From Nonomuraea sp. NBC_00507 (GTDB lineage Bacteria > Actinomycetota > Actinomycetes > Streptosporangiales > Streptosporangiaceae): DNA of 64,000 nt. Location of the stretch: positions 5,394,001 to 5,458,000 of the forward strand of contig NZ_CP107853.1 in the NCBI RefSeq assembly GCF_036013525.1, in the 5' to 3' direction. Below the pieces are notes generated by a model. That model made no database searches. It saw only the letters and a list, made by a program, of their open reading frames with translations, and was not told the DNA's origin. Positions 1-64,000 of the stretch are shown here, one piece after another; the first letter of the stretch is position 1, and every line of letters starts with the position of its first letter. A program made the position numbers and the translations under genes.

Positions 1-60
1 GTCCTTGGCCAGGTCTGCGTCCTTGGCCCGTTCCTCGCGCCGCTGTCGGGCAGCAAAGGC

Positions 61-100
61 GCCGGCCGCGCACCCTCGGTCTCACGGGTGTGCGGCCGGC
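61..100 (-). terminator. Hairpin terminator after the Dyp-type peroxidase gene
   Basis: Positions 61-75 pair with 86-100 in a 15-bp stem with one G-T wobble and a 10-nt loop. The hairpin starts 7 bp beyond the stop codon of the minus-strand peroxidase gene. Reading leftwards it is followed by a short T-rich stretch (CTTTGCT). Bases 1-60 show no gene that can be called with confidence. Confidence 0.6.
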
Positions 101-106
101 TGATGA

Positions 107-1477
107 TCAGAGATTGCGCAGATACGCGAGGGACGGCGCGAAGAAGTACTCCCCGCCCTTCATGGTGACCGTCTGCGCCACCTGGGCCTGCGGGGGCGAC
201 ATCTCCGGCTTGCCCCAGACTTTGGGGAAGGCGACCTTGATGTCCCGGTCTCCCTGGCCGATGACCGGGTCGTGGCCGGTTGCCGGGTTCTCGAAGTCCG
301 GGTTGTTCGCCCAGGTCTGCTGCGTGAACTCGAACTGGCTGATCAAGCTGCTGTTGAACGCCATGAACAGCAGTCCGACCTCGCCGCTCGGCCGGTTCTC
401 CGGCGGCGAGTCGTCCGACGGGTCGTCCGCGCGCTCCCCGTACGTCTGCCCGCGCCTGGCCATGATCACCTCACGCCCGAACGAACGCGGGTTCGTCTTC
501 CTGACGTGGCCGCTGAACGGGCACTTGCCGCCGTCGTCTCCGTCGTAGGTGAAGTCGTTGGCCACCGGCCCGCCGGCCGCCTTCGCCTTGCTGGTCAGCG
601 GCGTGCCGTCCTTGAAGCGGCCGACCAGCATGGCGCCCGCCCGGTCGCGGTCGGCGCCGGTCAGGCCGAGGCCGTCGGCCAGGTCCCGCTCGATCTCCTT
701 GAACGCCCTGACGTTCTGCTCCAGCTTCCTGAACACGAAGTAGCTGCCGTGGTGGCGCACGGGGTTCGGCGCGAGCGGGTCCGGCACCAGCACGTTGGCC
801 AGCGGGAACGCCGGGTCCCAGCGCTTGCGCGGCTCCCGTTCCACCTCGTCCTTCAGGAACAGCGGCTGGCTGCGGCCGTCCACGTACCCGAAGTGCTCGA
901 TGCCGTCGCCGGCCGGGTTGCGCATGCCCTGCCCCGTCTCCTCGCCGAGCAGCCGGGCGCTGTCCGGCAGCTCGGCGAGGATCTCCTCGCGCAGCGCCGC
1001 CACCGACTCGGGCTCGGCGTCGCCGATGAGGATGACGGCGTGGATCTCCCGCTGGAAGACCCACTCCCACTGGTCCACCGGCGGGTCGTTCACCTCGGCG
1101 ATCCGCCGCTTCATGCCGTCACGGAACACCTTGTCGCCGAACTTGCGCACCTCGTCCAGCGAGTGGCCGAGATCGATGTATCCGGCCTTGCTGATGCCGA
1201 TGCCGACGTACGGCGTGCCGGGGCGGCCGCGGGCGGCGAACTCGCGTACCTCCTCCAGGTGCTTGCGCGCCGACTTCATCTTGGTGGTCGCGATGTGCCG
1301 CAGGAACGCCCTGCCCTCGGGCACATCGTTGAACCGGACGAACAGAACGGACAGGTGCTCGCGTACATGCGCGCGCAGGATGTTCGGCTGGAGATTGTCC
1401 AGCATCGCTTTGGTGTCCGCGTTGAGCGTGGCCGAGTCCCAGGCCAGGGGTCGTTCATTGTTCAGGTCGACAGGCAT
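107..1477 (-). CDS. Dyp-type heme peroxidase
   Basis: Predicted dye-decolorizing peroxidase of 456 residues, which uses hydrogen peroxide to oxidise aromatic substrates at a heme centre. The family GxxDG motif is seen as GYVDG near residue 196. The histidine in GHVRKTNPR near residue 324 fits the proximal heme ligand, and a conserved ARRGQTYG segment follows. No signal peptide or Tat motif is visible, so the enzyme is probably cytoplasmic. The reading frame stays open far upstream, but ATG at 1477 is preceded by GGGGAAAGGG at a suitable distance and begins the family-like sequence. No encapsulin gene is adjacent. The family is certain; the physiological substrate is unknown. Confidence 0.93.
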   Translation of the reverse strand: MPVDLNNERPLAWDSATLNADTKAMLDNLQPNILRAHVREHLSVLFVRFNDVPEGRAFLRHIATTKMKSARKHLEEVREFAARGRPGTPYVGIGISKAGYIDLGHSLDEVRKFGDKVFRDGMKRRIAEVNDPPVDQWEWVFQREIHAVILIGDAEPESVAALREEILAELPDSARLLGEETGQGMRNPAGDGIEHFGYVDGRSQPLFLKDEVEREPRKRWDPAFPLANVLVPDPLAPNPVRHHGSYFVFRKLEQNVRAFKEIERDLADGLGLTGADRDRAGAMLVGRFKDGTPLTSKAKAAGGPVANDFTYDGDDGGKCPFSGHVRKTNPRSFGREVIMARRGQTYGERADDPSDDSPPENRPSGEVGLLFMAFNSSLISQFEFTQQTWANNPDFENPATGHDPVIGQGDRDIKVAFPKVWGKPEMSPPQAQVAQTVTMKGGEYFFAPSLAYLRNL

Positions 1478-1687
1478 TGTCGAATCCCTTTCCCCGTTTC
1501 CGAATGAATCGGGCCCCCAGGCGCGTCCCACCGATCCAACGCGCCCCATCTGTACGACTCGTGGGAGGCTGGGAAGGTTTCCGGAAAAATGAGGATTTCT
1601 CCCGCGCGGCTCTACTGCGCACGTAGTACCGCGACGGCCTCCCTGGGGACGATGGCCGGGACGGGCCGCGGTGGGACCGTGGTCGGC

Positions 1688-2125
1688 ATGGACGCACTGC
1701 GCAAAGCCTTGGGCGGGCTCTCGCTGCTCTATGCGCTGGTCTTCTTCGCGGCCATGCTGCTGCACTCCGGGGTCGCGCTCGGCCCGCTGACCCAGCCCGT
1801 GATCATCCCTGCCTCGATCGTGGAGACGGTGTGCAGCCTCGCCATGCTCGCCGGGTCGTACGGCGCGCTGTCCGGGCGGGAGTGGGCCTGGGACGGGCTG
1901 ATCTACACGCACGCGGCCGCGCTGGGCGGTGTGCTGATGGGCATGCTGGCGATCGCGATGAAACCGGGGGCCGAGGCCACCACGCTGCTGCTCTGGTATC
2001 ACGGCACGATCGCGGCCGCGCTGGCCGGCGGCCTCGGCGCGGCCTTCTACGTCTCCCGGGTGCGCCCGGTCACGACTCCAGGGTCCGCAGGTAGGCGGCG
2101 GCCTCGTCGACGTGCTCCTCGGTGA
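1688..2125 (+). CDS. Small four-helix membrane protein, function unknown
   Basis: A 145-residue hydrophobic protein if started at ATG 1688 (MDALRKALGG). Four membrane-spanning stretches are visible, at roughly residues 8-28, 42-62, 78-95 and 108-128, followed by a basic arginine-rich tail. The frame is open from 1589, but the upstream residues are not membrane-like and have no clear ribosome site. The last 56 bp overlap the end of the convergent DUF523 gene, so the basic tail may be partly fortuitous. I recognise no family. It stands alone and is not in an obvious operon. Confidence 0.6.
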   Translation: MDALRKALGGLSLLYALVFFAAMLLHSGVALGPLTQPVIIPASIVETVCSLAMLAGSYGALSGREWAWDGLIYTHAAALGGVLMGMLAIAMKPGAEATTLLLWYHGTIAAALAGGLGAAFYVSRVRPVTTPGSAGRRRPRRRAPR

Positions 2126-2564
2126 ACACCCGGATGCCGTTGGACTCCAGCAGCGCCGTCGTGACACCCTGACCGGGCGTGCGACGGCCGCGGAACGTGC
2201 CGTCGTAGATCGACAGCGCGCCGCACGACGGGCTGCCTTCCTTCAAGACCGCCAGCCGGATCCCGAAGGACCGGGCGACGGCGAGCGCGGCGTGCGCGCC
2301 CGCCAGGAACTCGGCCGTCACGTCGGACCCGCCGGTCGCCACCACGCGGGCGGCGCCGGCGAGCACCGCCGCCCCGCCGGCCCCACCGGCGATCTCGGCG
2401 GCCGGGCGCGGGATCGGCAGCCCACCCTCCACCTCCGGGCAGAACGGCACCAGCCGCCCCTCCTCGCGCCAGCCGGCCAGCAAGGCGTCCGAGCTGGTCT
2501 TGGCGCCGCCGTCGTAACGCACCCGGCGGCCCATCAGGCAGGCGCTGACGAGGATCCTCTCCAC
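2070..2564 (-). CDS. DUF523 domain protein
   Basis: A 164-residue protein starting at GTG 2564 (ERILVSACLMG). It shows the DUF523 pattern: an N-terminal VSACLMG..VRYDGG, a central VPFCPEVEGGLPIPR, and a cysteine motif KEGSPSCG near residue 115. The conserved cysteines suggest a metal or redox site, but the family function is not established. The frame extends far upstream without matching the family, so the short GTG start is preferred. The gene is convergent with and overlaps the membrane-protein gene on the other strand. The family call is secure; the role is unknown. Confidence 0.85.
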   Translation of the reverse strand: MERILVSACLMGRRVRYDGGAKTSSDALLAGWREEGRLVPFCPEVEGGLPIPRPAAEIAGGAGGAAVLAGAARVVATGGSDVTAEFLAGAHAALAVARSFGIRLAVLKEGSPSCGALSIYDGTFRGRRTPGQGVTTALLESNGIRVFTEEHVDEAAAYLRTLES

Positions 2565-2702
2565 GTCTTCGATCCTATGAGCAACCAGCCCTGCCACCGC
2601 CACACCACGTGGCCCCTTGGCATCGGTGAGCCCGCGGCCGGCGCCGACGATCGAGCCGGGTGTGCCGGGAGGGCGGCCCACCCTGGCGATACCCTTACCG
2701 CG

Positions 2703-3065
2703 ATGAACACCACCGTCTCCACGATCGTCATCGCCGGCTCGCTGGTCCTCATGCTGGCGAGTGCGATCGTCGCGATCCGCAACCGGCCGATGGGCATGGT
2801 GCTGCTGATCGGCTTCGCCGTGCTCGAGGTGGCGGTGCTGGTGCAGCTGGGCTTCGTGATCGCGGCCGTGGCCAGGGGAGAGGGCCCCGAGGACAAGGTC
2901 ACGCTGTGGGGCTACCTCGCCGGCCAGGTCGTGATCCCGCCGGCCGGGGTGTTCCTGGCGCTGGCGGAGCGGAGCAGGTGGGGGTCGGCGATCCTGGCCG
3001 TGGCCGGGTTCGCGATCGCGGTGATGACGGGCCGGCTGCTGCAGATCTGGCAAGGAGTGGCGTGA
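2703..3065 (+). CDS. Small membrane protein, first of a coupled pair
   Basis: A 120-residue protein with four predicted transmembrane helices (about residues 5-25, 31-53, 66-86 and 94-112). No enzymatic motif is visible and I do not recognise the family. It overlaps the next gene by GTGA at 3062-3065, so the two are translationally coupled and probably form a complex or share a task. ATG 2703 has no Shine-Dalgarno sequence, but a TACCCT -10-like element lies 7 nt upstream (2690-2695). This fits a leaderless transcript starting at the ATG itself. Confidence 0.75.
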   Translation: MNTTVSTIVIAGSLVLMLASAIVAIRNRPMGMVLLIGFAVLEVAVLVQLGFVIAAVARGEGPEDKVTLWGYLAGQVVIPPAGVFLALAERSRWGSAILAVAGFAIAVMTGRLLQIWQGVA

Positions 3066-3448
3066 GCGCGTCCTCCTCGCTCGGCACCGGGCCCGGGCGT
3101 GCCCTGATCGCCGTCTACGGGTTGTTCTCGCTGGCCGCCGGGGCGCGGGCGGCGGTGCAGATCGCCGGCAGGTTCCAGGAGGCGCCGCTGGCGTACTCGC
3201 TGTCGGCGTTCGCCGCGCTGGTCTACATCCTGCTCACCGTCGCGCTCTGGCGCGGGGCCCGGCGCGTGGCGCTGGTCGCGCTCGGCATCGAGCTGGCGGG
3301 CGTGCTCGTCATCGGCACCGCCAGCCTCCTCGACCCGGCCGCCTTCCCCGACGAGACCGTCTGGTCCGCCTACGGCAAGGGCTATCTGTTCATCCCGTTG
3401 GTGCTGCCCGTCGTCGGCCTCTACTGGTTGCTGCGCCGAAGGCGTTAA
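3062..3448 (+). CDS. Small membrane protein, second of a coupled pair
   Basis: A 128-residue integral membrane protein with four hydrophobic segments (about residues 10-28, 40-60, 65-88 and 105-123) ending in an arginine cluster, which suggests a cytoplasmic C-terminus. GTG 3062 overlaps the stop of the preceding membrane-protein gene. The two proteins are alike in size and topology. No known domain is recognised. Transcription is expected to come from the promoter of the upstream partner. Confidence 0.75.
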   Translation: MSASSSLGTGPGRALIAVYGLFSLAAGARAAVQIAGRFQEAPLAYSLSAFAALVYILLTVALWRGARRVALVALGIELAGVLVIGTASLLDPAAFPDETVWSAYGKGYLFIPLVLPVVGLYWLLRRRR

Positions 3449-3479
3449 CGGGCGGCGTGCCCGGGCAGAGGCGCACCCC

Positions 3480-3920
3480 ATGAGCACGATCGAGCACTCA
3501 ATCGACGTCGAGGTCCCCATCACGGTGGCCTACAACCAGTGGACGCAGTTCGAGAGCTTCTCCGAGTTCATGGAAGGCGTGGAGTCGGTCAAGCAGATCA
3601 GCGACACGCGTACGGCCTGGGTCGCGGAGATCGCCGGAGTGCGGCGCGAGTTCGAGGCCGACATCACCGAGCAGCACCCGGACGAGCGGATCGCCTGGCG
3701 CACCACCGACAAGCCGCACCAGGCCGGCGTGGTCACCTTCCACCGGCTCGACGACAACACGACCAGGGTCACGCTGCAGATGGAGTACGACCCCGAGGGC
3801 TTCGTCGAGACCGCCGGCGACTGGCTGCAGCTGGTCCGCCTGCGCGTGGTGGGCGACATGAAGCGCTTCAAGATGTTCATCGAGTCGAGACCCCCGGAGG
3901 GCCCCCGCCCGGTCATGTGA
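3480..3920 (+). CDS. SRPBCC-fold (polyketide cyclase/dehydrase-like) protein
   Basis: A 146-residue protein with the START/SRPBCC helix-grip pattern: an N-terminal IEHSIDVEVPITVAYN strand-helix, a FMEGV segment, a central RREFEADITEQHPDERIAW strand pair and a long C-terminal helix (DWLQLVRLRVVGDMKRFKMFI). Such folds bind hydrophobic ligands in a deep cavity. Actinobacterial members of this type are mostly uncharacterised and are often named cyclase/dehydrase. ATG 3480 lies 31 bp after the membrane-protein pair, so it may be co-transcribed. No polyketide genes are adjacent, so a cyclase role is unlikely. Confidence 0.8.
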   Translation: MSTIEHSIDVEVPITVAYNQWTQFESFSEFMEGVESVKQISDTRTAWVAEIAGVRREFEADITEQHPDERIAWRTTDKPHQAGVVTFHRLDDNTTRVTLQMEYDPEGFVETAGDWLQLVRLRVVGDMKRFKMFIESRPPEGPRPVM

Positions 3921-4111
3921 GCCACGGCGGCCGCCCGCGCGCCCCTGCGCCGCGGCTGTCCGTCCGTTCGCGCCCGACGGCTGCGATCGCGGCGCTACGT
4001 GAGCCGCGCCACATCACAAGCCCGGCACGGCGGCCAGGAATAAACGTATGTTTCGGTCCTGTTACACTGGCCATTCATCCCATGATTAGATGAGTGGAGG
4101 ACCGTGCTCAC

Positions 4112-5335
4112 ATGAGCGTGCTCACCCAAGAGCCTCGGGGGAGAACTGCACCCCTCGCCTGGCTGCTCGTGTTGGGAATCGTCCTCGCCGCACTCAATCT
4201 CCGCACCGCCGTCACCAGCGTCGGTCCTCTTCTCGATCAACTCGCCGGCGCGCTCGGCATGTCGAGCGTGGGCACCGGACTGCTCACTGCCCTGCCCGTC
4301 CTGGCCTTCGCCGGCGTGGGCGCCGTCACCCCGGCGCTGGCCAGCCGGGTCGGGGAGCACCGGCTGCTCCTGCTGGCCCTGCTCACGCTGGGCGCGGGCA
4401 TGCTGGTCAGGGCGCTGGTCGAGTCCGCGCCGGTGTTCCTGCTGAGCAGCGCGGTCGCGCTGTCCGGCGGGGCCGTCGGCAACGTGCTCATCCCGACGCT
4501 GATCAAGCGTCACTTCCCGGCCCGCACCGGGATCATGACCACCGTCTACACCACGGCCCTGGCGACGGGCACCATGCTGGCCGCCGCCGCGACCGTGCCG
4601 ATCGAGCGTGCCTCGGGGGACTGGCACATCGCGCTCGGCGTGTGGGCGGCCCTGGCCGCCGTCGCCGCCATTCCGTGGCTTGCGCTGCTGCGCAGTGAGC
4701 CGGAGCGGGACGCGGGCAGCAGGGACTCGGGCATCCGCCGGATGCTCCGCAGCCGGATGGCCTGGATGATCGCGACGTACTTCGGCACCCAGTCGATGAT
4801 CGCCTACATCATGCTCGGCTGGTTCGCCACGATTCTCGTCGACGGCGGCTACAGCACCTCGCAGGCCGGGCTGATCCTCGGGGTGTTCACCGCGCTGAAC
4901 ATCCCCGTCTCGGCCGTCGTGCCCATGGTCGCCGCCCGGTTCCGGGACCAGCGTCCCGTGGTGGTCGGGCTCGTGGCGTTCTACGCGGCCGGGTTCCTCG
5001 GGCTCTGGGCCGGGCCGATGTCGTGGGCGCTGGTGTGGGCGGTGCTGATCACCGTCGGCATGGGGTCGTTCCCGCTGGCGCTGATGATGCTGGGCCTGCG
5101 CACCCGTACGCCGGAGACCACGGCCGGGTTGTCGGCGTTCGGCCAGAGCGCCGGCTACCTGATGGCGGGTGCCGGCCCGCTGCTGGTCGGCGTGCTGTAC
5201 CAGATGACGGGGGGTTGGGCGCTGACGTACACGATGATCTTCGCTGTCCTGGTCGTGCAGCTCCTCACCGGCCTGTACGTCGGCCGCGACCGCTACCTGG
5301 AGGACGAGCGGCCCGCTGGGACAATGACGAGGTGA
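4112..5335 (+). CDS. MFS transporter of the CynX/NimT type
   Basis: A 407-residue polytopic protein with about 12 transmembrane helices and the N-terminal pattern typical of CynX/NimT-like exporters (GIVLAALNLRTAVTSVGPLLDQL). These carriers are linked to cyanate or 2-nitroimidazole export, but the substrate here cannot be read from sequence. An in-frame GTG exists at 4094, but the GGAGG at 4096-4100 sits about 11 nt before ATG 4112, which is therefore preferred. The stop overlaps the next start as GTGA, coupling it to the AlaX-like gene. The 190 bp upstream carry a TTACACT box near 4064 as a possible -10. Confidence 0.85.
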   Translation: MSVLTQEPRGRTAPLAWLLVLGIVLAALNLRTAVTSVGPLLDQLAGALGMSSVGTGLLTALPVLAFAGVGAVTPALASRVGEHRLLLLALLTLGAGMLVRALVESAPVFLLSSAVALSGGAVGNVLIPTLIKRHFPARTGIMTTVYTTALATGTMLAAAATVPIERASGDWHIALGVWAALAAVAAIPWLALLRSEPERDAGSRDSGIRRMLRSRMAWMIATYFGTQSMIAYIMLGWFATILVDGGYSTSQAGLILGVFTALNIPVSAVVPMVAARFRDQRPVVVGLVAFYAAGFLGLWAGPMSWALVWAVLITVGMGSFPLALMMLGLRTRTPETTAGLSAFGQSAGYLMAGAGPLLVGVLYQMTGGWALTYTMIFAVLVVQLLTGLYVGRDRYLEDERPAGTMTR

Positions 5336-6159
5336 AATCCACTGCCGTCACCTTTCCCGGCGGCCAGGTCTCGGGCCGCTCTCAGATCGTCGGGACCGTG
5401 CCGGCGGGGGACCGGCACGGCCTCGTCGTCGCCGAGACCCCGTTCCATCCCCTCGACCACACCTGGCCTGACCAGCCGGCCGACCGCGGCACGGTCGGCG
5501 GCGTGCCGGTGCTCGACTGCGTGACAGGGGCCCAGTCGAGCACTGGCGAGGTCTTCCTTGGCGAGGCCATCCCGGTGCAGCGCGGCGCCGAAGGCTGGGA
5601 GTGGCTGGTCGTCCACGTGACCGAGACGCCGCTGCCCGTGGGGGCCGAGGTGGAGCTGGAGGTCGACGCCGCGTTCCGTACGGCGCTCTCGGCCGGGCAC
5701 ACCGCGTGCCATCTGGCCGCTCTCGCGCTCAACGCGGCCCTCGCCGGCCTGTGGCGCAAGCAGGCGCCGCTGGACGCGCTCGGGCACCCCGACTTCGACC
5801 AGGCGGCGATCACCTCCTCGCGGATCGCCGAATACGGCAGCGTGGACGTCTACCGCCTGGGCAAGTCGCTGCGCAAGAAGGGGTTCTCCGCGGAGGGCCT
5901 GGACCCTGAGCTCGTCGCCCAGCAGGCGAACGACCGGCTCAAGGCCTGGGTGGCCGCCGACGCGCCGGTCCGGCTGGACGTACCGGGGCCCGGTCTGACG
6001 GCGCGCCGTACCTGGCACTGCTCGTTGCCCGAGGGTGAGGCGTCGATCCCGTGCGGTGGCACGCACGTCACCCGCACGGCGGAGCTGGGCCGGGTCGAGG
6101 TCACGCTCTCCCTGGAGGACGCGACCTTGACCATGCACACCACGACCCGCGCCGTCTAA
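5332..6159 (+). CDS. AlaX-like alanyl-tRNA editing / metal-dependent hydrolase
   Basis: A 275-residue protein with the tRNA_SAD-type zinc site: HTACH near residues 123-127 and CGGTH near residues 241-245, spaced as in AlaRS editing domains and stand-alone AlaX proteins. Such enzymes hydrolyse mischarged Ser- or Gly-tRNA(Ala). The N-terminus (TAVTFPGGQVSGRS, then TPFHPLDHTWPDQ) resembles the AlaRS-type lead-in to the editing domain. GTG 5332 overlaps the stop of the MFS gene. Pairing with a transporter is a common genomic neighbourhood but gives no direct clue to function. The family is confident; the exact substrate is not. Confidence 0.82.
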   Translation: MKSTAVTFPGGQVSGRSQIVGTVPAGDRHGLVVAETPFHPLDHTWPDQPADRGTVGGVPVLDCVTGAQSSTGEVFLGEAIPVQRGAEGWEWLVVHVTETPLPVGAEVELEVDAAFRTALSAGHTACHLAALALNAALAGLWRKQAPLDALGHPDFDQAAITSSRIAEYGSVDVYRLGKSLRKKGFSAEGLDPELVAQQANDRLKAWVAADAPVRLDVPGPGLTARRTWHCSLPEGEASIPCGGTHVTRTAELGRVEVTLSLEDATLTMHTTTRAV

Positions 6160-6227
6160 AGACCGGGCAGGAAGCCGAGCACCCGCTTCCAGGCGTCCTC
6201 ACAGGCCGCGGAGATGCCGGGAAATTC

Positions 6228-6276
6228 GTTGTCAGCATATGCTGACAACGGGCCGCGTGTCAGCATATGCTGACAC
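6228..6276 (+). promoter_or_regulatory. Twin palindromic operators on a leaderless promoter
   Basis: Two near-identical palindromes share the core TGTCAGCATATGCTGACA. The first (6228-6249) extends to 22 bp with perfect symmetry, the second (6257-6276) to 20 bp. Their centres are 28 bp apart. A -35-like CTGACA (6242-6247) lies in the first and a -10-like TATGCT (6266-6271) in the second, separated by 18 bp. Position +1 would then fall on the A of the ATG at 6278. A dimeric repressor bound to both would cover the whole promoter. The HTH protein directly downstream is the obvious candidate ligand. Confidence 0.75.
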
Positions 6277-6277
6277 T

Positions 6278-6493
6278 ATGGAAGTCACCGAACTAGCCGT
6301 GGCGGCCGCAGATCACGATCCCGGGGTGGGCCTGGCGGCGGTGGCCGCGCTCAGGACCCTGCTGGAGGAGCTGGAGGCGATGCACGTGTCGAACGCCCGC
6401 GCTCAAGGCTGGTCGTGGGAGCAGATCGCCGACGCGCTGGGGGTTCGGCGGCAGACCGCTCATCGCAAGCACGCTCACCGGACAAGGGGGTAG
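6278..6493 (+). CDS. Small helix-turn-helix protein, likely autoregulator
   Basis: A 71-residue protein whose C-terminal half reads as a DNA-binding HTH (WSWEQIADALGVRRQTAHRKH), preceded by an acidic helix. It resembles the small HTH proteins found next to Clp-N genes in actinomycetes. ATG 6278 is chosen because the twin palindromes and -10 box end just before it; a longer frame from 6239 would run through the operator. No ribosome site precedes the ATG, consistent with leaderless translation. The next gene follows after 4 bp, so the two form an operon and the HTH protein probably represses its own promoter. Confidence 0.8.
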   Translation: MEVTELAVAAADHDPGVGLAAVAALRTLLEELEAMHVSNARAQGWSWEQIADALGVRRQTAHRKHAHRTRG

Positions 6494-6497
6494 CGCG

Positions 6498-7028
6498 GTG
6501 TTCGCCAGGTTCACAGAAGACGCCCGCCGGGCCGTGGTCAGGGCCGGGATCCTCGCACTCGACGCCGGACGGCCGGCGCTTGAGGCCGACCTGATGCTGT
6601 TGGGACTGGCCGAGGTGCGGCCGTTCACGCTCTCGTCGTTCACCGCGTCCGCGAGCGACGTGCGCCAGCGTGTGGACGTCGGCGACCCCCGGTCGTTGCT
6701 CGCCACGCTGGGGATCGACCTCGACCTGGTGCACCGCCGCACCAGAGCCGGTGCCGACGCACCCGAGGCGTGGCGGCTGCGGCGCTCGCGGCTGCGGCCG
6801 CTGCGGGTGACGTTGTACGGGCCGCTCGGCCAGATCCCCCTGGCCATGCACGCCAGAAAGGTCATCGAGGTGGCCCAGTGGCGGCCCGGCCCGGTCATCG
6901 GGGAGCACCTGATCTGGGGACTGTTGGCCGACGGCTCCAACGGCGCCGCCAGGATCCTCCGGGACGCCGGAGTCGACCTGCTCGAGCTGGTACGTGAGAT
7001 CGGCATGCCGGTCCGCCGCGCCGCCTGA
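6498..7028 (+). CDS. Clp amino-terminal (Clp-N) domain protein without ATPase
   Basis: A 176-residue protein built from two Clp-N-like repeats (ARFTEDARRAVVRAGILALDAGRPALEADLMLLGL near the start, and ARKVIEVAQWRPGPVIGEHLIWGLLAD near residue 120). In ClpA/ClpC this domain binds substrates and adaptors. Here no AAA+ ATPase module follows, so it is a stand-alone substrate- or adaptor-binding unit that could act on ClpC/ClpP in trans. GTG 6498 is preceded by AGGGGG. It is co-transcribed with the HTH gene under the twin-operator promoter. Its targets are unknown. Confidence 0.8.
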   Translation: MFARFTEDARRAVVRAGILALDAGRPALEADLMLLGLAEVRPFTLSSFTASASDVRQRVDVGDPRSLLATLGIDLDLVHRRTRAGADAPEAWRLRRSRLRPLRVTLYGPLGQIPLAMHARKVIEVAQWRPGPVIGEHLIWGLLADGSNGAARILRDAGVDLLELVREIGMPVRRAA

Positions 7029-7031
7029 CGT

Positions 7032-7925
7032 TCAACCCGCCGCCCGCAGGTGCGCGATCTTCTCGGGGTTGGCGAGGAGGTAAATGGTCTCGATCTTGCC
7101 GTCCGTGACCACCAGCGAGATGACCGTGATCACCTTGCCGTCCGCCGAGGCCACGATCGCCGGTCCGTCGTTCACCTCCGCCATCTCGAACGACAGGCCG
7201 GCGGCCTCCGCCATGCCGATCGAGGCCATGAAGCGCGCGATGTTCGCCGGCGTGTTGATCGACAGCAGCCAGCGGCTGACGTTGTCCGCGCCGGTGATGA
7301 TCCGCAGTGCCGCTCTGGCCTTGCCGCCGCCGTCGCTGACCATCGTGACCTCGCTGGACAGCAGCTCGATCAGCCCGTCGAGGTCGCCGTTCGCGGAGGC
7401 GTTCATGAACCGCTGGGTCATGCGCCTCCGCTCGTCCCTGTCCACGTCGAACCGCGGCCGCTTCTCCTGCACGTGCTCCCGCGCCCGCCGCGCGAGCTGC
7501 CTGGTGGCCGGCTCGGCCCGCCCGATGATCTCGGCGATCTCCGCGAACGGCAGGTCGAACGCCTCCCGTAACACGAACACGGCCCGCTCCAGCGGCGACA
7601 GCGTCTCCAGCACCACGAGCAGCGCCAACTCCACCGACTCGGCCAGCTCGGCGTGCTCCGCGGTGTCGGGCTCGGTGCTGATCGGCTCCGGCAGCCACGG
7701 CCCGACGTACGCCTCCCGCCGCGACTTCGCCCACCGCAGCCGGTCGATGGCCAGCCGCGAAGTCACCCGGATCAGATAGGCCTTGGGGTCGTCGACCGTC
7801 GCCTGATCCACTCCTGACCAGCGCAGCCACGCTTCCTGAACGACGTCCTCAGCGTCGGCGACACTGCCCAGGATTCGGTACGCGACGCTGGTCAACAGGC
7901 TGCGATGATCTTCAAAGGTGGACAT
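7032..7925 (-). CDS. sigJ: ECF41-type RNA polymerase sigma factor (SigJ-like)
   Basis: A 297-residue sigma factor with region 2 (SVADAEDVVQEAWLRW), region 4 (LSPLERAVFVLREAFDLPFAEIAEIIGR) and a C-terminal SnoaL-like extension of about 110 residues. The linker WLPEP, the DGGGK motif near residue 205 and the terminal NPEKI motif are hallmarks of the ECF41 group, in which the extension tunes sigma activity instead of a separate anti-sigma factor. ECF41 genes usually neighbour a carboxymuconolactone decarboxylase or oxidoreductase target gene. None is adjacent here. The gene ends 3 bp from the convergent Clp-N gene. Confidence 0.92.
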   Translation of the reverse strand: MSTFEDHRSLLTSVAYRILGSVADAEDVVQEAWLRWSGVDQATVDDPKAYLIRVTSRLAIDRLRWAKSRREAYVGPWLPEPISTEPDTAEHAELAESVELALLVVLETLSPLERAVFVLREAFDLPFAEIAEIIGRAEPATRQLARRAREHVQEKRPRFDVDRDERRRMTQRFMNASANGDLDGLIELLSSEVTMVSDGGGKARAALRIITGADNVSRWLLSINTPANIARFMASIGMAEAAGLSFEMAEVNDGPAIVASADGKVITVISLVVTDGKIETIYLLANPEKIAHLRAAG

Positions 7926-8000
7926 AAAACCTAAGACGTACCACAGGATCTTCGGCGTGACACGGGCGCTTCAGGATTCCGATACACTTGGTGATCGCAA

Positions 8001-8073
8001 GGGGCTATAGCGCAGTTGGTAGCGCGCCTCCATGGCATGGAGGAGGTCTGGGGTTCGAATCCCCATAGCTCCA
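8001..8073 (+). tRNA. tRNA-Ala (anticodon GGC), copy A
   Basis: The 73-nt cloverleaf has acceptor GGGGCTA paired with TAGCTCC (one G-T wobble), D-arm GCGCAGTTGGTAGCGC, anticodon stem CCTCC/GGAGG around loop ATGGCAT giving anticodon GGC, and T-arm GGGGTTCGAATCCCC. The discriminator is A and CCA is not encoded. The gene is identical base for base to the inverted copy at 41597-41669. A TACACT box at 7983-7988 may be the -10 element. Confidence 0.97.
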
Positions 8074-8104
8074 CCTGTGTTCCATATTCGGACATGTGGA
8101 AGAG

Positions 8105-8170
8105 ATCGTCGAAGGGCGGTCGGAAGGCGACATCGCTGATCCGGCCGCCCTTGATCTTTATGCGGGTGAA
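8105..8170 (+). repeat. Copy A of an inverted repeat shared with 41524-41592
   Basis: A 66-bp segment matches the reverse complement of 41524-41592. The last 38 bp (8133-8170) are identical; the rest carries a few substitutions and a 3-bp indel. It contains a self-complementary arm (GGGCGGTCGG with CCGGCCGCCC) followed by TTGATCTTT, so it could also work as a tRNA terminator. Together with the tRNA it makes an interrupted inverted repeat about 33.5 kb apart. Confidence 0.85.
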
Positions 8171-8386
8171 GAGATCCTTGTTGAGTTGGGTACGGCTGTG
8201 CCTGGTGCCCATCCGGTAGGCGTCGCCGATCCTGGTGGAGAGATGGGCGGCCAGGGTGAGGATCCACTGCCACTCGGTCGCTCTGCTCGCGCTGGGCGGT
8301 GGGGTCGTGCTGGCGTCGGATCGCTTCCGGCCGCATCGCCTCGCTTCGCGGACCTCAGCTACGGCCTCGGATCCTGTGAGTTCCAC
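8105..8386 (-). pseudogene. Relic of a serine-recombinase C-terminus at the tRNA 3' end
   Basis: On the minus strand this segment encodes a tail containing [20 protein letters not shown] followed by PPFDDLF. This resembles the C-terminal end of actinobacterial serine recombinases (RRQLNQAxFxRIxV..L.PFxxLL). No resolvase catalytic domain or zinc ribbon is present upstream, and the frame meets a stop (TAA) near 8488. Downstream the frame runs into the tRNA without a stop. It is read as what remains of an integrated element that used the tRNA-Ala as its attachment site. The same tail is at 41506-41592. The rest of the gap 8074-8554 holds no recognisable gene. Confidence 0.5.
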
Positions 8387-8554
8387 CAGCGGGAGCCTCG
8401 TCGTCGAGATCTGGCGTCGCCAGACCGAGCTCTGCCCAGGGGTCCGCTGCGATCGCCAGTAGGAAGTGAGCGAGCCTGGCTGGACTTACAAAGCGCCCTG
8501 GCTCGTTGTCGAGATTCGGCTACGGAAAGTAGGCGAATCGGGTACGGTCGCCGC

Positions 8555-9286
8555 ATGCGGGTCGGGATCTACGTGGACGGCTACAACCTCTACTATGGTG
8601 CGCGGGGCCTGTGTGGGCGGGGTACACCAGGCTGGCGCTGGCTCGACCTTCGTGCGCTGGCAGCCGATCTGGTCGCCCGGCGAACCAACTGGCAGGGCTC
8701 ACAAGTCGCGCGGATCGTGTACTGCACGGCTCGCATTGACGGGGCCGACAACCCCGGCGGGCAGCGCGACCAGAGCGTTTACCTCAATGCCCTGCTGGCC
8801 GGCGGCAGTGTCGACCACATCGAGTTCGGCTACTACGTCTCACGGGTGAAGTACGCGCCGCTGGCCGTACGGGATCGCACGGGTCGGCCCGTGCTCGCGC
8901 GCTCAGCCTGGCCGGTGCAGGTCTGCGATTCCCAAGGCACGCCGGTTCCAGACGCGAGCTTCATGGTCTCCTACGCCTATCGGGAGGAGAAGGGCTCCGA
9001 CGTCAACGTGGCCTCCCATCTCCTGCTCGATGTCTTCACCGGTGTCATCGACGCCGCAGTGGTCATCTCCAACGACAGCGACTTGCGCTTTCCCATCGAA
9101 CAGGCACGTCAGCGAGTTCCGGTCGGACTGGTCAACCCCAGCGGCAACTACCTCGCGGGCGCGCTGCGCGGGCAGGCCTCGGATGGCGTGGGGCGGCATT
9201 GGTGGTATCAACTGACCGCAGCCGATTTGACCAAGTGCCAGCTCCCCTCGGTCGTCGGCGCCTACACTCGGCCGCCGGACTGGTGA
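8555..9286 (+). CDS. NYN-domain (PIN-like) nuclease
   Basis: A 243-residue protein with the NYN fold signature: VDGYNLYYG at the N-terminus, [14 protein letters not shown] near residue 150 and [14 protein letters not shown] near residue 173, which supply the acidic metal-binding residues of this RNase family. NYN proteins are predicted endoribonucleases acting in RNA processing or phage defence. The ATG at 8555 is selected because TACGGT (8543-8548) lies 6 nt upstream, consistent with a leaderless start; the frame extending back to 8096 crosses the tRNA-flank repeat. It stands alone next to an integration scar, which suggests arrival by transfer, and is followed by a good terminator. Confidence 0.88.
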
Positions 9287-9340
9287 GGGCGATCGGCCGC
9301 ACGTTCGCGAACCCAGCTGATATGCTGAAAGCACATACCA

Positions 9341-9368
9341 CCCGGCTCCTTGTGGGCCGGGTTTTCTT
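9341..9368 (+). terminator. Rho-independent terminator after the NYN gene
   Basis: CCCGGC (9341-9346) pairs with GCCGGG (9356-9361) across a 9-nt loop and is followed directly by TTTTCTT. It lies 54 bp beyond the NYN stop codon on the same strand. This is the clearest U-tract terminator in the window. Confidence 0.8.
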
Positions 9369-9526
9369 ATGCCTACTCAGGTGCAGCCGCACCGGATCAT
9401 GTCTCCGCGTTAGCGTTCTTCAGGGCAGCAAGCAGCTGATTGGAGCTCAGCGGAGTACGAATAGCCACTCGCGAGTGACCCAGCCCTTCCCGTAGGCCTG
9501 GCCGAAGCGACCCGAGCGCACGATGA

Positions 9527-9690
9527 GTCACACGTGCGCCGACGTGCGTGCTGTCCGGCGAATACGGAACCCCTCGCGCGCAGTTCGCCCTGTCCGCCAT
9601 CCAGAACCTCGCCCTCATCGGCGACACGTTGCCGGCAGCCGTGACCTGTCAAAGAGCCAGAACGTTCTGGGTTTTTGACAGATTAGGTTT
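9527..9690 (+). pseudogene. Possible transposase C-terminal relic (ISAs1-like)
   Basis: The frame after the TGA at 9524 reads TCVLSGEYGTPRAQFALSAI and then QNLALIGD, ending about 40 residues later in DRLGF. The order G-x-P, A-(L/I)-x-N-(L/I)-A-L and terminal LG(I/F) recalls the end of ISAs1-family transposases. No catalytic DDE region is visible upstream and the match is short. Otherwise the stretch 9369-9793 contains only the palindrome at 9647-9680. This is a weak call, recorded mainly because the segment sits in degraded DNA next to an integration scar. Confidence 0.2.
9647..9680. repeat. 34-bp gapless inverted repeat (cruciform-forming)
   Basis: The arms are 17 bp with two mismatches and no spacer. 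The centre is a perfect 14-bp palindrome, CCAGAACGTTCTGG (9657-9670), and the ends are TGTCAAA and TTTGACA. The right half carries a run of five T, so as RNA it would form a stable hairpin. It lies in non-coding sequence between two transcription units on opposite strands that converge here, and may serve as a bidirectional terminator or be a remnant transposon end. Confidence 0.6.
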
Positions 9691-9793
9691 CAGAGCCATG
9701 GCCCCCAACAGAGGTTTCTCATGGGCGGAGAAGGCGCCCCCGCGTCCATACGAGAAGCATGTCAAGGTCGGACATGCTCCGACGACAGGGGCC

Positions 9794-10267
9794 CTAAGCG
9801 TCGTACCGGGCCAGCTCCTCGGGCGTCGGGGGCTCGAAGATCTTCGCCCAGCGGTCGAGCAGGTCGCGGGTGATCGGCACTGTGCCCCAATCGCCGGCCG
9901 CGTTGCGGCTCTCCAGGCGGCGGTGCAGTTCCTCCAGGGGCACGGCGAGATAACGCAGCTCGACGGCCGCGCCCAGGGCACGCGCGCCGAGCCGCATCGC
10001 CTCGCGTTCTTCGCGCGACCAGAAGCCGTACTCCAGGATGACGGTCTGGCCGAGTCGCAGCAGGTCCTGCGCGTGCCGCCAGAGTTGCCTCTCCAGCCGG
10101 TCGCGGGCCGGCTCGTCGTAGAGGTCGACGCCGAGGTGGGTGAGCCATTCGTCGGGGCAGAGACGAACGGCCGGGAGCTCGGTGGCCAGCCGCCGGGCCA
10201 GCGTGGTCTTCCCCGAGCCGGGCAGTCCGCAGAGCAGGATCAGCCGTCCCGGCGGTGTCGTATGCAC
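9794..10267 (-). CDS. Small P-loop kinase (AAA/zeta-like ATP-binding protein)
   Basis: A 157-residue protein with a Walker A motif GLPGSGKTTLARRLA at residues 14-28, a CPDEW segment after strand 2, and a lid-like arginine-rich helix (SREEREAMRLGARALG) typical of the small AAA_33 kinase group that includes zeta-toxin and aminoglycoside-phosphotransferase-like kinases. The acceptor substrate is unknown. It starts at GTG 10267, 3 bp after the stop of the THEP1-like gene, so the two NTPases are co-transcribed. No antitoxin-like partner is visible, so a toxin role is not supported. Confidence 0.78.
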   Translation of the reverse strand: MHTTPPGRLILLCGLPGSGKTTLARRLATELPAVRLCPDEWLTHLGVDLYDEPARDRLERQLWRHAQDLLRLGQTVILEYGFWSREEREAMRLGARALGAAVELRYLAVPLEELHRRLESRNAAGDWGTVPITRDLLDRWAKIFEPPTPEELARYDA

Positions 10268-10270
10268 CGG

Positions 10271-10792
10271 CTAGGCCGACAGCAGGCGGCTGAGTGTGCG
10301 GGGCAGGTCGTCGCGGTTCTGCGGAGTAACGGTGATCAGCTCCGCCTCGATACGTGACTTCAACGACGGCCGGCTGCGCTGGTGGATGGTGGCCACGACG
10401 GGGATGTCGGCGGCGAAGAGCGCGAGGCAGCGTGGCATGAACGCGGGCGACAGCAGCTCCATCGGCCCGATCTCGTCGATGAGCGCGACCGCGCCCTTCG
10501 TAGTGAGCGCACGCTCCATGGCGGGCAGCGCGATGCGTTCGAACTCGGGCACGTTGACGCCATATTGCCCGACCCGGGGGCCTGACACCCACGAGACGTG
10601 GGCCATGACCGCCTTCTCCCCGCCGAACTCCTCCACCGTGAAGCCCACACGGTGGCCGTGCTCGCGTAGCTCGTCGCTGACGAACCCGCGCACCGGTACG
10701 CCCGCCCCCTCCAGCAGCTCCGCCAGGCGGCGGATCACCGTGGTCTTGCCGGTGCGGGGAGGGGCGGTGAGCAGGATGTGCGGGCGCGACAC
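10271..10792 (-). CDS. THEP1-family nucleoside-triphosphatase
   Basis: A 173-residue P-loop NTPase. The Walker A reads TAPPRTGKTTVIRRLAELL near residue 9, GFVSDELRE follows as in THEP1 proteins, and the Walker B is ALIDEIGPMEL near residue 103. The family hydrolyses NTPs slowly in vitro and has no settled cellular role; structural similarity to RecA-like and kinase folds has been noted. It starts at GTG 10792. Placement 3 bp before a second P-loop gene suggests a functional pair. The VOC-protein gene ends just upstream on the same strand. Confidence 0.85.
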   Translation of the reverse strand: MSRPHILLTAPPRTGKTTVIRRLAELLEGAGVPVRGFVSDELREHGHRVGFTVEEFGGEKAVMAHVSWVSGPRVGQYGVNVPEFERIALPAMERALTTKGAVALIDEIGPMELLSPAFMPRCLALFAADIPVVATIHQRSRPSLKSRIEAELITVTPQNRDDLPRTLSRLLSA

Positions 10793-10804
10793 GGGTCCAG
10801 GATG

Positions 10805-11215
10805 TCAGACCGGCCGCTTGCCGGTCAGCACCTCGAGGTAGTGCGGATTCCGCATGACGCCCAGGATGTTGCCGAACGGATCCACCACGGACGCGGTCAC
10901 GAAGCCCTTGCCCTCGCCTCGTTCGGTGATGGGCTGGTATTCCTTGGCCCCCATGCTGAGCAGCCGGTCGAACGCGGCCTGCAGGTCGTCCACGTGCCAG
11001 TACATGATCGAACCCGCGGGCCCGTCGGTCGCGCCCTCGGGGGCGAAACGGCTGTTGATCAGGCCGAGCTCGTGCTGATAGTCGCCGAGGCGGAACTCGG
11101 CGTAGGCGCCCGGGACCTCGTAGTACGGCTCGATGCCGAGCAGCTCGGCGTACCAGCTCTTGGCCGCCTCGAAGTCGGCCGCGTAGAAGTTCAGCGTCGC
11201 GAATCCTCGCAGCAT
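10805..11215 (-). CDS. VOC-family (glyoxalase/dioxygenase-fold) protein
   Basis: A 136-residue vicinal-oxygen-chelate protein. Two beta-alpha-beta-beta-beta modules are visible: LRGFATLNFYAADFEAAKSWYAELLG at the start and MYWHVDDLQAAFDRLLSMGAK near residue 71, ending in VVDPFGNILGVMRNP. Such proteins bind a metal between modules and act as lyases, dioxygenases or drug-binding proteins. The substrate cannot be assigned. ATG 11215 is supported by GAGAGGAAACC upstream. A perfect 10-bp inverted repeat lies 46 bp before the start and probably controls it. Confidence 0.85.
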   Translation of the reverse strand: MLRGFATLNFYAADFEAAKSWYAELLGIEPYYEVPGAYAEFRLGDYQHELGLINSRFAPEGATDGPAGSIMYWHVDDLQAAFDRLLSMGAKEYQPITERGEGKGFVTASVVDPFGNILGVMRNPHYLEVLTGKRPV

Positions 11216-11260
11216 GTCGGTTTCCTCTCTCCGATTCCTGATGCTGCGATTCTTGCGGTC

Positions 11261-11285
11261 AAAGTGCTCACCAAATGAGCACTTT
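11261..11285 (-). promoter_or_regulatory. Perfect inverted-repeat operator upstream of the VOC gene
   Basis: AAAGTGCTCA (11261-11270) and TGAGCACTTT (11276-11285) form perfect 10-bp arms around a 5-bp spacer. The element is AT-richer than its surroundings and lies 46 bp upstream of the minus-strand VOC gene. The geometry fits a dimeric winged-helix repressor such as a MarR, HxlR or PadR protein. No such regulator is encoded next door, so the ligand must be elsewhere. Confidence 0.6.
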
Positions 11286-11357
11286 CATCCGGCCAGTGTG
11301 GCGTGCTCACGGTGCATCTGGGCACACGCCTGCTCCACGTGCCGCCGCTCCGTGGCC

Positions 11358-11383
11358 GGGCCGGAGGTTTTCACCTCCGGCCC
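11358..11383 (-). terminator. GC-rich hairpin downstream of the DUF4236 pair
   Basis: GGGCCGGAGGT (11358-11368) pairs perfectly with ACCTCCGGCCC (11373-11383) around a 4-nt loop. It starts 17 bp beyond the stop of the minus-strand DUF4236 gene. No strong U-tract follows on either strand, so it may be a factor-dependent or bidirectional stop. Confidence 0.55.
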
Positions 11384-11399
11384 GTTCTATGGCGAGCGG

Positions 11400-11588
11400 T
11401 CAGCGGCGACCGCCGAGGGTCTTGCGCCAGTGGAAGCCGCCGGGCAGGTTGACCGACAACGTACGGCGGCCGTCCGCCGTCCGCGTCACCCGGAACAGCC
11501 GGTTGCCCCAGCTGTGTCCCACGCCACCGCGGGAAAGGTTCAGCCGGAACGGCCCGAGCTTGATCGACTTTCGGTAGCTCCAGCCCAT
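11400..11588 (-). CDS. DUF4236 domain protein, copy 1
   Basis: A 62-residue protein that is essentially one DUF4236 domain: MGW.YRKSIKLGPFRLNLS, a GVGHSWGNR turn and a C-terminal LPGGF. The domain is widespread and of unknown function, often next to membrane or phage-related genes. It is 60 to 65 per cent identical by eye to the copy 66 bp upstream, so the two arose by tandem duplication. ATG 11588 is preceded by GGGAGGAAT. Both genes are followed by a GC-rich hairpin. Confidence 0.8.
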   Translation of the reverse strand: MGWSYRKSIKLGPFRLNLSRGGVGHSWGNRLFRVTRTADGRRTLSVNLPGGFHWRKTLGGRR

Positions 11589-11654
11589 CGCATTCCTCCC
11601 ATGAGATTCGCGAATGAGCCCTCTGCTACCCCGACAAGGCGCGATATATCGGGT

Positions 11655-11858
11655 TTAGTAATGCCTGTAGTACTTGCGCTTTCCGAACGTCTTACCGACG
11701 TGGAAGCCCCCAGGCAGGCGCAGGGACACGTGCCGACGGCCGTCCGGGGTGGCCGTCACGTGGAAACGCCGGTTGCCGAAACTGTGGCCGACTCCGTGCC
11801 GCGACAGGTTGATCCGGAACGGTCCCACCTTGATTGACTTGTTGTAGTGCCAGCCCAT
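11655..11858 (-). CDS. DUF4236 domain protein, copy 2
   Basis: A 67-residue DUF4236 protein (MGWHYNKSIKVGPFRINLS, then GVGHSFGNRRF), longer than its neighbour by a basic, tyrosine-rich tail (KRKYYRHY). The start ATG 11858 has GAAGGAGGGAC just upstream. It is transcribed with copy 1, and the two are divergent from the metallophosphoesterase gene across about 190 bp. No function is known for the family, and the sequence offers no catalytic motif. Confidence 0.8.
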   Translation of the reverse strand: MGWHYNKSIKVGPFRINLSRHGVGHSFGNRRFHVTATPDGRRHVSLRLPGGFHVGKTFGKRKYYRHY

Positions 11859-12046
11859 GTCCCTCCTTCGGTGTTCATGGAGAAGAACGGCCGGCCGGCC
11901 CGCCGAGTTCCGTCCCGCGTCCCGGCCAGGGCGTCCTCGCCTCCGGAACTGGTCCTGGGCTTTCCGCCCGGAACTGGATCTACGGTCTGTCCGGTCGTCC
12001 GGCGTACCGTAAGGGAGGCCTGCGAGAAGGGGAAGGACCTCCAGTC

Positions 12047-12808
12047 ATGATCGTGATCGCCCATCTGAGCGATATCCACATCGGCGCCACACCCGGCAGC
12101 GTCGATCGCGCCGACGCCGTGATGCGCTATCTCGACGCCCTGCCCGGGGATCTCGACGCGGTGCTCGTCACCGGCGACATCGCCGACCACGGGGTCGCGG
12201 AGGAGTACGAGGAGGCACGCAAGCTGCTCACTTCACGCCACCCCGTCCTGGTCGGTCCCGGCAATCACGATGTGCGGGAGGAATTCCGCCGGGTGCTGCT
12301 CGGTGAGCCGGCCGACCCCGGCGGGGAGCCGATCAACCAGGTTTACCGCAGCTCCAAGGCGGTCTACGCGATGTGCGACTCCTCCATTCCGCCCCGTCAG
12401 AACCCGGGGCTGCTGGACGATGAGACGATCGCCTGGCTTGAGGGTGTGCTGGAGGGGGAGCGCGAGCTGCCGGTGTTCGTCGCGTTCCACCATCCGCCGG
12501 TGGTGCTGCACAGCCCGATCGTGGACGCCATCAGGCTGCGGCGGCCCGAGCCCTTGGAGTCGTTGATCGCCCGGCACCCGAACGTGGCCGCCGTCCTGGT
12601 CGGGCACGCCCACACGGCGGCCGCCACCACCTTCGCCGGCCGTCCGCTGCTGGTCGGGCCGGGGGTCATCTCGACGCTGAAGCTGCCGTGGGAGGAGGGC
12701 GGGACGTCCCCGGAAATCTGCGCCGACTACGACTTGCCTCCGTCGATCGCCTTCCACGTCCTCGACGACGACGGCCGCCTGACGACCCACTACCGAGTGA
12801 TCCAGTAA
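12047..12808 (+). CDS. Calcineurin-like metallophosphoesterase (CpdA-type)
   Basis: A 253-residue enzyme with all metallophosphoesterase motifs in order: D9-x-H11 (SDIHIG), GDIADH with D44 and H48, GNHD at 72-75, FHHPP near residue 147 and GHAH near residue 187. This arrangement matches class III nucleotidyl cyclic phosphodiesterases such as CpdA, which hydrolyse cyclic nucleotides or related phosphodiesters with two metal ions. ATG 12047 follows GAAGGGGAAGGACC. The frame is open upstream from 11834 but without family similarity. The gene is monocistronic and is followed by the minisatellite region. Confidence 0.9.
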   Translation: MIVIAHLSDIHIGATPGSVDRADAVMRYLDALPGDLDAVLVTGDIADHGVAEEYEEARKLLTSRHPVLVGPGNHDVREEFRRVLLGEPADPGGEPINQVYRSSKAVYAMCDSSIPPRQNPGLLDDETIAWLEGVLEGERELPVFVAFHHPPVVLHSPIVDAIRLRRPEPLESLIARHPNVAAVLVGHAHTAAATTFAGRPLLVGPGVISTLKLPWEEGGTSPEICADYDLPPSIAFHVLDDDGRLTTHYRVIQ

Positions 12809-12841
12809 CCGGCGGGAGCGGCCCGCCCCGGCCAACGTGCC

Positions 12842-13215
12842 GGCGCCCTGCGACGTGGTGCGCCTGCGGTGTGGTGCGCCTGCGGTGCGGTGCGTGTGCC
12901 ATGCGATGCGCGCTTGCAGTGGGGGTGCGCTGCGGTGCACTTGCGGTGCGATGCGCCTGCGGTGCGGTACGCGTGTGGTGTGGTGCGCCTGCGGTGCGGT
13001 GCGTGTGCCATGCGATGCGCGCTTGCGGTGCTGGTGCGCTGCGGTGCACTTGCGGTGCTGGGGCCTGCGATGCGATACGCCTGCGGGTGTGGTGCTCATG
13101 CGGTGCGCTGCGCCTGCGGTACAGATGCGCTCTGATGCGGTGCACGTGCATTGCGGTGGTCTTGCGATGCGGCGGGACGCGGTGCGCCTGCGACGCGGTG
13201 CGCCTACGACGTCGG
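12842..13215. repeat. Degenerate GC/TG-rich minisatellite with a 109-bp period
   Basis: About 370 bp consist almost only of variants of TGCGGTGCG and GGTGCGCCTGCG. A larger unit of about 109 bp starts at 12870 and again at 12979, with long identical stretches. The plus strand is G/T-rich and the minus strand C/A-rich. Frames stay open on both strands only because of the repeat, and none encodes a plausible protein. It fills the gap between two convergent genes. Confidence 0.8.
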
Positions 13216-13244
13216 CGGAAGCATGTTCGCCTGCGCGGAGGCGT

Positions 13245-13272
13245 GGGGCGGCGCCGTTCGCGGCGCCGCCCC
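13245..13272 (-). terminator. Strong UUCG hairpin after the arabinofuranosidase gene
   Basis: A perfect 12-bp GC stem (13245-13256 with 13261-13272) is closed by the extra-stable tetraloop TTCG on the plus strand. It lies 5 bp beyond the stop of the minus-strand arabinofuranosidase gene. No U-tract follows, which is common for actinomycete hairpin stops. Confidence 0.65.
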
Positions 13273-13277
13273 CGGTC

Positions 13278-16200
13278 TCACCGTTCCGTGAGCTTCACGA
13301 ACGTCACCGATTGGGCAGGGAAGTCGTAGGTGAAGGACGAGGAGAAGCCGTTCTCCCGCCACTCCACCGGCGCCACCCGCTCCGGGTCCGCGATCGAGTT
13401 CATGTCCGACGGTGCCCCGGTCAGCGACGTGACCTTGGCCGTGGGACGGACCTGGAGCCCGCCGAGGTCGACGGTGCTGCGTACGGCGGTGTCCTGGGCG
13501 TTGACGACCTTGAGCGTCACCGCGTCACCGTCTCTGGACACCACCTGGTACAGCGGCTCGACCCGGCCACTGTCCACGAACTCGTTGACCTTCTGCCCGT
13601 CCAGCCAGGTCGTGATCTTGCGCCCGCTCACCTCGATCTTCAGCCGGTGGTCCCGGCCGGTCTCGACCGTGGTGGCGGACGTGGCGATCGAGGACTTGCC
13701 GCCGTTCACGGCCTTCTCGATGGCGGACTGGGTGTTGTTCCAGCCGCCGACGTTCCACCAGTAGAAGTTGCCGGTGTCCCGCACGCCGAACATCACCAGG
13801 AAGCCCTCGGCCCCGCCGGTCTTGCGGGCGGTCACCTCCATCGTGTAATTCGACCAGTCGGCCGAGCCCGCCGTGGACCTGGCGTCCTCGACGAGCGCGG
13901 ACTGCACGTACGCGCCATCCTGCACGGCCCACGTCCCCAGCCCAGGGGTCCACTGGGACGCGCCCGCCGAGAAGTCGTCCGACAGCAGGACGGTCCCGTC
14001 CTTCGCGGTGACCTTCACGTCGTCGTAGCGCACCTGGGTGCGCCAGGCCCCGAGGCCCACCGCGCCCTTGATGTCCTCCACCGGCTGCGCCTCGGCCTCG
14101 AACGAGCTCGGCACCACCCGGTCGCCGACGTTCGTGGAGAACAGCCGCTGCACGTGGTAGCTGGGCGAGCCGTAAGCCTGGTCGTTGTCGAACCAGATGA
14201 GGTCGGGCGTCCAGTCCACGTAGTCCACGTTGGCCAGCAGCGGCGCGTACGAGGCCAGCTCCACCACGTCGGAGTTGCGCTCCAGGCCCGTGATGTACGA
14301 AGCCTCGGCCAGCGCGTTCCCGAAGGTGTTGCCGCGGGAGGCGTACTCGCCCACGAACACCTTCGGCCCGTTGCGGTCATAGGAGTCGTAACGGTGGTTG
14401 TTGGTCAGGAACCAGTCGGGGTTGTTGTAGTAGTGCTCGTCGACCAGGTCGGCCTTCTGATCGCGGGCGAACTGCCACATCCGGTCGAACCAGGCGCCTC
14501 CCGACGTCTGCCCCGAGTTGCTGATGATCTTGATGTCCGGGTACTTGGCCCGGATGGCGCTGGCGAACTTCGGGTAGTTCGTGAAGAACTCGGGGTAGAT
14601 CTCCTCGTTCCCCAAACCGATGTAGTCCAGCCCGAACGGCTTGGGATGCCCCATCTCGGCCCGCTTCTTCCCCCACTCGGAGGTGACCGGCCCGTTGGCG
14701 AACTCGATCAGGTCGAGCGTGTCCTGCACCCACGTGGCCAGCTTGGCCTCGTCGGTCAGCGGCCGGTTCTCGCCGCAGCCGTTGACGCCCACCGACAACA
14801 CCGGCAGCGCCTCGGCCCCGATGTCCTCGGCGAACTGGAAGTACTCGAAGTAGCCGATTCCATACGTCTGGTTGTAACCCCAGAAGTTGAAGTTCGTCGG
14901 CCGCTCCTCGACCGGGCCGATCGTCTCCTTCCACTGGTAGATGCGCCGCCGCTCCTGGTTCAGCGAGTACGGGTCGTACGTGCCGACGTTCGTCACGCAG
15001 CCGCCGGGGAAGCGCAGGAACCGCGGCTCCAGGTCGGCGATCATCTTGGCCAGGTCCGTCCGCATGCCATGCCCCTTGAAGGTGTCATGCGGGAACAGCG
15101 AGACCATGTCCAGGTCGGTCCGCCCGGCGGGAGCCTGGATGATCAGGCGGCCGGCATCCGTGGTGGCCGACGCCGTGAACGAGGCCGTGTACTTGGCCCA
15201 GCCGCCCGCCTTGACCTGCAGCGTCGCGGTGCCGAGCACGGTGGTCCCGTCCTCGGCCGTGACCGTCAGCGGCGCGTCCTGCGCCCGCCTGGCCCACAGC
15301 GACAGGTCGTACCGCTTGCCGGCCTTCAGCGGCAGGCCACGGTTGAAGCCGGCGTTGCTCACCCCGGCCGTGCCGTCGCCGGCGACATCGAGCCGCAGGT
15401 AGTTGCGGTTGCTGGGGTTCAGAGGGTCTTCACCGGTGACCGCGAGGGTGGCGGTGGCGCCGCGCTCGGCCTTGCTCCAGGCGGTCAGGCCCGTGTAGGA
15501 GCGCTCGTCGACGGAGTTGAACTCGAACGAGCGGTTCTGCACCAGCTCGGCGTACAGCCCGCCGTCGGCGGCGTGGTTGATGTCCTCGTAGAACACCCCG
15601 TAGAGGTTCGGGCTGACCTTGGTGCCTGTGGCCTTGGCGTCCACGGTGAGCTTGCCGGACAGGTAGTCCTCGACGCGGAACTTCGTCGCCTCCGTCCCCA
15701 TGACGAGCCTGCCGTCGCTGATGGAGACGTTGCGGTCGCCGGAGGAGAGCGTGACCTTGCCGCCGCCGGCGTCCTTGAGCTGGAAGACCGACGCGGTCGC
15801 GCTCAGCCGCACCTGGTCGGTGGCCTGCAGGTATTTCCCCGTGTCCACGTCCTTGAGCGTCACGCCGTCGCCGCTGGCCGTGGCCGTGACGGCCAGGCCG
15901 GTCATCGGCGGCCGCGCCGTGGCCCGCACCGCGCCGGACTTGCCGGCCGACAGGTACGGCAGCGCCGTCGCCCGCAGGGTGAACGCGCCCGCCGGCACCA
16001 CGGCCTGACCCTCGGCCGCCTTCACGGCGATGTAGTCGAAGTCGGCGCGCATGGACGTGCCGTTCTGGGCCGACAGCGCGAACAGCCCGAGCTGCTTGAC
16101 GTTGAGCCGTGCGGTCATCTTGGCCGCCTGCACCCACGCCGAGCCGTCCCAGTAGGAGGAGGTGAACTCGTCCCCGGTCCGCGCCAGCTTGACGATCTCG

Positions 16201-16676
16201 GCGGAGGAGCCGGGACGGGCCGCGAAGGTCGAGGTGAAGGCGGCTCCGACCTCGGTCGCGGTCTCGATCACCGGGCCGCCGGCGAAGCCGACGTGGGCCA
16301 GCCCGGCCCGTACGTAGTTGTCCCAGTCCTGCCAGGCCAGCAGGCCCGCGCTCTGGTAGTCGAGCGCGACCGGCGCGCTGAGCTTGGTGACCACCTCGAA
16401 GTCGCCCGCGGGGACGTCGACGAGGAAGAGGTTCCTGGCGTTGTTCGTGCCTTGGTGGGTGTCGCCGGTCAGGGTGTCCACGTGGAGCGCGCTCGCGGAC
16501 ACCGACCAGCGGGAGTCGTCGGGCGACAGGACCGTCCAGTCCTCACCCAGCGTGGTCCCGTCGAACTGGTCGACGACCGCGCCTTCGGGGATGGGATCCG
16601 CCAGCGCGGCCGCCGCCGGTGGTGGCGCCACCAGCAGACCCGCTACGAGCAGGGCGGATAAGGCGATTCGCGTCAT
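13278..16676 (-). CDS. Secreted alpha-L-arabinofuranosidase (GH51-type), multidomain
   Basis: A 1132-residue exported enzyme predicted to release L-arabinose from arabinan or arabinoxylan. Residues 1-23 form a signal peptide (ALLVAGLLVAPPPAAAALA). Residues 30-225 look like a concanavalin-type domain and 230-340 like a beta-trefoil or fasciclin-like insert. From 345 the GH51 module follows (KVSPNLYGVFYEDINHAADGG), with acid/base Glu in GLGNEE near residue 690 and nucleophile Glu in VFVGEY near 775. A second concanavalin-like domain (about 900-1040) is inserted before the C-terminal strand domain. GH51 enzymes are often intracellular, so the signal peptide and accessory domains are notable. Twin LacI-type operators flank its promoter. 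Confidence 0.9.
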   Translation of the reverse strand: MTRIALSALLVAGLLVAPPPAAAALADPIPEGAVVDQFDGTTLGEDWTVLSPDDSRWSVSASALHVDTLTGDTHQGTNNARNLFLVDVPAGDFEVVTKLSAPVALDYQSAGLLAWQDWDNYVRAGLAHVGFAGGPVIETATEVGAAFTSTFAARPGSSAEIVKLARTGDEFTSSYWDGSAWVQAAKMTARLNVKQLGLFALSAQNGTSMRADFDYIAVKAAEGQAVVPAGAFTLRATALPYLSAGKSGAVRATARPPMTGLAVTATASGDGVTLKDVDTGKYLQATDQVRLSATASVFQLKDAGGGKVTLSSGDRNVSISDGRLVMGTEATKFRVEDYLSGKLTVDAKATGTKVSPNLYGVFYEDINHAADGGLYAELVQNRSFEFNSVDERSYTGLTAWSKAERGATATLAVTGEDPLNPSNRNYLRLDVAGDGTAGVSNAGFNRGLPLKAGKRYDLSLWARRAQDAPLTVTAEDGTTVLGTATLQVKAGGWAKYTASFTASATTDAGRLIIQAPAGRTDLDMVSLFPHDTFKGHGMRTDLAKMIADLEPRFLRFPGGCVTNVGTYDPYSLNQERRRIYQWKETIGPVEERPTNFNFWGYNQTYGIGYFEYFQFAEDIGAEALPVLSVGVNGCGENRPLTDEAKLATWVQDTLDLIEFANGPVTSEWGKKRAEMGHPKPFGLDYIGLGNEEIYPEFFTNYPKFASAIRAKYPDIKIISNSGQTSGGAWFDRMWQFARDQKADLVDEHYYNNPDWFLTNNHRYDSYDRNGPKVFVGEYASRGNTFGNALAEASYITGLERNSDVVELASYAPLLANVDYVDWTPDLIWFDNDQAYGSPSYHVQRLFSTNVGDRVVPSSFEAEAQPVEDIKGAVGLGAWRTQVRYDDVKVTAKDGTVLLSDDFSAGASQWTPGLGTWAVQDGAYVQSALVEDARSTAGSADWSNYTMEVTARKTGGAEGFLVMFGVRDTGNFYWWNVGGWNNTQSAIEKAVNGGKSSIATSATTVETGRDHRLKIEVSGRKITTWLDGQKVNEFVDSGRVEPLYQVVSRDGDAVTLKVVNAQDTAVRSTVDLGGLQVRPTAKVTSLTGAPSDMNSIADPERVAPVEWRENGFSSSFTYDFPAQSVTFVKLTER

Positions 16677-16698
16677 GAGTGGGGGGCTCCTCGGGTCT

Positions 16699-16730
16699 TG
16701 TTAGCGCTAACATTTTAGTTAGCGTTAACA
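16699..16730 (-). promoter_or_regulatory. Double arabinose operator at the arabinofuranosidase promoter
   Basis: TGTTAGCGCTAACA (16699-16712) is a perfect 14-bp palindrome, and AGTTAGCGTTAACA (16717-16730) is a close copy 18 bp further on. On the minus strand a -10-like TAAAAT (16717-16712) lies exactly between them. GAGGAG at 16688-16693 serves as ribosome site for the gene starting at 16676. Binding of a LacI-type repressor to both would block the promoter. Confidence 0.8.
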
Positions 16731-16814
16731 ACTGCGATTCGCGACAAGTTAAGGACTGGTCGGCGACCCCGTCAAGAGCCCGGCTCATGTAATCCGACCG
16801 TAATCCGGCGACCC

Positions 16815-16842
16815 TTGACGAGACCGGTTGTTAACGTTCACA
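16815..16842 (+). promoter_or_regulatory. Promoter and operator of the first LacI gene
   Basis: A -35-like TTGACG occupies 16815-16820. The operator TGTTAACGTTCACA (16829-16842) follows and covers the spacer and -10 position. It lies 31 bp before ATG 16874. The site matches the consensus shared by the other arabinose operators, which implies autoregulation or cross-regulation of the repressor. Confidence 0.65.
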
Positions 16843-16873
16843 GTCGTGGCCAAGCCAGGAAAGGAGTACGGCA

Positions 16874-17887
16874 ATGAGACCCGCCCTGGGGCGCCGCCTG
16901 CCGGTCATGGCCGACGTGGCCAAGGAAGCCGGCGTGTCGCATCAGACGGTCTCGCGCGTGCTCAACGATCACCCGAACGTGCGCAGCGAGACCCGCACCC
17001 GGGTGCTCGAGGCGATCGACAAGCTCGGCTACCGCCGCAACCTCGTCGCCCGCGCCCTGGTCACCAAGAGGTCGAGGACGCTCGGCGTGGTGAGCTTCGA
17101 CACCACGCTGTACGGCCCGGCCAGCACGGTGTACGGAATCGAGCAGGCGGCCAGGTCGGCCGGCTACTTCGTCAGCATCGTCAGCCTCAAGTCCATCGAC
17201 AAGGGCGGCGTCCGCGACGCCCTCGACTACCTGGCCGACCAGGGCGTGGACGGGGTCGTGGTGGTCGCGCCGCAGCGCTCGGCCGCCCGGGCCCTGGCCG
17301 ACCTGCCGCTCGGCATCCCCACGGTCGCCGTCGAAGGCGGCGAGGCGGGCGATGTGTCGGTGGTCTGCGTGGACCAGGTCGCGGGCGGCAGGCTCGCCAC
17401 CGAGCACCTGTTGTCGCTGGGCCACGAGACGGTCTGGCATGTCAGCGGCCCCTCCGACTGGCTGGAGGCCGAGGGTCGCGTGGCCGGGTGGCGGGCCGCG
17501 CTGGAGCAGGCGGGCCGCGAGGCCCCGCAACCGCTCGCCGGGGACTGGAGCCCGCGCTCGGGATACGAGGCGGGTCGCAGCCTGGCGCGCATGAAGAACG
17601 TCACCGCGGTCTTCGTCGCCAACGATCAGATGGCGCTCGGGGTGCTGCGGGCGTTCACCGAGCAGGGGGTGAGAGTGCCCGGACAGGTGAGCGTCGTCGG
17701 CTTCGACGACATCCCCGAGTCGGCGTACTTCTCGCCGCCGCTCACGACCATCAGGCAGGACTTCGACGCGGTGGGAAGACACAGCATCGAGGTGCTCGTA
17801 CGGCAGCTCGAAGGCGGTCCCGAGGAGCGGCAGCGGCTCGTGGTGCCGCCGACGTTCGTACTCCGGGCCAGCACGGTCCGGGTCTGA
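16874..17887 (+). CDS. LacI-family transcriptional regulator (arabinose repressor candidate 1)
   Basis: A 337-residue LacI protein. The N-terminal HTH and hinge are clear (MADVAKEAGVSHQTVSRVLN, then HPNVRSETRTRVLEAI), and the periplasmic-binding-like core ends in ISVVGFDD-type and PPLTTIRQDF motifs (residues about 273-297). ATG 16874 follows AAAGGAG. It is divergent from the arabinofuranosidase gene and directly upstream of the YtfQ-type transporter, with operators on both sides. It is roughly 75 per cent identical by eye to the LacI protein at 26843, with an almost identical HTH, so both probably bind TGTTARCGNTMACA. The effector is likely an arabinose-derived sugar. Confidence 0.9.
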   Translation: MRPALGRRLPVMADVAKEAGVSHQTVSRVLNDHPNVRSETRTRVLEAIDKLGYRRNLVARALVTKRSRTLGVVSFDTTLYGPASTVYGIEQAARSAGYFVSIVSLKSIDKGGVRDALDYLADQGVDGVVVVAPQRSAARALADLPLGIPTVAVEGGEAGDVSVVCVDQVAGGRLATEHLLSLGHETVWHVSGPSDWLEAEGRVAGWRAALEQAGREAPQPLAGDWSPRSGYEAGRSLARMKNVTAVFVANDQMALGVLRAFTEQGVRVPGQVSVVGFDDIPESAYFSPPLTTIRQDFDAVGRHSIEVLVRQLEGGPEERQRLVVPPTFVLRASTVRV

Positions 17888-17930
17888 GCCGTACTGGAAG
17901 GTAGCAGGCGCCGGCGTCCGGTCCCCGGAC

Positions 17931-17944
17931 TGTTAGCGTTCACA
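17931..17944 (+). promoter_or_regulatory. Arabinose operator upstream of the first ABC importer
   Basis: TGTTAGCGTTCACA lies 20 bp before the GTG of the solute-binding protein gene and 44 bp after the LacI stop. Its reverse complement is identical to the site at the araB start codon (27898-27911). It probably overlaps the transcription start region of the importer operon. Confidence 0.8.
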
Positions 17945-17963
17945 TCAGAAGGGAACTCCCCAA

Positions 17964-18950
17964 GTGTTCAAGAGGATCTCGGCGTTGGTGGTCGCCGGTC
18001 TCGCCGCGATGTCGGTGGCGGCCTGTGGCAGTGGCGGCAGCACGACGGCCGGCACGAGCGGTGGCGGCGACAGCACGATCACCATGGGCTTCTCGCAGGT
18101 CGGCGCGGAGAGCGGCTGGCGGACGGCGAACACCAAGTCCGTGCAGGACGCGGCCAAGAACGCGGGCATCGAGCTCAAGTTCTCCGACGCCCAGCAGAAG
18201 CAGGAGAACCAGATCAAGGCCATTCGCTCCTACATCCAGCAGAAGGTGGACATCATCGCCTTCTCGCCGGTGGTGGAGTCCGGCTGGGACACGGTGCTCA
18301 AGGAGGCGCAGAACGCGAAGATCCCGGTCATCCTGACCGACCGCGCCGTGGACTCCAAGGACACCTCCCTCTACAAGACCTTCCTCGGCTCGGACTTCGT
18401 CGAGGAGGGCCGCAAGGCCGGTAAGTGGCTGATGGAGGAGTACAAGGACAGCACCGACCCGGTGAACATCGTCGAACTGCAGGGCACGACGGGTTCGGCC
18501 CCGGCCAACGACCGCAAGGCCGGCTTCCAGGAGATCATCGGCGCGGAGTCGAAGTTCAAGATCGTCGCTTCGCAGACCGGCGACTTCACCCGGGCCAAGG
18601 GCAAGGAGGTCATGGACGCCTTCCTGAAGTCCAACCCGGACATCGACGTGCTGTACGCGCACAACGACGACATGGGTCTGGGCGCCATCGAGGCCATCGA
18701 GGGTGCGGGCAAGGTGCCCGGCAAGGACATCAAGATCATCACTGTCGACGCCGTCAAGGACGGCATGCAGGCGCTCGCCGACGGGAAGATCAACTACATC
18801 GTCGAGTGCTCCCCGCTGCTTGGCCCGCAGCTGATGGACCTGGCCAAGAAGGTCGTCAAGGGCGAGCAGGTGCCGGCCCGCGTGGTGACCGAGGAGACCA
18901 CGTTCGACCAGGAGCAGGCCAAGCAGGTCCTGTCCACCCGCCAGTACTGA
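17964..18950 (+). CDS. YtfQ-like sugar ABC transporter solute-binding lipoprotein
   Basis: A 328-residue exported lipoprotein. The signal ends in a lipobox with Cys at about residue 21 (SVAAC). The mature start TITMGFSQVGAESGWRTANT is the hallmark of YtfQ-type binding proteins for furanose sugars. The periplasmic-binding-protein type 1 fold follows, with DRAVD near residue 136 and DAVKDGMQAL near residue 262. It captures a pentose or hexose furanose, here presumably L-arabinofuranose given its neighbours, and hands it to the permeases encoded downstream. GTG 17964 is used. A long hairpin after the gene probably keeps its transcript more abundant than the ATPase mRNA. Confidence 0.9.
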   Translation: MFKRISALVVAGLAAMSVAACGSGGSTTAGTSGGGDSTITMGFSQVGAESGWRTANTKSVQDAAKNAGIELKFSDAQQKQENQIKAIRSYIQQKVDIIAFSPVVESGWDTVLKEAQNAKIPVILTDRAVDSKDTSLYKTFLGSDFVEEGRKAGKWLMEEYKDSTDPVNIVELQGTTGSAPANDRKAGFQEIIGAESKFKIVASQTGDFTRAKGKEVMDAFLKSNPDIDVLYAHNDDMGLGAIEAIEGAGKVPGKDIKIITVDAVKDGMQALADGKINYIVECSPLLGPQLMDLAKKVVKGEQVPARVVTEETTFDQEQAKQVLSTRQY

Positions 18951-18970
18951 TTCCCGGACCAGACCGCCCA

Positions 18971-19019
18971 CCGCACTTCGGCCGGGGTCCTTCGAAAAGG
19001 GACGTCGGCCGGGGTGCGG
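18971..19019 (+). promoter_or_regulatory. Long intercistronic hairpin after the binding-protein gene
   Basis: CCGCAC pairs with GTGCGG, CGGCCG with CGGCCG, and GTCC with GGAC, stacked in one interrupted stem around a short AT-rich loop. It lies in the 176-bp gap between the binding-protein and ATPase genes. Such structures commonly protect the upstream mRNA or attenuate downstream transcription. Confidence 0.55.
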
Positions 19020-19126
19020 GGCGGCGCGCAAGTAGAGCAGCGGCATCCGCCGCCGTCTGGACGGCGGGGCGGAGAAAGCGTAGTGACGAGGCAGGGTGCA
19101 GACCTGATGACGACGGAAGGGGCGAC

Positions 19127-20662
19127 ATGGCAGTTCCCGCGCCGGTCCTGACGATGAGCGGGATCGGCAAACAGTTCCCGGGGGTGAAGGCCCTGGACAG
19201 CGTGGACCTGCGGCTGCTGCCCGGCGAGGTGCACGCACTCATGGGAGAGAACGGCGCGGGTAAGTCCACCCTGATCAAGGTGCTCACCGGCGTATACCCC
19301 GCCGACGCGGGCACCATCGAGCTGGGCGGCGCGCCGGTCGCGTTCGGCAGCCCCCTGGAGGCGCAGCAGGCCGGCATCAGCACGGTCTACCAGGAGGTCA
19401 ACCTCTGCACGAACCTGTCCGTGGCCGAGAACATCTTCATCGGCCGCGAGCCGCGCCGCTTCGGGCGCATCGACTGGAAACGCATGCGGGCCAGGGCTAA
19501 CGAGCTGCTGGCGCGACTGGAGCTGAGCCTGGACGTGTCCGCGCCGCTGTCGACGTACTCGCTGGCCATCCAGCAGATGGTGGCCATCGCGCGGGCGATC
19601 GACGTCGAGGCCCGGGTGCTGATCCTGGACGAGCCCACGTCCAGCCTGGACGCGGGCGAGGTCGAGCAGCTGTTCAGAGTGATGAGGCGGCTCAAGGAGG
19701 AGGGCATCGCCATCCTCTTCGTCTCCCACTTTCTCGACCAGATCTATGAAATTTCGGACCGTATGACGATTCTTCGCAATGGGAAGCTCGTCGGCGAGTA
19801 CCTCACGCGCGAGCTGAGCCAGATCCAGCTCGTCTCCAAGATGATCGGCCAGGAGCTGGCCGCGCTGGAGCGCCTGCACGGCGAGGCCAAGGTCTTCGAC
19901 CGCCCTCTGATCGAGGCCCGCGAGCTGGGCCGCACCGGGGCGATCGAGCCGTTCACGCTGACGATCCACGAAGGCGAGGTCGTCGGCCTGGCCGGGCTGC
20001 TCGGCTCCGGCCGTACGGAGATCGCCAGGCTGCTGTTCGGCGCCGACCACGCCGGCACCGGGGAGATCGCCATCAGCGGCTCGTCGGCGTCGTTGCGCAC
20101 GCCGCGCGTCGCCATGACCCACAAGATCGCGTTCTGCTCGGAGAACCGGAAGGCCGACGGCCTCATCCCCGACCTCACGGTCAGGGAGAACATCATCCTG
20201 GCACTCCAGGCCACCAGGGGCTGGACCAGGCCGGTGCCCCGCGAGCAGCAGGACGAGCTGGTCGGCAAGTACATCAAGGCGCTGAAGATCAGCCCGGCCA
20301 ACCCCGAGCACCTCGTCCGCAACCTCAGCGGCGGCAACCAGCAGAAGGTCCTGCTGGCCAGGTGGCTCATCCTCGAGCCCAGGCTGCTCATCCTCGATGA
20401 GCCCACCCGGGGCATCGACGTCGGGGCGAAGACCGAGATCCAGCGGCTGGTGACGGAGTTGTCCGACGGCGGCATGGCGGTGCTGTTCATCTCCGCCGAG
20501 CTGGAGGAGGTGCTGCGGCTCAGCCACAAGGTGGAGGTCCTGCGTGACAGGCGCCTGGTGGCCGAGTTGCCCAACGACGACTCCTTGACGACGGACGTGC
20601 TGATGGAGACCATCGCGAGCGGTGCGAGCAATGGGAGCGCGAGCGGAGGGCGAGCCTCATGA
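19127..20662 (+). CDS. YtfR-like sugar ABC transporter ATP-binding protein
   Basis: A 511-residue tandem ATPase. The first domain has Walker [10 protein letters not shown] near residue 42, a degenerate signature (YSLAIQQM) and Walker B LILDEPTSSLD. The second has the usual degenerate Walker A (GLLGSGRTE), an intact LSGGNQQK signature and [14 protein letters not shown]. This two-domain layout is standard for CUT2 sugar importers. ATG 19127 follows GGAAGGGG; the frame is open further upstream but without similarity. It overlaps the first permease gene by ATGA. It powers import of the sugar bound by the YtfQ-like protein. Confidence 0.92.
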   Translation: MAVPAPVLTMSGIGKQFPGVKALDSVDLRLLPGEVHALMGENGAGKSTLIKVLTGVYPADAGTIELGGAPVAFGSPLEAQQAGISTVYQEVNLCTNLSVAENIFIGREPRRFGRIDWKRMRARANELLARLELSLDVSAPLSTYSLAIQQMVAIARAIDVEARVLILDEPTSSLDAGEVEQLFRVMRRLKEEGIAILFVSHFLDQIYEISDRMTILRNGKLVGEYLTRELSQIQLVSKMIGQELAALERLHGEAKVFDRPLIEARELGRTGAIEPFTLTIHEGEVVGLAGLLGSGRTEIARLLFGADHAGTGEIAISGSSASLRTPRVAMTHKIAFCSENRKADGLIPDLTVRENIILALQATRGWTRPVPREQQDELVGKYIKALKISPANPEHLVRNLSGGNQQKVLLARWLILEPRLLILDEPTRGIDVGAKTEIQRLVTELSDGGMAVLFISAELEEVLRLSHKVEVLRDRRLVAELPNDDSLTTDVLMETIASGASNGSASGGRAS

Positions 20663-21672
20663 GACGCCTGCTGTGGCCGGTGGTGGTCCTCGTGCTGCTG
20701 CTGGCGCTGAACGTGTTCTTCACGCCCAGCTTCTTCTCGATCGAGGTCAAAGACGGCCACCTGTACGGCAGCCTGATCGACATCCTGCGCTTCGGCGCTC
20801 CACTGATCCTGGTCTCGCTCGGCATGACCCTGGTCATCGCCACGGGCGGCATCGACCTGTCGGTGGGCTCGGTGGTGGCGATCTCGGGCGCGCTGGCGTG
20901 CCTGCAGATCAGCCAGGACGCGAGCGTGTTCACGGCCGTGGTGTCGGCGCTCGTGCTGTGCCTGGTGCTGGGGGCCTGGAACGGGTTCCTGGTCGCCGCC
21001 GTCGGCATCCAGCCGATCATCGCCACGCTCATCCTCATGGTGGCCGGGCGCGGTCTGGCCCAGCTCATCACCGATGGGCAGATCATCACGGTCAACAGCC
21101 CGGCGTACAAGGTGATCGGCGGCGGTTACTGGCTGACCGTGCCGGTGGGCATCCTCATCGTGATCGGCGTGCTGGCGCTGACGGCGTTCCTGACCCGGCG
21201 ACTGGCGCTGGGCATGCTGCTGGAGTCCGTCGGCGGCAACGCCGAGGCCAGCCGGCTGGCCGGCATCCGGGCACGCGGGATCATCATCATGGTGTACGCG
21301 TTCGCCGCCCTGTGCGCGGGCGTCGCCGGCCTGATGATCAGTTCGAACGTCTCCAGCGCCGACGGCAACAACGCCGGCCTGTGGATCGAATTGGACGCCA
21401 TCCTGGCCGTGGTGATCGGCGGCACGTCGCTGGCCGGCGGCCGGTTCTCGCTCAGCGGCACCGTCCTGGGCGCGCTGATCATCCAGACGCTGACCACGAC
21501 CATTTACTCGATCGGCGTGCCGCCGGAGACCACGCTGCTGTTCAAGGCGCTGGTCGTGACGGCCGTCTGCCTCATCCAGTCCCCGTCCTTCCGCGCGAAG
21601 GCGTTCCACCGACGCGGGCGAACCGCACCGCCCAGCCCGGCCCCCGAGGAGAAAGTGCGGGTGACCGCGTGA
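20659..21672 (+). CDS. YtfT-like sugar ABC transporter permease
   Basis: A 337-residue inner-membrane permease with about 9 to 10 hydrophobic segments and the CUT2 signature [20 protein letters not shown] near residue 60. The conserved cytoplasmic loop that docks on the ATPase (ESVGGNAEASRLAGIRARG) is near residue 190. The start overlaps the ATPase stop, and the end overlaps the start of the second permease as GTGA. The two permeases probably form a heterodimeric channel, as in E. coli YtfT-YjfF. Confidence 0.92.
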   Translation: MRRLLWPVVVLVLLLALNVFFTPSFFSIEVKDGHLYGSLIDILRFGAPLILVSLGMTLVIATGGIDLSVGSVVAISGALACLQISQDASVFTAVVSALVLCLVLGAWNGFLVAAVGIQPIIATLILMVAGRGLAQLITDGQIITVNSPAYKVIGGGYWLTVPVGILIVIGVLALTAFLTRRLALGMLLESVGGNAEASRLAGIRARGIIIMVYAFAALCAGVAGLMISSNVSSADGNNAGLWIELDAILAVVIGGTSLAGGRFSLSGTVLGALIIQTLTTTIYSIGVPPETTLLFKALVVTAVCLIQSPSFRAKAFHRRGRTAPPSPAPEEKVRVTA

Positions 21673-22652
21673 CCGCGATAGCCATCGGCCGGACGTCCAT
21701 TCCGGCCAAGTACCTCCCTGTCCTGGTGACGGCCAGCCTGTTCGCCGCCATGTTCGTGGTGGGTGGCATCCGCTACGAGGGCTTCGCCACCGGGCAGATC
21801 ATTCTCAACGTCTTCATCGACAACGCCTTCCTGCTGGTGGTGGCGGTCGGGATGACGTTCGTGATCCTGACCGGGGGCATCGACCTGTCGGTCGGCTCGG
21901 TCGTGGCGCTGTCCACGATGATCTCGGCGAGCCTGATGGCGGGGCCGGGGTGGCCGCCGTACCTGGTGGTGCCGCTGGTGCTGGCCATCGGGTCCGGGCT
22001 CGGGCTGGTGATGGGGTACATCGTGCACGCCTTCGACATCCAGCCGTTCATCGTGACGCTGGCGGGCATGTTCCTGGCGCGCGGGTTGTGTTACACGATC
22101 GGAACGGACTCGATCCCGATCGAGGACGCCACGTTCACGGCCTTCGCCCAGACGCGGATCGACCTGTTCGCGGACATGTGGATCTCACCGAGCGTGATCA
22201 TCGCGCTGGTGGTCGTGGGCGTGGCGGTGTACGTCCTGCACTACACGCGCCTGGGCAGATCCGTGTACGCGACCGGCGGCAGCGAGCAGTCGGCGCTGCT
22301 GATGGGGCTCCCCGTGGGGCGGACGAAGATCACCGTCTACACGATCAGCGGTTTCTGTTCGGCGCTCGGCGGGGTGCTGCTGTCGTTCTACATGCTCTCC
22401 GGCTACGGCCTGCACGCCGTGGGCATGGAGCTGGACGCGATCGCAGCGGTCGTGATCGGCGGTACGCTCCTGACCGGCGGGAGCGGCTTCTTGCTGGGCA
22501 CCGTGCTCGGAGTGCTCGTCCTGGGCCTGATCCAGACGATCATCAGCTTCGAGGGCACGCTCAGCTCATGGTGGACAAAGATCTTCATTGGATTGTTGCT
22601 CTTCGTCTTCATCTTGCTTCAACGTCTGTTCTCGTCTCGGTCACGCCGCTGA
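21669..22652 (+). CDS. yjfF: YjfF-like sugar ABC transporter permease
   Basis: A 327-residue permease, the second of the pair, with the motif [20 protein letters not shown] near residue 63 and a coupling loop ATGGSEQSALLMGLPVGRTK near residue 200. YjfF-like permeases occur only beside YtfQRT components, which supports the furanose-importer assignment. It starts at GTG 21669 inside the end of the preceding gene and ends in a short arginine/serine tail. A new operator-promoter follows about 50 bp downstream, so this ends the first import operon. Confidence 0.9.
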   Translation: MTAIAIGRTSIPAKYLPVLVTASLFAAMFVVGGIRYEGFATGQIILNVFIDNAFLLVVAVGMTFVILTGGIDLSVGSVVALSTMISASLMAGPGWPPYLVVPLVLAIGSGLGLVMGYIVHAFDIQPFIVTLAGMFLARGLCYTIGTDSIPIEDATFTAFAQTRIDLFADMWISPSVIIALVVVGVAVYVLHYTRLGRSVYATGGSEQSALLMGLPVGRTKITVYTISGFCSALGGVLLSFYMLSGYGLHAVGMELDAIAAVVIGGTLLTGGSGFLLGTVLGVLVLGLIQTIISFEGTLSSWWTKIFIGLLLFVFILLQRLFSSRSRR

Positions 22653-22700
22653 CCTGCGTAGAGTGTTACCGGAAAGTTTCCGTGCGGTTATGGTCGGCCG

Positions 22701-22728
22701 TTGACATAGACTTTGTTAGCGATAACAA
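22701..22728 (+). promoter_or_regulatory. Promoter and operator of the second importer operon
   Basis: A consensus -35 TTGACA (22701-22706) is followed after 16 bp by TAACAA (22723-22728). The operator TGTTAGCGATAACA (22714-22727) lies on the -10 region. The start codon of the chvE-like gene is 124 bp downstream. This is the best consensus promoter in the regulon and is positioned for direct repression. Confidence 0.8.
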
Positions 22729-22851
22729 TCGGCGGAAACGAAACGCGAACTTTGTACTGATTCGTCACGTTCAAGTGATCAAACTCGCTGTTTCATCGGC
22801 AGCCGCCGCGTTCCAGCGCTGCCGCGACCCCCATCGCAAGGAGATGCATTC

Positions 22852-23961
22852 ATGAGGTTGGGACGAATCGGGGGCGTGGTGTCCGCCATCGCGCTCGCCG
22901 CGACCATGACGGCCTGTGGCTCCAGCCAGAAGACCGTTGACGCCGAGGCCTCCACCTCGGCGTCGGCCGGCAGCGCGGGCGCACTGATCGGTGTCACCAT
23001 GCCCACCAAGTCGTCGGAGCGCTGGATCCACGACGGCGACAACGTCAAGAAGCAGCTGGAGGCGCTCGGCTACAAGGTCGACCTCCAGTACGCCGAGAAC
23101 GACATCCCCACCCAGGCCAACCAGATCGAGAACCAGATCACCAAGGGCGCCAAGCTCCTGATCATCGCCTCGATCGACGGCACGGCGATCACCTCGCAGC
23201 TGCAGCAGGCCGCCGACAACAAGATCCCGGTCATCGCCTACGACCGGCTCATCCGTAACAGCCCCAACGTCGACTACTACGCCACGTTCGACAACTTCAA
23301 GGTCGGCGTGCAGCAGGCCACCTCCCTCCTGAAGGGCCTGGGCGTCGAGGACGGCAAGAAGGGCCCGTTCAACGTCGAGCTGTTCGGCGGCTCGCCCGAC
23401 GACAACAACGCCACGTTCTTCTGGAACGGCGCCATGTCGGTGCTCAAGCCGAAGATCGACGACGGCACCCTGAAGGTCGCGAGCGGCCAGACGGACTTCA
23501 AGCAGGCCGCCATCCTGCGGTGGGACCCCGCCACGGCGCAGAAGCGCATGGAGGACATCCTCACCAAGACCTACACCGGCGGCACCAAGGTCGACGGCGT
23601 GCTCTCCCCGTACGACGGCCTTTCCATCGGCATCCTGTCGGCGCTGAAGAGCTCCGGCTACGGCAAGCCGTACCCGATCGTGACCGGCCAGGACGCCGAG
23701 CTCCAGTCGGTGAAGTCGATCATCGCCGATGAGCAGTACTCCACCATCTTCAAGGACACCCGCAAGCTCGCGGAGCAGACCGTGAAGATGGCCGACGCCG
23801 TGCTCAAGGGCCAGAAGCCCGAGGTCAACAACGAGAAGGACTACGACAACGGCAACAAGGTCGTCCCGTCGTACCTGCTCGACCCGGTGATCGTCGACAA
23901 GTCCAACTACAAGGACGTCATCATCGGCGGCAACTACTACACCGAGGACCAGCTCAAGTAA
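22852..23961 (+). CDS. chvE: ChvE-like multiple-sugar-binding lipoprotein
   Basis: A 369-residue binding lipoprotein with signal peptide and lipobox (ATMTAC, Cys at about 22). The mature sequence is of ChvE type: [19 protein letters not shown], then [12 protein letters not shown], and the C-terminal [18 protein letters not shown]. Members bind L-arabinose, xylose, glucose or galactose. AAGGAG (22838-22843) precedes ATG 22852. It is the first gene of a chvE-mmsA-mmsB operon under its own operator, and a 12-bp-stem hairpin follows it. In this setting L-arabinose is the likely ligand. Confidence 0.92.
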
Positions 23962-23970
23962 GGGCTTTGG

Positions 23971-23998
23971 CCCCGGGGACGCCTGCGCGTCCCCGGGG
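23971..23998 (+). promoter_or_regulatory. Perfect intercistronic hairpin between chvE and mmsA
   Basis: CCCCGGGGACGC (23971-23982) pairs perfectly with GCGTCCCCGGGG (23987-23998) around a CTGC loop. It begins 9 bp after the chvE stop and has no U-tract. Like the hairpin at 18971-19019 it sits between a binding-protein gene and its ATPase gene, where it can raise the binding-protein to ATPase ratio. Confidence 0.6.
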
Positions 23999-24019
23999 CT
24001 GCTCTGAGTGAGGGGCACT

Positions 24020-25552
24020 ATGACCGAGCACATCTTGCGGATGAGCGGGATCACCAAGACGTTCCCAGGTGTCAAGGCGCTGCAGGACGTCAACCTGTCC
24101 GTCCGGCGGGGCGAGATCCACGCGATCTGCGGCGAGAACGGCGCCGGCAAGTCGACGCTGATGAAGGTGCTGTCCGGGGTCTACCCGCACGGCGAGTACG
24201 AGGGCGAGATCACCTTCGAGGGCAAGCGGAGCGAGTTCAGCGGCATCCGTGACAGCGAGCACGCCGGCATCGTCATCATCCACCAGGAGCTGGCGCTCAG
24301 CCCGCAGCTGTCGATCGCCGAGAACATCTTCCTCGGCAACGAGCGCGCCAAGCGCGGCGTCATCGACTGGAACCGCACCAACTACGAGGCCGGCGAGCTC
24401 ATGAAGCGGGTCGGCCTGCGAGAGAACCCGACGACGCCGATCTCCGACATCGGCGTGGGCAAGCAGCAGCTCGTCGAGATCGCCAAGGCGCTGTCGAAGG
24501 AGGTCAAGCTCCTCATTCTCGACGAGCCGACCGCCGCGCTCAACGACGACGACTCCGCCCACTTGCTGGGCCTCCTGCGCGGCCTGCGGGACGAGGGCAT
24601 CACATGCGTGATCATCTCCCACAAGCTGAACGAGGTCATCGCGATCGCCGACTCCGTCACGATCATCCGCGACGGGCGGACGATCGAGACGCTGGACATG
24701 GCCTCGGACCACGTGACCGAGGACCGCATCATCTCCGGCATGGTCGGCCGCGCGCTGGACAACCGTTTCCCGCCCCACGAGTCCACGATCGGGGAGGAGG
24801 CGCTGCGCATCGAGGACTGGACCGTCTACAGCCCCAGCCAACCAGGCAGGAAGGTGGTCGACGGAGCCAGTCTCACGTTGCGTCGCGGTGAGATCGTGGG
24901 CCTTGCGGGGCTGATGGGCGCCGGGCGCACCGAGCTGGCGATGAGCGTGTTCGGCCGCACGTACGGCGTGCACATCTCCGGCAAGATCTTCAAGGACGGC
25001 CGCCCGGTCGAGATCCGCAACGTGCAGGACGCGATCAGGCACGGCATCGCCTACGCCACCGAGGACCGCAAGAGGTACGGGCTCAACCTCATCGAGGACA
25101 TCAAGCGCAACATCAGCGCGGCCGGCCTCAAAGGCCTGTCCAAGCGGGGCTGGGTCAACGAGAACGAGGAATACCGGGTCGCCGAAGAGTTCCACCGGAG
25201 CATGAACATCAAGGCGCCCAGCGTCAACAGCGTCGTCGGCAAGCTCAGCGGCGGCAACCAGCAGAAGGTCGTGCTCTCCAAGTGGATCCTGACCGAGCCC
25301 GACGTGCTCATCCTCGACGAGCCGACCCGAGGCATCGACGTCGGCGCCAAGTACGAGATCTACACGATCATCAACCGCCTGGCCGACGAGGGCAAGGCCG
25401 TGCTGGTGATCTCTTCTGAGCTGCCCGAGCTGCTGGGCCTGTGCGACCGCATCTACACCCTCTCCGAGGGACGCATCACCGGCGAGGTGCCGCACCAGGA
25501 GGCCACGCAGGAACACCTCATGTACTTGATGACCAAGGGACAGGAAAGATGA
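24020..25552 (+). CDS. mmsA: MmsA/GguA-like sugar ABC transporter ATP-binding protein
   Basis: A 510-residue CUT2 tandem ATPase. The first domain has Walker [10 protein letters not shown] near residue 35 and [13 protein letters not shown]. The second has degenerate Walker [10 protein letters not shown] near residue 297, [16 protein letters not shown] and [14 protein letters not shown]. The start is set at ATG 24020 because GAGGGGC lies directly upstream; GTG 24008 is a weaker option. It overlaps the permease gene as ATGA. With chvE and mmsB it forms the multiple-monosaccharide importer and is distinct from the YtfR-like ATPase 5 kb upstream. Confidence 0.92.
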
Positions 25553-26808
25553 GTAGCATCACGCCCGCCGACGTGCAGGTCGGCGCCAAGGGCGACGGGG
25601 GAGCGCCACGGCAGCCGGGACGGGTGTCGCTCGGCGGACTGTCGCTGAACCTGCGTTCGAGCGGTATCTACATCGCCTTCGCGCTGATCATCGCGCTGTT
25701 CTCGGTGCTGACCGACGGCGCGCTGCTTCAGCCGCAGAACATCTCCAACATCATCGTCCAGAACTCCTACGTCCTGATCCTCGCGATCGGCATGATCCTG
25801 ATCATCATCGCCGGGCACATCGACCTGTCGGTCGGCTCGGTGGTGGCGGTCACCGGGGCGCTGGCCGCCGTGCTCATGGTCAACATGGGCATGCCGTGGC
25901 CGCTGGCGCTGCTCATCACGCTGGTGGCCGGCGCGCTGATCGGAGCCTGGCAGGGCTACTGGATCGCGTACTTCGGCATCCCCGCGTTCATCGTGACGCT
26001 GGCCGGCATGCTGCTGTTCCGGGCGCTCACCCTCACCGTGCTCGGCAACCAGGGCATCGGCCCGTTCCCCGACCAGGTCCGCACGCTGGCCAACGGCTTC
26101 ACCAACGGCTACCTCGGCAACATCGGCCTCGGCCCGCTCGGCGGCGCCGACCTGTTCAGCCTCCTCATCGGCCTGGTCGCGATCGCCGGCATGGTGACCT
26201 CGCAGTGGCGCACCCGGGGCGCCCGCAAGGGCTACGGCCAGTCGGTCGAGCCGATGGCGCTGTTCGTGCTGAAGATGGCGGCCGGGGCCGCGCTGATCCT
26301 CTTCCTCGTCGTGCAGCTGGCCCGCTTCAAGAACCTGCCGTGGGTGCTGGTGCTGCTGGCGGTGCTGGTGCTGGCGTACTCGCTGATGGCCAACCGCACG
26401 GTCTTCGGCCGGCAGATCTACGCCATCGGCGGCAACCTCCAGGCGGCCGTCATGTCCGGCGTGAAGGTCAAGTCGGTGGTCTTCTGGATCTTCGTGAACA
26501 TGGGCGTGTTGTCGGCGATCGCCGGCATCATCTTCGCCGGCCGGCTCAACCAGGCGGGTCCGACCGCTGGTAACAGCTTCGAGCTGGACGCCATCGCCGC
26601 GGCCTTCATCGGCGGCGCGGCCGTCCAGGGCGGCGTCGGCAAGGTGGTCGGCGCGATCACCGGCGGCCTGATCATGGCGGTCATCAACAACGGGATGTCC
26701 CTCATCGGCTCCCCGAGCGAGCGGGTCATGCTCGTCAAGGGCGCCGTGCTCCTCGCCGCTGTCGCGTTCGATGTCTGGACCAAGCGCAGGGCAGGCGCGT
26801 CGCGATAA
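25549..26808 (+). CDS. mmsB: MmsB/GguB-like sugar ABC transporter permease
   Basis: A 419-residue permease, longer than other CUT2 permeases because of an insertion of about 80 residues after helix 6 (around residues 170-250), which is typical of the GguB/MmsB subgroup. The motif [20 protein letters not shown] is near residue 85 and the coupling loop [18 protein letters not shown] near residue 290. Roughly 10 to 12 transmembrane segments are visible. A single permease suggests a homodimeric channel. The start overlaps mmsA, and the second LacI gene follows after 34 bp, probably in the same transcript. Confidence 0.92.
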
Positions 26809-26842
26809 GTAAGATCCTCGGAGCCCCGCGAAAGGAGAGACC

Positions 26843-27862
26843 GTGACCACCCCCAAACGTCGCCTCCCGGTCATGGCCGACGTGGCCAGGGAGGCAGGCG
26901 TATCGCATCAGACGGTCTCCCGGGTGCTCAATGACCACCCGAACGTCCGGCCCGGCACCAGAGCCAGGGTGGAGGAGGCGATCACCAGGCTGGGCTACCG
27001 GCGCAACCTGGTCGCCCGCGCCCTGGTCACCAAGCGGTCCCGGACGCTCGGCGTGGTCAGCTTCGACACCACGCTGTACGGCCCGGCCAGCACGATCTAC
27101 GGCATCGAGCAGGCGGCCAGGACCGCGGGCTACTTCGTCAGCATCGTGAGCCTGAAGACGATCGACGCCCACAATGTGCGCGACGCCATCGACTACCTCA
27201 CCGAGCAGGGCGTGGACGGCGTCGTGGTGGTCGCGCCGCAACTGTCGGCCACGGCCGCTCTGGAGGGGCTGCCGCCCGGCATGCCGGCGGTGGCGGTCGA
27301 GGGCACCACCTACCGGGCCGACGTGTCGGCGGTCTGCATCGATCAGGTCGAGGGCGCCAAGCTCGCCACGCGGCACCTGCTGGAGCAGGGCCACGAGACG
27401 GTCTGGCACGTCAGCGGCCCGCCGGAGTGGCTGGAGACCGAGGGCCGGCTCCAGGGCTGGCGCGCCGCCCTGGAGGAGGCCGGCCGGCCGGTGCCCGAGC
27501 CGCTGGCCGGTGACTGGAGCCCGCGCGCCGGTTACGAGGCGGGCAAGAGCCTGGCCGCGATGGACGGCGTCACCGCCGTCTTCGCGGCCAACGACCAGAT
27601 GGCGCTCGGCGTGTTGCGCGCGCTCGGCGAGCTGGGCGTGCGGGTCCCCGAGCAGATCAGCGTGGTCGGCTTCGACGACATCCCCGAGTCCGAATTCTTC
27701 TCGCCACCGCTCACGACCGTCAGACAGGACTTCGACGTGGTAGGCAGGCACTGCATCGAGGTGCTGCTGCGGCAGATCGATGTGGGCCACACCGCGTTCG
27801 AGCGTCTGGTCGTGAGACCCAGCTTCGTGGTGAGGTCGAGTACAGCCTGTGCCGGTAGATGA
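26843..27862 (+). CDS. LacI-family transcriptional regulator (arabinose repressor candidate 2)
   Basis: A 339-residue LacI protein closely similar to the one at 16874 along its whole length, with the same HTH (MADVAREAGVSHQTVSRVLN, then HPNVR). Differences cluster in the effector-binding core, for example KTIDAHN versus KSIDKGG. GTG 26843 follows AAAGGAG. It lies between the chvE-mmsAB genes and araBDA. No operator of its own is seen in the 34-bp gap, so it is probably read through from the importer operon and thus induced with it. Both repressors may bind the same sites, or form mixed dimers, with different inducers. Confidence 0.9.
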   Translation: MTTPKRRLPVMADVAREAGVSHQTVSRVLNDHPNVRPGTRARVEEAITRLGYRRNLVARALVTKRSRTLGVVSFDTTLYGPASTIYGIEQAARTAGYFVSIVSLKTIDAHNVRDAIDYLTEQGVDGVVVVAPQLSATAALEGLPPGMPAVAVEGTTYRADVSAVCIDQVEGAKLATRHLLEQGHETVWHVSGPPEWLETEGRLQGWRAALEEAGRPVPEPLAGDWSPRAGYEAGKSLAAMDGVTAVFAANDQMALGVLRALGELGVRVPEQISVVGFDDIPESEFFSPPLTTVRQDFDVVGRHCIEVLLRQIDVGHTAFERLVVRPSFVVRSSTACAGR

Positions 27863-27897
27863 TGGGCATGCCCCCGGAAACCCCCTCTGGAGTTCAA

Positions 27898-27911
27898 TGT
27901 GAACGCTAACA
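27898..27911 (+). promoter_or_regulatory. Arabinose operator overlapping the araB start codon
   Basis: TGTGAACGCTAACA covers the last base before the araB start and the first 13 bases of the gene (GTG AAC GCT AAC). As a reverse complement it is identical to the operator at 17931-17944. The position would block either promoter escape from the 36-bp gap or read-through from the upstream LacI gene. Confidence 0.75.
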
Positions 27912-29536
27912 ATTACGTGGTCGGAGTCGACTTCGGCACGCTGTCCGGGCGTGCGGTCGTCGTCCGCGTGAGCGACGGCGCCGAGCTGGGCAGCGCCGTC
28001 CACGAGTACACCCACCGCGTCATCGAGCAGACCCTCCCCGGCTCCGGCATGAAGCTGGGCCCGGACTGGGCGCTGCAGTCGCCGCAGGACTGGATCGACG
28101 TGCTCAAGATCGCCGTGCCCGCGGCCATCGCCGCCGCCGGCGTCGAGCCCGAGCAGGTCATCGGCATCGGCACCGACTTCACCGCCTGCACCGTCCTGCC
28201 GACCACGGCCGACGGCACGCCCCTGTGCTTCGAGACGCCCGAGCTGCCGCACGCCTGGCCGAAGCTCTGGAAGCACCATGCCGCGCAGCCGCACGCCGAC
28301 CGGATCAACGAGCTGGCCGCGCGCCGTGGCGAGAGCTGGCTGCCGCGTTACGGCGGCAAGATCTCCTCCGAGTGGGAGTTCGCCAAGGGCCTGCAGCTGC
28401 TGGAGGAGGCCCCGGACGTCTACGCCAGGGCCGAGCGCTGGATCGAGGCCGCCGACTGGATCATCTGGCAGCTCACCGGCGTGGAGAGCCGCAACATCTG
28501 CACGGTCGGCTACAAGGGCATCTTCCAGGACGGCGTCTACCCGTCGGAGGAGTTCCTGGCCGAGCTGAACCCGGGCTTCGCCGGCTTCGTCGGCAAGCTC
28601 GCCACCGGCCAGGTCGGTGACGACGTGGGCGGCGTCACGGTCGCCCCGCTCGGCGGCCTCGCCGGCCGGCTGACCGATCAGGCCGCCGCGTGGACGGGCC
28701 TGCCCGAGGGCGTCGCGGTGGTCGTCGGCAACGTGGACGCCCACGTCACCAACGCCGCCGCCGACGCCGTGCGGCCCGGCCAGATGGTGGCCATCATGGG
28801 CACCTCGACCTGCCACGTCATGCCCAGCGACCAGCACGCCGAGGTGCCCGGCATGTGCGGTGTCGTACGCGACGGCATCGTCCCGGGCCTGTGGGGGTAC
28901 GAGGCCGGTCAGTCCGCGGTCGGCGACATCTTCGCCTGGTTCGTGGACACCTTCGGGACCGACGGGCACGAAGCCCTCACGGCGCTGGCCGAGAAGCAGG
29001 CGGTGGGCCAGCACGGGCTGGTGGCGCTGGACTGGTTCGGCGGCAACCGCTCGGTGCTCGTGGACCACAACCTCTCCGGTGTGATCATCGGCCAGACCCT
29101 GGCCACCAAGCCGGAAGACGTCTATCGCGCCCTCATCGAGTCCACCGCGTTCGGCGCCCGCATGATCGTGGAGACCTTCGAGAAGTCGGGCGTGCCCGTC
29201 GAGGAGTTCATCGTCGCCGGCGGCCTGCTCAAGAACCCCTTCCTCATGCAGGTCTACGCCGACGTGCTGCGCCGCCCGCTGTCGGTCATCGGCTCCGACC
29301 AGGGGCCCGCGCTCGGCTCGGCCATCCACGCGGCCGTCGCCGCCGGCGCCTACCCGGGCATCGAGGAGGCCGCTGCGGCCATGGGCAAGCGCACCGAGGC
29401 CGCGTACGTGCCCGACGAGGCCCGTGCGGATGCCTACGACCGGCTCTACGCCGAATACCGCAGGCTCCACGACTTCTTCGCTGACGGACAGATGCTGCAC
29501 ACGCTGCGCGCGATCAGGAACGAGGCACACGCATGA
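27899..29536 (+). CDS. araB: L-ribulokinase
   Basis: A 545-residue FGGY-family sugar kinase that phosphorylates L-ribulose at C5 with ATP. The N-terminal VVGVDFGTLSGRAVVV phosphate-binding loop, the GIGTDFTACTVLPTTADGTPL block with its catalytic Asp region, the WKHHAAQPHADRIN segment and the C-terminal IVAGGLLKNPFLMQVYADVL signature are characteristic of AraB. Length matches the family. GTG 27899 is the only start near the conserved N-terminus and lies inside the operator. The stop overlaps araD by ATGA, so araBDA is a coupled operon. Confidence 0.97.
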   Translation: MNANNYVVGVDFGTLSGRAVVVRVSDGAELGSAVHEYTHRVIEQTLPGSGMKLGPDWALQSPQDWIDVLKIAVPAAIAAAGVEPEQVIGIGTDFTACTVLPTTADGTPLCFETPELPHAWPKLWKHHAAQPHADRINELAARRGESWLPRYGGKISSEWEFAKGLQLLEEAPDVYARAERWIEAADWIIWQLTGVESRNICTVGYKGIFQDGVYPSEEFLAELNPGFAGFVGKLATGQVGDDVGGVTVAPLGGLAGRLTDQAAAWTGLPEGVAVVVGNVDAHVTNAAADAVRPGQMVAIMGTSTCHVMPSDQHAEVPGMCGVVRDGIVPGLWGYEAGQSAVGDIFAWFVDTFGTDGHEALTALAEKQAVGQHGLVALDWFGGNRSVLVDHNLSGVIIGQTLATKPEDVYRALIESTAFGARMIVETFEKSGVPVEEFIVAGGLLKNPFLMQVYADVLRRPLSVIGSDQGPALGSAIHAAVAAGAYPGIEEAAAAMGKRTEAAYVPDEARADAYDRLYAEYRRLHDFFADGQMLHTLRAIRNEAHA

Positions 29537-30180
29537 GAAAGATTGTCGCTGACCTGCATGCCGAGCTGGTCCGCTACAACCTTGTCGTCTGGACTGCTGG
29601 AAACGTTTCCGGCAGGATCCCGGGCGAGGACCTGTTCGTCATCAAGCCGTCCGGGGTCTCCTACGACGAGCTGACGCCGGAGAACATGGTCGTGTGCGAT
29701 CTCGACGGCAACCTCGTGGAGGGCGAGCACGCGCCGTCCAGCGACACCGCCGCGCACGCCTACGTCTACCGCAACATGCCGGACGTCGGCGGCGTCGTGC
29801 ACACCCACTCGACGTACGCCTCCGCCTGGGCCGCCCTCGGCGAGCCCATCCCGTGCGTGCTGACCGCGATGGCCGACGAGTTCGGCGGCGAGATCCCGAT
29901 CGGCCCGTTCGCGCTGATCGGCGACGACTCCATCGGTCAGGGCATCGTCGAGACGCTCAAGGGGCACCGCTCGAAGGCCGTGCTCATGCAGAACCACGGC
30001 GTGTTCAGCATCGGCAAGGACCCGAAGTCCGCGGTGAAGGCGGCCGTGATGTGCGAGGACGTGGCGCGTACCGTGCACGTGGCCCGCCAGCTCGGCGCCC
30101 CGCTGCCCATCGCGCAGGACGACATCGACCGCCTCTACGACCGCTATCAGAACGTCTACGGACAGAGGAGCCCGCGTTGA
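29533..30180 (+). CDS. araD: L-ribulose-5-phosphate 4-epimerase
   Basis: A 215-residue class II aldolase-fold epimerase that converts L-ribulose 5-phosphate to D-xylulose 5-phosphate. GNVSGR near residue 23 binds phosphate, [10 protein letters not shown] follows, the zinc ligands are in VVHTHSTYA near residue 94, and MQNHGVF near residue 155 supplies the third histidine. The gene overlaps araB and araA. The codons for GNVS are GGA AAC GTT TCC, a perfect palindrome with two codons rarely used in this window. Confidence 0.95.
29599..29610 (+). promoter_or_regulatory. Intragenic GGAAACGTTTCC palindrome in araD
   Basis: A perfect 12-bp palindrome lies 67 bp into araD and resembles LacI-family operator cores of the AAACGTTT type. 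It differs from the TGTTARCG arabinose operators, so a different regulator would be expected. It coincides with a conserved protein motif, so function as DNA is uncertain. Confidence 0.35.
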
Positions 30181-31631
30181 AGATTTGGTTTCTGACCGGC
30201 AGCCAGGGACTGTACGGCGAGGACACGCTGCGGCAGGTGGCCGAGCAGTCGCAGCGTATCGCCGAGCAGCTGCCCGTCTCCGTCGAGTGGAAGCCCGTGC
30301 TCACCGACGCCGCCGCGATCCGGCGGATCATGCTCGAGGCCAACGCGGACGACTCGTGCGCCGGCGTGATCGCGTGGATGCACACGTTCTCCCCGGCCAA
30401 GATGTGGATCGCCGGCCTCGACGCGCTGCGTAAGCCGCTGCTGCACCTGCACACCCAGGCCAATGTCGAGCTCCCGTGGAGCACCATCGACATGGACTTC
30501 ATGAACCTCAACCAGGCCGCCCACGGCGACCGCGAGTTCGGCCACATCCAGACCCGCGTGGGCGTGCCGCGCAAGACCGTCGCCGGGCACGTCAGCGACC
30601 CGGCGGTGGGCGAGCGCATCATGACCTGGGTGCGCGCCGCGACGGGCCTGGCCGAGGTCCGCACGCTCAAGCTCGTGCGTTTCGGCGACAACATGCGCGA
30701 CGTGGCCGTCACCGAGGGCGACAAGGTCGAGGCCCAGCTGCGCTTCGGCGTCTCGGTCAACACCTACGGCGTCAACGACCTGGTCGAGGCCGTGGACGCG
30801 GCCTCCGACGCCGACGTGACCGCGCTGGTCAAGGAGTACGCCGAGCAGTACACCGTCGCGCCCGAGTTGCTCAGCGAGCGCAACGAGTCGCTGCGCTACG
30901 CGGCCAGGATCGAGCTGGGCCTGCGGAGCTTCCTCGAGGCCGGCGGCTACAAGGCGTTCACCACCAACTTCGAGGACCTCGGCGGCCTGCGCCAGCTCCC
31001 CGGCCTGGCCGTGCAGCGGCTCATGGCCGACGGGTACGGCTTCGGCGGCGAGGGCGACTGGAAGACCTCGGTCCTGCTGCGCACGCTCAAGGCCATGACG
31101 CCCGGCGGCACCTCCTTCATGGAGGACTACACCTACGACCTGACGCCCGGCAATGAGCTCATCCTCGGCGCGCACATGCTGGAGGTCTGCCCGTCCATCG
31201 CGGCCGGCACGCCGTCGTGCGAGATCCACCCGCTGGGCATCGGCGGCAGGGAGGACCCGGTCCGGCTGGTGTTCGACGCCGAGCCGGGACCCGGCATCGT
31301 CGTGGGCCTGGCCGACATGGGCGACAGGTTCCGCCTGGTGGCCAACGAGATCGACATCGTGGCGCCGCCGCAGCCGCTGCCCAAGCTGCCGGTGGCCCGC
31401 GCGGTGTGGAGCCCTCGCCCCAACCTGCGGACGTCCACGGAGTCGTGGCTGACCGCCGGCGCCCCGCACCACACGGTGCTGTCCACGGCCGTCGGCCGGG
31501 CGGAGCTGACCGACCTCGCCGACATGCTCGGCGTGGAGCTGCTGGTCATCGACGCCGACACCACGACCGAGCGGTTCACCAAGGAGTTGCGCTGGAACCA
31601 GGCGTACTACCGCCTGGCCCAGGGCCTCTAA
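30177..31631 (+). CDS. araA: L-arabinose isomerase
   Basis: A 484-residue isomerase that interconverts L-arabinose and L-ribulose with a bound metal. The N-terminal [16 protein letters not shown], the central [15 protein letters not shown], and the C-terminal GEGDWKTS with FMEDYTYDL and [11 protein letters not shown] match AraA. Metal ligands include Glu and His in these blocks. The gene begins with TTG at 30177, overlapping the araD stop (TTGA), after a good AGAGGAG site; no ATG or GTG fits the conserved N-terminus. It ends the operon and overlaps by 4 bp the convergent gene at 31628. Confidence 0.97.
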
Positions 31632-31975
31632 TCCTCGTCGGCGGGTTTCTTCGGGGCGTTCCTGCGCTGCTCCTCGGCACGTTCGCGGCAGCGGCGCAGG
31701 AACTCCTCGTCGTCGTCCGGGTTGGTCGCGGCGAACCGGCCCGGGCGGTCGTACTCGGGAAACGCGCTGGGCCGCGTCGGCGTCTCAGCCCGCTGCGGCC
31801 GCCCCGCCACCAGCCAGATGATCGAGCCGACCAGCGGGAACAACAACACGATCACCACCCACGCGATCTTGGGCAGATTACGGCAGAGCGTGTCCGGCGT
31901 GGTGATCACGTCGAAGAGGCAGTAGAGCCAGAGCACGAGCGTGACCAGGCCGAGAGCCTGGGACAGATAGAGCAC
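31628..31975 (-). CDS. PLDc_N-type small membrane protein
   Basis: A 115-residue protein with two transmembrane helices (about residues 3-25 and 36-57) forming the phospholipase-D nuclease N-terminal domain pattern: [22 protein letters not shown], then [22 protein letters not shown]. No HKD catalytic motif follows. Instead there is a charged tail rich in Asp, Glu and Arg. Such proteins are common in actinobacteria and their role is unknown. GTG 31975 has CGGAGGTG upstream. It is convergent with araA. Confidence 0.82.
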
Positions 31976-32055
31976 GGCACACCTCCGTCAGCGGGTCATG
32001 AAACTAGCGACACCCGGCCGGGCTGACAAGGTGTTCGCTGTGGGAAGGTAAGGCC

Positions 32056-33264
32056 GTGACGCTGACCAACTGGGCGGGAAACACCGCATTCCGGGCACGA
32101 GACGTTCATCACCCGACCTCGCTCGACGAGCTCCAGCGGCTCGTCTCGGCCAGTTCCCAGGTGCGGGCGCTGGGGAGCGGCCACTCGTTCAACGACGTCG
32201 CGGACACCACCGGCGACCTGGTGGTCCTCGACCGGATGCCGGACGCTGTGGAGATCGACAGTGCGGCGGCCCAGGTGCGGGTGCCCGCGCGCATGACGTA
32301 CGCGCGGCTCGCGCCGATCCTGCACCAGGCCGGCTTCGCGCTGGCGAACATGGCCTCGCTGCCGCACATCTCCGTGGCCGGCTCGGTCGCGACCGGCACG
32401 CACGGCTCCGGCGACACGATCCAGGGGCTGGCCGCCGCCGTGGCGTCGCTCGACCTCGTCACCGCCGACGGCTCGGTGCTCACCCTGTCGCGCGGCGACG
32501 CCGACTTCCCCGGCGCGGTCGTGGCGCTGGGCGCCCTCGGCGTCGTGACGTCGCTGACGCTCGACCTGGTGCCCGCCTTCGAGGTGCGCCAATACGTCCG
32601 CGAGGGCCTGTCCGTCGACGCGCTCACCGACTTCGACGAGATCATGTCGAGCGGCTACAGCGTCAGCCTCTTCACCGACTGGCGCGACACCCGCGTCTGG
32701 CTGAAGCGCACCGAGGAGCTGACCAGCCCCGACTGGTACGGCACCCGCCCTGCCGACGCCCCACGCCACCCGCTGCCGGCCATGCCGGCCGACAGCTGCA
32801 CTCTCCAGCTCGGCGTGCCGGGACCGTGGCACGAGCGCCTGCCGCACTTCCGCCCCGACTTCGAGCCCAGCGGCGCGGGCGACGAGCTGCAGTCGGAGCT
32901 GATCCTTCCGAGGGAGCACGCCGTCAAGGCGCTCCGCGAGCTGTACGCGATCGGCGACAGGATCCGCCCCGTCCTGCAGATTTCGGAGGTCCGCTCGATC
33001 GCCGCCGACGACCTGTGGCTCAGCCCCTTCCGCGGGCGTGACAGCGTGGGGATCCACTTCACCTGGGTCAAGGACCTGGCAGGTGTGCTGCCGGTGCTGG
33101 AGTTGGTGGAGGAGACGCTGGCGCCGTTCGACCCCCGCCCGCACTGGGGCAAGCTGTTCACCCGGTGGCCGTCCTGCCCGGACCGGTTCCGCTCGCTGGC
33201 GCGGCGGCTGGACCCGGCGGGCACGTTCGCCAACGACTTCACGCGGATACTTCTGGGGGAGTAG
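32056..33264 (+). CDS. FAD-dependent alditol/xylitol oxidase-like enzyme
   Basis: A 402-residue VAO-family flavoprotein. The N-terminal NWAGNTAFRARDVHHPTSLD and the GSGHSFND motif, whose His near residue 43 is the covalent FAD attachment site in AldO-type alditol oxidases, are present. The C-terminal HWGKLFTRWP and DPAGTFANDF also match. AldO enzymes oxidise xylitol, sorbitol or related polyols to aldoses with hydrogen peroxide formation. Being next to araA suggests a link to pentitol metabolism, but no arabinose operator is found here. GTG 32056 follows GGGAAGGTAAGG. Confidence 0.88.
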   Translation: MTLTNWAGNTAFRARDVHHPTSLDELQRLVSASSQVRALGSGHSFNDVADTTGDLVVLDRMPDAVEIDSAAAQVRVPARMTYARLAPILHQAGFALANMASLPHISVAGSVATGTHGSGDTIQGLAAAVASLDLVTADGSVLTLSRGDADFPGAVVALGALGVVTSLTLDLVPAFEVRQYVREGLSVDALTDFDEIMSSGYSVSLFTDWRDTRVWLKRTEELTSPDWYGTRPADAPRHPLPAMPADSCTLQLGVPGPWHERLPHFRPDFEPSGAGDELQSELILPREHAVKALRELYAIGDRIRPVLQISEVRSIAADDLWLSPFRGRDSVGIHFTWVKDLAGVLPVLELVEETLAPFDPRPHWGKLFTRWPSCPDRFRSLARRLDPAGTFANDFTRILLGE

Positions 33265-33353
33265 TCCGCCCCGGGCGGCTGCACCGCCGGATGTAGCCGG
33301 TCACCGGCCCCCGGGACGATGTCATCGGGGTGCCGGTCGGCGATCGTTAGGGC

Positions 33354-34124
33354 ATGACCGATCACCTGTTCAGGTTCGGCGCGGTCGCCGGACACGCCCC
33401 CGACTGGACCGGCCTGGCCCGCCGGGCCGAGGACCTCGGCTACGCCACGCTGCTGGTGCCCGACACGCTCGGCACCCTCTCGCCCTTCACCGCCTGCGCC
33501 GCGGCCGCCGCGGTCACGACGACCCTGCGCGTCGGCACGTACGTGCTGAGCGTCGCCAACCGCACCCCGCGCGCCATGGCGTGGGAGACCGCCACCTTGC
33601 AGACCCTCACCGGCGGGCGGTTCGAGCTGGGCCTCGGCGCCGGCCGGCCGGACGCCGAACGCGACGCCGCCGAGCTCGGCGTCAGGTTCGGCACGCCGAG
33701 CGAGCGGATCGAGCGGCTCTCCGAGACCATCGACGCCGTCAAGGACGTGCCCATCCTGCTCGCCGCGTCCGGCACCCGGCTGCTCAGGCTGGCCGCGGCC
33801 AGGGCCGACACGGTCGCTCTCGGCGTGCCCCCACAAGCCACAGAGGAGCAGGTGGCGGCGAAGCTGGACGAGCTGTACGAGCTGGCCGGCGACCGCTTCG
33901 ACGATCTCGAGCTCGGCATGAACCTCGCCGCCGCCGGCACCGAGCCGCCCGCCTGGCTCGGCTCCCTCGACGACTCCGCCACCGGCGTGCTCCGGGGGAC
34001 GCCCGGCGAGATGGCCGACGTCCTGCTGCGGCGCAGGGACCGGCTCGGGGTCTCGTACGTGTCGGTGAACGCCCAATGCCTGGACGCCTTCGCGCCGGTG
34101 GTGGAGCGCCTCACCGGTACCTGA
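33354..34124 (+). CDS. LLM-class F420-dependent oxidoreductase
   Basis: A 256-residue luciferase-like monooxygenase-fold protein with FRFGAVAGHAPDWTGLARRAEDLGYATLLVPD at the start, a central TLTGGRFELGLGAGRPDAE motif near residue 84 and a C-terminal PGEMADVLLRRRDRLGVSYV helix. This pattern corresponds to the short actinobacterial LLM group thought to use coenzyme F420. The substrate is unknown. It is monocistronic with 88 bp upstream and is followed closely by the DUF3224 gene. Confidence 0.85.
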   Translation: MTDHLFRFGAVAGHAPDWTGLARRAEDLGYATLLVPDTLGTLSPFTACAAAAAVTTTLRVGTYVLSVANRTPRAMAWETATLQTLTGGRFELGLGAGRPDAERDAAELGVRFGTPSERIERLSETIDAVKDVPILLAASGTRLLRLAAARADTVALGVPPQATEEQVAAKLDELYELAGDRFDDLELGMNLAAAGTEPPAWLGSLDDSATGVLRGTPGEMADVLLRRRDRLGVSYVSVNAQCLDAFAPVVERLTGT

Positions 34125-34151
34125 CGGAAGCTGACAGGTAAGCCCGGCACG

Positions 34152-34553
34152 ATGAACCGCATGACCGCCAAAGGCACCTTCGACACCGCAGACTGGAACG
34201 CCAAGCCGCCTTACGAGGACCGCGACGGCGTCACCCTCGGACTTGTGACCATGTCCAAGACCTTCCACGGGGACCTGACCGGCACCAGCGTCGTCACCTT
34301 GCTGGTGGCGAGCACTCCGGTGGAGGACTCGCGCTCCTACGTGGCGCTCGAACGCATCGAGGGCACGCTGCACGGCCGATCCGGCAGCTTCGTCGTCCAG
34401 CACAACGCGGTGAGCGACCAGGGTGAGCAGTCGCTGCGCATTTCCGTGGTGCCGGACTCGGCGACGGGGGAGTTGCGCGGCCTGAGGGGCGAGATGGGCA
34501 TCGTCATCGGCCCGGACGGCGGGCACTTCTACACCTTCGACTACCGGCTCTGA
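34152..34553 (+). CDS. DUF3224 domain protein
   Basis: A 133-residue protein matching the DUF3224 pattern: GTFDTADWNAKPPYE near the N-terminus, KTFHGDLTGTSV, YVALERIEGTLHGRSGSFVVQH and SGTGELRGLRGE-like GELRGLRGEMGI near residue 112. The family forms a small beta-barrel of unknown function. An alternative start is ATG 34161. It lies 27 bp after the F420-type oxidoreductase gene and may be co-transcribed with it. No signal peptide is present. Confidence 0.88.
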   Translation: MNRMTAKGTFDTADWNAKPPYEDRDGVTLGLVTMSKTFHGDLTGTSVVTLLVASTPVEDSRSYVALERIEGTLHGRSGSFVVQHNAVSDQGEQSLRISVVPDSATGELRGLRGEMGIVIGPDGGHFYTFDYRL

Positions 34554-34606
34554 TCCAGCAACGTACCGACCGGCCGGTACGTCGCGGGAGAGGAGCGCCG
34601 CCGCGC

Positions 34607-36301
34607 TCAGGTCACATCGAGGTTGAACAGGAACCCCATGGAATCCTCCCGGATGCGTTCGACGGTGTCGTAGAACAACCGGGCGGCCAGGTCCTTGTAG
34701 TGGGCCCGCGGGTCCTGCGAAGGTTCAGGGACGAATCCGACGGACAGATATTCCAGCGCGATCAAGTGCTCCTGCCAGGCTCTGTCGGTGACCGAGATCC
34801 ACACCCGGCGCGCCACCTCGGCGGCGAGGTCCTCGCCGAGGTCGTGCCGACGGCGCCGTAAGGCCGCCTGCGCGTCGGTCCGGACGCGTTCGATGACCTG
34901 CTCCCGCTCGCCGGTCAGGTCGTCTTCCGTCAATCGTGTGGGGTACAGATCGTGCAGGTGCCGGTGGAGGCCATGAGCGTCCGGGTGAAACATGGCCACA
35001 TAACGGTCGACGACCGAGTCCAGCGTCCCAGGCACCCAGTCGCCGTCCTCGCCGTGCAGGGCCGCCCTCCGTCGCGCGTAGATCGTGTCCCGCTGAATGC
35101 GGCGCACTTCCGTGAATTCGAGCAGGTCAGCGATCCATTGGCGAGCGGAGCGTGCGGTCGGGCCGTCCGGAGCGGGTAGGACGTCGTCGTCATGCGTGAT
35201 CATGACCACCGTCGCTCCGGCGAGAGCGTCCAGCATCGACGCGTGCGGGCCGGCCGTCGGCGACAGGCCGACCAGCGTGTCGTAGGTCCGGTAGTAGTCC
35301 CAGGGCAGGATCTCTCCGAGCGTCTGGGTCTCGTCGGTGATCTCGAGCCCTTCCTTCGCCTCCAAGGCATGCCGGATTTCCGCAGGAACATCACCCACGA
35401 CCGCGCCTTTGCGAACGGTGTAGTCGCGGTTCACGTGGTAGCAGTGGGCCGCCGCGAGTGCCTCCTCCACCCGGCGGCGCCGGATGAGGGTGAGAGGGTG
35501 CACACCATGGTCCAGACCCAGATGATCGAGGCCACGCGGGGTCAGCCGGGCCTGCCGTCCGGAGACGTGGAAGTGTTCGCCCGGCCGCAGGTATGGCACA
35601 CGCTCACGGGAGTCGCGATATTGGTCCGGCCGGCTCTCGGTGCGGCTGACGACAGCCGGGGACCTGCCGTGCTGGATGAGGATGCCGTCGATCCCATCGA
35701 GGATCGCGACCTGGCGGCCCCGCTGAACATACTCGTCGACCTGCCATGCCAGGTGGTCCCGCACGTAGTCGTAGCACAGCTCGTAGGCCGGGCTGTAGAG
35801 AACATCCGCCCCATACGCCTCCTTACGTTCCTCCGGCGTTGACCGGTCGGCGAGGAGCGCTGCTCGCAGCCCCAGGCGGTCGTACATCAGGGTGAACCGT
35901 TCGAAGTCCCGATCGGCAGGCTGCAGGCCGGTGACGACGTGCACGTCCGAATGCCGCACGGCGTAAACGCACGCGGCTAGCGCGGCCGCCATGGACCTGT
36001 CGGCGGCGTCCTTCACATCCGCGACACAGCCGTCGCAGAGCACGGCCGCGGCCGTCAGGTGCGCGGGGCGGACCGGCCCGAGGCTTGCCCGGACGGCCGC
36101 CTCCCGCGCCAGCGCCAAGGCCTCCACCGTCATGTCCGTACCCGACCCGAGCCGGCGACGCAGGCCAGACATGGCCGCAGGAAGATCGACATGAGTGAGC
36201 TCGTCCTGCTCCTCCACGCCCGCCATCACACGCGCCCACCGATCTGGCGTCCAATCTGTCGCCATGGCCGTATGAAACCACCGGCGGCACCATCGCTCCA
36301 T
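34607..36301 (-). CDS. SecA-derived protein lacking ATPase motifs and motor domain 2
   Basis: A 564-residue protein built from pieces of SecA. HVVTGLQPADRDFERFTLMYDRLGL and RSTPEERKEAYGADVLY correspond to the NBD1 block after Walker A; QVAILDGIDGILI replaces the Walker B/DEVD region. YHVNRDYTVRKGAVV and HALEAKEGLEITDETQTL match the pre-protein cross-linking domain, and YYRTYDTLVGLSPTA the end of NBD1. About 250 residues of NBD2 are absent. The chain resumes as scaffold/wing-like RRIQRDTIYARRRAAL, DRAWQEHLIALEYLSVGF and a terminal SMGFLFNL. The GEGKT-type Walker A is missing. It probably cannot move polypeptides by ATP hydrolysis. ATG 36265 is an alternative start. It is divergent from the SNF2 gene. 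Confidence 0.8.
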   Translation of the reverse strand: MERWCRRWFHTAMATDWTPDRWARVMAGVEEQDELTHVDLPAAMSGLRRRLGSGTDMTVEALALAREAAVRASLGPVRPAHLTAAAVLCDGCVADVKDAADRSMAAALAACVYAVRHSDVHVVTGLQPADRDFERFTLMYDRLGLRAALLADRSTPEERKEAYGADVLYSPAYELCYDYVRDHLAWQVDEYVQRGRQVAILDGIDGILIQHGRSPAVVSRTESRPDQYRDSRERVPYLRPGEHFHVSGRQARLTPRGLDHLGLDHGVHPLTLIRRRRVEEALAAAHCYHVNRDYTVRKGAVVGDVPAEIRHALEAKEGLEITDETQTLGEILPWDYYRTYDTLVGLSPTAGPHASMLDALAGATVVMITHDDDVLPAPDGPTARSARQWIADLLEFTEVRRIQRDTIYARRRAALHGEDGDWVPGTLDSVVDRYVAMFHPDAHGLHRHLHDLYPTRLTEDDLTGEREQVIERVRTDAQAALRRRRHDLGEDLAAEVARRVWISVTDRAWQEHLIALEYLSVGFVPEPSQDPRAHYKDLAARLFYDTVERIREDSMGFLFNLDVT

Positions 36302-36365
36302 CCCTCAGTTCGCCGCGACACGCGCCGATCGCCGCAGGCGTCCTCTAAGCGCTACCTTCTGGCCT

Positions 36366-38525
36366 ATGGAGTCATGGTCCACGGGGGACGTCCGGAGCTT
36401 GTTACGCCGGGCGGTGCGGCTGGCCGGCGACGCGCGGGAGCTCCTCGACGAGCATGACAAGGCGGTGGCGGAGGTCCGTGCCGCGCTCGAGCCGCTGCGC
36501 GGGCGGCATGCCCGGGCGGAACTCGCCGCCATGCCGGTTTCCCGGCTGAAGGACGTCACAGGCGGACGGCTGCGATTCGGGGCGTTGGAGGAGGCCGGCT
36601 ACACCACCGTGGTCAGCGTGCTCGACGCGACGGCGTACGAGCTGCAGAAAGTGCCCGGCGTCGGGCCGCAGACCCGATGGAAGGCGCAGAGAGCGGCCCA
36701 GCGCATCGCGCAGGCCGTGCGCGACTCCAAGATCGCTCACATCGACGTCGAGAGCCGGGACGCCGACACCACGCGGTTGCTCATCGCCCTGCACCGGTTG
36801 GTCGTCGCCGGTCCCGACCTGCCGCGTGCTCGGCACACTGCCGAGGTGGTCGTGCAGCGGCTCGACCGGTTGATCCCGCACGCCCGGCCCCTGAGCAATT
36901 GGTTACGCAGAATGTTCTCGGGAAAGCGGCGCCGCGCCAGGGCCGAGGAGGCCACGGAGCGGATCGCCGGCCTGCTGGCCGACGAGACCGAGACTAGGCT
37001 GCTCATCGCCCAGGCCACCACCGATCTGCTGCGGCCATTGCCGGATGGGATGCAGGCGTGGATCGACTTCGAGATTCGCGCCGCCGACTACTACAACCTC
37101 CTGGCGGAGCTGTCCGCCCTCGCCGCGCCGGACCGGGCCGCCGCGGAAGGGTTTCTGCCTGCAGACCTGGCGGAGCAGGTCAGGGAGCATGAGCTCGACG
37201 ACAGTCTGCGGCGGGTTTCGCTCCGGGGATACCAGGCGTTCGGCGCGCGGTTCGCGCTCGTCCAGCGCCGGGTGATCCTCGGTGACGAAATGGGATTGGG
37301 CAAGACGATTCAGGCCATTGCCGTTCTGGCGCACCTGCACGCCAACGGCACGACGCATTCCTTGGTGGTGTGTCCGGCGAGCGTACTGATCAACTGGCTG
37401 CGGGAGATCGAGGCCCGCAGCTCCTTAAAGGCCTATCGGCTGCATGGCGATGAGCGGCCCCTGGCGCACGCCGCCTGGCGGGAGAACGGCGGGGTCGCGG
37501 TCATCACGTTCGACGGGCTGCACCGGCTGGACCTCGTGCCGCAGATGGGGATGCTCGTCGTGGACGAGGCGCACTACGCCAAGAACCCGGAGACCCGCCG
37601 CTCCAAGGCGGTGGCCCGGTGGTGCCGTGTGGCCGGGTGGGCGCTGTTCATGACCGGCACGCCGATGGAGAACCGGGTCGAGGAGTTCCGCGCTCTGGTG
37701 GATCACCTGCAACCCGGGTTGTTTTCCAAGATCGAGCTGGGCGACGGGATCGAACGGGCGCAGGAGTTCCGCCGCGCCGTCGCGCCCGTCTACCTGCGGC
37801 GCAACCAGGTGGACGTGCTGACGGAGCTGCCCGAGCTGGTCCACGTGGACGAGTGGGAGGAGTTCAGCGCCGCCGACGCCGCCGCCTACTGCCAGGCGGT
37901 GGAGTCGGGGTCGTTCATGGCGATGCGCCGCGCCGCGTACGCGGTGCCGGAGCGGTCTGCCAAGCTGGAGCGGTTACGCGAACTGGTCGACGAAGCGGCT
38001 CGTACCGGGCTCAAGGTCGTCGTGTTCTCCTATTTTCGCGATGTTCTCACCACCGTCGGCGCGGCCATCGACTCGCCGATTCATGGGCCGCTCCGTGGCG
38101 ACCTCGGACCCGAACGCCGCCAGGCGGTGGTCGACGCTTTCACTGCGGCGCGGGGGCACGCGGTGCTGCTCGCGCAGATCCAGACCGGCGGGGTGGGGCT
38201 CAACCTGCAGGCGGCCTCGGTCGTCATCATCTGCGAGCCGCAGGTCAAGCCGACGGTGGAGAGCCAGGCCGTGGCCCGCGCCCACCGCATCGGCCAGGTG
38301 CGCCGGGTCCAGGTGCATCGGCTGCTCACGCCCGGCAGCGTGGACGAACGGCTGCTGCGGATCCTCTATGCGAAGGCGGAGCTGTTCGACGCCTACGCCA
38401 GGCGCAGCCACCTCGCCGAGTCCACGCCCGAGGCAATCGATGTCTCGGACGAGGCCCTGGCCGAGCGGATCGTCAAGGAGGAGCAGGAACGCCTCACCGC
38501 CGCGGCGAAGCCTGCGGAAACGTAA
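36366..38525 (+). CDS. SNF2-family helicase-like ATPase with N-terminal HhH
   Basis: A 719-residue SF2 translocase. A helix-hairpin-helix (ELQKVPGVGPQTRWKAQRAAQRI, residues about 92-114) precedes the motor. Motor motifs are GDEMGLGKTIQ near residue 306, VDEAHYAKNP near 400 (DEAH), MTGTPMENRVEE, and in the second RecA lobe QTGGVGLNLQAAS and ARAHRIGQVRRVQVHRL. The absence of nuclease or HNH motifs suggests DNA remodelling or translocation only. ATG 36366 has no Shine-Dalgarno; TACCTT (36353-36358) lies 7 nt upstream, consistent with a leaderless start. It is separated by only 64 bp from the divergent SecA-derived gene. Confidence 0.9.
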   Translation: MESWSTGDVRSLLRRAVRLAGDARELLDEHDKAVAEVRAALEPLRGRHARAELAAMPVSRLKDVTGGRLRFGALEEAGYTTVVSVLDATAYELQKVPGVGPQTRWKAQRAAQRIAQAVRDSKIAHIDVESRDADTTRLLIALHRLVVAGPDLPRARHTAEVVVQRLDRLIPHARPLSNWLRRMFSGKRRRARAEEATERIAGLLADETETRLLIAQATTDLLRPLPDGMQAWIDFEIRAADYYNLLAELSALAAPDRAAAEGFLPADLAEQVREHELDDSLRRVSLRGYQAFGARFALVQRRVILGDEMGLGKTIQAIAVLAHLHANGTTHSLVVCPASVLINWLREIEARSSLKAYRLHGDERPLAHAAWRENGGVAVITFDGLHRLDLVPQMGMLVVDEAHYAKNPETRRSKAVARWCRVAGWALFMTGTPMENRVEEFRALVDHLQPGLFSKIELGDGIERAQEFRRAVAPVYLRRNQVDVLTELPELVHVDEWEEFSAADAAAYCQAVESGSFMAMRRAAYAVPERSAKLERLRELVDEAARTGLKVVVFSYFRDVLTTVGAAIDSPIHGPLRGDLGPERRQAVVDAFTAARGHAVLLAQIQTGGVGLNLQAASVVIICEPQVKPTVESQAVARAHRIGQVRRVQVHRLLTPGSVDERLLRILYAKAELFDAYARRSHLAESTPEAIDVSDEALAERIVKEEQERLTAAAKPAET

Positions 38526-38606
38526 CATTCCGTCGGGTGATCCGGTGGCCGGTCAGCTGGTCCGACGATCTTCCGCCGCGGCGCCTCCTTCCGTACGATC
38601 ATCCAC

Positions 38607-38843
38607 GTGTCTGGCACTTGGACCGGCTTAGCACGCCGCTCCCGTCGCTCCCGAGCCGGCCGCCGCGCCGCGGCGCTCCTGCTCGTTGCCGGCTGGGGCG
38701 TCTATGCCCTGTGGCCGTCGAGCGTCACGAATGAGCCCATCCTGTACGGGGCGCCGGTCCACGACGAGGGTTGGGTGCTTCACCTACGATCCGGGCGCAG
38801 CCTAGAGCTCGGCGAGGTGCAGGCAGACACCCTCTCATCGTGA
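38607..38843 (+). CDS. Short membrane-anchored protein, probably N-terminal part of a split propeller gene
   Basis: A 78-residue product with a basic N-terminus and one transmembrane helix (ALLLVAGWGVYALWP, about residues 23-37), followed by GWVLHLRSGRSLELGEV. That block lines up with GWLVVGTSGRRWRLPD in the paralogue at 39438, where the propeller continues. Here the frame stops, while the expected continuation (SGDGHTIVYVQSN) is in another frame from GTG 38840. This suggests a frameshift or a real split with a GTGA overlap. TACGAT lies 7 nt before GTG 38607 and no ribosome site is seen. Confidence 0.55.
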   Translation: MSGTWTGLARRSRRSRAGRRAAALLLVAGWGVYALWPSSVTNEPILYGAPVHDEGWVLHLRSGRSLELGEVQADTLSS

Positions 38844-39454
38844 GCGGCGACGGTCACACGATCGTCTACGTCCAGAGCAACCGCGTGCAGGCACGCGACC
38901 TGCGGGACGGAACGGTCCACGACCTCGCCGACGCGGGCCGCCTTACCGACCTGCACGTCTCCTTCGACGGCCGGGATGTCACGGTCTCGTACCGGGATCG
39001 CACGCTGATCGCGAACCTCCGGACCGGCGAGCGCCGCACGGTTCCCGATATCTGCAGGGTGTCCGGCTTGTCCGCCACCGTCGTGTGGGGTGCGCCCGGC
39101 TGCGAACGCCGTGGGGAGGACGCCCGGCTCGTGACCGTGCGGCGCGATGGCACGGGGGCGTTCGTCGGCAAACTGACCGACGGGCTGGTATCGCCGGATC
39201 TGCGGCTTGTGGCGTCATATGACTTCGACGGCGTTCTGATCAGCGACGCCATGTCCGGCAAGAAGATCAAATTGATCAAGAGAGAGAATCCGGGCATCAT
39301 CGCCTGGTTCAACGATCACGAAGTCATCGTTGAAGGATCGCCGTACCAGCTCATCGACGTCAGGACGGGCGACAAGCGCCACGACCCGGCGCTGCCGGAC
39401 GAATGGATCCCTTACCTCACGTGGCCGGGGGCGGGTAATGACTGGCTGGGCTGA
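38840..39454 (+). CDS. Beta-propeller-like (TolB/WD40-type) protein, C-terminal part of a split gene
   Basis: A 204-residue protein from GTG 38840. It contains four or five short repeats of the type 'S-DG-x-I/V-x-Y ... V-x-D-x-TG', for example VSGDGHTIVYVQSNRVQARDL and LVSPDLRLVASYDFDGVLISD, as in TolB or WD40-like propellers. It lacks its own signal peptide or membrane anchor, which supports the view that it belongs with the 78-residue reading frame before it. It overlaps by 17 bp the next gene. Likely role is an extracellular or membrane-linked sensor domain, but this is inference. Confidence 0.55.
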   Translation: MSGDGHTIVYVQSNRVQARDLRDGTVHDLADAGRLTDLHVSFDGRDVTVSYRDRTLIANLRTGERRTVPDICRVSGLSATVVWGAPGCERRGEDARLVTVRRDGTGAFVGKLTDGLVSPDLRLVASYDFDGVLISDAMSGKKIKLIKRENPGIIAWFNDHEVIVEGSPYQLIDVRTGDKRHDPALPDEWIPYLTWPGAGNDWLG

Positions 39455-40691
39455 ACAGCAGGCACGCGCCGCGTCCCTGCTCGCCGGCCGATCGGCGGCG
39501 AGACTCGCCAGGGGCGGCGGCACCCCTGCCAGCTATTTCCGGATGTTTCGCCGCTTCCTGTCGCCGCTGCGTCTCTGGGATGCGCCCGCCTGGGGTCATG
39601 GACTGTCCCGGCGGCAGCGGGCGATCCTCGTGGCGACGCTGCATGAGGGATGGGACGAGGAGGACACCGCCGAGCTGTGCGGGTTGAGCCGGGCCAAGGT
39701 ACGAGCGCTCGCCGTACCGCAGGAGGAAAGGGCGGCGCTCGCCGCCCGGCTTCGGGAGGCGGCCACGATGCCGGCACCGGCGTCGGCGCGCTTTCCGAAA
39801 CTCGTCGCCGGCCTCTGCCTGCTCGGAGTGGCCGGCTCGGCTGCCGTCGTCCCGCTCGCCTCTCCAGCGCCGCCGCTGCCGGTTCTGCCCGCCGTGGCGG
39901 CCGAGCCCATTCGGTACGGCATGCGCGTCCGGGAGGAGCTGTTCCCCGAACGGATCGAGCCGTTCGCCTCAGCGGATCCGTCCGAAGGATGGCTGGTGGT
40001 CGGCACGTCGGGACGGCGCTGGCGGCTACCGGACGCCCTCCCGCAAACCGACGTGCAGGTGAGCCCGGATGGCCGCAAGCTCGCCTACTACAGCCTCGCC
40101 CGGATGCAGGTCGTGATCCAGGACGTCATGACCGGTGCGATCATTCCCGTTCCGACCGCCTTCTACAAGGCTGCCCTGGCTTTTTCCGCCGACAGCCGCC
40201 ATCTGGCCATGGAACAAGCGGACGACGTGGTCGTCACCGACGTACGGTCGGGCGTCGTCACGCGTATACGGGTCGACGAGTTCCTTCTTGGTTGGGCGGG
40301 CGATCATCTGGTGGTGAGCTACTCCTACGACGGGATCAAGGTCCTGGCCCTGGACGGCTCAGTGATCGCGAAGCTACGGGCAGCGGAACTGGATCCTCAA
40401 TGGGAGCTGGCCGTTTCGCCGGATGGCGAGGCGGTCGCCGTGCCCTCCGGCGGGCGTGTCCTGATCCTCGACCTCGACGGCAAGGTGATTCGCAAGGTCG
40501 ACGCCCACCTGCCGCCGACCGCCGAGCTCAGGCGCGTCTATCGATGGGTGGGACCTGGCGAGGTGCTGCTCTATGCGCCTGGTTACGGTTCAGCCACCGT
40601 CTACCTCATGGACGTGCTCACCGGCGCGACCCGGCCGGTCGCGCACGCTCCGCAGGTGGCCGGGCACGACATCACGATCGGAGCGGTATGA
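39438..40691 (+). CDS. Sigma-region-4-like HTH / membrane helix / beta-propeller fusion
   Basis: A 417-residue protein in three parts. Residues 56-92 resemble sigma-70 region 4 of SigE-type factors (LSRRQRAILVATLHEGWDEE, then TAELCGLSRAKVRAL). Residues 121-140 are one transmembrane helix. Residues 160-417 contain propeller-like repeats (VQVSPDGRKLAYYSL, AFSADSRHLAMEQADDVVVTD, AVSPDGEAVAVPSGGRVLILD). No sigma region 2 is present, so it cannot act as a full sigma factor. The layout suggests a one-component membrane regulator with an outside sensor. ATG 39438 overlaps the preceding gene, and the stop overlaps the next start as ATGA. Confidence 0.7.
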   Translation: MTGWAEQQARAASLLAGRSAARLARGGGTPASYFRMFRRFLSPLRLWDAPAWGHGLSRRQRAILVATLHEGWDEEDTAELCGLSRAKVRALAVPQEERAALAARLREAATMPAPASARFPKLVAGLCLLGVAGSAAVVPLASPAPPLPVLPAVAAEPIRYGMRVREELFPERIEPFASADPSEGWLVVGTSGRRWRLPDALPQTDVQVSPDGRKLAYYSLARMQVVIQDVMTGAIIPVPTAFYKAALAFSADSRHLAMEQADDVVVTDVRSGVVTRIRVDEFLLGWAGDHLVVSYSYDGIKVLALDGSVIAKLRAAELDPQWELAVSPDGEAVAVPSGGRVLILDLDGKVIRKVDAHLPPTAELRRVYRWVGPGEVLLYAPGYGSATVYLMDVLTGATRPVAHAPQVAGHDITIGAV

Positions 40692-41482
40692 AGGTCCGGC
40701 TCGCCCTGGCGGCACTCCTGCTGACGGCCTGCTCTTCCGCCGCCCCCGAGGATCCGAGCCCGTTCGCGCCTACGCAGTCCCCCGTCCGCTGGGTCCGCAC
40801 ATCAGGCATCGCCCGCCTCGCATCCGGCCAGGATGTGGCGATCCCGAACGTCGCGAAGGTCGTGGCCGTGAGCCGCGATGGTCATCGCATCGCCTACATC
40901 GACGACGTCTCGGATCGTTACATCGCGCTCGACCTGCGTACCGGTCAGATCCGGAAGCTCAACGCGAAACCGGTAGGCCGGGTCATGGCGCATGAGCCGC
41001 ACCTGGCCATCTCGGGCGACGGCGTGTTCTTCGCCACCTCGCCTGCGGAGGTCGCGGAAACCACGATCACCAACTTTGATACCAGCGAGACCAGGATCAT
41101 TAAAAATGTCTGCCGCCTCTACGGCGTGACCGCTTCGGGGGTGCTCGGCACGCGGGACTGTGAGGGCGACAGCGACCTGCGCTGGGTCTCTCCAGGCAAG
41201 AAACCGCGCGTCTTCGAGTTCCTCAACCGCAACGACGGGCCGTCGCTCTCACCCGATGGGAAGGTCATCGCGGTTCGAGGCTTCACGCTCATCGATTTCG
41301 CGACCGGTAAGGCGGTGCGGGACTTCCCGATCCCGGCCACCGAACAGTGGCTCGATGCCGATCACCTTCTGGCCAGGACCGGCAACGGGTATTACGCCGC
41401 CGATATCGGAACCGGCACCCTCACCAAACTCACTGTGGAAGCGCCCCCGTACGAGACGGTCCTGTTCGGCCGGTGGCAGTAG
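40688..41482 (+). CDS. Propeller-type lipoprotein
   Basis: A 264-residue lipoprotein. Residues 1-14 form a signal with lipobox LLTAC (Cys 15). The mature part has propeller-like repeats matching its two upstream paralogues: AVSRDGHRIAYIDDV then YIALDLRTGQIRKL, AISGDGVFFAT, and SLSPDGKVIAVRGFTLIDFATGK. It is translationally coupled to the sigma4-membrane-propeller gene and closes the three-gene set. It could be an extracytoplasmic partner or ligand-binding subunit for the membrane proteins. The substrate is unknown. The gene ends about 40 bp before the second recombinase scar. Confidence 0.72.
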   Translation: MKVRLALAALLLTACSSAAPEDPSPFAPTQSPVRWVRTSGIARLASGQDVAIPNVAKVVAVSRDGHRIAYIDDVSDRYIALDLRTGQIRKLNAKPVGRVMAHEPHLAISGDGVFFATSPAEVAETTITNFDTSETRIIKNVCRLYGVTASGVLGTRDCEGDSDLRWVSPGKKPRVFEFLNRNDGPSLSPDGKVIAVRGFTLIDFATGKAVRDFPIPATEQWLDADHLLARTGNGYYAADIGTGTLTKLTVEAPPYETVLFGRWQ

Positions 41483-41505
41483 CGGCCACCCCCTTAATCG
41501 CCATC

Positions 41506-41592
41506 TGGGCATACAGGGCAGTCTTCACCCGCATAAAGATCAAGGGCGGCCGGATCAGCGAGATCGCTGACCGACCGCCCTCTGACGACGAT
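41506..41592 (+). pseudogene. Second relic of a serine-recombinase C-terminus
   Basis: The plus strand encodes [20 protein letters not shown] followed by PSDDD. This is nearly the same peptide as the relic at 8105-8386, in the same orientation relative to the tRNA (pointing into its 3' end). Only about 29 codons remain. The frame continues through the tRNA without a stop. It is read as an integration scar, not as a gene. Confidence 0.45.
41524..41592 (-). repeat. Copy B of the inverted repeat shared with 8105-8170
   Basis: Its reverse complement matches 8105-8170 with 38 identical bases at one end and a 3-bp insertion plus a few changes in the rest. Only 4 bp separate it from the tRNA here, against 31 bp at copy A. 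It carries the same self-complementary GGGCGG...CCGCCC arms. Confidence 0.85.
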
Positions 41593-41596
41593 GTTG

Positions 41597-41669
41597 TGGA
41601 GCTATGGGGATTCGAACCCCAGACCTCCTCCATGCCATGGAGGCGCGCTACCAACTGCGCTATAGCCCC
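41597..41669 (-). tRNA. tRNA-Ala (anticodon GGC), copy B
   Basis: This 73-nt gene is identical over its whole length to tRNA-Ala at 8001-8073 but on the opposite strand. Acceptor, anticodon (GGC) and T-arm are as described there; CCA is not encoded. The 5' flank GCAA is also shared. A GATAAACT box about 20 bp upstream may act as -10. Confidence 0.97.
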
Positions 41670-41736
41670 TTGCCAAGTACGAGTTTATCGGACTCCACGA
41701 CTCCCAAAGTACGCTCTGGACATCTCACGAGAGAAG

Positions 41737-41765
41737 GGCCCGGCCCCAGGGTTCAGGGCCGGGCC
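41737..41765 (-). terminator. Hairpin terminator of the VWA lipoprotein gene
   Basis: GGCCCGGCCC (41737-41746) pairs perfectly with GGGCCGGGCC (41756-41765) around a 9-nt loop. It lies 6 bp after the stop of the minus-strand VWA gene and is followed on that strand by CTTCTCTC. Confidence 0.65.
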
Positions 41766-41771
41766 GGTGGC

Positions 41772-43259
41772 CTAACCGACCGAGCGGGCCTTCTCGATGA
41801 GCGTGGCCAGCTCCGACACCATCGGGTCCTCGGAAGTCGCGGCCAGCCGCGAGGCGTGCTCGCCGAGCTCGGGCAGGTCCATGCCGAACGCCTTCCTGTC
41901 CCGCAGATAGACGGCGAACGCCGCTGCGACCACGTCCACCTGGAGCCGGACCGGTGTCGCCTTGGCCCAGACGTCGGCGGCCAGATCCTCGGCCTGGAGC
42001 GACTTGCTCGCTTCGGAGGCGGCGCGGGTGTCGGGGTGTTGCCAGCGGACGGTGGCCTGGGCGAGCTGCCCGGTAGCGCCGGGCTTGAGGCGGATCGAGT
42101 AGAGGGCGGTGACCGCGTGGCCGGGGCCGATCTCGCCGCCGTCCTTGCTGTCGTCGCGGAACTCCTCGGTGGCCAGGGCGCGGTTCTCGTACCCGATGAG
42201 CCGGTAGCTGTCCACGACCGACGGGTTGAACACCACCTGAGCCTTGGCGTCGCGGGCCCGCAGCTCGATAGTGGCGGGCAGCTGGGTGGTGAAGATCTTG
42301 TCGGCTTCCTCCTGGGAGCTGACGTACACGGCCAGGCCGTCGCCGTTGTCGGCCAGTTGCTCCATCAGCTCGTCGCCGTACTCCCTGCCGACGCCGACCG
42401 TGAGCAGCGCGACCTGCTTGCCCGCGTACTCCTTGACCTGCTCCAGGATCTCCTGCCACTCGGTGCTGCCCTGGTTGGCCAGGCCGTCGGAGAGCAGGAC
42501 GACCCGGTTGGTGGCGGCGGGGCGGAACGCCTTGGACGCCTCCTCGTACCCGGCGACCAGACCGGCCTCCAGGTTCGTGCCGCCGTCGACGACGAGCCGG
42601 TCCACCGCGCTCTTCAGCTCGCCCCTGGCGGTCAGCGGGGTCATCGACGCCAGCACCTCGGCGGCGTCGTCGAAAGCCACGATCGACACCTGGTCACCGG
42701 GCGCGAGCTGGTCGAGCAGCGTGTGCAGGGCCGACTTGACCAGGTCGAGGCGTCCGGGCTCGGCCATCGAGCCGGACACGTCCACCACGAACGTGAGGTT
42801 GGCGGGCCGCCGCGCCGCCGTGTCGGACGCGCGCGTCTGCAGGCCGACGCGCAGCACGGCCTCGTCGCGACCGGGCAGCTTCGCGCCGTCCACGTGCACG
42901 GCGAACCCGTCGTCGGGCGGCTGCGCGTAGTCCTGCCTGAAGGCGTTGACCCACTCCTCGGGGCGGATCTCGCCGGGCGCGGGCCAGCGGCCCTCCTGGA
43001 GCGTACGGCGGGCGTAGCCGTACGAGGCGGTGTCCACGTCCAGTGCGAACGTGGAGATCTGGGCCGTGGTCGTGTCCTGCTCGTCGTTCTCCTGAATGGG
43101 CGACTTCGTGGGGGCCGGCCGGTACGGGGACGCGGCCGGCTGCTGGGCGTGCTGGGGAGCGTTCTCGTCGCTGGTCGACATGCTGCCGGAGCCGCCGCAG
43201 GCCGCGACGGCGAGGAGCACAATGAGCCCGGTGCCGACCGCTAACGGGCGAATTCTCAT
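41772..43259 (-). CDS. VWA-domain lipoprotein (YfbK-type, DUF3520-containing)
   Basis: A 495-residue exported lipoprotein. The signal ends in lipobox AVAAC (Cys near residue 21), followed by a Ser/Pro/Gln-rich linker. The YfbK-type N-terminal block (STFALDVDTASYGYARRTLQEG) precedes a von Willebrand factor A domain with MIDAS DVSGSM near residue 161 and the further metal-site Thr and Asp in GGTNLEAGL and LLSDGLAN. A C-terminal DUF3520-like region ends the protein. VWA domains bind protein partners through a metal ion. ATG 43259 is chosen since GGAGG lies 9 nt upstream, although the frame allows GTG 43268. No MoxR-type ATPase is adjacent. Confidence 0.88.
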   Translation of the reverse strand: MRIRPLAVGTGLIVLLAVAACGGSGSMSTSDENAPQHAQQPAASPYRPAPTKSPIQENDEQDTTTAQISTFALDVDTASYGYARRTLQEGRWPAPGEIRPEEWVNAFRQDYAQPPDDGFAVHVDGAKLPGRDEAVLRVGLQTRASDTAARRPANLTFVVDVSGSMAEPGRLDLVKSALHTLLDQLAPGDQVSIVAFDDAAEVLASMTPLTARGELKSAVDRLVVDGGTNLEAGLVAGYEEASKAFRPAATNRVVLLSDGLANQGSTEWQEILEQVKEYAGKQVALLTVGVGREYGDELMEQLADNGDGLAVYVSSQEEADKIFTTQLPATIELRARDAKAQVVFNPSVVDSYRLIGYENRALATEEFRDDSKDGGEIGPGHAVTALYSIRLKPGATGQLAQATVRWQHPDTRAASEASKSLQAEDLAADVWAKATPVRLQVDVVAAAFAVYLRDRKAFGMDLPELGEHASRLAATSEDPMVSELATLIEKARSVG

Positions 43260-43296
43260 CTCAACCACCTCCGCCCCGTACGACGGAACTGGATCT

Positions 43297-43452
43297 TCAG
43301 CGGCCGGGCCGGTGACTCAAGCGAGCACAAACCGCGATCGATACGTGATCAGTTGTGACAGTTGGTGCCACCGAGGCGTCAGTTCCGGGCGGCCGGCGCA
43401 GCCCCTGGGCCATGAGCATGACCAGGACGATCAGGACCAGGTAGGCGATCAC
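43297..43452 (-). CDS. 51-residue remnant, likely start of an isoprenylcysteine methyltransferase-like gene
   Basis: The small frame starts at GTG 43452, overlapping the polyketide synthase stop (GTGA). It encodes one hydrophobic helix (IAYLVLIVLVMLMAQGL) and then unrelated residues before stopping at 43297. In actinomycetes a type III polyketide synthase gene is often followed by an isoprenylcysteine-carboxylmethyltransferase-like membrane protein whose first helix looks like this. About 120 residues of such a protein are missing. It is probably a truncated gene, but a genuine small membrane peptide is not excluded. Confidence 0.35.
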   Translation of the reverse strand: MIAYLVLIVLVMLMAQGLRRPPGTDASVAPTVTTDHVSIAVCARLSHRPGR

Positions 43453-44468
43453 CAGTGCAGCAGGAGCAACTCGGCGGAGAAGCCCGGCCCCAGGGCGAGG
43501 AGCACGGCGGGCGCGTCCGGCCGGGCCTGGGTCTCCTGCAGCACGTGGAGCACCGAGACCGACGACAGGTTGCCGTGCTCACGCAGCGAGCGCCACGTGA
43601 CGTCGAGGGCCCTGGACGGCAGGCCGAGCGTGTCCACGATCTTCTCGATGACCTTGGGCCCGCCGGGATGGCAGATCCACGTGGCGACCTGGTCCGGGGT
43701 CAGGCCGTAGTCGGTGAGAAAGAGCCGGATGTCGGCGGCCAGCGCCTGCTCCACGAAGGCGGTCAGCTCCGGGTCCAGCACGATGCGGAATCCGCGGTCG
43801 CTCACCTCCCAGCCCATGAGGTGCTCGGTCCCGGGGTAGAGGCGGCTGCGGGTGGCCACGACCTCGGGTCCGGGCCCGCGCCCGGTCGCCACGACGGCCG
43901 CCGCGCCGTCCCCGAACAGGCCGCTGGCCACGAGGTTCGCGATCGAGGTGTCGTCGCGCTGGATCGTCAGTGAGCACAACTCCACGCACACCAGCGCCGC
44001 GGCGTGTCCCGGCCAGCCGCGCAGGTAGTCGTGCAGGCGCGCCAGCCCGGACGCGCCGGCCGCGCAGCCGAGGCCGAACACGGGCATCCGCTTGACGTCC
44101 GGCCGCAGCCCCACGCGCTGGGCCAGCCGGGCGTCGAGCGAGGGCGTGGCCAGGCCCGTGGTGGAGCAGAACAACAGGTGGTCGATCTTCTCGGGGCGTA
44201 CGCCGGCCTTGTCGAGCGCGCCGCGCAGCGCCTGCTCGGTCAGGTCGAGGGCGATCTCGGCGTACATGTCGTTCGCGCGGGCGAAGGAGTCGAGCTTGGC
44301 GTAGTCCTCCAGCGGGAGGGCCAGGTTGCGGCCCGTCACGCCCGTCGCGGCGTGGAAGCGCCGCAGGAGCTCCTCGTCGCAGTCGGTCAGCCGGGAGAAC
44401 GCCTCGGTGATCTCCTCCTGGTCGTAGCGGTTTTCCGGCAAAACCGTCTGTACACCCGAAATGTGCAT
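43449..44468 (-). CDS. Type III polyketide synthase (chalcone/stilbene synthase-like)
   Basis: A 339-residue ketosynthase homodimer-type enzyme that condenses malonyl-CoA units on a starter CoA. The catalytic Cys is C135 in FGLGCAAGASG; His is in WICHPGGPK near residue 269 and Asn in EHGNLSSVS near residue 301. The GLFGDGAAAVV and C-terminal ALGPGFSAELLLL blocks are typical. Products of bacterial members include alkylpyrones, alkylresorcinols and tetrahydroxynaphthalene; which one applies cannot be told. ATG 44468 follows GGAGTG. It is divergent from a GlxA-type regulator across 42 bp, which may control it. Confidence 0.93.
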   Translation of the reverse strand: MHISGVQTVLPENRYDQEEITEAFSRLTDCDEELLRRFHAATGVTGRNLALPLEDYAKLDSFARANDMYAEIALDLTEQALRGALDKAGVRPEKIDHLLFCSTTGLATPSLDARLAQRVGLRPDVKRMPVFGLGCAAGASGLARLHDYLRGWPGHAAALVCVELCSLTIQRDDTSIANLVASGLFGDGAAAVVATGRGPGPEVVATRSRLYPGTEHLMGWEVSDRGFRIVLDPELTAFVEQALAADIRLFLTDYGLTPDQVATWICHPGGPKVIEKIVDTLGLPSRALDVTWRSLREHGNLSSVSVLHVLQETQARPDAPAVLLALGPGFSAELLLLHW

Positions 44469-44510
44469 ATATCACTCCTGCCGCGGAGAGGCTCCGGCTA
44501 ACATGCGGGC

Positions 44511-45488
44511 ATGGCGCTGCCCGACCCGTACCGGCCCCACAGGGTGGCCGTGCTCGCTTTCGCTGGGATGGCGCCGTTCGAGCTGGGCTGCGTCGTGGAG
44601 CTGTTCGGGCTGCCCCGGCCCGAGCTGGACGTCCCCTGGTACGACCTCAAGGTGTGTGCCGAGACGCTGGAGCCGCTCAGGGTGGTGGGCGGGTTCACCA
44701 TGCGGGCCGAGCACGGGCTGGACGTGCTGGCCGGGGCCGACACGGTGATCGTTCCCGGGGCGGACGTGCACACGCCGGCATCCGGAGAGCTGGTCGCGGC
44801 GCTGCGACAGGCCCACGCGCGTGGCGCGCGCATGGTGTCGATCTGCTCGGGCGCGTTCGCCCTGGCCGCCGCCGGGCTGCTGGACGGACGCGTGGCGACC
44901 ACGCACTGGAGGTACGCCGACCTGCTCCAGGACCGTCACCCCGCGGTGCGGGTCAACCCGTCGGTCCTGTACGTGGACGAGGGGGACGTGCTGACCAGCG
45001 CCGGCAGCGCCGCGGGGCTCGACCTGCTGATCCACCTCGTCCGCACCGACCACGGCCCCGGCGTGGCCAACACCGTGGCCCGCCGCCTGGTCGTGCCGCC
45101 GCACCGGGAGGGCGGGCAGGCGCAGTTCATCGAGGCCGCGGTCACGGCGGTCGAGGACGATGACGCGGTGGCCAGGGCGATGTCGTGGGCCATGGACAAC
45201 CTGGCCCGGCCCATTGCCGTGGCGGACCTGGCCAGGGTGGCCAACATGTCTCAACGGTCGTTCATCCGGCATTTCAAGCGCCAGACCGGCACCAGCCCGT
45301 TGCGGTGGGTGATCGCGCAGCGGGTGGCCGCCAGCCTGACGATGCTGGAGTCCACGGCGGCGCCGGTCGAGGAGATCGGGGCGGCGGTCGGGTTCGAGAG
45401 CCCGGTGACGTTCCGCCACCATTTCTCCAAGACCATGCGTACGTCCCCCTCGGCCTACCGGAAAGCATTCAGCGGGCACGCGGGGTGA
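44511..45488 (+). CDS. GlxA-type regulator (DJ-1/PfpI domain plus AraC HTH)
   Basis: A 325-residue AraC-family protein. Residues 10-185 form a DJ-1/PfpI-like domain with the nucleophile-elbow sequence SICSGAFALAAAGLL near residue 111. Residues 225-320 hold the two AraC HTHs (IAVADLARVANMSQRSFIRH and VEEIGAAVGFESPVTFRHHF). Members regulate catabolic or stress genes in response to small ligands. TAACAT (44499-44504) sits 6 nt before ATG 44511 with no Shine-Dalgarno, so a leaderless transcript is likely. It is divergent from the type III polyketide synthase and overlaps the convergent methyltransferase gene by 20 bp. Confidence 0.9.
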   Translation: MALPDPYRPHRVAVLAFAGMAPFELGCVVELFGLPRPELDVPWYDLKVCAETLEPLRVVGGFTMRAEHGLDVLAGADTVIVPGADVHTPASGELVAALRQAHARGARMVSICSGAFALAAAGLLDGRVATTHWRYADLLQDRHPAVRVNPSVLYVDEGDVLTSAGSAAGLDLLIHLVRTDHGPGVANTVARRLVVPPHREGGQAQFIEAAVTAVEDDDAVARAMSWAMDNLARPIAVADLARVANMSQRSFIRHFKRQTGTSPLRWVIAQRVAASLTMLESTAAPVEEIGAAVGFESPVTFRHHFSKTMRTSPSAYRKAFSGHAG

Positions 45489-46563
45489 GCCGCCAGAGCG
45501 ACGTCACCTCGGCGGCGCGGGCCGCGTGCAGGGGGTCCGCCGCGTCCTTCGGCCTCCGGTGGCGCGGCGCGACGTCCCGGCGGCCGGCGACCCGCAGCCC
45601 CGCCCGCTCGAACGCGCCCAACAGCTCGTCCCGCCTGCGCAGCCCCAGGTGCTCGGCCAGATCGGACAGGATCAGCCAGCCCTCGCCCTCGGGCTCGAGG
45701 TGCTCGGCCAGCCCGTTCAGGAACCCGCCCAACATCCGCCCGCCTGAATCGTAAACGGCCTGGTCGAGGGGCGAGATCGGGGTGGCGGGCAGCCACGGTG
45801 GATTGCACACGACCAGCGGCGCCCGCCCCGGCGGGAACAGGTCAGCCCGCACGATCTCCACCGTGCCGCCCAGCCTCAGCCGCGCGACGTTGTCCTCGGC
45901 GCAGTCCACCGCCCGCTGCTCCAGGTCGGTGGCCACGACGTGCCGGACGCCGCGCCTGGCGAGCACCGCCGCCAGCACCCCCGTGCCCGTGCCGATGTCG
46001 AACGCCAGCCGGTCGGCGGGCAGCGGCGCCTCCGCGACCAGATCCACGTATTCGCCCCTGATGGGGGAGAACACACCATGGTGCGGGTGGACGCGGGCGC
46101 CGAGCGCGGGGACGTAGACGCCCTTTTCGCGCCACTCGTGGGCGCCGATCAGGCCGAGCAGCTCACGTAGCTGGCCCACGCCCGGGGGCGCCTGCGGACC
46201 GTAGACCTCGGCGCAGGCCTGGCGCACGTCCGGCGCCCTGCGCAACGGCACCACGTGGCCGGCGTCGTAGGGGATGAGCAGCATGCCCAGCGTGCGGGCA
46301 CGCTGCGATCGGGCCTGGCGGTGACGGTGGAATCCCGATCCCGGAGCGGCGGGCTTGCAGCGGCGGCCCATGGCGCTCAGGAGCTGACGGGCGTTGTGGA
46401 AGTCGCCGCGCCACAGGAGGGCGGTGCCTTCGCAGGCGAGACGATAGGCGGTGGCGGCTCTCATCCGGTCGTCGGCGACCACGACACGCTGGGGTGGCGG
46501 CACTCCCAGCGCCGAACGCCACTCTGCCGACCGTTCCCGCCCCGCCTCGGTCCATCGGATCAT
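45469..46563 (-). CDS. Class I SAM-dependent methyltransferase (MTS/PrmC-like)
   Basis: A 364-residue methyltransferase. Residues 1-130 are an accessory region. The Rossmann-like domain starts around 160 with SAM-binding FDIGTGTGVLAAVLARRGV near residue 190, ATDLEQRAV (acidic residue at the end of strand 2) and VCNPPWLP near residue 255. The NPPW tetrapeptide is found in enzymes that methylate planar amide or exocyclic amino groups, such as PrmC, RsmC and N6-adenine methyltransferases. The substrate is probably rRNA, DNA or a protein Gln; the exact target is unknown. Upstream lies a decayed winged-helix gene. Confidence 0.85.
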   Translation of the reverse strand: MIRWTEAGRERSAEWRSALGVPPPQRVVVADDRMRAATAYRLACEGTALLWRGDFHNARQLLSAMGRRCKPAAPGSGFHRHRQARSQRARTLGMLLIPYDAGHVVPLRRAPDVRQACAEVYGPQAPPGVGQLRELLGLIGAHEWREKGVYVPALGARVHPHHGVFSPIRGEYVDLVAEAPLPADRLAFDIGTGTGVLAAVLARRGVRHVVATDLEQRAVDCAEDNVARLRLGGTVEIVRADLFPPGRAPLVVCNPPWLPATPISPLDQAVYDSGGRMLGGFLNGLAEHLEPEGEGWLILSDLAEHLGLRRRDELLGAFERAGLRVAGRRDVAPRHRRPKDAADPLHAARAAEVTSLWRLTPRAR

Positions 46564-46593
46564 CAGGACTCGACCGTTTCATAGACCGCGTCC

Positions 46594-47015
46594 TCAGGCG
46601 ATCCATTTTCCACTTCGCAGTGGTACGGGCCGGCGCTCTCCATACGTTCTTCGCGCCACCGTCCTGATCATGTCCCCGTGAACCGCACGCGGCAGCCGGA
46701 GGCCCCGCCACGTCGCCACCAGCCTTCCGTCCGCCAGCACCGTGCCGGGCTCGCCAGTCGTACGCCAGATCCGCCGGTGCAGGCTCTGGAGACCGGCGCG
46801 TCCTGCGTCGGGAACAGGAACGGCGCGCCGCGCATGCACCAGGTCTGCAGGAGCGTCTTGTCGGCCTCGATCGCCTGGGCGATCTCCTCCGAGGTGACGC
46901 CGGCGACCCTGGCGTGCAGGGCGAGCAGAGCCGAGCCCGGCGGGGTGTTCTGGATCGCGCACGCCCCGGCACGCCCCTGCCGGTCTGGGGCGACGATGCC
47001 GAAGGCGTGAGGTCC
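46594..47015 (-). pseudogene. Decayed winged-helix DNA-binding protein (AlkZ/HTH_42-like)
   Basis: One minus-strand frame encodes AIQNTPPGSALLALHARVAG, then EADKTLLQTWCMRGAPFLFP. That is the N-terminal block of the winged-helix glycosylase-like (AlkZ/HTH_42) family. Shortly after, another frame reads PGTVLADGRLVATWRGLRLP, which fits the C-terminal block of the same family. Roughly 200 or more residues in between are missing and a frameshift separates the pieces. The N-terminal piece also has no clear start codon. It is therefore the wreck of a gene that normally has about 350 to 400 residues. No other gene is seen in 46564-47067. Confidence 0.6.
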
Positions 47016-47046
47016 TGATTCAGCTGCCCCTCTCCCGGATCCGGAA

Positions 47047-47068
47047 TTCTCTGACTAGAGTCAGAGAA
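47047..47068 (+). promoter_or_regulatory. Palindromic operator touching the MarR-GNAT start codon
   Basis: TTCTCTGACT (47047-47056) and AGTCAGAGAA (47059-47068) are perfect 10-bp arms with a 2-bp centre. The right arm ends on the A of ATG 47068. TAGAGT (47056-47061) within it is a -10-like element 6 nt before the ATG, so the start of transcription and translation would coincide. Binding of the encoded MarR domain would shut the promoter. Confidence 0.7.
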
Positions 47069-47970
47069 TGGACGTTTCGACGATCGCGCAGGTGCGCAGG
47101 TTCCAGCGGACCGTGACGCAGCGGATCGGCGCACTCGACGACAGGTTCCTGGCCAGGGACCGCCCGCTCGGCCAGGCGCGGGTGCTGTGGGAGATCGGCG
47201 CGGCAGGGAGCGAGGTACGCGCCCTGCGGGCGCGGCTGGAGCTCGACTCGGGATACCTGAGCCGGTTGCTGCGCTCGCTGGAGGCCGACGGGCTGGTCGT
47301 CGTCGACGACGGGGGCGGCTCCGACGGGCGGGTCCGCACGGCCCGGCTCACCCCTTCGGGCCTCGCCGAGCGCGAGGAGCTGGACCGCAGGTCCGACGAG
47401 GCGGCCACGTCGATCCTCGAGCCGCTCTCCGCCCGGCAGCGCGAGCGCCTGGTGGCCGCCATGGCGGAGGTCGAGCGGCTGCTCCTGGCCTCGACGGTCG
47501 CCATCGACGTGCTCGACCCGCGCCACCCGCACGCCCGCCACTGTATCCAGGCGTACGTCGACGAACTGGCCGACCGGTTCGATGGCGGCTTCGACCCGGC
47601 TCGGAGCATCTCCGCCGACGACCACGAGCTCCGCCCGCCGGCCGGGATGCTGCTGGTCGCCACGCTCCGCGCCGAGCCGGTCGGATGCGTGGCGCTCAAG
47701 CTGCACCCCGGCGGCGGGTACGCCGAGCTCAAGCGCATGTGGGTGGACCCCTTCACGCGCGGTCTGGGCCTGGGACGCCGCCTGCTCGCCGAGGCCGAGG
47801 GCCGGGCGGCCGCGAACGGGCTGCTTACGGTGCGGCTGGAGACCAACCGGTCGCTCACCGAGGCCATCGCCCTGTACCGGGCGTCGGGCTACCGCGAGGT
47901 GGAGCCCTTCAACGACGAGCCGTACGCTCACCACTGGTTCGAGAAGCGTCTCCAGGAACCGGCGGGTTGA
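47068..47970 (+). CDS. MarR-type HTH fused to GNAT N-acetyltransferase
   Basis: A 300-residue bifunctional protein. Residues 1-140 are a MarR winged-helix domain (GQARVLWEIGAAGSEVRALRARLELDSGYLSRLLRSLEADGLV, wing GGGSDGRVRTARLT). Residues 150-295 are a GNAT domain with the acetyl-CoA loop VDPFTRGLGLGRRLLAEAEGRA near residue 228 and LYRASGYREVEPF near 270. Such fusions may couple ligand acetylation to gene control. A palindrome overlaps the start codon, pointing to autoregulation. The 3' end overlaps the convergent PPOX gene by 62 bp. Confidence 0.9.
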   Translation: MDVSTIAQVRRFQRTVTQRIGALDDRFLARDRPLGQARVLWEIGAAGSEVRALRARLELDSGYLSRLLRSLEADGLVVVDDGGGSDGRVRTARLTPSGLAEREELDRRSDEAATSILEPLSARQRERLVAAMAEVERLLLASTVAIDVLDPRHPHARHCIQAYVDELADRFDGGFDPARSISADDHELRPPAGMLLVATLRAEPVGCVALKLHPGGGYAELKRMWVDPFTRGLGLGRRLLAEAEGRAAANGLLTVRLETNRSLTEAIALYRASGYREVEPFNDEPYAHHWFEKRLQEPAG

Positions 47971-48826
47971 AACGGTGGTAGCCCGGGGCCGTCCAGCCCG
48001 GTGCGACGGTCCCCGCGACGTGGACGTACTCGTCCAGCTCGAACCGCACCAGCCGCTGCGCGCCCGGCACGTCGCCCGGATCCCAGTCCACCTGGGCCCG
48101 CCCGGTCAGGTGCAGCGTCTCCCCGCGTTCCCAGTCCACGAACAGCAGCCCGGCGGCCGGGTTCAGCTCCAGGTTGCCGAGCGTCATGTACATCGAGTTG
48201 CCGGCGTAGTCCGGGAACACCAATGATGCCTGCCCCGTGATCTGCACGAACCCGGGATTGCCGCCGCGGTGCGACACGTCCGCGCCGAGACCTTCGACGC
48301 CGGTGGCGATGAAGAACGTGTCCGCCGTGCCGATCCACTCCTGGTGACGGGCCAGGAGCGTGGTCCCGCCACCGAGTCTCGCCGGCGTGCCGGGAGGCTC
48401 CGAGGTGGGCTCGCGGGTCTGGATGTACTTGGGGCAGTTCGAGTAGACCTGCTCCGTCCACACCACCAGCGCATCTCCCGCCTGTACGGCGGTGCCGTTC
48501 ACGCGCATCCTGCGCCGCGTGTGCGGTTCGATGGCCAGCAGCCCGATGGCGCGTTCCCTGGCGAACAGCCCATCCAGCGGCGGACCGGGCAGGGCGTGCA
48601 CCACGATCGTGCGGTCGTCCTCGGGTGAGGCGAAGCCGGGCGGGCCGGTCATCGCACCGGCCCAGAAGCGGCCCCGGTCGTCGGCCGCGCCCGCGACGAG
48701 CAGGTGCTGCTCGCGCAGGAAGGCGGCCGCCACGTCCGGGATCTCGGGGCGGGTGCGGGAGCTGCCGCGGTCTTCTCCGCGCACCCCTGCCCGCCGCTGC
48801 ACGGCGATCTCGCCTGGGTGCCGCAT
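47909..48826 (-). CDS. Pyridoxamine 5'-phosphate oxidase-like flavin-binding protein
   Basis: A 305-residue protein containing a split-barrel PPOX domain: EIPDVAAAFLREQHLLVAGA, FWAGAMTGPPGFASPEDDRT, MYMTLGNLELNPAAGLLFVDWERGETLHLTGRAQVDW (about residues 205-245). These blocks bind FMN or a related flavin in the family. The protein is longer than typical PPOX proteins because of an N-terminal domain that repeats parts of the fold. Substrate unknown. The ATG at 48826 overlaps the VOC stop (TAATG), so the two are one transcript, probably with regulated expression from the VOC promoter. Confidence 0.82.
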   Translation of the reverse strand: MRHPGEIAVQRRAGVRGEDRGSSRTRPEIPDVAAAFLREQHLLVAGAADDRGRFWAGAMTGPPGFASPEDDRTIVVHALPGPPLDGLFARERAIGLLAIEPHTRRRMRVNGTAVQAGDALVVWTEQVYSNCPKYIQTREPTSEPPGTPARLGGGTTLLARHQEWIGTADTFFIATGVEGLGADVSHRGGNPGFVQITGQASLVFPDYAGNSMYMTLGNLELNPAAGLLFVDWERGETLHLTGRAQVDWDPGDVPGAQRLVRFELDEYVHVAGTVAPGWTAPGYHRFNPPVPGDASRTSGERTARR

Positions 48827-49269
48827 TAGAAGAACCCGCAGGTCGGTGCCCCGGACGTGGGAGCGGGCCGGTCGCCGGCGGCATCCGGAGCGTAGATCTC
48901 CAGGCGGATGCCGTCAGGGTCCTCGAAGAACACGCCACCCGATGAGGCGCCCTCGCCGTGCGGCACGACGCCGTCGTGGTGCAGGGTCGCCCCGATCTCC
49001 CTGATGACCGCCTCGGCCTCGCGTACCGCGGCGAGGTCGGCGACCTGGAACGACAGGTGGTGCAGTCCCGGCTGGGCGGTGGCGAAGCGTCCCTCGCTCT
49101 GCTGCCAGAGGGTCAGCACCAGCGTGCCGTCCTGTGCCAGGAACGCGTAGCGGCGATCGTCCTGCCGCGACTCGCCCGCCACCGTGAAGCCGAAGACCCG
49201 ACGATAGAACTCCTTGGACTTGTCGAGGTCGGTGACGTTGAGCCCGATGTGCCCGGTCTGGAACGACAT
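48826..49269 (-). CDS. VOC-family dioxygenase-like protein
   Basis: A 147-residue vicinal-oxygen-chelate protein. Metal ligands of the fold are seen as His in FQTGHIGLNVTDLDKSKEFYRRVFGF, His in GLHHLSFQVADLAAV near residue 72 and Glu in FFEDPDGIRLEIYAPD near residue 120, the layout of extradiol dioxygenase or fosfomycin-resistance-like proteins. ATG 49269 is chosen because AAGGAG lies 7 nt upstream; the frame could start at 49299. The promoter region holds two CGTTAG-type boxes shared with the CGNR gene upstream. Confidence 0.85.
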   Translation of the reverse strand: MSFQTGHIGLNVTDLDKSKEFYRRVFGFTVAGESRQDDRRYAFLAQDGTLVLTLWQQSEGRFATAQPGLHHLSFQVADLAAVREAEAVIREIGATLHHDGVVPHGEGASSGGVFFEDPDGIRLEIYAPDAAGDRPAPTSGAPTCGFF

Positions 49270-49284
49270 TCCGCACTCCTTCAA

Positions 49285-49355
49285 ATCTAACGAATGCATG
49301 GCCGGCTAGCCGTTAGGAATACTATAACGGCAAATCGGCTCTGCAAGCGTTAGAT
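49285..49355 (-). promoter_or_regulatory. Promoter with repeated CGTTAG boxes upstream of the VOC gene
   Basis: On the minus strand a TTGCAG -35-like and TATAGT -10-like pair, 16 bp apart, end near 49322. CGTTAGAT (or its complement ATCTAACG) occurs at 49285-49292 and 49348-49355, with a shorter CGTTAG at 49311-49316. The same ATCTAACG box occurs at 49937-49944, just before the CGNR start. Two of them are directly followed by a ribosome site. They look like operators of one regulator. Confidence 0.5.
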
Positions 49356-49359
49356 GGAG

Positions 49360-49929
49360 CTATTTCTTGTGTTCCCGGTAGTGTCTGGCCGCTCTCGCAC
49401 GGTTGCCGCAGGCCGTCGAGCACCACTCCTGACGTGGGTGTTCCTTGATGAAATAGAGCACGCAGCGCGGCGCCTGACAGGTACGCAACTGTGTGCGCTC
49501 CGGCGATGCCAAGAACTCCACGGCGGCCGTCGCGAGCGCGCCACGCACCCGTACAGACGGCTCGGCCTCCACGGCGGGGACCGTGAGGAGGGTCGGCTGC
49601 CCGTTCCAGGACAGTTGCGGGGCCCGGGGCGCGCCCAGGGCGGTGGCGTTGACCAAGGCCAGCGACTCCGCGAACGTGGGCAGGCCGGCCGCATCTGCCC
49701 GGCTCGGCGGCTCCGGGGCCACGGCTCTGGCGAACAGCGCGCGTACGGCCTGGCGCAGCCGCACGGTCTCCTCGCGCGCCTCCTCCGTCGCGGTGAAGCC
49801 GGGACCGACGTCCAGTTCGGCCGCATGCTCGCGCACCCACGCCGTCATGGCGTCCACGTCGGCCAGCAGGTCGATCAATCCGGAACGATCGGCCCTGATC
49901 GTGCTGACGAAATCGAGGGTCAGGGACAT
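49360..49929 (-). CDS. CGNR zinc-finger protein (ABATE domain), putative regulator
   Basis: A 189-residue protein. The N-terminal DFVSTIRADRSGLIDLLADVDAMTAWV is an ABATE-like ligand domain. The C-terminal zinc finger has CQAPRCVLYF followed by WCSTACGNRARAARHYREHK, with the CGNR signature near residue 175 and the basic recognition tail. Members are predicted transcription factors. The CGTTAGAT boxes before this gene and before the VOC-PPOX operon suggest it controls both. ATG 49929 follows GAGGAC. Confidence 0.9.
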   Translation of the reverse strand: MSLTLDFVSTIRADRSGLIDLLADVDAMTAWVREHAAELDVGPGFTATEEAREETVRLRQAVRALFARAVAPEPPSRADAAGLPTFAESLALVNATALGAPRAPQLSWNGQPTLLTVPAVEAEPSVRVRGALATAAVEFLASPERTQLRTCQAPRCVLYFIKEHPRQEWCSTACGNRARAARHYREHKK

Positions 49930-49997
49930 GTCCTCAATCTAACGCGTACGGGCACACTGGCCCGTGAGAGTCCATAGGGGCAGCGCTCGCCGCGTCC

Positions 49998-50612
49998 TTA
50001 GAGACGTGGTTCGACGAGCGTCTGGAGATGGCGGCGGAGCGCCTGGACCATCAGTTCGGGCGTCATCCGCTCGGGATGCAGCACGCCCTCCATGGTGAGC
50101 CCGTCGATCAGCGCGCACAGCCGCTCGGTCTCCACCTTCGGGTCCCCGGCCAGTCGTCGGCGCCGGGCGATCCCGTCCACGATCCGCCGCACCAGGGTGC
50201 GCATGCCATCGTAGGACTCGCGTGCGAGCGGCCGCAGCTCGGGCCGGGTGCGGGCGGCCGTCGCGAACGCCAGCCAGACGGTGGCCTCGTCCCGCCGCCG
50301 CTCGTCCAGCGGCAGGAGCTCCGACAACATCAGCTCGACGCCCTCAGTCCGCTCGTCCTCGTCCTGGGTGGCCAGCAGCGGGCCGACCCGCTCCGTCAGC
50401 CGGGCGCTCACCCGGTCGAGCGAGGCCCGCATCGCGAACACCATCAGGTCCGTGTGGCCGTCGAAGTAGTGCCTGACCGAGCCGATGGCCAGTCCGGCCT
50501 CCTCGGCCACGTTGCGCAGGGACGCCTGCTCGAAGCCCGCGCGCCGCACGACGCGGAACACCGCGTCGACGACCTCGTCCCGGCGTGCCTCCGGATCGAC
50601 CACTTTCGGCAT
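49998..50612 (-). CDS. TetR-family transcriptional regulator
   Basis: A 204-residue TetR protein. The N-terminal HTH is clear: RRDEVVDAVFRVVRRAGFEQASLRNVAEEAGLAIGSVRHYF (residues 10-50). The C-terminal ligand domain is BetI-like (VWLAFATAARTRPELRPL, then LCALIDGLTMEGVLHPERM). ATG 50612 is used; the longer frame upstream overlaps the divergent gene and has no similarity. The divergent neighbour, a small membrane protein with start 27 bp away, is its most likely target. Confidence 0.9.
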   Translation of the reverse strand: MPKVVDPEARRDEVVDAVFRVVRRAGFEQASLRNVAEEAGLAIGSVRHYFDGHTDLMVFAMRASLDRVSARLTERVGPLLATQDEDERTEGVELMLSELLPLDERRRDEATVWLAFATAARTRPELRPLARESYDGMRTLVRRIVDGIARRRRLAGDPKVETERLCALIDGLTMEGVLHPERMTPELMVQALRRHLQTLVEPRL

Positions 50613-50639
50613 TAGCCGCTCGTCGCCAAGGATGTCTAC

Positions 50640-51011
50640 GTGCCGCCGGTCGTGCTGGTCGCGGTCGGCGTGCACGGCCTGGCGAAGCAGGGCCTGTCCG
50701 CGCTCGACGTGGGATGGCTCGCCGTCACGGTGCTGCTCGGCGTCGCCTTCGGCGCGGTCCGGGCCGCCACCACGGTGCTGTACGCGAGGAACGGTGTTCT
50801 GTGGCAGCGCTATACCGCGAAGACGCTGGTGGTGTGGGTGGCCACGTTCGCCGCCGGCGTGGGCGTGGGCGCGCTGGCGATCACGGTCGGCATGCACCCC
50901 GAGGCCAGGTCCATGCCGCTGTCGATCGGCGTCGGGCTGCTGGGCGAGGCGCTGGTGGTCCTGCTCAGGTCGAGGGTGGCAGGCGTGCCGCTCTCGACCG
51001 GCAAAAGATGA
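50640..51011 (+). CDS. Four-helix membrane protein divergent from the TetR gene
   Basis: A 123-residue integral membrane protein with four hydrophobic helices (about residues 4-20, 26-47, 60-82 and 92-110). It resembles DUF1453/CcdC-like small membrane proteins, but the match is loose. The start GTG 50640 is the only initiation codon after the in-frame stop at 50613, and lies very near the TetR promoter. It ends 1 bp before the convergent methyltransferase gene. The TetR partner probably represses it; a role in efflux or stress is speculative. Confidence 0.7.
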   Translation: MPPVVLVAVGVHGLAKQGLSALDVGWLAVTVLLGVAFGAVRAATTVLYARNGVLWQRYTAKTLVVWVATFAAGVGVGALAITVGMHPEARSMPLSIGVGLLGEALVVLLRSRVAGVPLSTGKR

Positions 51012-51012
51012 T

Positions 51013-51840
51013 TTATCCGCGTACGCGGCCCACGCCGGCCAGGATGCCGGACCTGACGAGGTCGTACGAGCCGTCGGGGGAGGCGTCCGGGGCCCAGTCG
51101 GCGACCGGCACGACGCCGGGGCCGAGCAGGTCCAAACCGTCGAAGTACGCGGCGATCTCGTCGTAGCCGCGCCGCGCCAGGCCGCCCGGCGAGGTGCGCG
51201 AATAGACCTGCCGGCTGGCCTCGGTGACGTCGTCCGCGGCGTCGCCCGCGTACAGGTGCGACAGCACCAGATAGCCGTCCGGGCCCAGGCGCTCGCGGAG
51301 GCGGGCGACGATCCGGCGGGCCTCGGCGTCGTCGGTGATGAAGTGCAGCACGGAGACCAGCAGGACCGCGTACGGCTGGGACAGGTCGAGATGCCCGGCC
51401 ACGCGCGGGTCGTCCAGGATCGCGTCCGGGTCCTTCAGGTCGCCTTCCAGTGCTAGCACGTCCGGGTCCCTGGCCAGCAGCGCGCGGGCGTGGACGAGCA
51501 CGATCGGGTCGTTGTCCACGTACACGACGCGGGAGCCGGCCCCGTGCCGCCGCGCCACCTGGTGGACGTTGTCCTGGGTGGGCAGCCCCGCGCCGATGTC
51601 GACGAACTGGCGCACGCCCGCCTCGGCCAGCATCCGCACCGACCGGCCGAGGAAGCCCCGGTTGGCCAGGGCGATCTCCCGGGCGTCGTTGCCCATCTGC
51701 CGGCCGATCTCGATCATCTTCTCGGCCGCTTCGCGGTCGGCGGCGAAGTTGTCCCGGCCACCGAGGTAGTAGTCGTACATGCGGGCGACGCTGGGCACGT
51801 TCGGGTCGATCCCGGCGGGTACGCGGTCCGCCTCGGTCAT
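51013..51840 (-). CDS. SAM-dependent methyltransferase of the Methyltransf_19 (DUF574) family
   Basis: A 275-residue protein that begins with the family signature PNVPSVARMYDYYLGGRDNFAADREAAEKM (residues 11-40) and has FVDIGAGLPTQDNVHQVA as the SAM-binding loop near residue 78, YVDNDPIVLVHARALL and GPDGYLVLSHL. This family is highly expanded in actinomycetes and includes regulators of antibiotic production, though substrates are unknown. ATG 51840 follows GGAAAGG. The protein lies between two unrelated regulators and is probably monocistronic. Confidence 0.92.
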   Translation of the reverse strand: MTEADRVPAGIDPNVPSVARMYDYYLGGRDNFAADREAAEKMIEIGRQMGNDAREIALANRGFLGRSVRMLAEAGVRQFVDIGAGLPTQDNVHQVARRHGAGSRVVYVDNDPIVLVHARALLARDPDVLALEGDLKDPDAILDDPRVAGHLDLSQPYAVLLVSVLHFITDDAEARRIVARLRERLGPDGYLVLSHLYAGDAADDVTEASRQVYSRTSPGGLARRGYDEIAAYFDGLDLLGPGVVPVADWAPDASPDGSYDLVRSGILAGVGRVRG

Positions 51841-51925
51841 GCGACGACCTTTCCTTGGCGATCTTCCTCGCGCCGATTGTAGGGGCAGAAGGGAGTATTC
51901 GGGCAAGGGACGCGGTGGAGGGGGA

Positions 51926-52876
51926 TCAGGTGCGGCGGAACGTGTGCCGATAGGCCAGTGGCGCCACCCCCACCGCCGCGTGCAAGTGCTGGCGCAGCGA
52001 GACCGCCGTGCCGAAGCCCGCCCGCCTGGCCACCTCCTCCACCCCGAGGTCCGTCGTCTCCAGCAGGTGCCTGGCGTGCTGCACCCGCTGCCCGGTCAGC
52101 CACTTGGCCGGGCTCACGCCGGTCTCCTCGCGAAAGCGCCTGGTGAACGTGCGCACGCTCATCCTGGCGTGCTCGGCGAGCGCGCTCAGATCGACCGGGG
52201 TCTCGAGATGGGCCAGCATCCACGCGCGGGTGGCGGCGGTGCCGCCGGCGGCCTCGTACGGAAGGGGGCGCTCGACGTACTGTGCCTGGCCGCCTTCCCG
52301 CCACGGCGGCATGACGCAGCGGCGGGCGGCGCGGTTGGCCACCTCGCTGCCGTGGTCGCGCCTGATCACGTGCAGGCACAGGTCCATCCCTGCCGCCACC
52401 CCAGCCGAGGTCAGCACGTCGCCGTCGTCCACGAACAACACGTCGGCGTCCAGCTTCACCTCCGGGAACAGCGCGGCGAAGCGGGCCGCCTCGCGCCAGT
52501 GCGTGGTGGCCGGGCGCCCGTCGAGCAGGCCGGCCGCCGCCAGCACGAACGACCCCGTGCAGATCGACATCGTCCGCGGGCGGCCCTGGAGCGCCGCGTA
52601 CAGGGTGTCCGAGATCGTGCCGTCCTTCATCGCCCGGCCCGCGTGGATGCCGGGCACGAGGACCGTGTCGGCCGTGTCCAGCACGTCGAGGCCGTGGTCG
52701 GGCAGGACGCTGTAGCCGGCCGAGCAGCGGACCGGCTGCCGGCCCTCGGAGCAGGTCACCACCTCGTACAACTTCTCGCCCTCGGGCGTCTCCGCCGACC
52801 AGAACACCTGGCCGGGCACGCCGAGGTCGAGCGGGGCGAAGTGGTTGAGCACCACGACGGCGATGCGATGCGGCAT
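51926..52876 (-). CDS. GlxA-type regulator (DJ-1/PfpI domain plus AraC HTH), second copy
   Basis: A 316-residue AraC-family regulator. The DJ-1/PfpI-like domain has SICTGSFVLAAAGLLDGR near residue 107. The C-terminal HTH pair is VDLSALAEHARMSVRTFTRRF and VEEVARRAGFGTAVSLRQHL. It is only moderately similar to the GlxA-type protein at 44511, so the two are separate paralogues and not a recent duplication. It is divergent from the MFS transporter across 71 bp, the usual arrangement for a regulator of an exporter or importer. Confidence 0.9.
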   Translation of the reverse strand: MPHRIAVVVLNHFAPLDLGVPGQVFWSAETPEGEKLYEVVTCSEGRQPVRCSAGYSVLPDHGLDVLDTADTVLVPGIHAGRAMKDGTISDTLYAALQGRPRTMSICTGSFVLAAAGLLDGRPATTHWREAARFAALFPEVKLDADVLFVDDGDVLTSAGVAAGMDLCLHVIRRDHGSEVANRAARRCVMPPWREGGQAQYVERPLPYEAAGGTAATRAWMLAHLETPVDLSALAEHARMSVRTFTRRFREETGVSPAKWLTGQRVQHARHLLETTDLGVEEVARRAGFGTAVSLRQHLHAAVGVAPLAYRHTFRRT

Positions 52877-52947
52877 GGCCAGATTCTTTCACATATTGAC
52901 TTTCCGGCCACTCGCGACCATGTAAGGAGATAAATCATGATTGGCGC

Positions 52948-54219
52948 ATGACGTTGAGCACCACCCCCGCGGCCACCACCCGCCGCAAGCTCCACAGGGC
53001 CTGGTACGTGGCGGCCGTCGCCTTCGTGGCGATCCTGGGCGCCGCCGGCTTCCGCGCTACCCCAGGCGTGCTGATCACCCCGCTGCGGGAGGAGTTCGGC
53101 TGGTCCACCGGCACGATCTCGCTGGCCGTGTCGATCAACCTGGTGCTCTACGGGCTGACCGCGCCGTTCGCCGCCGCGCTGATGGACCGCTTCGGCATGC
53201 GCCGCGTGGTCGCGATCGCCCTGCTGCTGATCGCGGTGGGCAGCGGGCTCACCGTCGTGATGACCGCGAGCTGGCAGCTGCTCCTGCTCTGGGGCGTGTT
53301 CGTGGGGCTCGGGACCGGGTCGATGGCGCTCGTGTTCGCCGCGACCGTGGTCGACCGGTGGTTCGTCAGGCACCGCGGGCTGGTCACCGGCATCCTCACC
53401 GCGGCGGGCGCCACCGGGCAGCTGATCTTCCTGCCGGTGCTGGCCCACCTTGCCCAGGGGCCGGGATGGCGGGTCGCCTCGCTCGCCGTCGCGGGGTCGG
53501 CGCTGGCCGTAGTGCCGTTCGTGTGGTGGTTGCTGCGCGACCATCCAGCGGACGTCGGTACGACGGCCTTGGGGGCCGAGCCGGGCGCGGTGCGTACCGA
53601 ACCGGGCAAGGTCAACGCGGCCGTCCGGGCGGTCACCGTGCTCGCCCAGGCGGCCAGGACGCGGCCGTTCTGGCTGCTCGCGGGTGGTTTCGCGATCTGC
53701 GGGATGAGTACGAACGGGCTGGTCGGCACCCACTTCATCCCGGCCGCGCACGACCACGGCATGGCCGAGCCGGTCGCGGCCTCCCTGCTGGCGGTCATCG
53801 GGATCTTCGACATCGTGGGCACGGTCGCCTCCGGCTGGCTCAGCGACCGGATCAACCCCAAGATCCTGCTCGGCGTCTACTACGGGCTGCGTGGGCTCTC
53901 GCTGATGGTGCTGCCCAGCCTGTTCGCGGCCACGACCGAGCCCAGCATGCTGATCTTCATCGTGTTCTACGGGCTGGACTGGGTGGCGACCGTGCCGCCC
54001 ACGGTGGCGCTGTGCCGGCGCATCTACGGCGCCGACGGGGCCGTGGTCTTCGGCTGGGTGTTCGGCTCGCACCAGATCGGCGCCGCGATCGCGGCCGTCG
54101 GCGCCGGCCTCACCCGCGACCACCTCGGCGCCTACGACCTCGCCTGGTACGGCGCCGGCGCCCTCTGCCTCCTGGCCGCCGGCATGTCCCTGGCGATCGG
54201 GCAAGCTAGAGGGCGATGA
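52948..54219 (+). CDS. MFS transporter (oxalate/formate or monocarboxylate-type)
   Basis: A 423-residue major facilitator with 12 transmembrane helices. LMDRFGMRRVV near residue 72 is the loop 2-3 motif. RFWLLAGGF-like (RPFWLLAGGFAICGMSTNGL) and WLSDRINPKILLGVYYGLRGL in the second half fit the MCT/OFA-like group. Substrate unknown, possibly an organic anion. ATG 52948 is 71 bp from the divergent GlxA regulator. The stop overlaps the peptidyl-tRNA hydrolase gene by ATGA. Confidence 0.88.
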   Translation: MTLSTTPAATTRRKLHRAWYVAAVAFVAILGAAGFRATPGVLITPLREEFGWSTGTISLAVSINLVLYGLTAPFAAALMDRFGMRRVVAIALLLIAVGSGLTVVMTASWQLLLLWGVFVGLGTGSMALVFAATVVDRWFVRHRGLVTGILTAAGATGQLIFLPVLAHLAQGPGWRVASLAVAGSALAVVPFVWWLLRDHPADVGTTALGAEPGAVRTEPGKVNAAVRAVTVLAQAARTRPFWLLAGGFAICGMSTNGLVGTHFIPAAHDHGMAEPVAASLLAVIGIFDIVGTVASGWLSDRINPKILLGVYYGLRGLSLMVLPSLFAATTEPSMLIFIVFYGLDWVATVPPTVALCRRIYGADGAVVFGWVFGSHQIGAAIAAVGAGLTRDHLGAYDLAWYGAGALCLLAAGMSLAIGQARGR

Positions 54220-54881
54220 ACGAACTGTATGTGCTGCCGCTCGTGGTCAGGATCGAGCGGGCCACACCCCCTGAGCGCACCGACGCGCTGGAAGCCGCCG
54301 CCATGGCGGTGCTGAGCCTGCTCGACGACCCGGGGGAGTGGGCCGCCGAACTCCATGCCTGGCAGTCCACCGGCAAGATCCGCAAGGTCGTGCGCCGGGC
54401 CAGGGGCGCCGAGTGGCGCCGCGCGATCGCGCTGCCCGGGCGCACCGTCGAGCACCGCACGGCGGAGGTGCGCGTGCACCCGCCCGTGCCACTCGACGGC
54501 TGGCCGAAAGACCTCGCGCGCCTCCAGGTGGGAGGCACCGAGCTGGTCGACAGCGCCGAGCCCCCGCCGGCCGAGCCGCCGATCCTGTGGGCCAACCCGG
54601 AGCTGGAGATGTCCGCGGGCAAGGCCATGGCGCAGGCCGGGCACGCCGCCCAGCTCGCCTGGTGGGCCAGCGACGCGGCCGAGCGGGCGGCCTGGCGGGC
54701 GAACGGGCTCGCCGTCTCGGTCCGCACGGCCGCCCGGGACGATTTCCCCGCCAAGGTGGCCGCCGGGCTGCCCGTGGTGCGCGACGCCGGGTTCACCGAG
54801 ATCGAGCCGGGCTCGTGCACGTTCGTGGCGGACGCGCCCTGGCTCTACGGCGGGTCGCGTTCAGCGACTCACCGCAGGTAG
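54216..54881 (+). CDS. PTH2-family peptidyl-tRNA hydrolase-like protein
   Basis: A 221-residue protein whose C-terminal half is a PTH2 domain: ELEMSAGKAMAQAGHAAQLAWW (residues about 130-150) matches the KGKxAAQxxHA catalytic helix, and SVRTAARDDFPAKVAAGLP with IEPGSCTFVA completes the fold. The N-terminal half (residues 1-110) is specific to actinobacterial members and has no known role. PTH2 enzymes release tRNA from peptidyl-tRNA; whether this acts so, beside a standard Pth1, is unproven. It is coupled to the MFS gene. Confidence 0.82.
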   Translation: MNELYVLPLVVRIERATPPERTDALEAAAMAVLSLLDDPGEWAAELHAWQSTGKIRKVVRRARGAEWRRAIALPGRTVEHRTAEVRVHPPVPLDGWPKDLARLQVGGTELVDSAEPPPAEPPILWANPELEMSAGKAMAQAGHAAQLAWWASDAAERAAWRANGLAVSVRTAARDDFPAKVAAGLPVVRDAGFTEIEPGSCTFVADAPWLYGGSRSATHRR

Positions 54882-54896
54882 CGCACGGGCAGGTCC

Positions 54897-55856
54897 CTAG
54901 ATCGTGAACACGTCCGCCAGCACGCCGCCCGCCGGGGTGATCCGCGCGGGTGACGGGCTGTCGTAAACCACCATGAGCCTGCCATCCTCCAGCCGCGCCA
55001 GGCCCTCGGGATGGTCGCAGCCCACGCCGTAGGGGAGCTCGCGCACGATCTCCAGCTCGTCCTTGGGCACGACGCCCTGCCGCTCGGCCGGCCGCCAGCG
55101 CACGATGCGCACCGGGCCGTCGAGGTCCATGGTGGGGCCGGTGAGCAGCAGCAGCGAGTCGCCGTCCGGGCACAGGTCCCGCACGCCCAGCCCGTCCAGG
55201 TCCAGGAAGTGCTTGCGGTACGGCTCCCGCAGGCGCAGCCGACGCCGCCCGGAGTCGTCGAGCCGCAACTCGAGAACCACCGCCCAGCCGCGCAGCACCG
55301 GGCCGCGCAACCCAATGTAGATCTGCTCGGAGATGACGGCGATGCCCTCGACGTCGAAGCCGTTGTCCTTGCCCGGCAGCGCCAGGAACGGAGCGAGGTG
55401 CCGGTCCTCGCGCAGGTGTGCGGTGAGGTTGTGCGTCCCGGCCAGGATCGCGCCGGGACCGGGGACCTCGTCGTGCAGCGGCAGACGGGCCAGGATGAAC
55501 CGGTTCTCCTCCCTGATCACCGTGGCGAGCCGGTCGGCGGCCTTGTCCGGGTCCTTCGACTTGACCCGCTTGCGCTTCATGCTGTGCGAGCCGACCAGCC
55601 AGAGCCAGCCGTTCGCCCGGGCCATGCCCTCGATGTCGGCCTCGTCCTCCGGACCCGCGGGCAGGTCGACGTAGTCGGCCAGCCGGTAGGTGCGCTGGTC
55701 TCCGAAGTGGTCGCCCGACCACGCCAGATGCTCGAAGGTCGCGGTCTCGTCGCCGGCGACCCAGAGACCGTTCGCGCTCTGCCGGATCGCTGAGAGATTC
55801 GTGTGTGTTTGAGACGCTTGCGAGGCGTGGTCGAATCGCAGCTCCACCTGTTCCAC
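54897..55856 (-). CDS. DUF3616 domain protein
   Basis: A 319-residue protein with the DUF3616 blocks: NLSAIRQSANGLWVAGDETATFEHL, ADIEGMARANGWLWLVGSHS near residue 75, DVEGIAVISEQIYIGLRGPVLRGWAVVLEL near residue 170, and DHPEGLARLEDGRLMVVYD near 285. The pattern of short repeats suggests a beta-propeller related to phytase-like or SMP-30-like folds. No signal peptide. Function unknown. It starts at GTG 55856 and is convergent with the PTH2 gene 15 bp away. Confidence 0.85.
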   Translation of the reverse strand: MEQVELRFDHASQASQTHTNLSAIRQSANGLWVAGDETATFEHLAWSGDHFGDQRTYRLADYVDLPAGPEDEADIEGMARANGWLWLVGSHSMKRKRVKSKDPDKAADRLATVIREENRFILARLPLHDEVPGPGAILAGTHNLTAHLREDRHLAPFLALPGKDNGFDVEGIAVISEQIYIGLRGPVLRGWAVVLELRLDDSGRRRLRLREPYRKHFLDLDGLGVRDLCPDGDSLLLLTGPTMDLDGPVRIVRWRPAERQGVVPKDELEIVRELPYGVGCDHPEGLARLEDGRLMVVYDSPSPARITPAGGVLADVFTI

Positions 55857-55903
55857 GAGCCCATGATTGCACTTCGGTAGCTTCCGGGGCGTAATGGCGG
55901 GAT

Positions 55904-56824
55904 ATGTCGTACGCTCCCGTCGTGCTCGATGGGGAAGATGAGATCAAGGGTTCCCGAGTGAGAACCGTCACCAGGCCTGGAACCCCTGTTTCTCCGCCCA
56001 GACGCTCCCGCATCGGAGACCTCCGCATGCGGGACGTGTACCGGGGGCTCGCCGTGGTCGCCGCCGTCGTGGCAGTCGCCGTGACGGTGGTCGCGGTGCT
56101 CCCGCCCGAGCCGGACGAGGTCGTCGCGCGGCCGGTAACCGCGCCGCCGGCCGCGCCGTCCTCGTCCGGCCCCACCGTTTCGGCGAGCGCCACCGTGTCG
56201 GCCGGCGCCACCGTTTCGGCCAGCCCCGCGGCCGGTGACGCGCCTCTGGAACGGGCCACGCCGAGCCCCGGCCCGACCCTCGCGCCCGGCTACACGCCCA
56301 TGGAGGCGCTGGCCGCCGACCCGCGCGTCCCCCGCCTGACCGGCGCGGTCAAGCGCATGTCCCTGTCGTCGCCGTCCCGGCAGGTCGTCAAAGATGAGCG
56401 CACCGGCCTGGCGGTGCCCAACCTCCCCAAGCCGTGGAAGTCGTACGGGCCCGCGCCGTTCAGCACCAAGCAGGTGCTTCCCAAGACGCGCGGGACCACC
56501 CTGCGCGGCATGGTCGTCACCTGCCCGCTGCCGATCATGGCGCAGGACTCCGCGCGCGACACGGCGTTGCTGGCCGCCCGTTGGACGCTCAACCACCACC
56601 CCAAGGGCGCCAAGATCAACTGGCTCGCCTCGCAACCCGTCAAGCGCGGCTGGATGCTCGTCTATCGCGTCACCTACGGCAAGCACACGTCGCGGGCGGC
56701 GGTCGTGATCATGGATGGGGGAATGAGCAAGCCCGGTCTGGTGTTCGTCACAGTGCCTGACGCGCAGCGAAAGCAGTGGCGGGACATCGGTCGAGTGGTG
56801 TCCGGGGTGCGTGTTCTAGGCTAG
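55904..56824 (+). CDS. Membrane-anchored protein with Ala/Ser/Pro-rich stalk, function unknown
   Basis: A 306-residue protein. A basic N-terminus is followed by one transmembrane helix at about residues 48-66 (GLAVVAAVVAVAVTVVAVLP). Next comes a low-complexity stalk (residues 75-125) that contains a three-fold 24-bp DNA repeat giving TVSA-type peptides at about 56177-56227. A globular extracytoplasmic domain with MVVTCPLPIMAQDSARDTAL and TYGKHTSRAAVVIMDGG follows. The single Cys and the compact domain recall secreted actinobacterial proteins of unknown function. It lies directly before ftsH and may share its transcription. Confidence 0.65.
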   Translation: MSYAPVVLDGEDEIKGSRVRTVTRPGTPVSPPRRSRIGDLRMRDVYRGLAVVAAVVAVAVTVVAVLPPEPDEVVARPVTAPPAAPSSSGPTVSASATVSAGATVSASPAAGDAPLERATPSPGPTLAPGYTPMEALAADPRVPRLTGAVKRMSLSSPSRQVVKDERTGLAVPNLPKPWKSYGPAPFSTKQVLPKTRGTTLRGMVVTCPLPIMAQDSARDTALLAARWTLNHHPKGAKINWLASQPVKRGWMLVYRVTYGKHTSRAAVVIMDGGMSKPGLVFVTVPDAQRKQWRDIGRVVSGVRVLG

Positions 56825-56845
56825 AAAGATCATGGTTGCGGCGAT

Positions 56846-58771
<1,926 letters not shown>

Positions 58772-58824
58772 TTTTTCCGAGAATTAGCGCAAGACGGGCA
58801 TTGACTCGATGGTGTCTCGGGAAG

Positions 58825-58852
58825 CTCTCCCCCGACGAGGATCGGGGGAGAG
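58825..58852 (+). promoter_or_regulatory. Hairpin that includes the ribosome site of the DUF937 gene
   Basis: CTCTCCCCCGA (58825-58835) pairs perfectly with TCGGGGGAGAG (58842-58852) around a 6-nt loop. The right arm contains the only Shine-Dalgarno-like sequence (GGGGGAG) before GTG 58855. Folding would hide the ribosome site. It may also mark the end of ftsH transcription. Confidence 0.5.
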
Positions 58853-58854
58853 CG

Positions 58855-59508
58855 GTGACGCTGCACGACGAGCTTCTCGAGCAGCTCGGAGAGCCGGGTG
58901 TTGAACAGGTCGCCGGAATGCTCGGCACCGGCCCGGCCCAGGCCCGCGACGTCGTCCAGGCCGTGAGCGGCATCATCGTCGGCGGCCTTGCCCGCAACGC
59001 CCAGCACCCGGACGGCGCCGAGGCGCTGCGCGGGGCGTTGGAAGACCACGTGGACGCCGACCCGTTCAACGGCGACGTGGCCTCGCTGACCCGAGACGGG
59101 CACGGCATCCTCGGGCACGTCCTCGGCGGCCAGGGCACCGAGCAGGCCGCGGCCGGGTTGGCGCGGCTCGCCGGGATCGACACCGGCGCCGTCATGAAGC
59201 TGCTGCCGCTCATCGCCCCCATGGTGATGTTCCTGCTGGCCGACCGGGCGGCGCGCCACGACATGGACGCCAGGGACGTGGCCCGCGAGCTGGAGCGGGA
59301 GCGGGCGGCGGTGCCCGGCGGCCTGGGGGAGGCGCTCGACGGGCTGCTATCGAACATCTTCGGCAGCGCCGTGCCGGGCTGGCCGTACGTGGGAAGGGAG
59401 CTCGCGACGGACATGTCGTACGGGGCGTACGGCGAACTGGAGCCGGGACCCTCGCGCGAGCCGGAGCAGGGGCACCCCACCCCGGGCAGGTCGAACTCCG
59501 ACTGGTGA
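58855..59508 (+). CDS. DUF937 domain protein
   Basis: A 217-residue protein with the DUF937 pattern: a short helical N-terminus (VEQVAGMLGTGPAQARDVVQAVSGIIVGGLARNA), a GHGILGHVLGG motif near residue 82 and a following helix TGAVMKLLPLIAPMVMFLLAD. The family is distantly related to YidB-like proteins and may bind other proteins or membranes. The C-terminal 60 residues are Glu/Gly/Pro-rich. GTG 58855 is selected; the frame extends upstream into ftsH without similarity. Translation may be controlled by the hairpin that covers its ribosome site. Confidence 0.8.
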   Translation: MTLHDELLEQLGEPGVEQVAGMLGTGPAQARDVVQAVSGIIVGGLARNAQHPDGAEALRGALEDHVDADPFNGDVASLTRDGHGILGHVLGGQGTEQAAAGLARLAGIDTGAVMKLLPLIAPMVMFLLADRAARHDMDARDVARELERERAAVPGGLGEALDGLLSNIFGSAVPGWPYVGRELATDMSYGAYGELEPGPSREPEQGHPTPGRSNSDW

Positions 59509-59527
59509 GGGCCGGTAGGCTAGTGCG

Positions 59528-60109
59528 GTGATCGTTCTGGCCTCAGCTTCCGCCGCCCGCCTGGCCCTCCTGCGCAGTGCCGGCCTCGACCCCAAAGTGA
59601 TCGTCAGCGGGGTCGACGAGGACGCCTACACCGCGCACAGCCCTGCCGCGCTCAGCCTGATGCTGGCCAAGGCGAAGGCGGAGGCCGTGGCGAGCGGGCT
59701 CGACGAGGGGCTGGTCATCGGCTGCGACTCGATCCTCGAGCTCGACGGCCGCCCCTACGGCAAGCCGGCCTCCGAGGAGGAGGTCGTGCAGCGGTGGCGG
59801 CTGATGCGTGGCCGCACCGGCCGCCTCGTGACGGGCCACTGCCTGATCGACGTCGCGACCGGGCGGCAGGTCGCGGAGGTGGCCAGCACCGTGGTCCGCT
59901 TCGGCCAGCCGTCCGACGAGGAGATCGCCGCTTACGCCGCCACCGGCGAGCCGCTCAACCTGGCCGGGGCGTTCAGCATCGAAGGGCGCGGGGGGTGGTT
60001 CGTCGAGGGCATCGAGGGCGACCACGGCAACGTGCTCGGCATCTCGTTGCCGCTGCTTCGTGACCTGTTCGCGGAGCTGGGCTACGCGGTGACCGCCTTC
60101 TGGCGTTAG
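59528..60109 (+). CDS. maf: Maf-family nucleotide pyrophosphatase
   Basis: A 193-residue Maf/YhdE-type protein. Signature [20 protein letters not shown] at the N-terminus, then [19 protein letters not shown] near residue 62 and the C-terminal [31 protein letters not shown] are typical. Maf proteins hydrolyse non-canonical or UTP/dTTP-type nucleotides and can affect septum formation. TAGGCT (59516-59521) lies 6 nt before GTG 59528 without a Shine-Dalgarno, suggesting leaderless translation. The whole gene is antisense to the extended C-terminal frame of the transposon protein. Confidence 0.93.
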
Positions 60110-62173
60110 CGTCTGCGATTCTCTGTGTTGTCTGAGGATCTCAGGCAATCCGGGTGGGCGTGGCGCGTGGCGGCCATCTGCGTACGTTCCGAGGGGGAGT
60201 ACGGGGGTGGCTGCGACACGGTGGAAGCCGGACCGGTGATGAGGGTCGCGTATAGGCCCTGTGCGTCCCGCTGGTGGGCGGGTTGTCTGGGGTGCCTGGC
60301 CCGCCGGACGCTGTCCCGTCCCGGGGGTGCCGGGGGCGGGGGCGGGCACCGTGCGCCGGTCGGGCACACGGCTGAACGTCATGTGATGGGTCGTGGCAGG
60401 GCGGTTGGCCTGCCGTCGTTTTGGGGTCGGCCGGTCCTTGTTGCGGGACCGGGCTTGCGGGCGGGGATGCATATCGGTGCGGGTGCGCCGGGCCCGCCGC
60501 GCCGCCCGGGTGGGCTTTTTCCTGCGGCGCGCGCGGGCAACGTTCCCTTCCACGATCGTGTGGATGGTGCGAGCGCCGGTGCTGGGGTCGGTGCGGGTGT
60601 GCTGTTGGGCGAGCAGCCCGCGGGCTGCGATCCGCTCTGCCGCGGCGTGATCCCGGTCGCACGACAGCCCGCAGGCGGGGCAGTAGGCCCATTTCCAGCC
60701 GCGCTCGCCTAGCCGGTCGGGCGCGGGAACATGGCGCAGCACGCTGGCCCCTTCGCCGCAGCGGGGGCAGTAGCGGGAGGTGCCCCGAGCGGGCACCGTC
60801 ACCACCGCGATGCCGTCCTTGGCGGCCAGATACCGGATGGCCTCGATCACCGTGCCGCGCACCTGCCCCGACAGCGCGGCGTTGCCAGATCGGATCCCGC
60901 GTGCCTCGAGCGTGGCCAGATCTTCCAGGTAGATCACTGTTGCGCCGAGCGCGCTGGCCTGGTCGACCGCCCACCGGGCTGCCGACCAGGCCAGCGCCTT
61001 GTTCAGGTGCCGGATCCGGGCGCACACCCGCTCATGCTCGACCGCCAGCACCTGATGCCGACGCTCCAGCGCCGCACGCCGGGCATCACCGGCACTGCCA
61101 CCGGACAGGAGCGCCGCGCAGTGGTCGCGTTTGGCGGCCAGGTGTTCGCGCAGGCCGCGCAGCCGGTGCAGCTTGGCCGAGATCGCGGTGGCGTCGTAGC
61201 GCAGCATCCGCCCATCAGCGCACACCCGGCCATCGTAGAGCCGGGCGATGGCGCCGGTCAGTAGCGTGTTCAACCCCCAGTCCAGGCCCAGCGCCACGGT
61301 GTGCCCGGTGGCCGCGGCGGCAGGGACCGGCATCTGGAACGGCAGATCGATGCGCACCTTGCCGACGGCCACACGCACCGTGGGAGTGCACAATTTCGCC
61401 TCACCGGGGACGGTGGGAGGCAGCGTGAACGCGATGGCATGCCACGCCCAATCCTTGCGGGATGCGGGCGAGGCGGTCAGCGGCAGCTGAACCCGCAACA
61501 CCGCGCCGGGAGCCTCGGCAGCGCCAGTGCGGCTCAGGGTGACCAACTGCCGGTCGGCCGCCGCCAGCACCGCCTGCGCGGCTACCTGGGGCGGCTCCTC
61601 TACCTCGGTGATGTCGCCCGGCAACACGCCCTCGCGCGCCAGCACGGCGCGGACCTGGCGGGTACGGTTCCGGATCTCCGCGGCGGTAACCCCTGCTGGC
61701 AGCGCCGCCCGCAACGCCTTCCACTCCACCTCCGTGCGCCGCCGCGGGTTCTCCGGCCAGGTGGCAAGGATTGCCGCCACGATGTCCCGCCGATGCAGCG
61801 CCGCCCGCAGCATGCGGGCAGCCTGCTCCTCGGCACACCGCCGCACCCGGTCTGACGCATACACCCCACCATCCGCCACTGCGCCGGTTACCCCGCCGCC
61901 GGTCACTGGGGCGGTACACCCCCAGTCCAGCCTGCGCAGCGCCATCCACCCCTTGGCCGGCAACACCCGCCCGTCCAGCCCGACACCGGCGGCCAACAGG
62001 TCCAGATCCCGCGCATTCCACCGGTCGGCGACGATCCCGGCGGTCATGGCCTGGGTCAGCGCGGCCAGCCAGGCCACTCGTTCGGCCAGCACCGGCCCGG
62101 CCACCACCTGCCCGGTTGCCTCCAGCACGGCCCGATGCCCGGTACAGGTCGCGGTCGCGACAATCGTCGCCAT
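59543..62173 (-). CDS. TnpB-like (IS200/IS605 OrfB) RNA-guided nuclease, frame extended through maf
   Basis: The protein shows a RuvC-like core: LGLDWGLN near residue 290 (Asp), [13 protein letters not shown] near 420 (Glu) and [12 protein letters not shown] near 507 (Asp), with a zinc ribbon (YCPRCGEG...YCPACGLS) between. This is TnpB/OrfB architecture with a long N-terminal region. The C-terminal tail ([23 protein letters not shown] and [16 protein letters not shown]) resembles tails of actinobacterial members, which normally end there. Here no stop occurs and the frame runs about 190 residues antisense through maf to 59543. Start ATG 62173 follows GGAGGGG; GTG/ATG 62209 is possible. No TnpA is adjacent, as in IS1341-type elements. 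Confidence 0.75.
60128..60148. repeat. Small hairpin between maf and the tnpB-like gene
   Basis: TTGTCTGAG and CTCAGGCAA pair around GAT with one G-T wobble. It begins 18 bp after the maf stop. It may be the maf terminator or the subterminal hairpin at the right end of an IS200/IS605-type element, which is the position expected from the adjacent TnpB-like gene. Confidence 0.45.
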
Positions 62174-62365
62174 GCGCACCCGCCCCTCCCCCCGCGCCGA
62201 ACCCGTCATATCAATGCGCGCACGTCACGCTACAGAGCGCCACCGACAATTTCCGCCACCTCGCCACCCGAAATCCAGGCCAAGGAAGCCTCACAGGGAT
62301 CCGAAAACACACCCCCACCCGCGCTCGCCTAGCCAATCAGGACCAAGGTATATACCCTGCCGGGC

Positions 62366-63130
62366 ATGCGATCACTGCGTGACTTCACCTCTGGCGTCGG
62401 GTTCTTCCTCCAGGGGTTCGGGTGGGTGGCCAGGAATGGGCGGTGGTGGGCCTTCGGGCTGATCCCGGCGCTGATCGCGTTCTCCGTGTACGCAGTGGCG
62501 CTGATCTTCCTCGGCACCAACGCCAGTGATCTGGCTGCGTTCGTGACGCCGTTCGCGGACTCGTGGAGCTGGCGTGAGGTGTTCCGCGCGCTGGTGGGGA
62601 TTATGTTGTTCCTCGGAGGGCTGGCGCTGGCGGTGGTGACGTTCGCGGCGGTCACCCTGGCGATCGGGGAGCCGTTCTACGAGAAGTTGTCATCGGCGGT
62701 GGACGCGCTCGAGCACGAGACCGAGCAGCCGTTCTGGCGTACGCTGCCGCGCTCGATTAGGGACAGCCTGGTGACGCTGTTCTATGTGCTGCTGTTCACG
62801 GTGCCGCTGTTCATCCTGGGCTTCGTGCCCGTCATCGGGCAGACTGTGGTGCCGGTGCTGGGGGCCGCTGTGTCAGGATTTTTCCTGACAGTTGAGCTCA
62901 CCACGCTTGCTCTGGAGCGGCGGGGCATGGTCCGCAAGCAGCGGTTCGCGCTGCTGCGTGCCAACAAGGCGAGTGCTCTGGGGTTCGGCGTGGCGGTGTT
63001 CCTGCTGTTCCTGGTGCCATTCGTCGCAGTGATCGCGATGCCGGCCGCGGTAGCGGGCGCCGCGCTCCTCGTACGCGACCGGCTGGTTCCCGCCCAGTCC
63101 GGACCCCACGGACCTGCCACTCCCGCGTAA
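62366..63130 (+). CDS. EI24/CysZ-like membrane protein
   Basis: A 254-residue polytopic protein. The start RDFTSGVGFFLQGFGWVARNGRWW is the EI24/CysZ signature. Hydrophobic segments lie at about residues 28-50, 70-95, 140-165, 166-185 and 205-235. CysZ carries sulfate into the cell, but actinobacterial EI24 proteins are not characterised. ATG 62366 has no Shine-Dalgarno; TACCCT (62353-62358) lies 7 nt upstream, consistent with a leaderless start. It is flanked by the transposon-related gene on one side and the DUF4192 gene on the other. Confidence 0.87.
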   Translation: MRSLRDFTSGVGFFLQGFGWVARNGRWWAFGLIPALIAFSVYAVALIFLGTNASDLAAFVTPFADSWSWREVFRALVGIMLFLGGLALAVVTFAAVTLAIGEPFYEKLSSAVDALEHETEQPFWRTLPRSIRDSLVTLFYVLLFTVPLFILGFVPVIGQTVVPVLGAAVSGFFLTVELTTLALERRGMVRKQRFALLRANKASALGFGVAVFLLFLVPFVAVIAMPAAVAGAALLVRDRLVPAQSGPHGPATPA

Positions 63131-63257
63131 CGGTCGGCGGGCGGCAACGTTGACCGGGACGGCGTTGTCCACAGGCCAGGGCGGGAAGAGCACTCTCATC
63201 CCCAGAACCGCGTTCGCGCCCGCGCCGTTACCCGTCCGCCCGGCACCCTTACCGTCC

Positions 63258-64000
63258 ATGACGACCAACACCTCCCCGTCCGCCTCCTCTGCTTCCCCGT
63301 CCTTTTCCGGGTCGTGCCTCACCCTCACCAGCCCCGCCGACATCCTGGCCGCCGTCCCCTACCTTGTCGGCTTCCACCCGAGCGACAGCCTCGTCATCAT
63401 CGGGCTCGACCGCGGCCAGGCCAAGATGGTGGTCAGGTGGGGTCTGCCGCTCCCACCGGACGCGCTCGCCCCACTGCCGCCCCTGCTCGACCGAGAGGGC
63501 GTCACCCAGGTCGTCATCATCGGCTACGGCGCAGGAGACGTGGTCACGCCCGTAGTGGACGAGGCCAGGCTCCTGGCGGCCAAGGCCGAGGTCCACGTTG
63601 GTGAGGCACTGCGGGCCCATGAGGGCCGCTACTGGTCATACGTCTGCGATCTGCCGGCGTGCTGCCCGGCGGAGGGCACGCCCTACGACCCTTCGACGAG
63701 CCAGATCGCAGCCGAGGCGACTGTGCGGGGTCTGGTCGCCCTTCCTGACCGCGAGGCCCTGGAGCGCACCGTAGCGCCCGTCACGGGCCCCGTACGGATG
63801 GCGATGCGCCGCGCCACGGCCGACGCGATCGCGGAGCTCAGGTCCAGACTGGCGGCCGGCGCGGACCTCGACGCCTTCGCCCGGCACTACGTGGCGGAAG
63901 GGCTGGCACGCGTCCGATCGGCGCTGACCACGCACGCCGAGGGCGGCCGACTGCGCGACGAGGAAGCGGCGAGGCTGGGCCTCGACCTCGCGATCACCAG
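63258..64000 (+). CDS. DUF4192 domain protein, cut by the window end
   Basis: The open frame from ATG 63258 to the window end gives 247 residues without a stop. After a Ser/Thr-rich start comes the DUF4192 signature LTSPADILAAVPYLVGFHPSDSLVIIGL, then TQVVIIGYGAGDVVTP, WSYVCDLPACCPAEGTPYDP near residue 130 and a helical middle part. The family is a marker of actinobacteria and has no known function. The remaining C-terminal part lies beyond 64000. Confidence 0.88.
   Translation, partial: MTTNTSPSASSASPSFSGSCLTLTSPADILAAVPYLVGFHPSDSLVIIGLDRGQAKMVVRWGLPLPPDALAPLPPLLDREGVTQVVIIGYGAGDVVTPVVDEARLLAAKAEVHVGEALRAHEGRYWSYVCDLPACCPAEGTPYDPSTSQIAAEATVRGLVALPDREALERTVAPVTGPVRMAMRRATADAIAELRSRLAAGADLDAFARHYVAEGLARVRSALTTHAEGGRLRDEEAARLGLDLAIT

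Follow-up and report, generated by a model that had tools for sequence, protein, structure and literature searches.

A predicted SecA-like pseudo-ATPase lacking most of the second motor domain in Nonomuraea sp. NBC_00507

SecA is the ATP-driven motor of bacterial protein export. In a stretch of 64,000 nucleotides from the soil actinomycete Nonomuraea sp. NBC_00507 (contig NZ_CP107853.1, positions 5,394,001 to 5,458,000; hereafter the window), a gene was found whose product resembles SecA and appears to lack the motor.

34607..36301, minus strand: motor-less SecA-like gene of 564 codons (552 aa from the probable start at 36265)

The plus-strand reading of 34607-36301 contains stops, and it is the minus strand that is open over 564 codons, so that the intact frame of 564 residues claimed in the initial annotation was recovered, with its strand assigned as minus. 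The true start may be the in-frame ATG at 36265, as the protein-database entry P0001 is the 552-aa form, identical from that methionine onwards. A 26-bp block across this ATG (36260-36285) is identical in the genome G312, where the gene-wide DNA difference is about 27%; the block was not found in Sphaerisporangium perillae and would be in frame if translated, and the evidence for this start is for these reasons not decisive.

The initial annotation depended on a profile match to SecA, and both Pfam domains of SecA were matched strongly, SecA_DEAD with E=1.6e-43 and SecA_SW with E=1.6e-20, the latter over profile positions 28-199 of 200. The weakest domain is the cross-linking domain (SecA_PP_bind E=0.00098; 20.1 bits, below the cut-off of 23.5). 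With the equivalog models of SecA, whose cut-offs are 800 and 814 bits, scores of 178 and 212 bits were obtained. The best PDB match by phmmer was SecA1 of Mycobacterium tuberculosis (1nkt), in two collinear stretches, 31-368 and 392-563, flanking NBD2. Pfam, the phmmer comparison with SecA entries of the PDB and an alignment with the SecA1 of the same genome (P0031) all confirmed the proposed order of NBD1, cross-linking domain, NBD1 and scaffold/wing. This SecA1, to which the SecA-like protein is 36% identical over 527 residues, served as the reference for all losses described below, with residues of the SecA-like protein in the following list given in 564-aa numbering unless stated otherwise.

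35993..36016, minus strand: degenerate Walker A VKDAADRS, residues 96-103, aligned to SecA1 MKTGEGKT 101-108
35684..35698, minus strand: degenerate Walker B DGIDG, residues 202-206, aligned to SecA1 DEVDS 208-212
35252..35269, minus strand: altered motif III GLSPTA, residues 345-350, shared unchanged by all four lineages compared, aligned to SecA1 GMTGTA 381-386
35135..35188, minus strand: linker of about 18 residues (372-389) replacing SecA1 408-648 (NBD2), of low confidence in both structure models
34610..35134, minus strand: helical scaffold and wing, residues 390-564, with a changed and shorter finger tip (SecA_SW 1.6e-20; helices 369-548 in model 2, 552-aa numbering)

Walker A had been described as absent. 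GEGKT is indeed missing, but the element was not cut out: VKDAADRS sits degenerate in its place, with Lys replaced by Arg and Thr by Ser, and the slot reads MRDGAGRS, MKDGRGRS and TKDSEDRS in the relatives. The reading of Walker B as DGID held up, as did the loss of about 250 residues of NBD2, for which the alignment gives 241 SecA1 residues (408-648, most of NBD2) against about 18, with uncertain edges since the aligner scatters the short linker over this range. With this stretch replaced, the NBD2 motifs GRGTD and QLRGRSGRQGD have no counterpart. Further changes concern the Q-motif Gln86 of SecA1, which is His, IDEART (215-220), which is IQHGRS, and the region around DEFTGR (SecA1 327-341), from which 12 of 15 residues are missing. 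At the tip of the two-helix finger, SecA1 has EGIGMRAYAQKDP and the SecA-like protein VGFVPEPSQDP, which is two residues shorter; the conserved tip is thus not found, while helices are predicted and the loop has a pLDDT of 54-64. No counterpart exists for about 24 residues at the N-terminus of SecA1 and 88 at its C-terminus, whereas the C-terminal GFLFNL is kept, as initially noted (residues 556-561). Among the 318 columns invariant in 20 SecA1, 212 are present in the SecA-like protein, 86 are identical, and 71 are identical in all four lineages compared. Judged by its motifs, the protein is a pseudo-ATPase, predicted to have no working motor, and its place within the SecA family is on the side of SecA1.

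Structure prediction agreed with a retained SecA architecture. Model 1 had a mean pLDDT of 71.9 with a confident NBD1 and cross-linking domain (blocks 21 to 360 at 68-96) and a poor C-terminal half, and model 2 reached a pLDDT of 74.9 and a pTM of 0.53 with the scaffold/wing (411-480) at 87-94, its other four models lying at 57-67. In Foldseek, SecA structures ranked first; model 2 covered B. subtilis SecA (3jv2, 1tf5, 1tf2) at a TM of 0.84 by query length and gave a TM of 0.65 against M. tuberculosis 1nkt. As SecA1 rows were included in the alignments of both models, the fold match indicates compatibility and is not independent proof. Residues invariant in the family and equal to the genome's own SecA1 were counted by region, in a comparison of four sequences on which any argument from a conserved surface rests: 16/21 in the scaffold and finger base (471-515), 10/15 in the last segment (516-564), 40/83 in NBD1a, 14/30 in NBD1b and 10/29 in the cross-linking domain, whose conservation among the family members is itself poor, with 29 invariant columns out of 82.

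Regarding descent, the genome of 12.9 Mb carries one ordinary SecA1 (P0031, G000:C1 12.40 Mb; 1254 bits to PRK12904) about 7 Mb away and one SecA2 at 4.39 Mb (1001 bits to TIGR04221) about 1 Mb away. Both are intact and located elsewhere, and the idea of a degenerating duplicate of an adjacent SecA was therefore dropped. A maximum-likelihood tree (33 rows, 530 columns) took in 20 of 28 SecA1 loci and 9 of 19 SecA2-like loci and left out G287 and P0004. In it the motor-less family is a single clade (100/100), and a split supported at 100/100 separates SecA2 from the SecA1 side, where the family falls; the nine SecA2 rows formed one clade (100/100) with the SecA-like protein outside. The family was placed inside or beside actinobacterial SecA1, where long branches meet and the 20 SecA1 form one group at 71/74. 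SecA1 descent agrees with the retention of the helical wing, which is mostly absent from the SecA2 rows. Descent from SecA2 was dropped on account of the wrong clade and the kept wing, and the protein scored 124 bits to the SecA2 model TIGR04221 against a cut-off of 725. Within the family, S. perillae lies outside the three Nonomuraea (97/92), matching the genus names.

An origin from a phage or plasmid was considered and dropped. Plasmid sequences gave no match to the SecA-like protein at the strict limit of E<=1e-40; among 50,697 phage records there were 16 matches, with identities of 25-37%, of which the three annotated ones are labelled SecA and 13 are unannotated, and all are read as ordinary SecA; in viral contigs, 46 stretches fitted a pattern, none was confirmed, and no relative was found.

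Relatives of the SecA-like protein are few. The protein searches scored solely the 7994 candidates (7999 in one search) sharing most words, and of the 27 proteins found four are of the motor-less kind: P0001 (the window's own), P0002 (S. perillae), P0003 (Nonomuraea rosea) and P0004 (a JGI protein). The next-best proteins are SecA_DEAD proteins at <=35% identity, and an alignment search with 30 matches again returned P0001-P0004 as its top four. The copies from the two other Nonomuraea and from S. perillae are 58-61% identical to the window protein, with 79% identity between those of G312 and N. rosea. The genome G162 encodes P0002 letter for letter past the first residue and is presumably that of S. 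perillae. The four lineages compared here are the window, G312, N. rosea and S. perillae, G287 being of the same species as the window. At genome level, the gene was detected in 3 of 54 genomes of the genus, own included and two being one species (E<=1e-60), in 3 of 297 genomes of the family sample, own included (E<=1e-80), in 4 of 345 genomes of the order, with the own species counted twice (E<=1e-75), and in 1 of 396 genomes of the phylum sample, namely the window's own (E<=1e-60); in the genus of G162 it was present in 1 of 11 genomes. Common to all four lineages are Arg and Ser at the Walker A Lys and Thr positions, an Asp-x-Ile-Asp Walker B, GLSPTA and the missing NBD2. The relatives found are not degraded copies beside a normal SecA: they are intact, one belongs to another genus, and the frame is kept with the same NBD2 deletion in four lineages across two genera. 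P0004, which is 95% identical to P0003, misses about 90 residues in frame near the N-terminus, including the Walker-like loop, through either a deletion or an assembly fault.

The claim that the frame is probably selected for was supported by dN significantly below dS in three pairs, although the selection is loose. Against the same species (G287), 13 synonymous and 10 non-synonymous changes gave a dN/dS of 0.26 (Fisher p=0.0026), and the values were 0.50 (p=3e-10) against G312 and 0.39 (p=1e-18) against S. perillae; P0003 and P0004 were left out of these codon tests. No stop occurs in the four DNA copies (window, G287, G312, G162) or in the protein P0003, and none of the marks of a pseudogene (stops, frameshifts, neutral codon change) was found. 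In a neutral simulation, which assumed base make-up and transition bias and contained no indels, 4.3-4.6 stops were expected after 235-260 random substitutions, with 1.2-1.6% of the runs stop-free, and 12% were stop-free after 100 random changes. Together, dN/dS below 1 and stop-free frames indicate that the gene is kept, with relaxed or fast evolution. It is not alone in this, being among the looser-constrained window genes: 13 other window genes compared with the same-species locus had a dN/dS of 0 to 0.40 (DUF3224 over part of its length), with SNF2 and two downstream genes at 0.39-0.40.

The genomic setting of the gene was compared among loci.

34152..34553, plus strand: DUF3224 gene (Pfam), flank on one side
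36366..38525, plus strand: divergent SNF2-type helicase (Pfam), flank on the other side, matched in 32 of 54 genus genomes and thought to lie outside the system

In G252, the place between the same flanks (ALO, LLM, DUF3224, SNF2) is taken by a formamidase-like and a carboxyl-transferase gene, and by tblastn the SecA-like gene was in none of the seven SNF2 loci examined. In G312 its neighbours on the two sides are an AAA_33 kinase and a tRNA-Ala (L014 6325-6398), and the S. perillae copy has a serine recombinase and a borderline PIN-domain gene in its vicinity. When 15 window genes were compared with 10 loci by tblastn, the SecA-like gene was found in L013 and L014 alone and the other 14 genes in neither of these two; by blastn, the sigma factor, MFS, AAA_33 kinase and tRNA-Ala of the window were found in L014, but their place in the window is at 4-12 kb, away from the SecA-like gene. 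The different sites without the same neighbours make it look as if the gene had moved singly. The idea of an operon partner was dropped, as no conserved neighbours were found. Among the flanking genes given to Pfam, no Sec gene was seen, and type I secretion genes (HlyD, OEP or similar) were absent from nine such genes in the window, five in L013 and five in L014. A link to SecY copy number was not seen among six genomes, with two copies in G000 (at 181514-182542 and 9880977-9882002 of G000:C1), G287, G252 and G108 and one in G312 and G162.

Some further observations were made along the window. Its AAA_33 kinase (9798-10252) and a tRNA-Ala (8001-8075, plus strand) enclose a gene with a below-cut-off NYN match (8648-9286, plus strand) in what is the slot of the SecA-like gene in G312. 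The two tRNA-Ala (GGC) genes, 8001-8075 (plus strand) and 41596-41669 (minus strand), are 33.5 kb apart in opposite orientation. Between 34138-34376 of the window and 11926-12206 of the same-species locus L007, the start of DUF3224 is unaligned, with both sides 98-99% identical, and a type III polyketide synthase-like gene with Chal_sti_synt domains lies at 43449-44468 (minus strand).

The explanation favoured here, to which we assign an even chance, is that the SecA-like protein works without ATP as a passive SecA, holding preprotein or sitting on SecYEG or SecA1. With the cross-linking domain and the helical scaffold remaining, the clamp and much of the SecY docking face would be retained; the protein would then hold preproteins, or sit on SecYEG or SecA1, and such holding would slow, buffer or redirect export, the effect being that of a brake or a chaperone-like hold. 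The position of the Walker A lysine is occupied by Arg in all four lineages, and K129 of SecA2 is, as we take it, the Walker A lysine of that protein. The nearest precedent found is a laboratory mutant of the ATP-binding site, SecA2 K129R, which is dominant negative and trapped at SecYEG (PMC6333443). Working SecA has a clamp made of PPXD and HSD with an NBD2 that does not touch substrate, and contacts of SecY loop 8/9 with the PPXD, of the SecY tail with the HSD and of the finger with SecY (PMC6599042).

Against the passive SecA stand the replaced finger tip, the absent N-terminal start and C-terminal tail of SecA1, the low conservation of the cross-linking domain in the family, and the lack of a Sec gene among the flanking genes given to Pfam. 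The cross-linking domain being the weakest match and the finger tip being changed, SecYEG binding is somewhat weakened as an idea. Moreover, clamp closure moves the PPXD towards NBD2 and accompanies tight SecYEG binding (PMC3685266), so that a clamp without NBD2 might be hard to lock, which counts against simple SecYEG docking. For the same reason the K129R precedent is a loose one, since K129R acts in a complete SecA2 with NBD2. The Lys to Arg change may also follow high GC, as four other P-loop-less SecA_DEAD proteins have Arg at this position.

Some of these data fit other readings as well. A SecA-derived fold may have been repurposed outside protein export, with the remodelled NBD1 binding something else; this we consider unlikely, albeit far from negligible. 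The family is set apart from SecA1 by a long stem, with 3.2 changes per column, and new constraints are apparent in 20 columns of NBD1a and 13 of NBD1b that are invariant both in 20 SecA1 and in the family with different residues, an example being Leu-Ser at SecA1 Met382-Thr383. The lack of a Sec gene among the flanking genes examined would also suit such a function, but the scaffold and finger base are mostly made of SecA residues (16/21 family-invariant), and the architecture apart from NBD2 is retained. If the remodelled site still bound ATP or ADP weakly through the Walker B Asp and the loop Arg and Ser, the protein could be a nucleotide sensor that switches shape without turnover. Arg102, Ser103, Asp202 and Asp205 are the same in all four lineages, yet the glycine-rich positions vary (AAD, GAG, GRG, SED), His stands for the Q-motif Gln and the domain that closes the site, NBD2, is for the most part missing, and we regard a sensor as highly improbable.

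That the gene is a relic in slow decay, or mobile cargo, and of little use today appears very unlikely, although several features are in keeping with it: the patchy occurrence (3 of 54 genus genomes, two of one species, and 4 of 345 of the order), the different sites (DUF3224-SNF2 here, tRNA-Ala in G312, a serine recombinase near in S. perillae), the fast change (dN/dS 0.26-0.50), a GC3 of 0.82 against 0.89-0.96 for the neighbouring SNF2, DUF3224, LLM and ALO genes, and the in-frame gap of P0004. What speaks against decay is that the gene is stop-free in four lineages, with differences of about 40% among the window, S. perillae and the pair of G312 and N. rosea (21% within that pair), and that dN/dS is significantly below 1 in the three pairs tested.

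Returning to the passive SecA, a selected SecA relative without the motor halves would separate the binding functions of clamp and scaffold from the ATP cycle, and would be a naturally occurring construct with which SecYEG docking and the holding of preproteins could be studied. If the protein restrains export, it would represent a regulation of Sec of a kind familiar to us from laboratory mutants alone. The stronger proposal of a natural non-motor SecA that would serve as a standing brake or reservoir on Sec export, kept under selection in Streptosporangiaceae as the natural counterpart of the ATP-site dominant-negative SecA, seems quite unlikely. In the open-licence full-text literature, from which most subscription papers are missing, no natural P-loop-less or NBD2-less SecA was seen by title or abstract among the matches listed.

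Compared with known systems, the SecA-like protein shares with canonical SecA1 (P0031) the order NBD1-PPXD-HSD-HWD, the wing, GFLFNL and the side of the tree; unlike SecA1, it is without working Walker A and B or Q motif, without most of NBD2, and without counterparts of the N-terminal start, the finger tip and the SEC-C tail. Like actinobacterial SecA2 (TIGR04221), it is a SecA paralogue alongside SecA1, but SecA2 keeps GEGKT, DEAD and NBD2 and is without most of the wing, whereas the SecA-like protein shows the reverse and belongs to a separate clade (100/100). With SecA2 K129R it has in common the change from Lys to Arg at what is presumably the same Walker A position. K129R is a point mutant of a full-length protein (PMC6333443), whereas a natural family with further losses is present here. 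An extra SecA_DEAD protein of altered architecture is also known from the secondary SecA_DEAD proteins of Planctomycetes, Verrucomicrobia and others, which Kamneva et al. 2015 (PMC4452313) describe as wholly or mostly without SecA_SW and often located next to genes of type I secretion; the SecA-like protein differs from them in keeping SecA_SW and in having no type I secretion genes in the flanks examined with Pfam. Four JGI proteins of 630-643 aa (P0025, P0027, P0028 and P0029) resemble this secondary type: they have no P-loop, no DEAD Glu and Arg at the Lys position, and align through an NBD2-like region without the scaffold. Together with the four members of the motor-less family they make up the 8 of 30 proteins from both searches without G-x-G-K-S/T, a motif present in all 120 SecA1 checked (one alignment took in 8 of the 120 listed SecA1, and another 16 of the 26 other proteins). 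Judging from these sequences, the SecA motor may have been lost at least twice.
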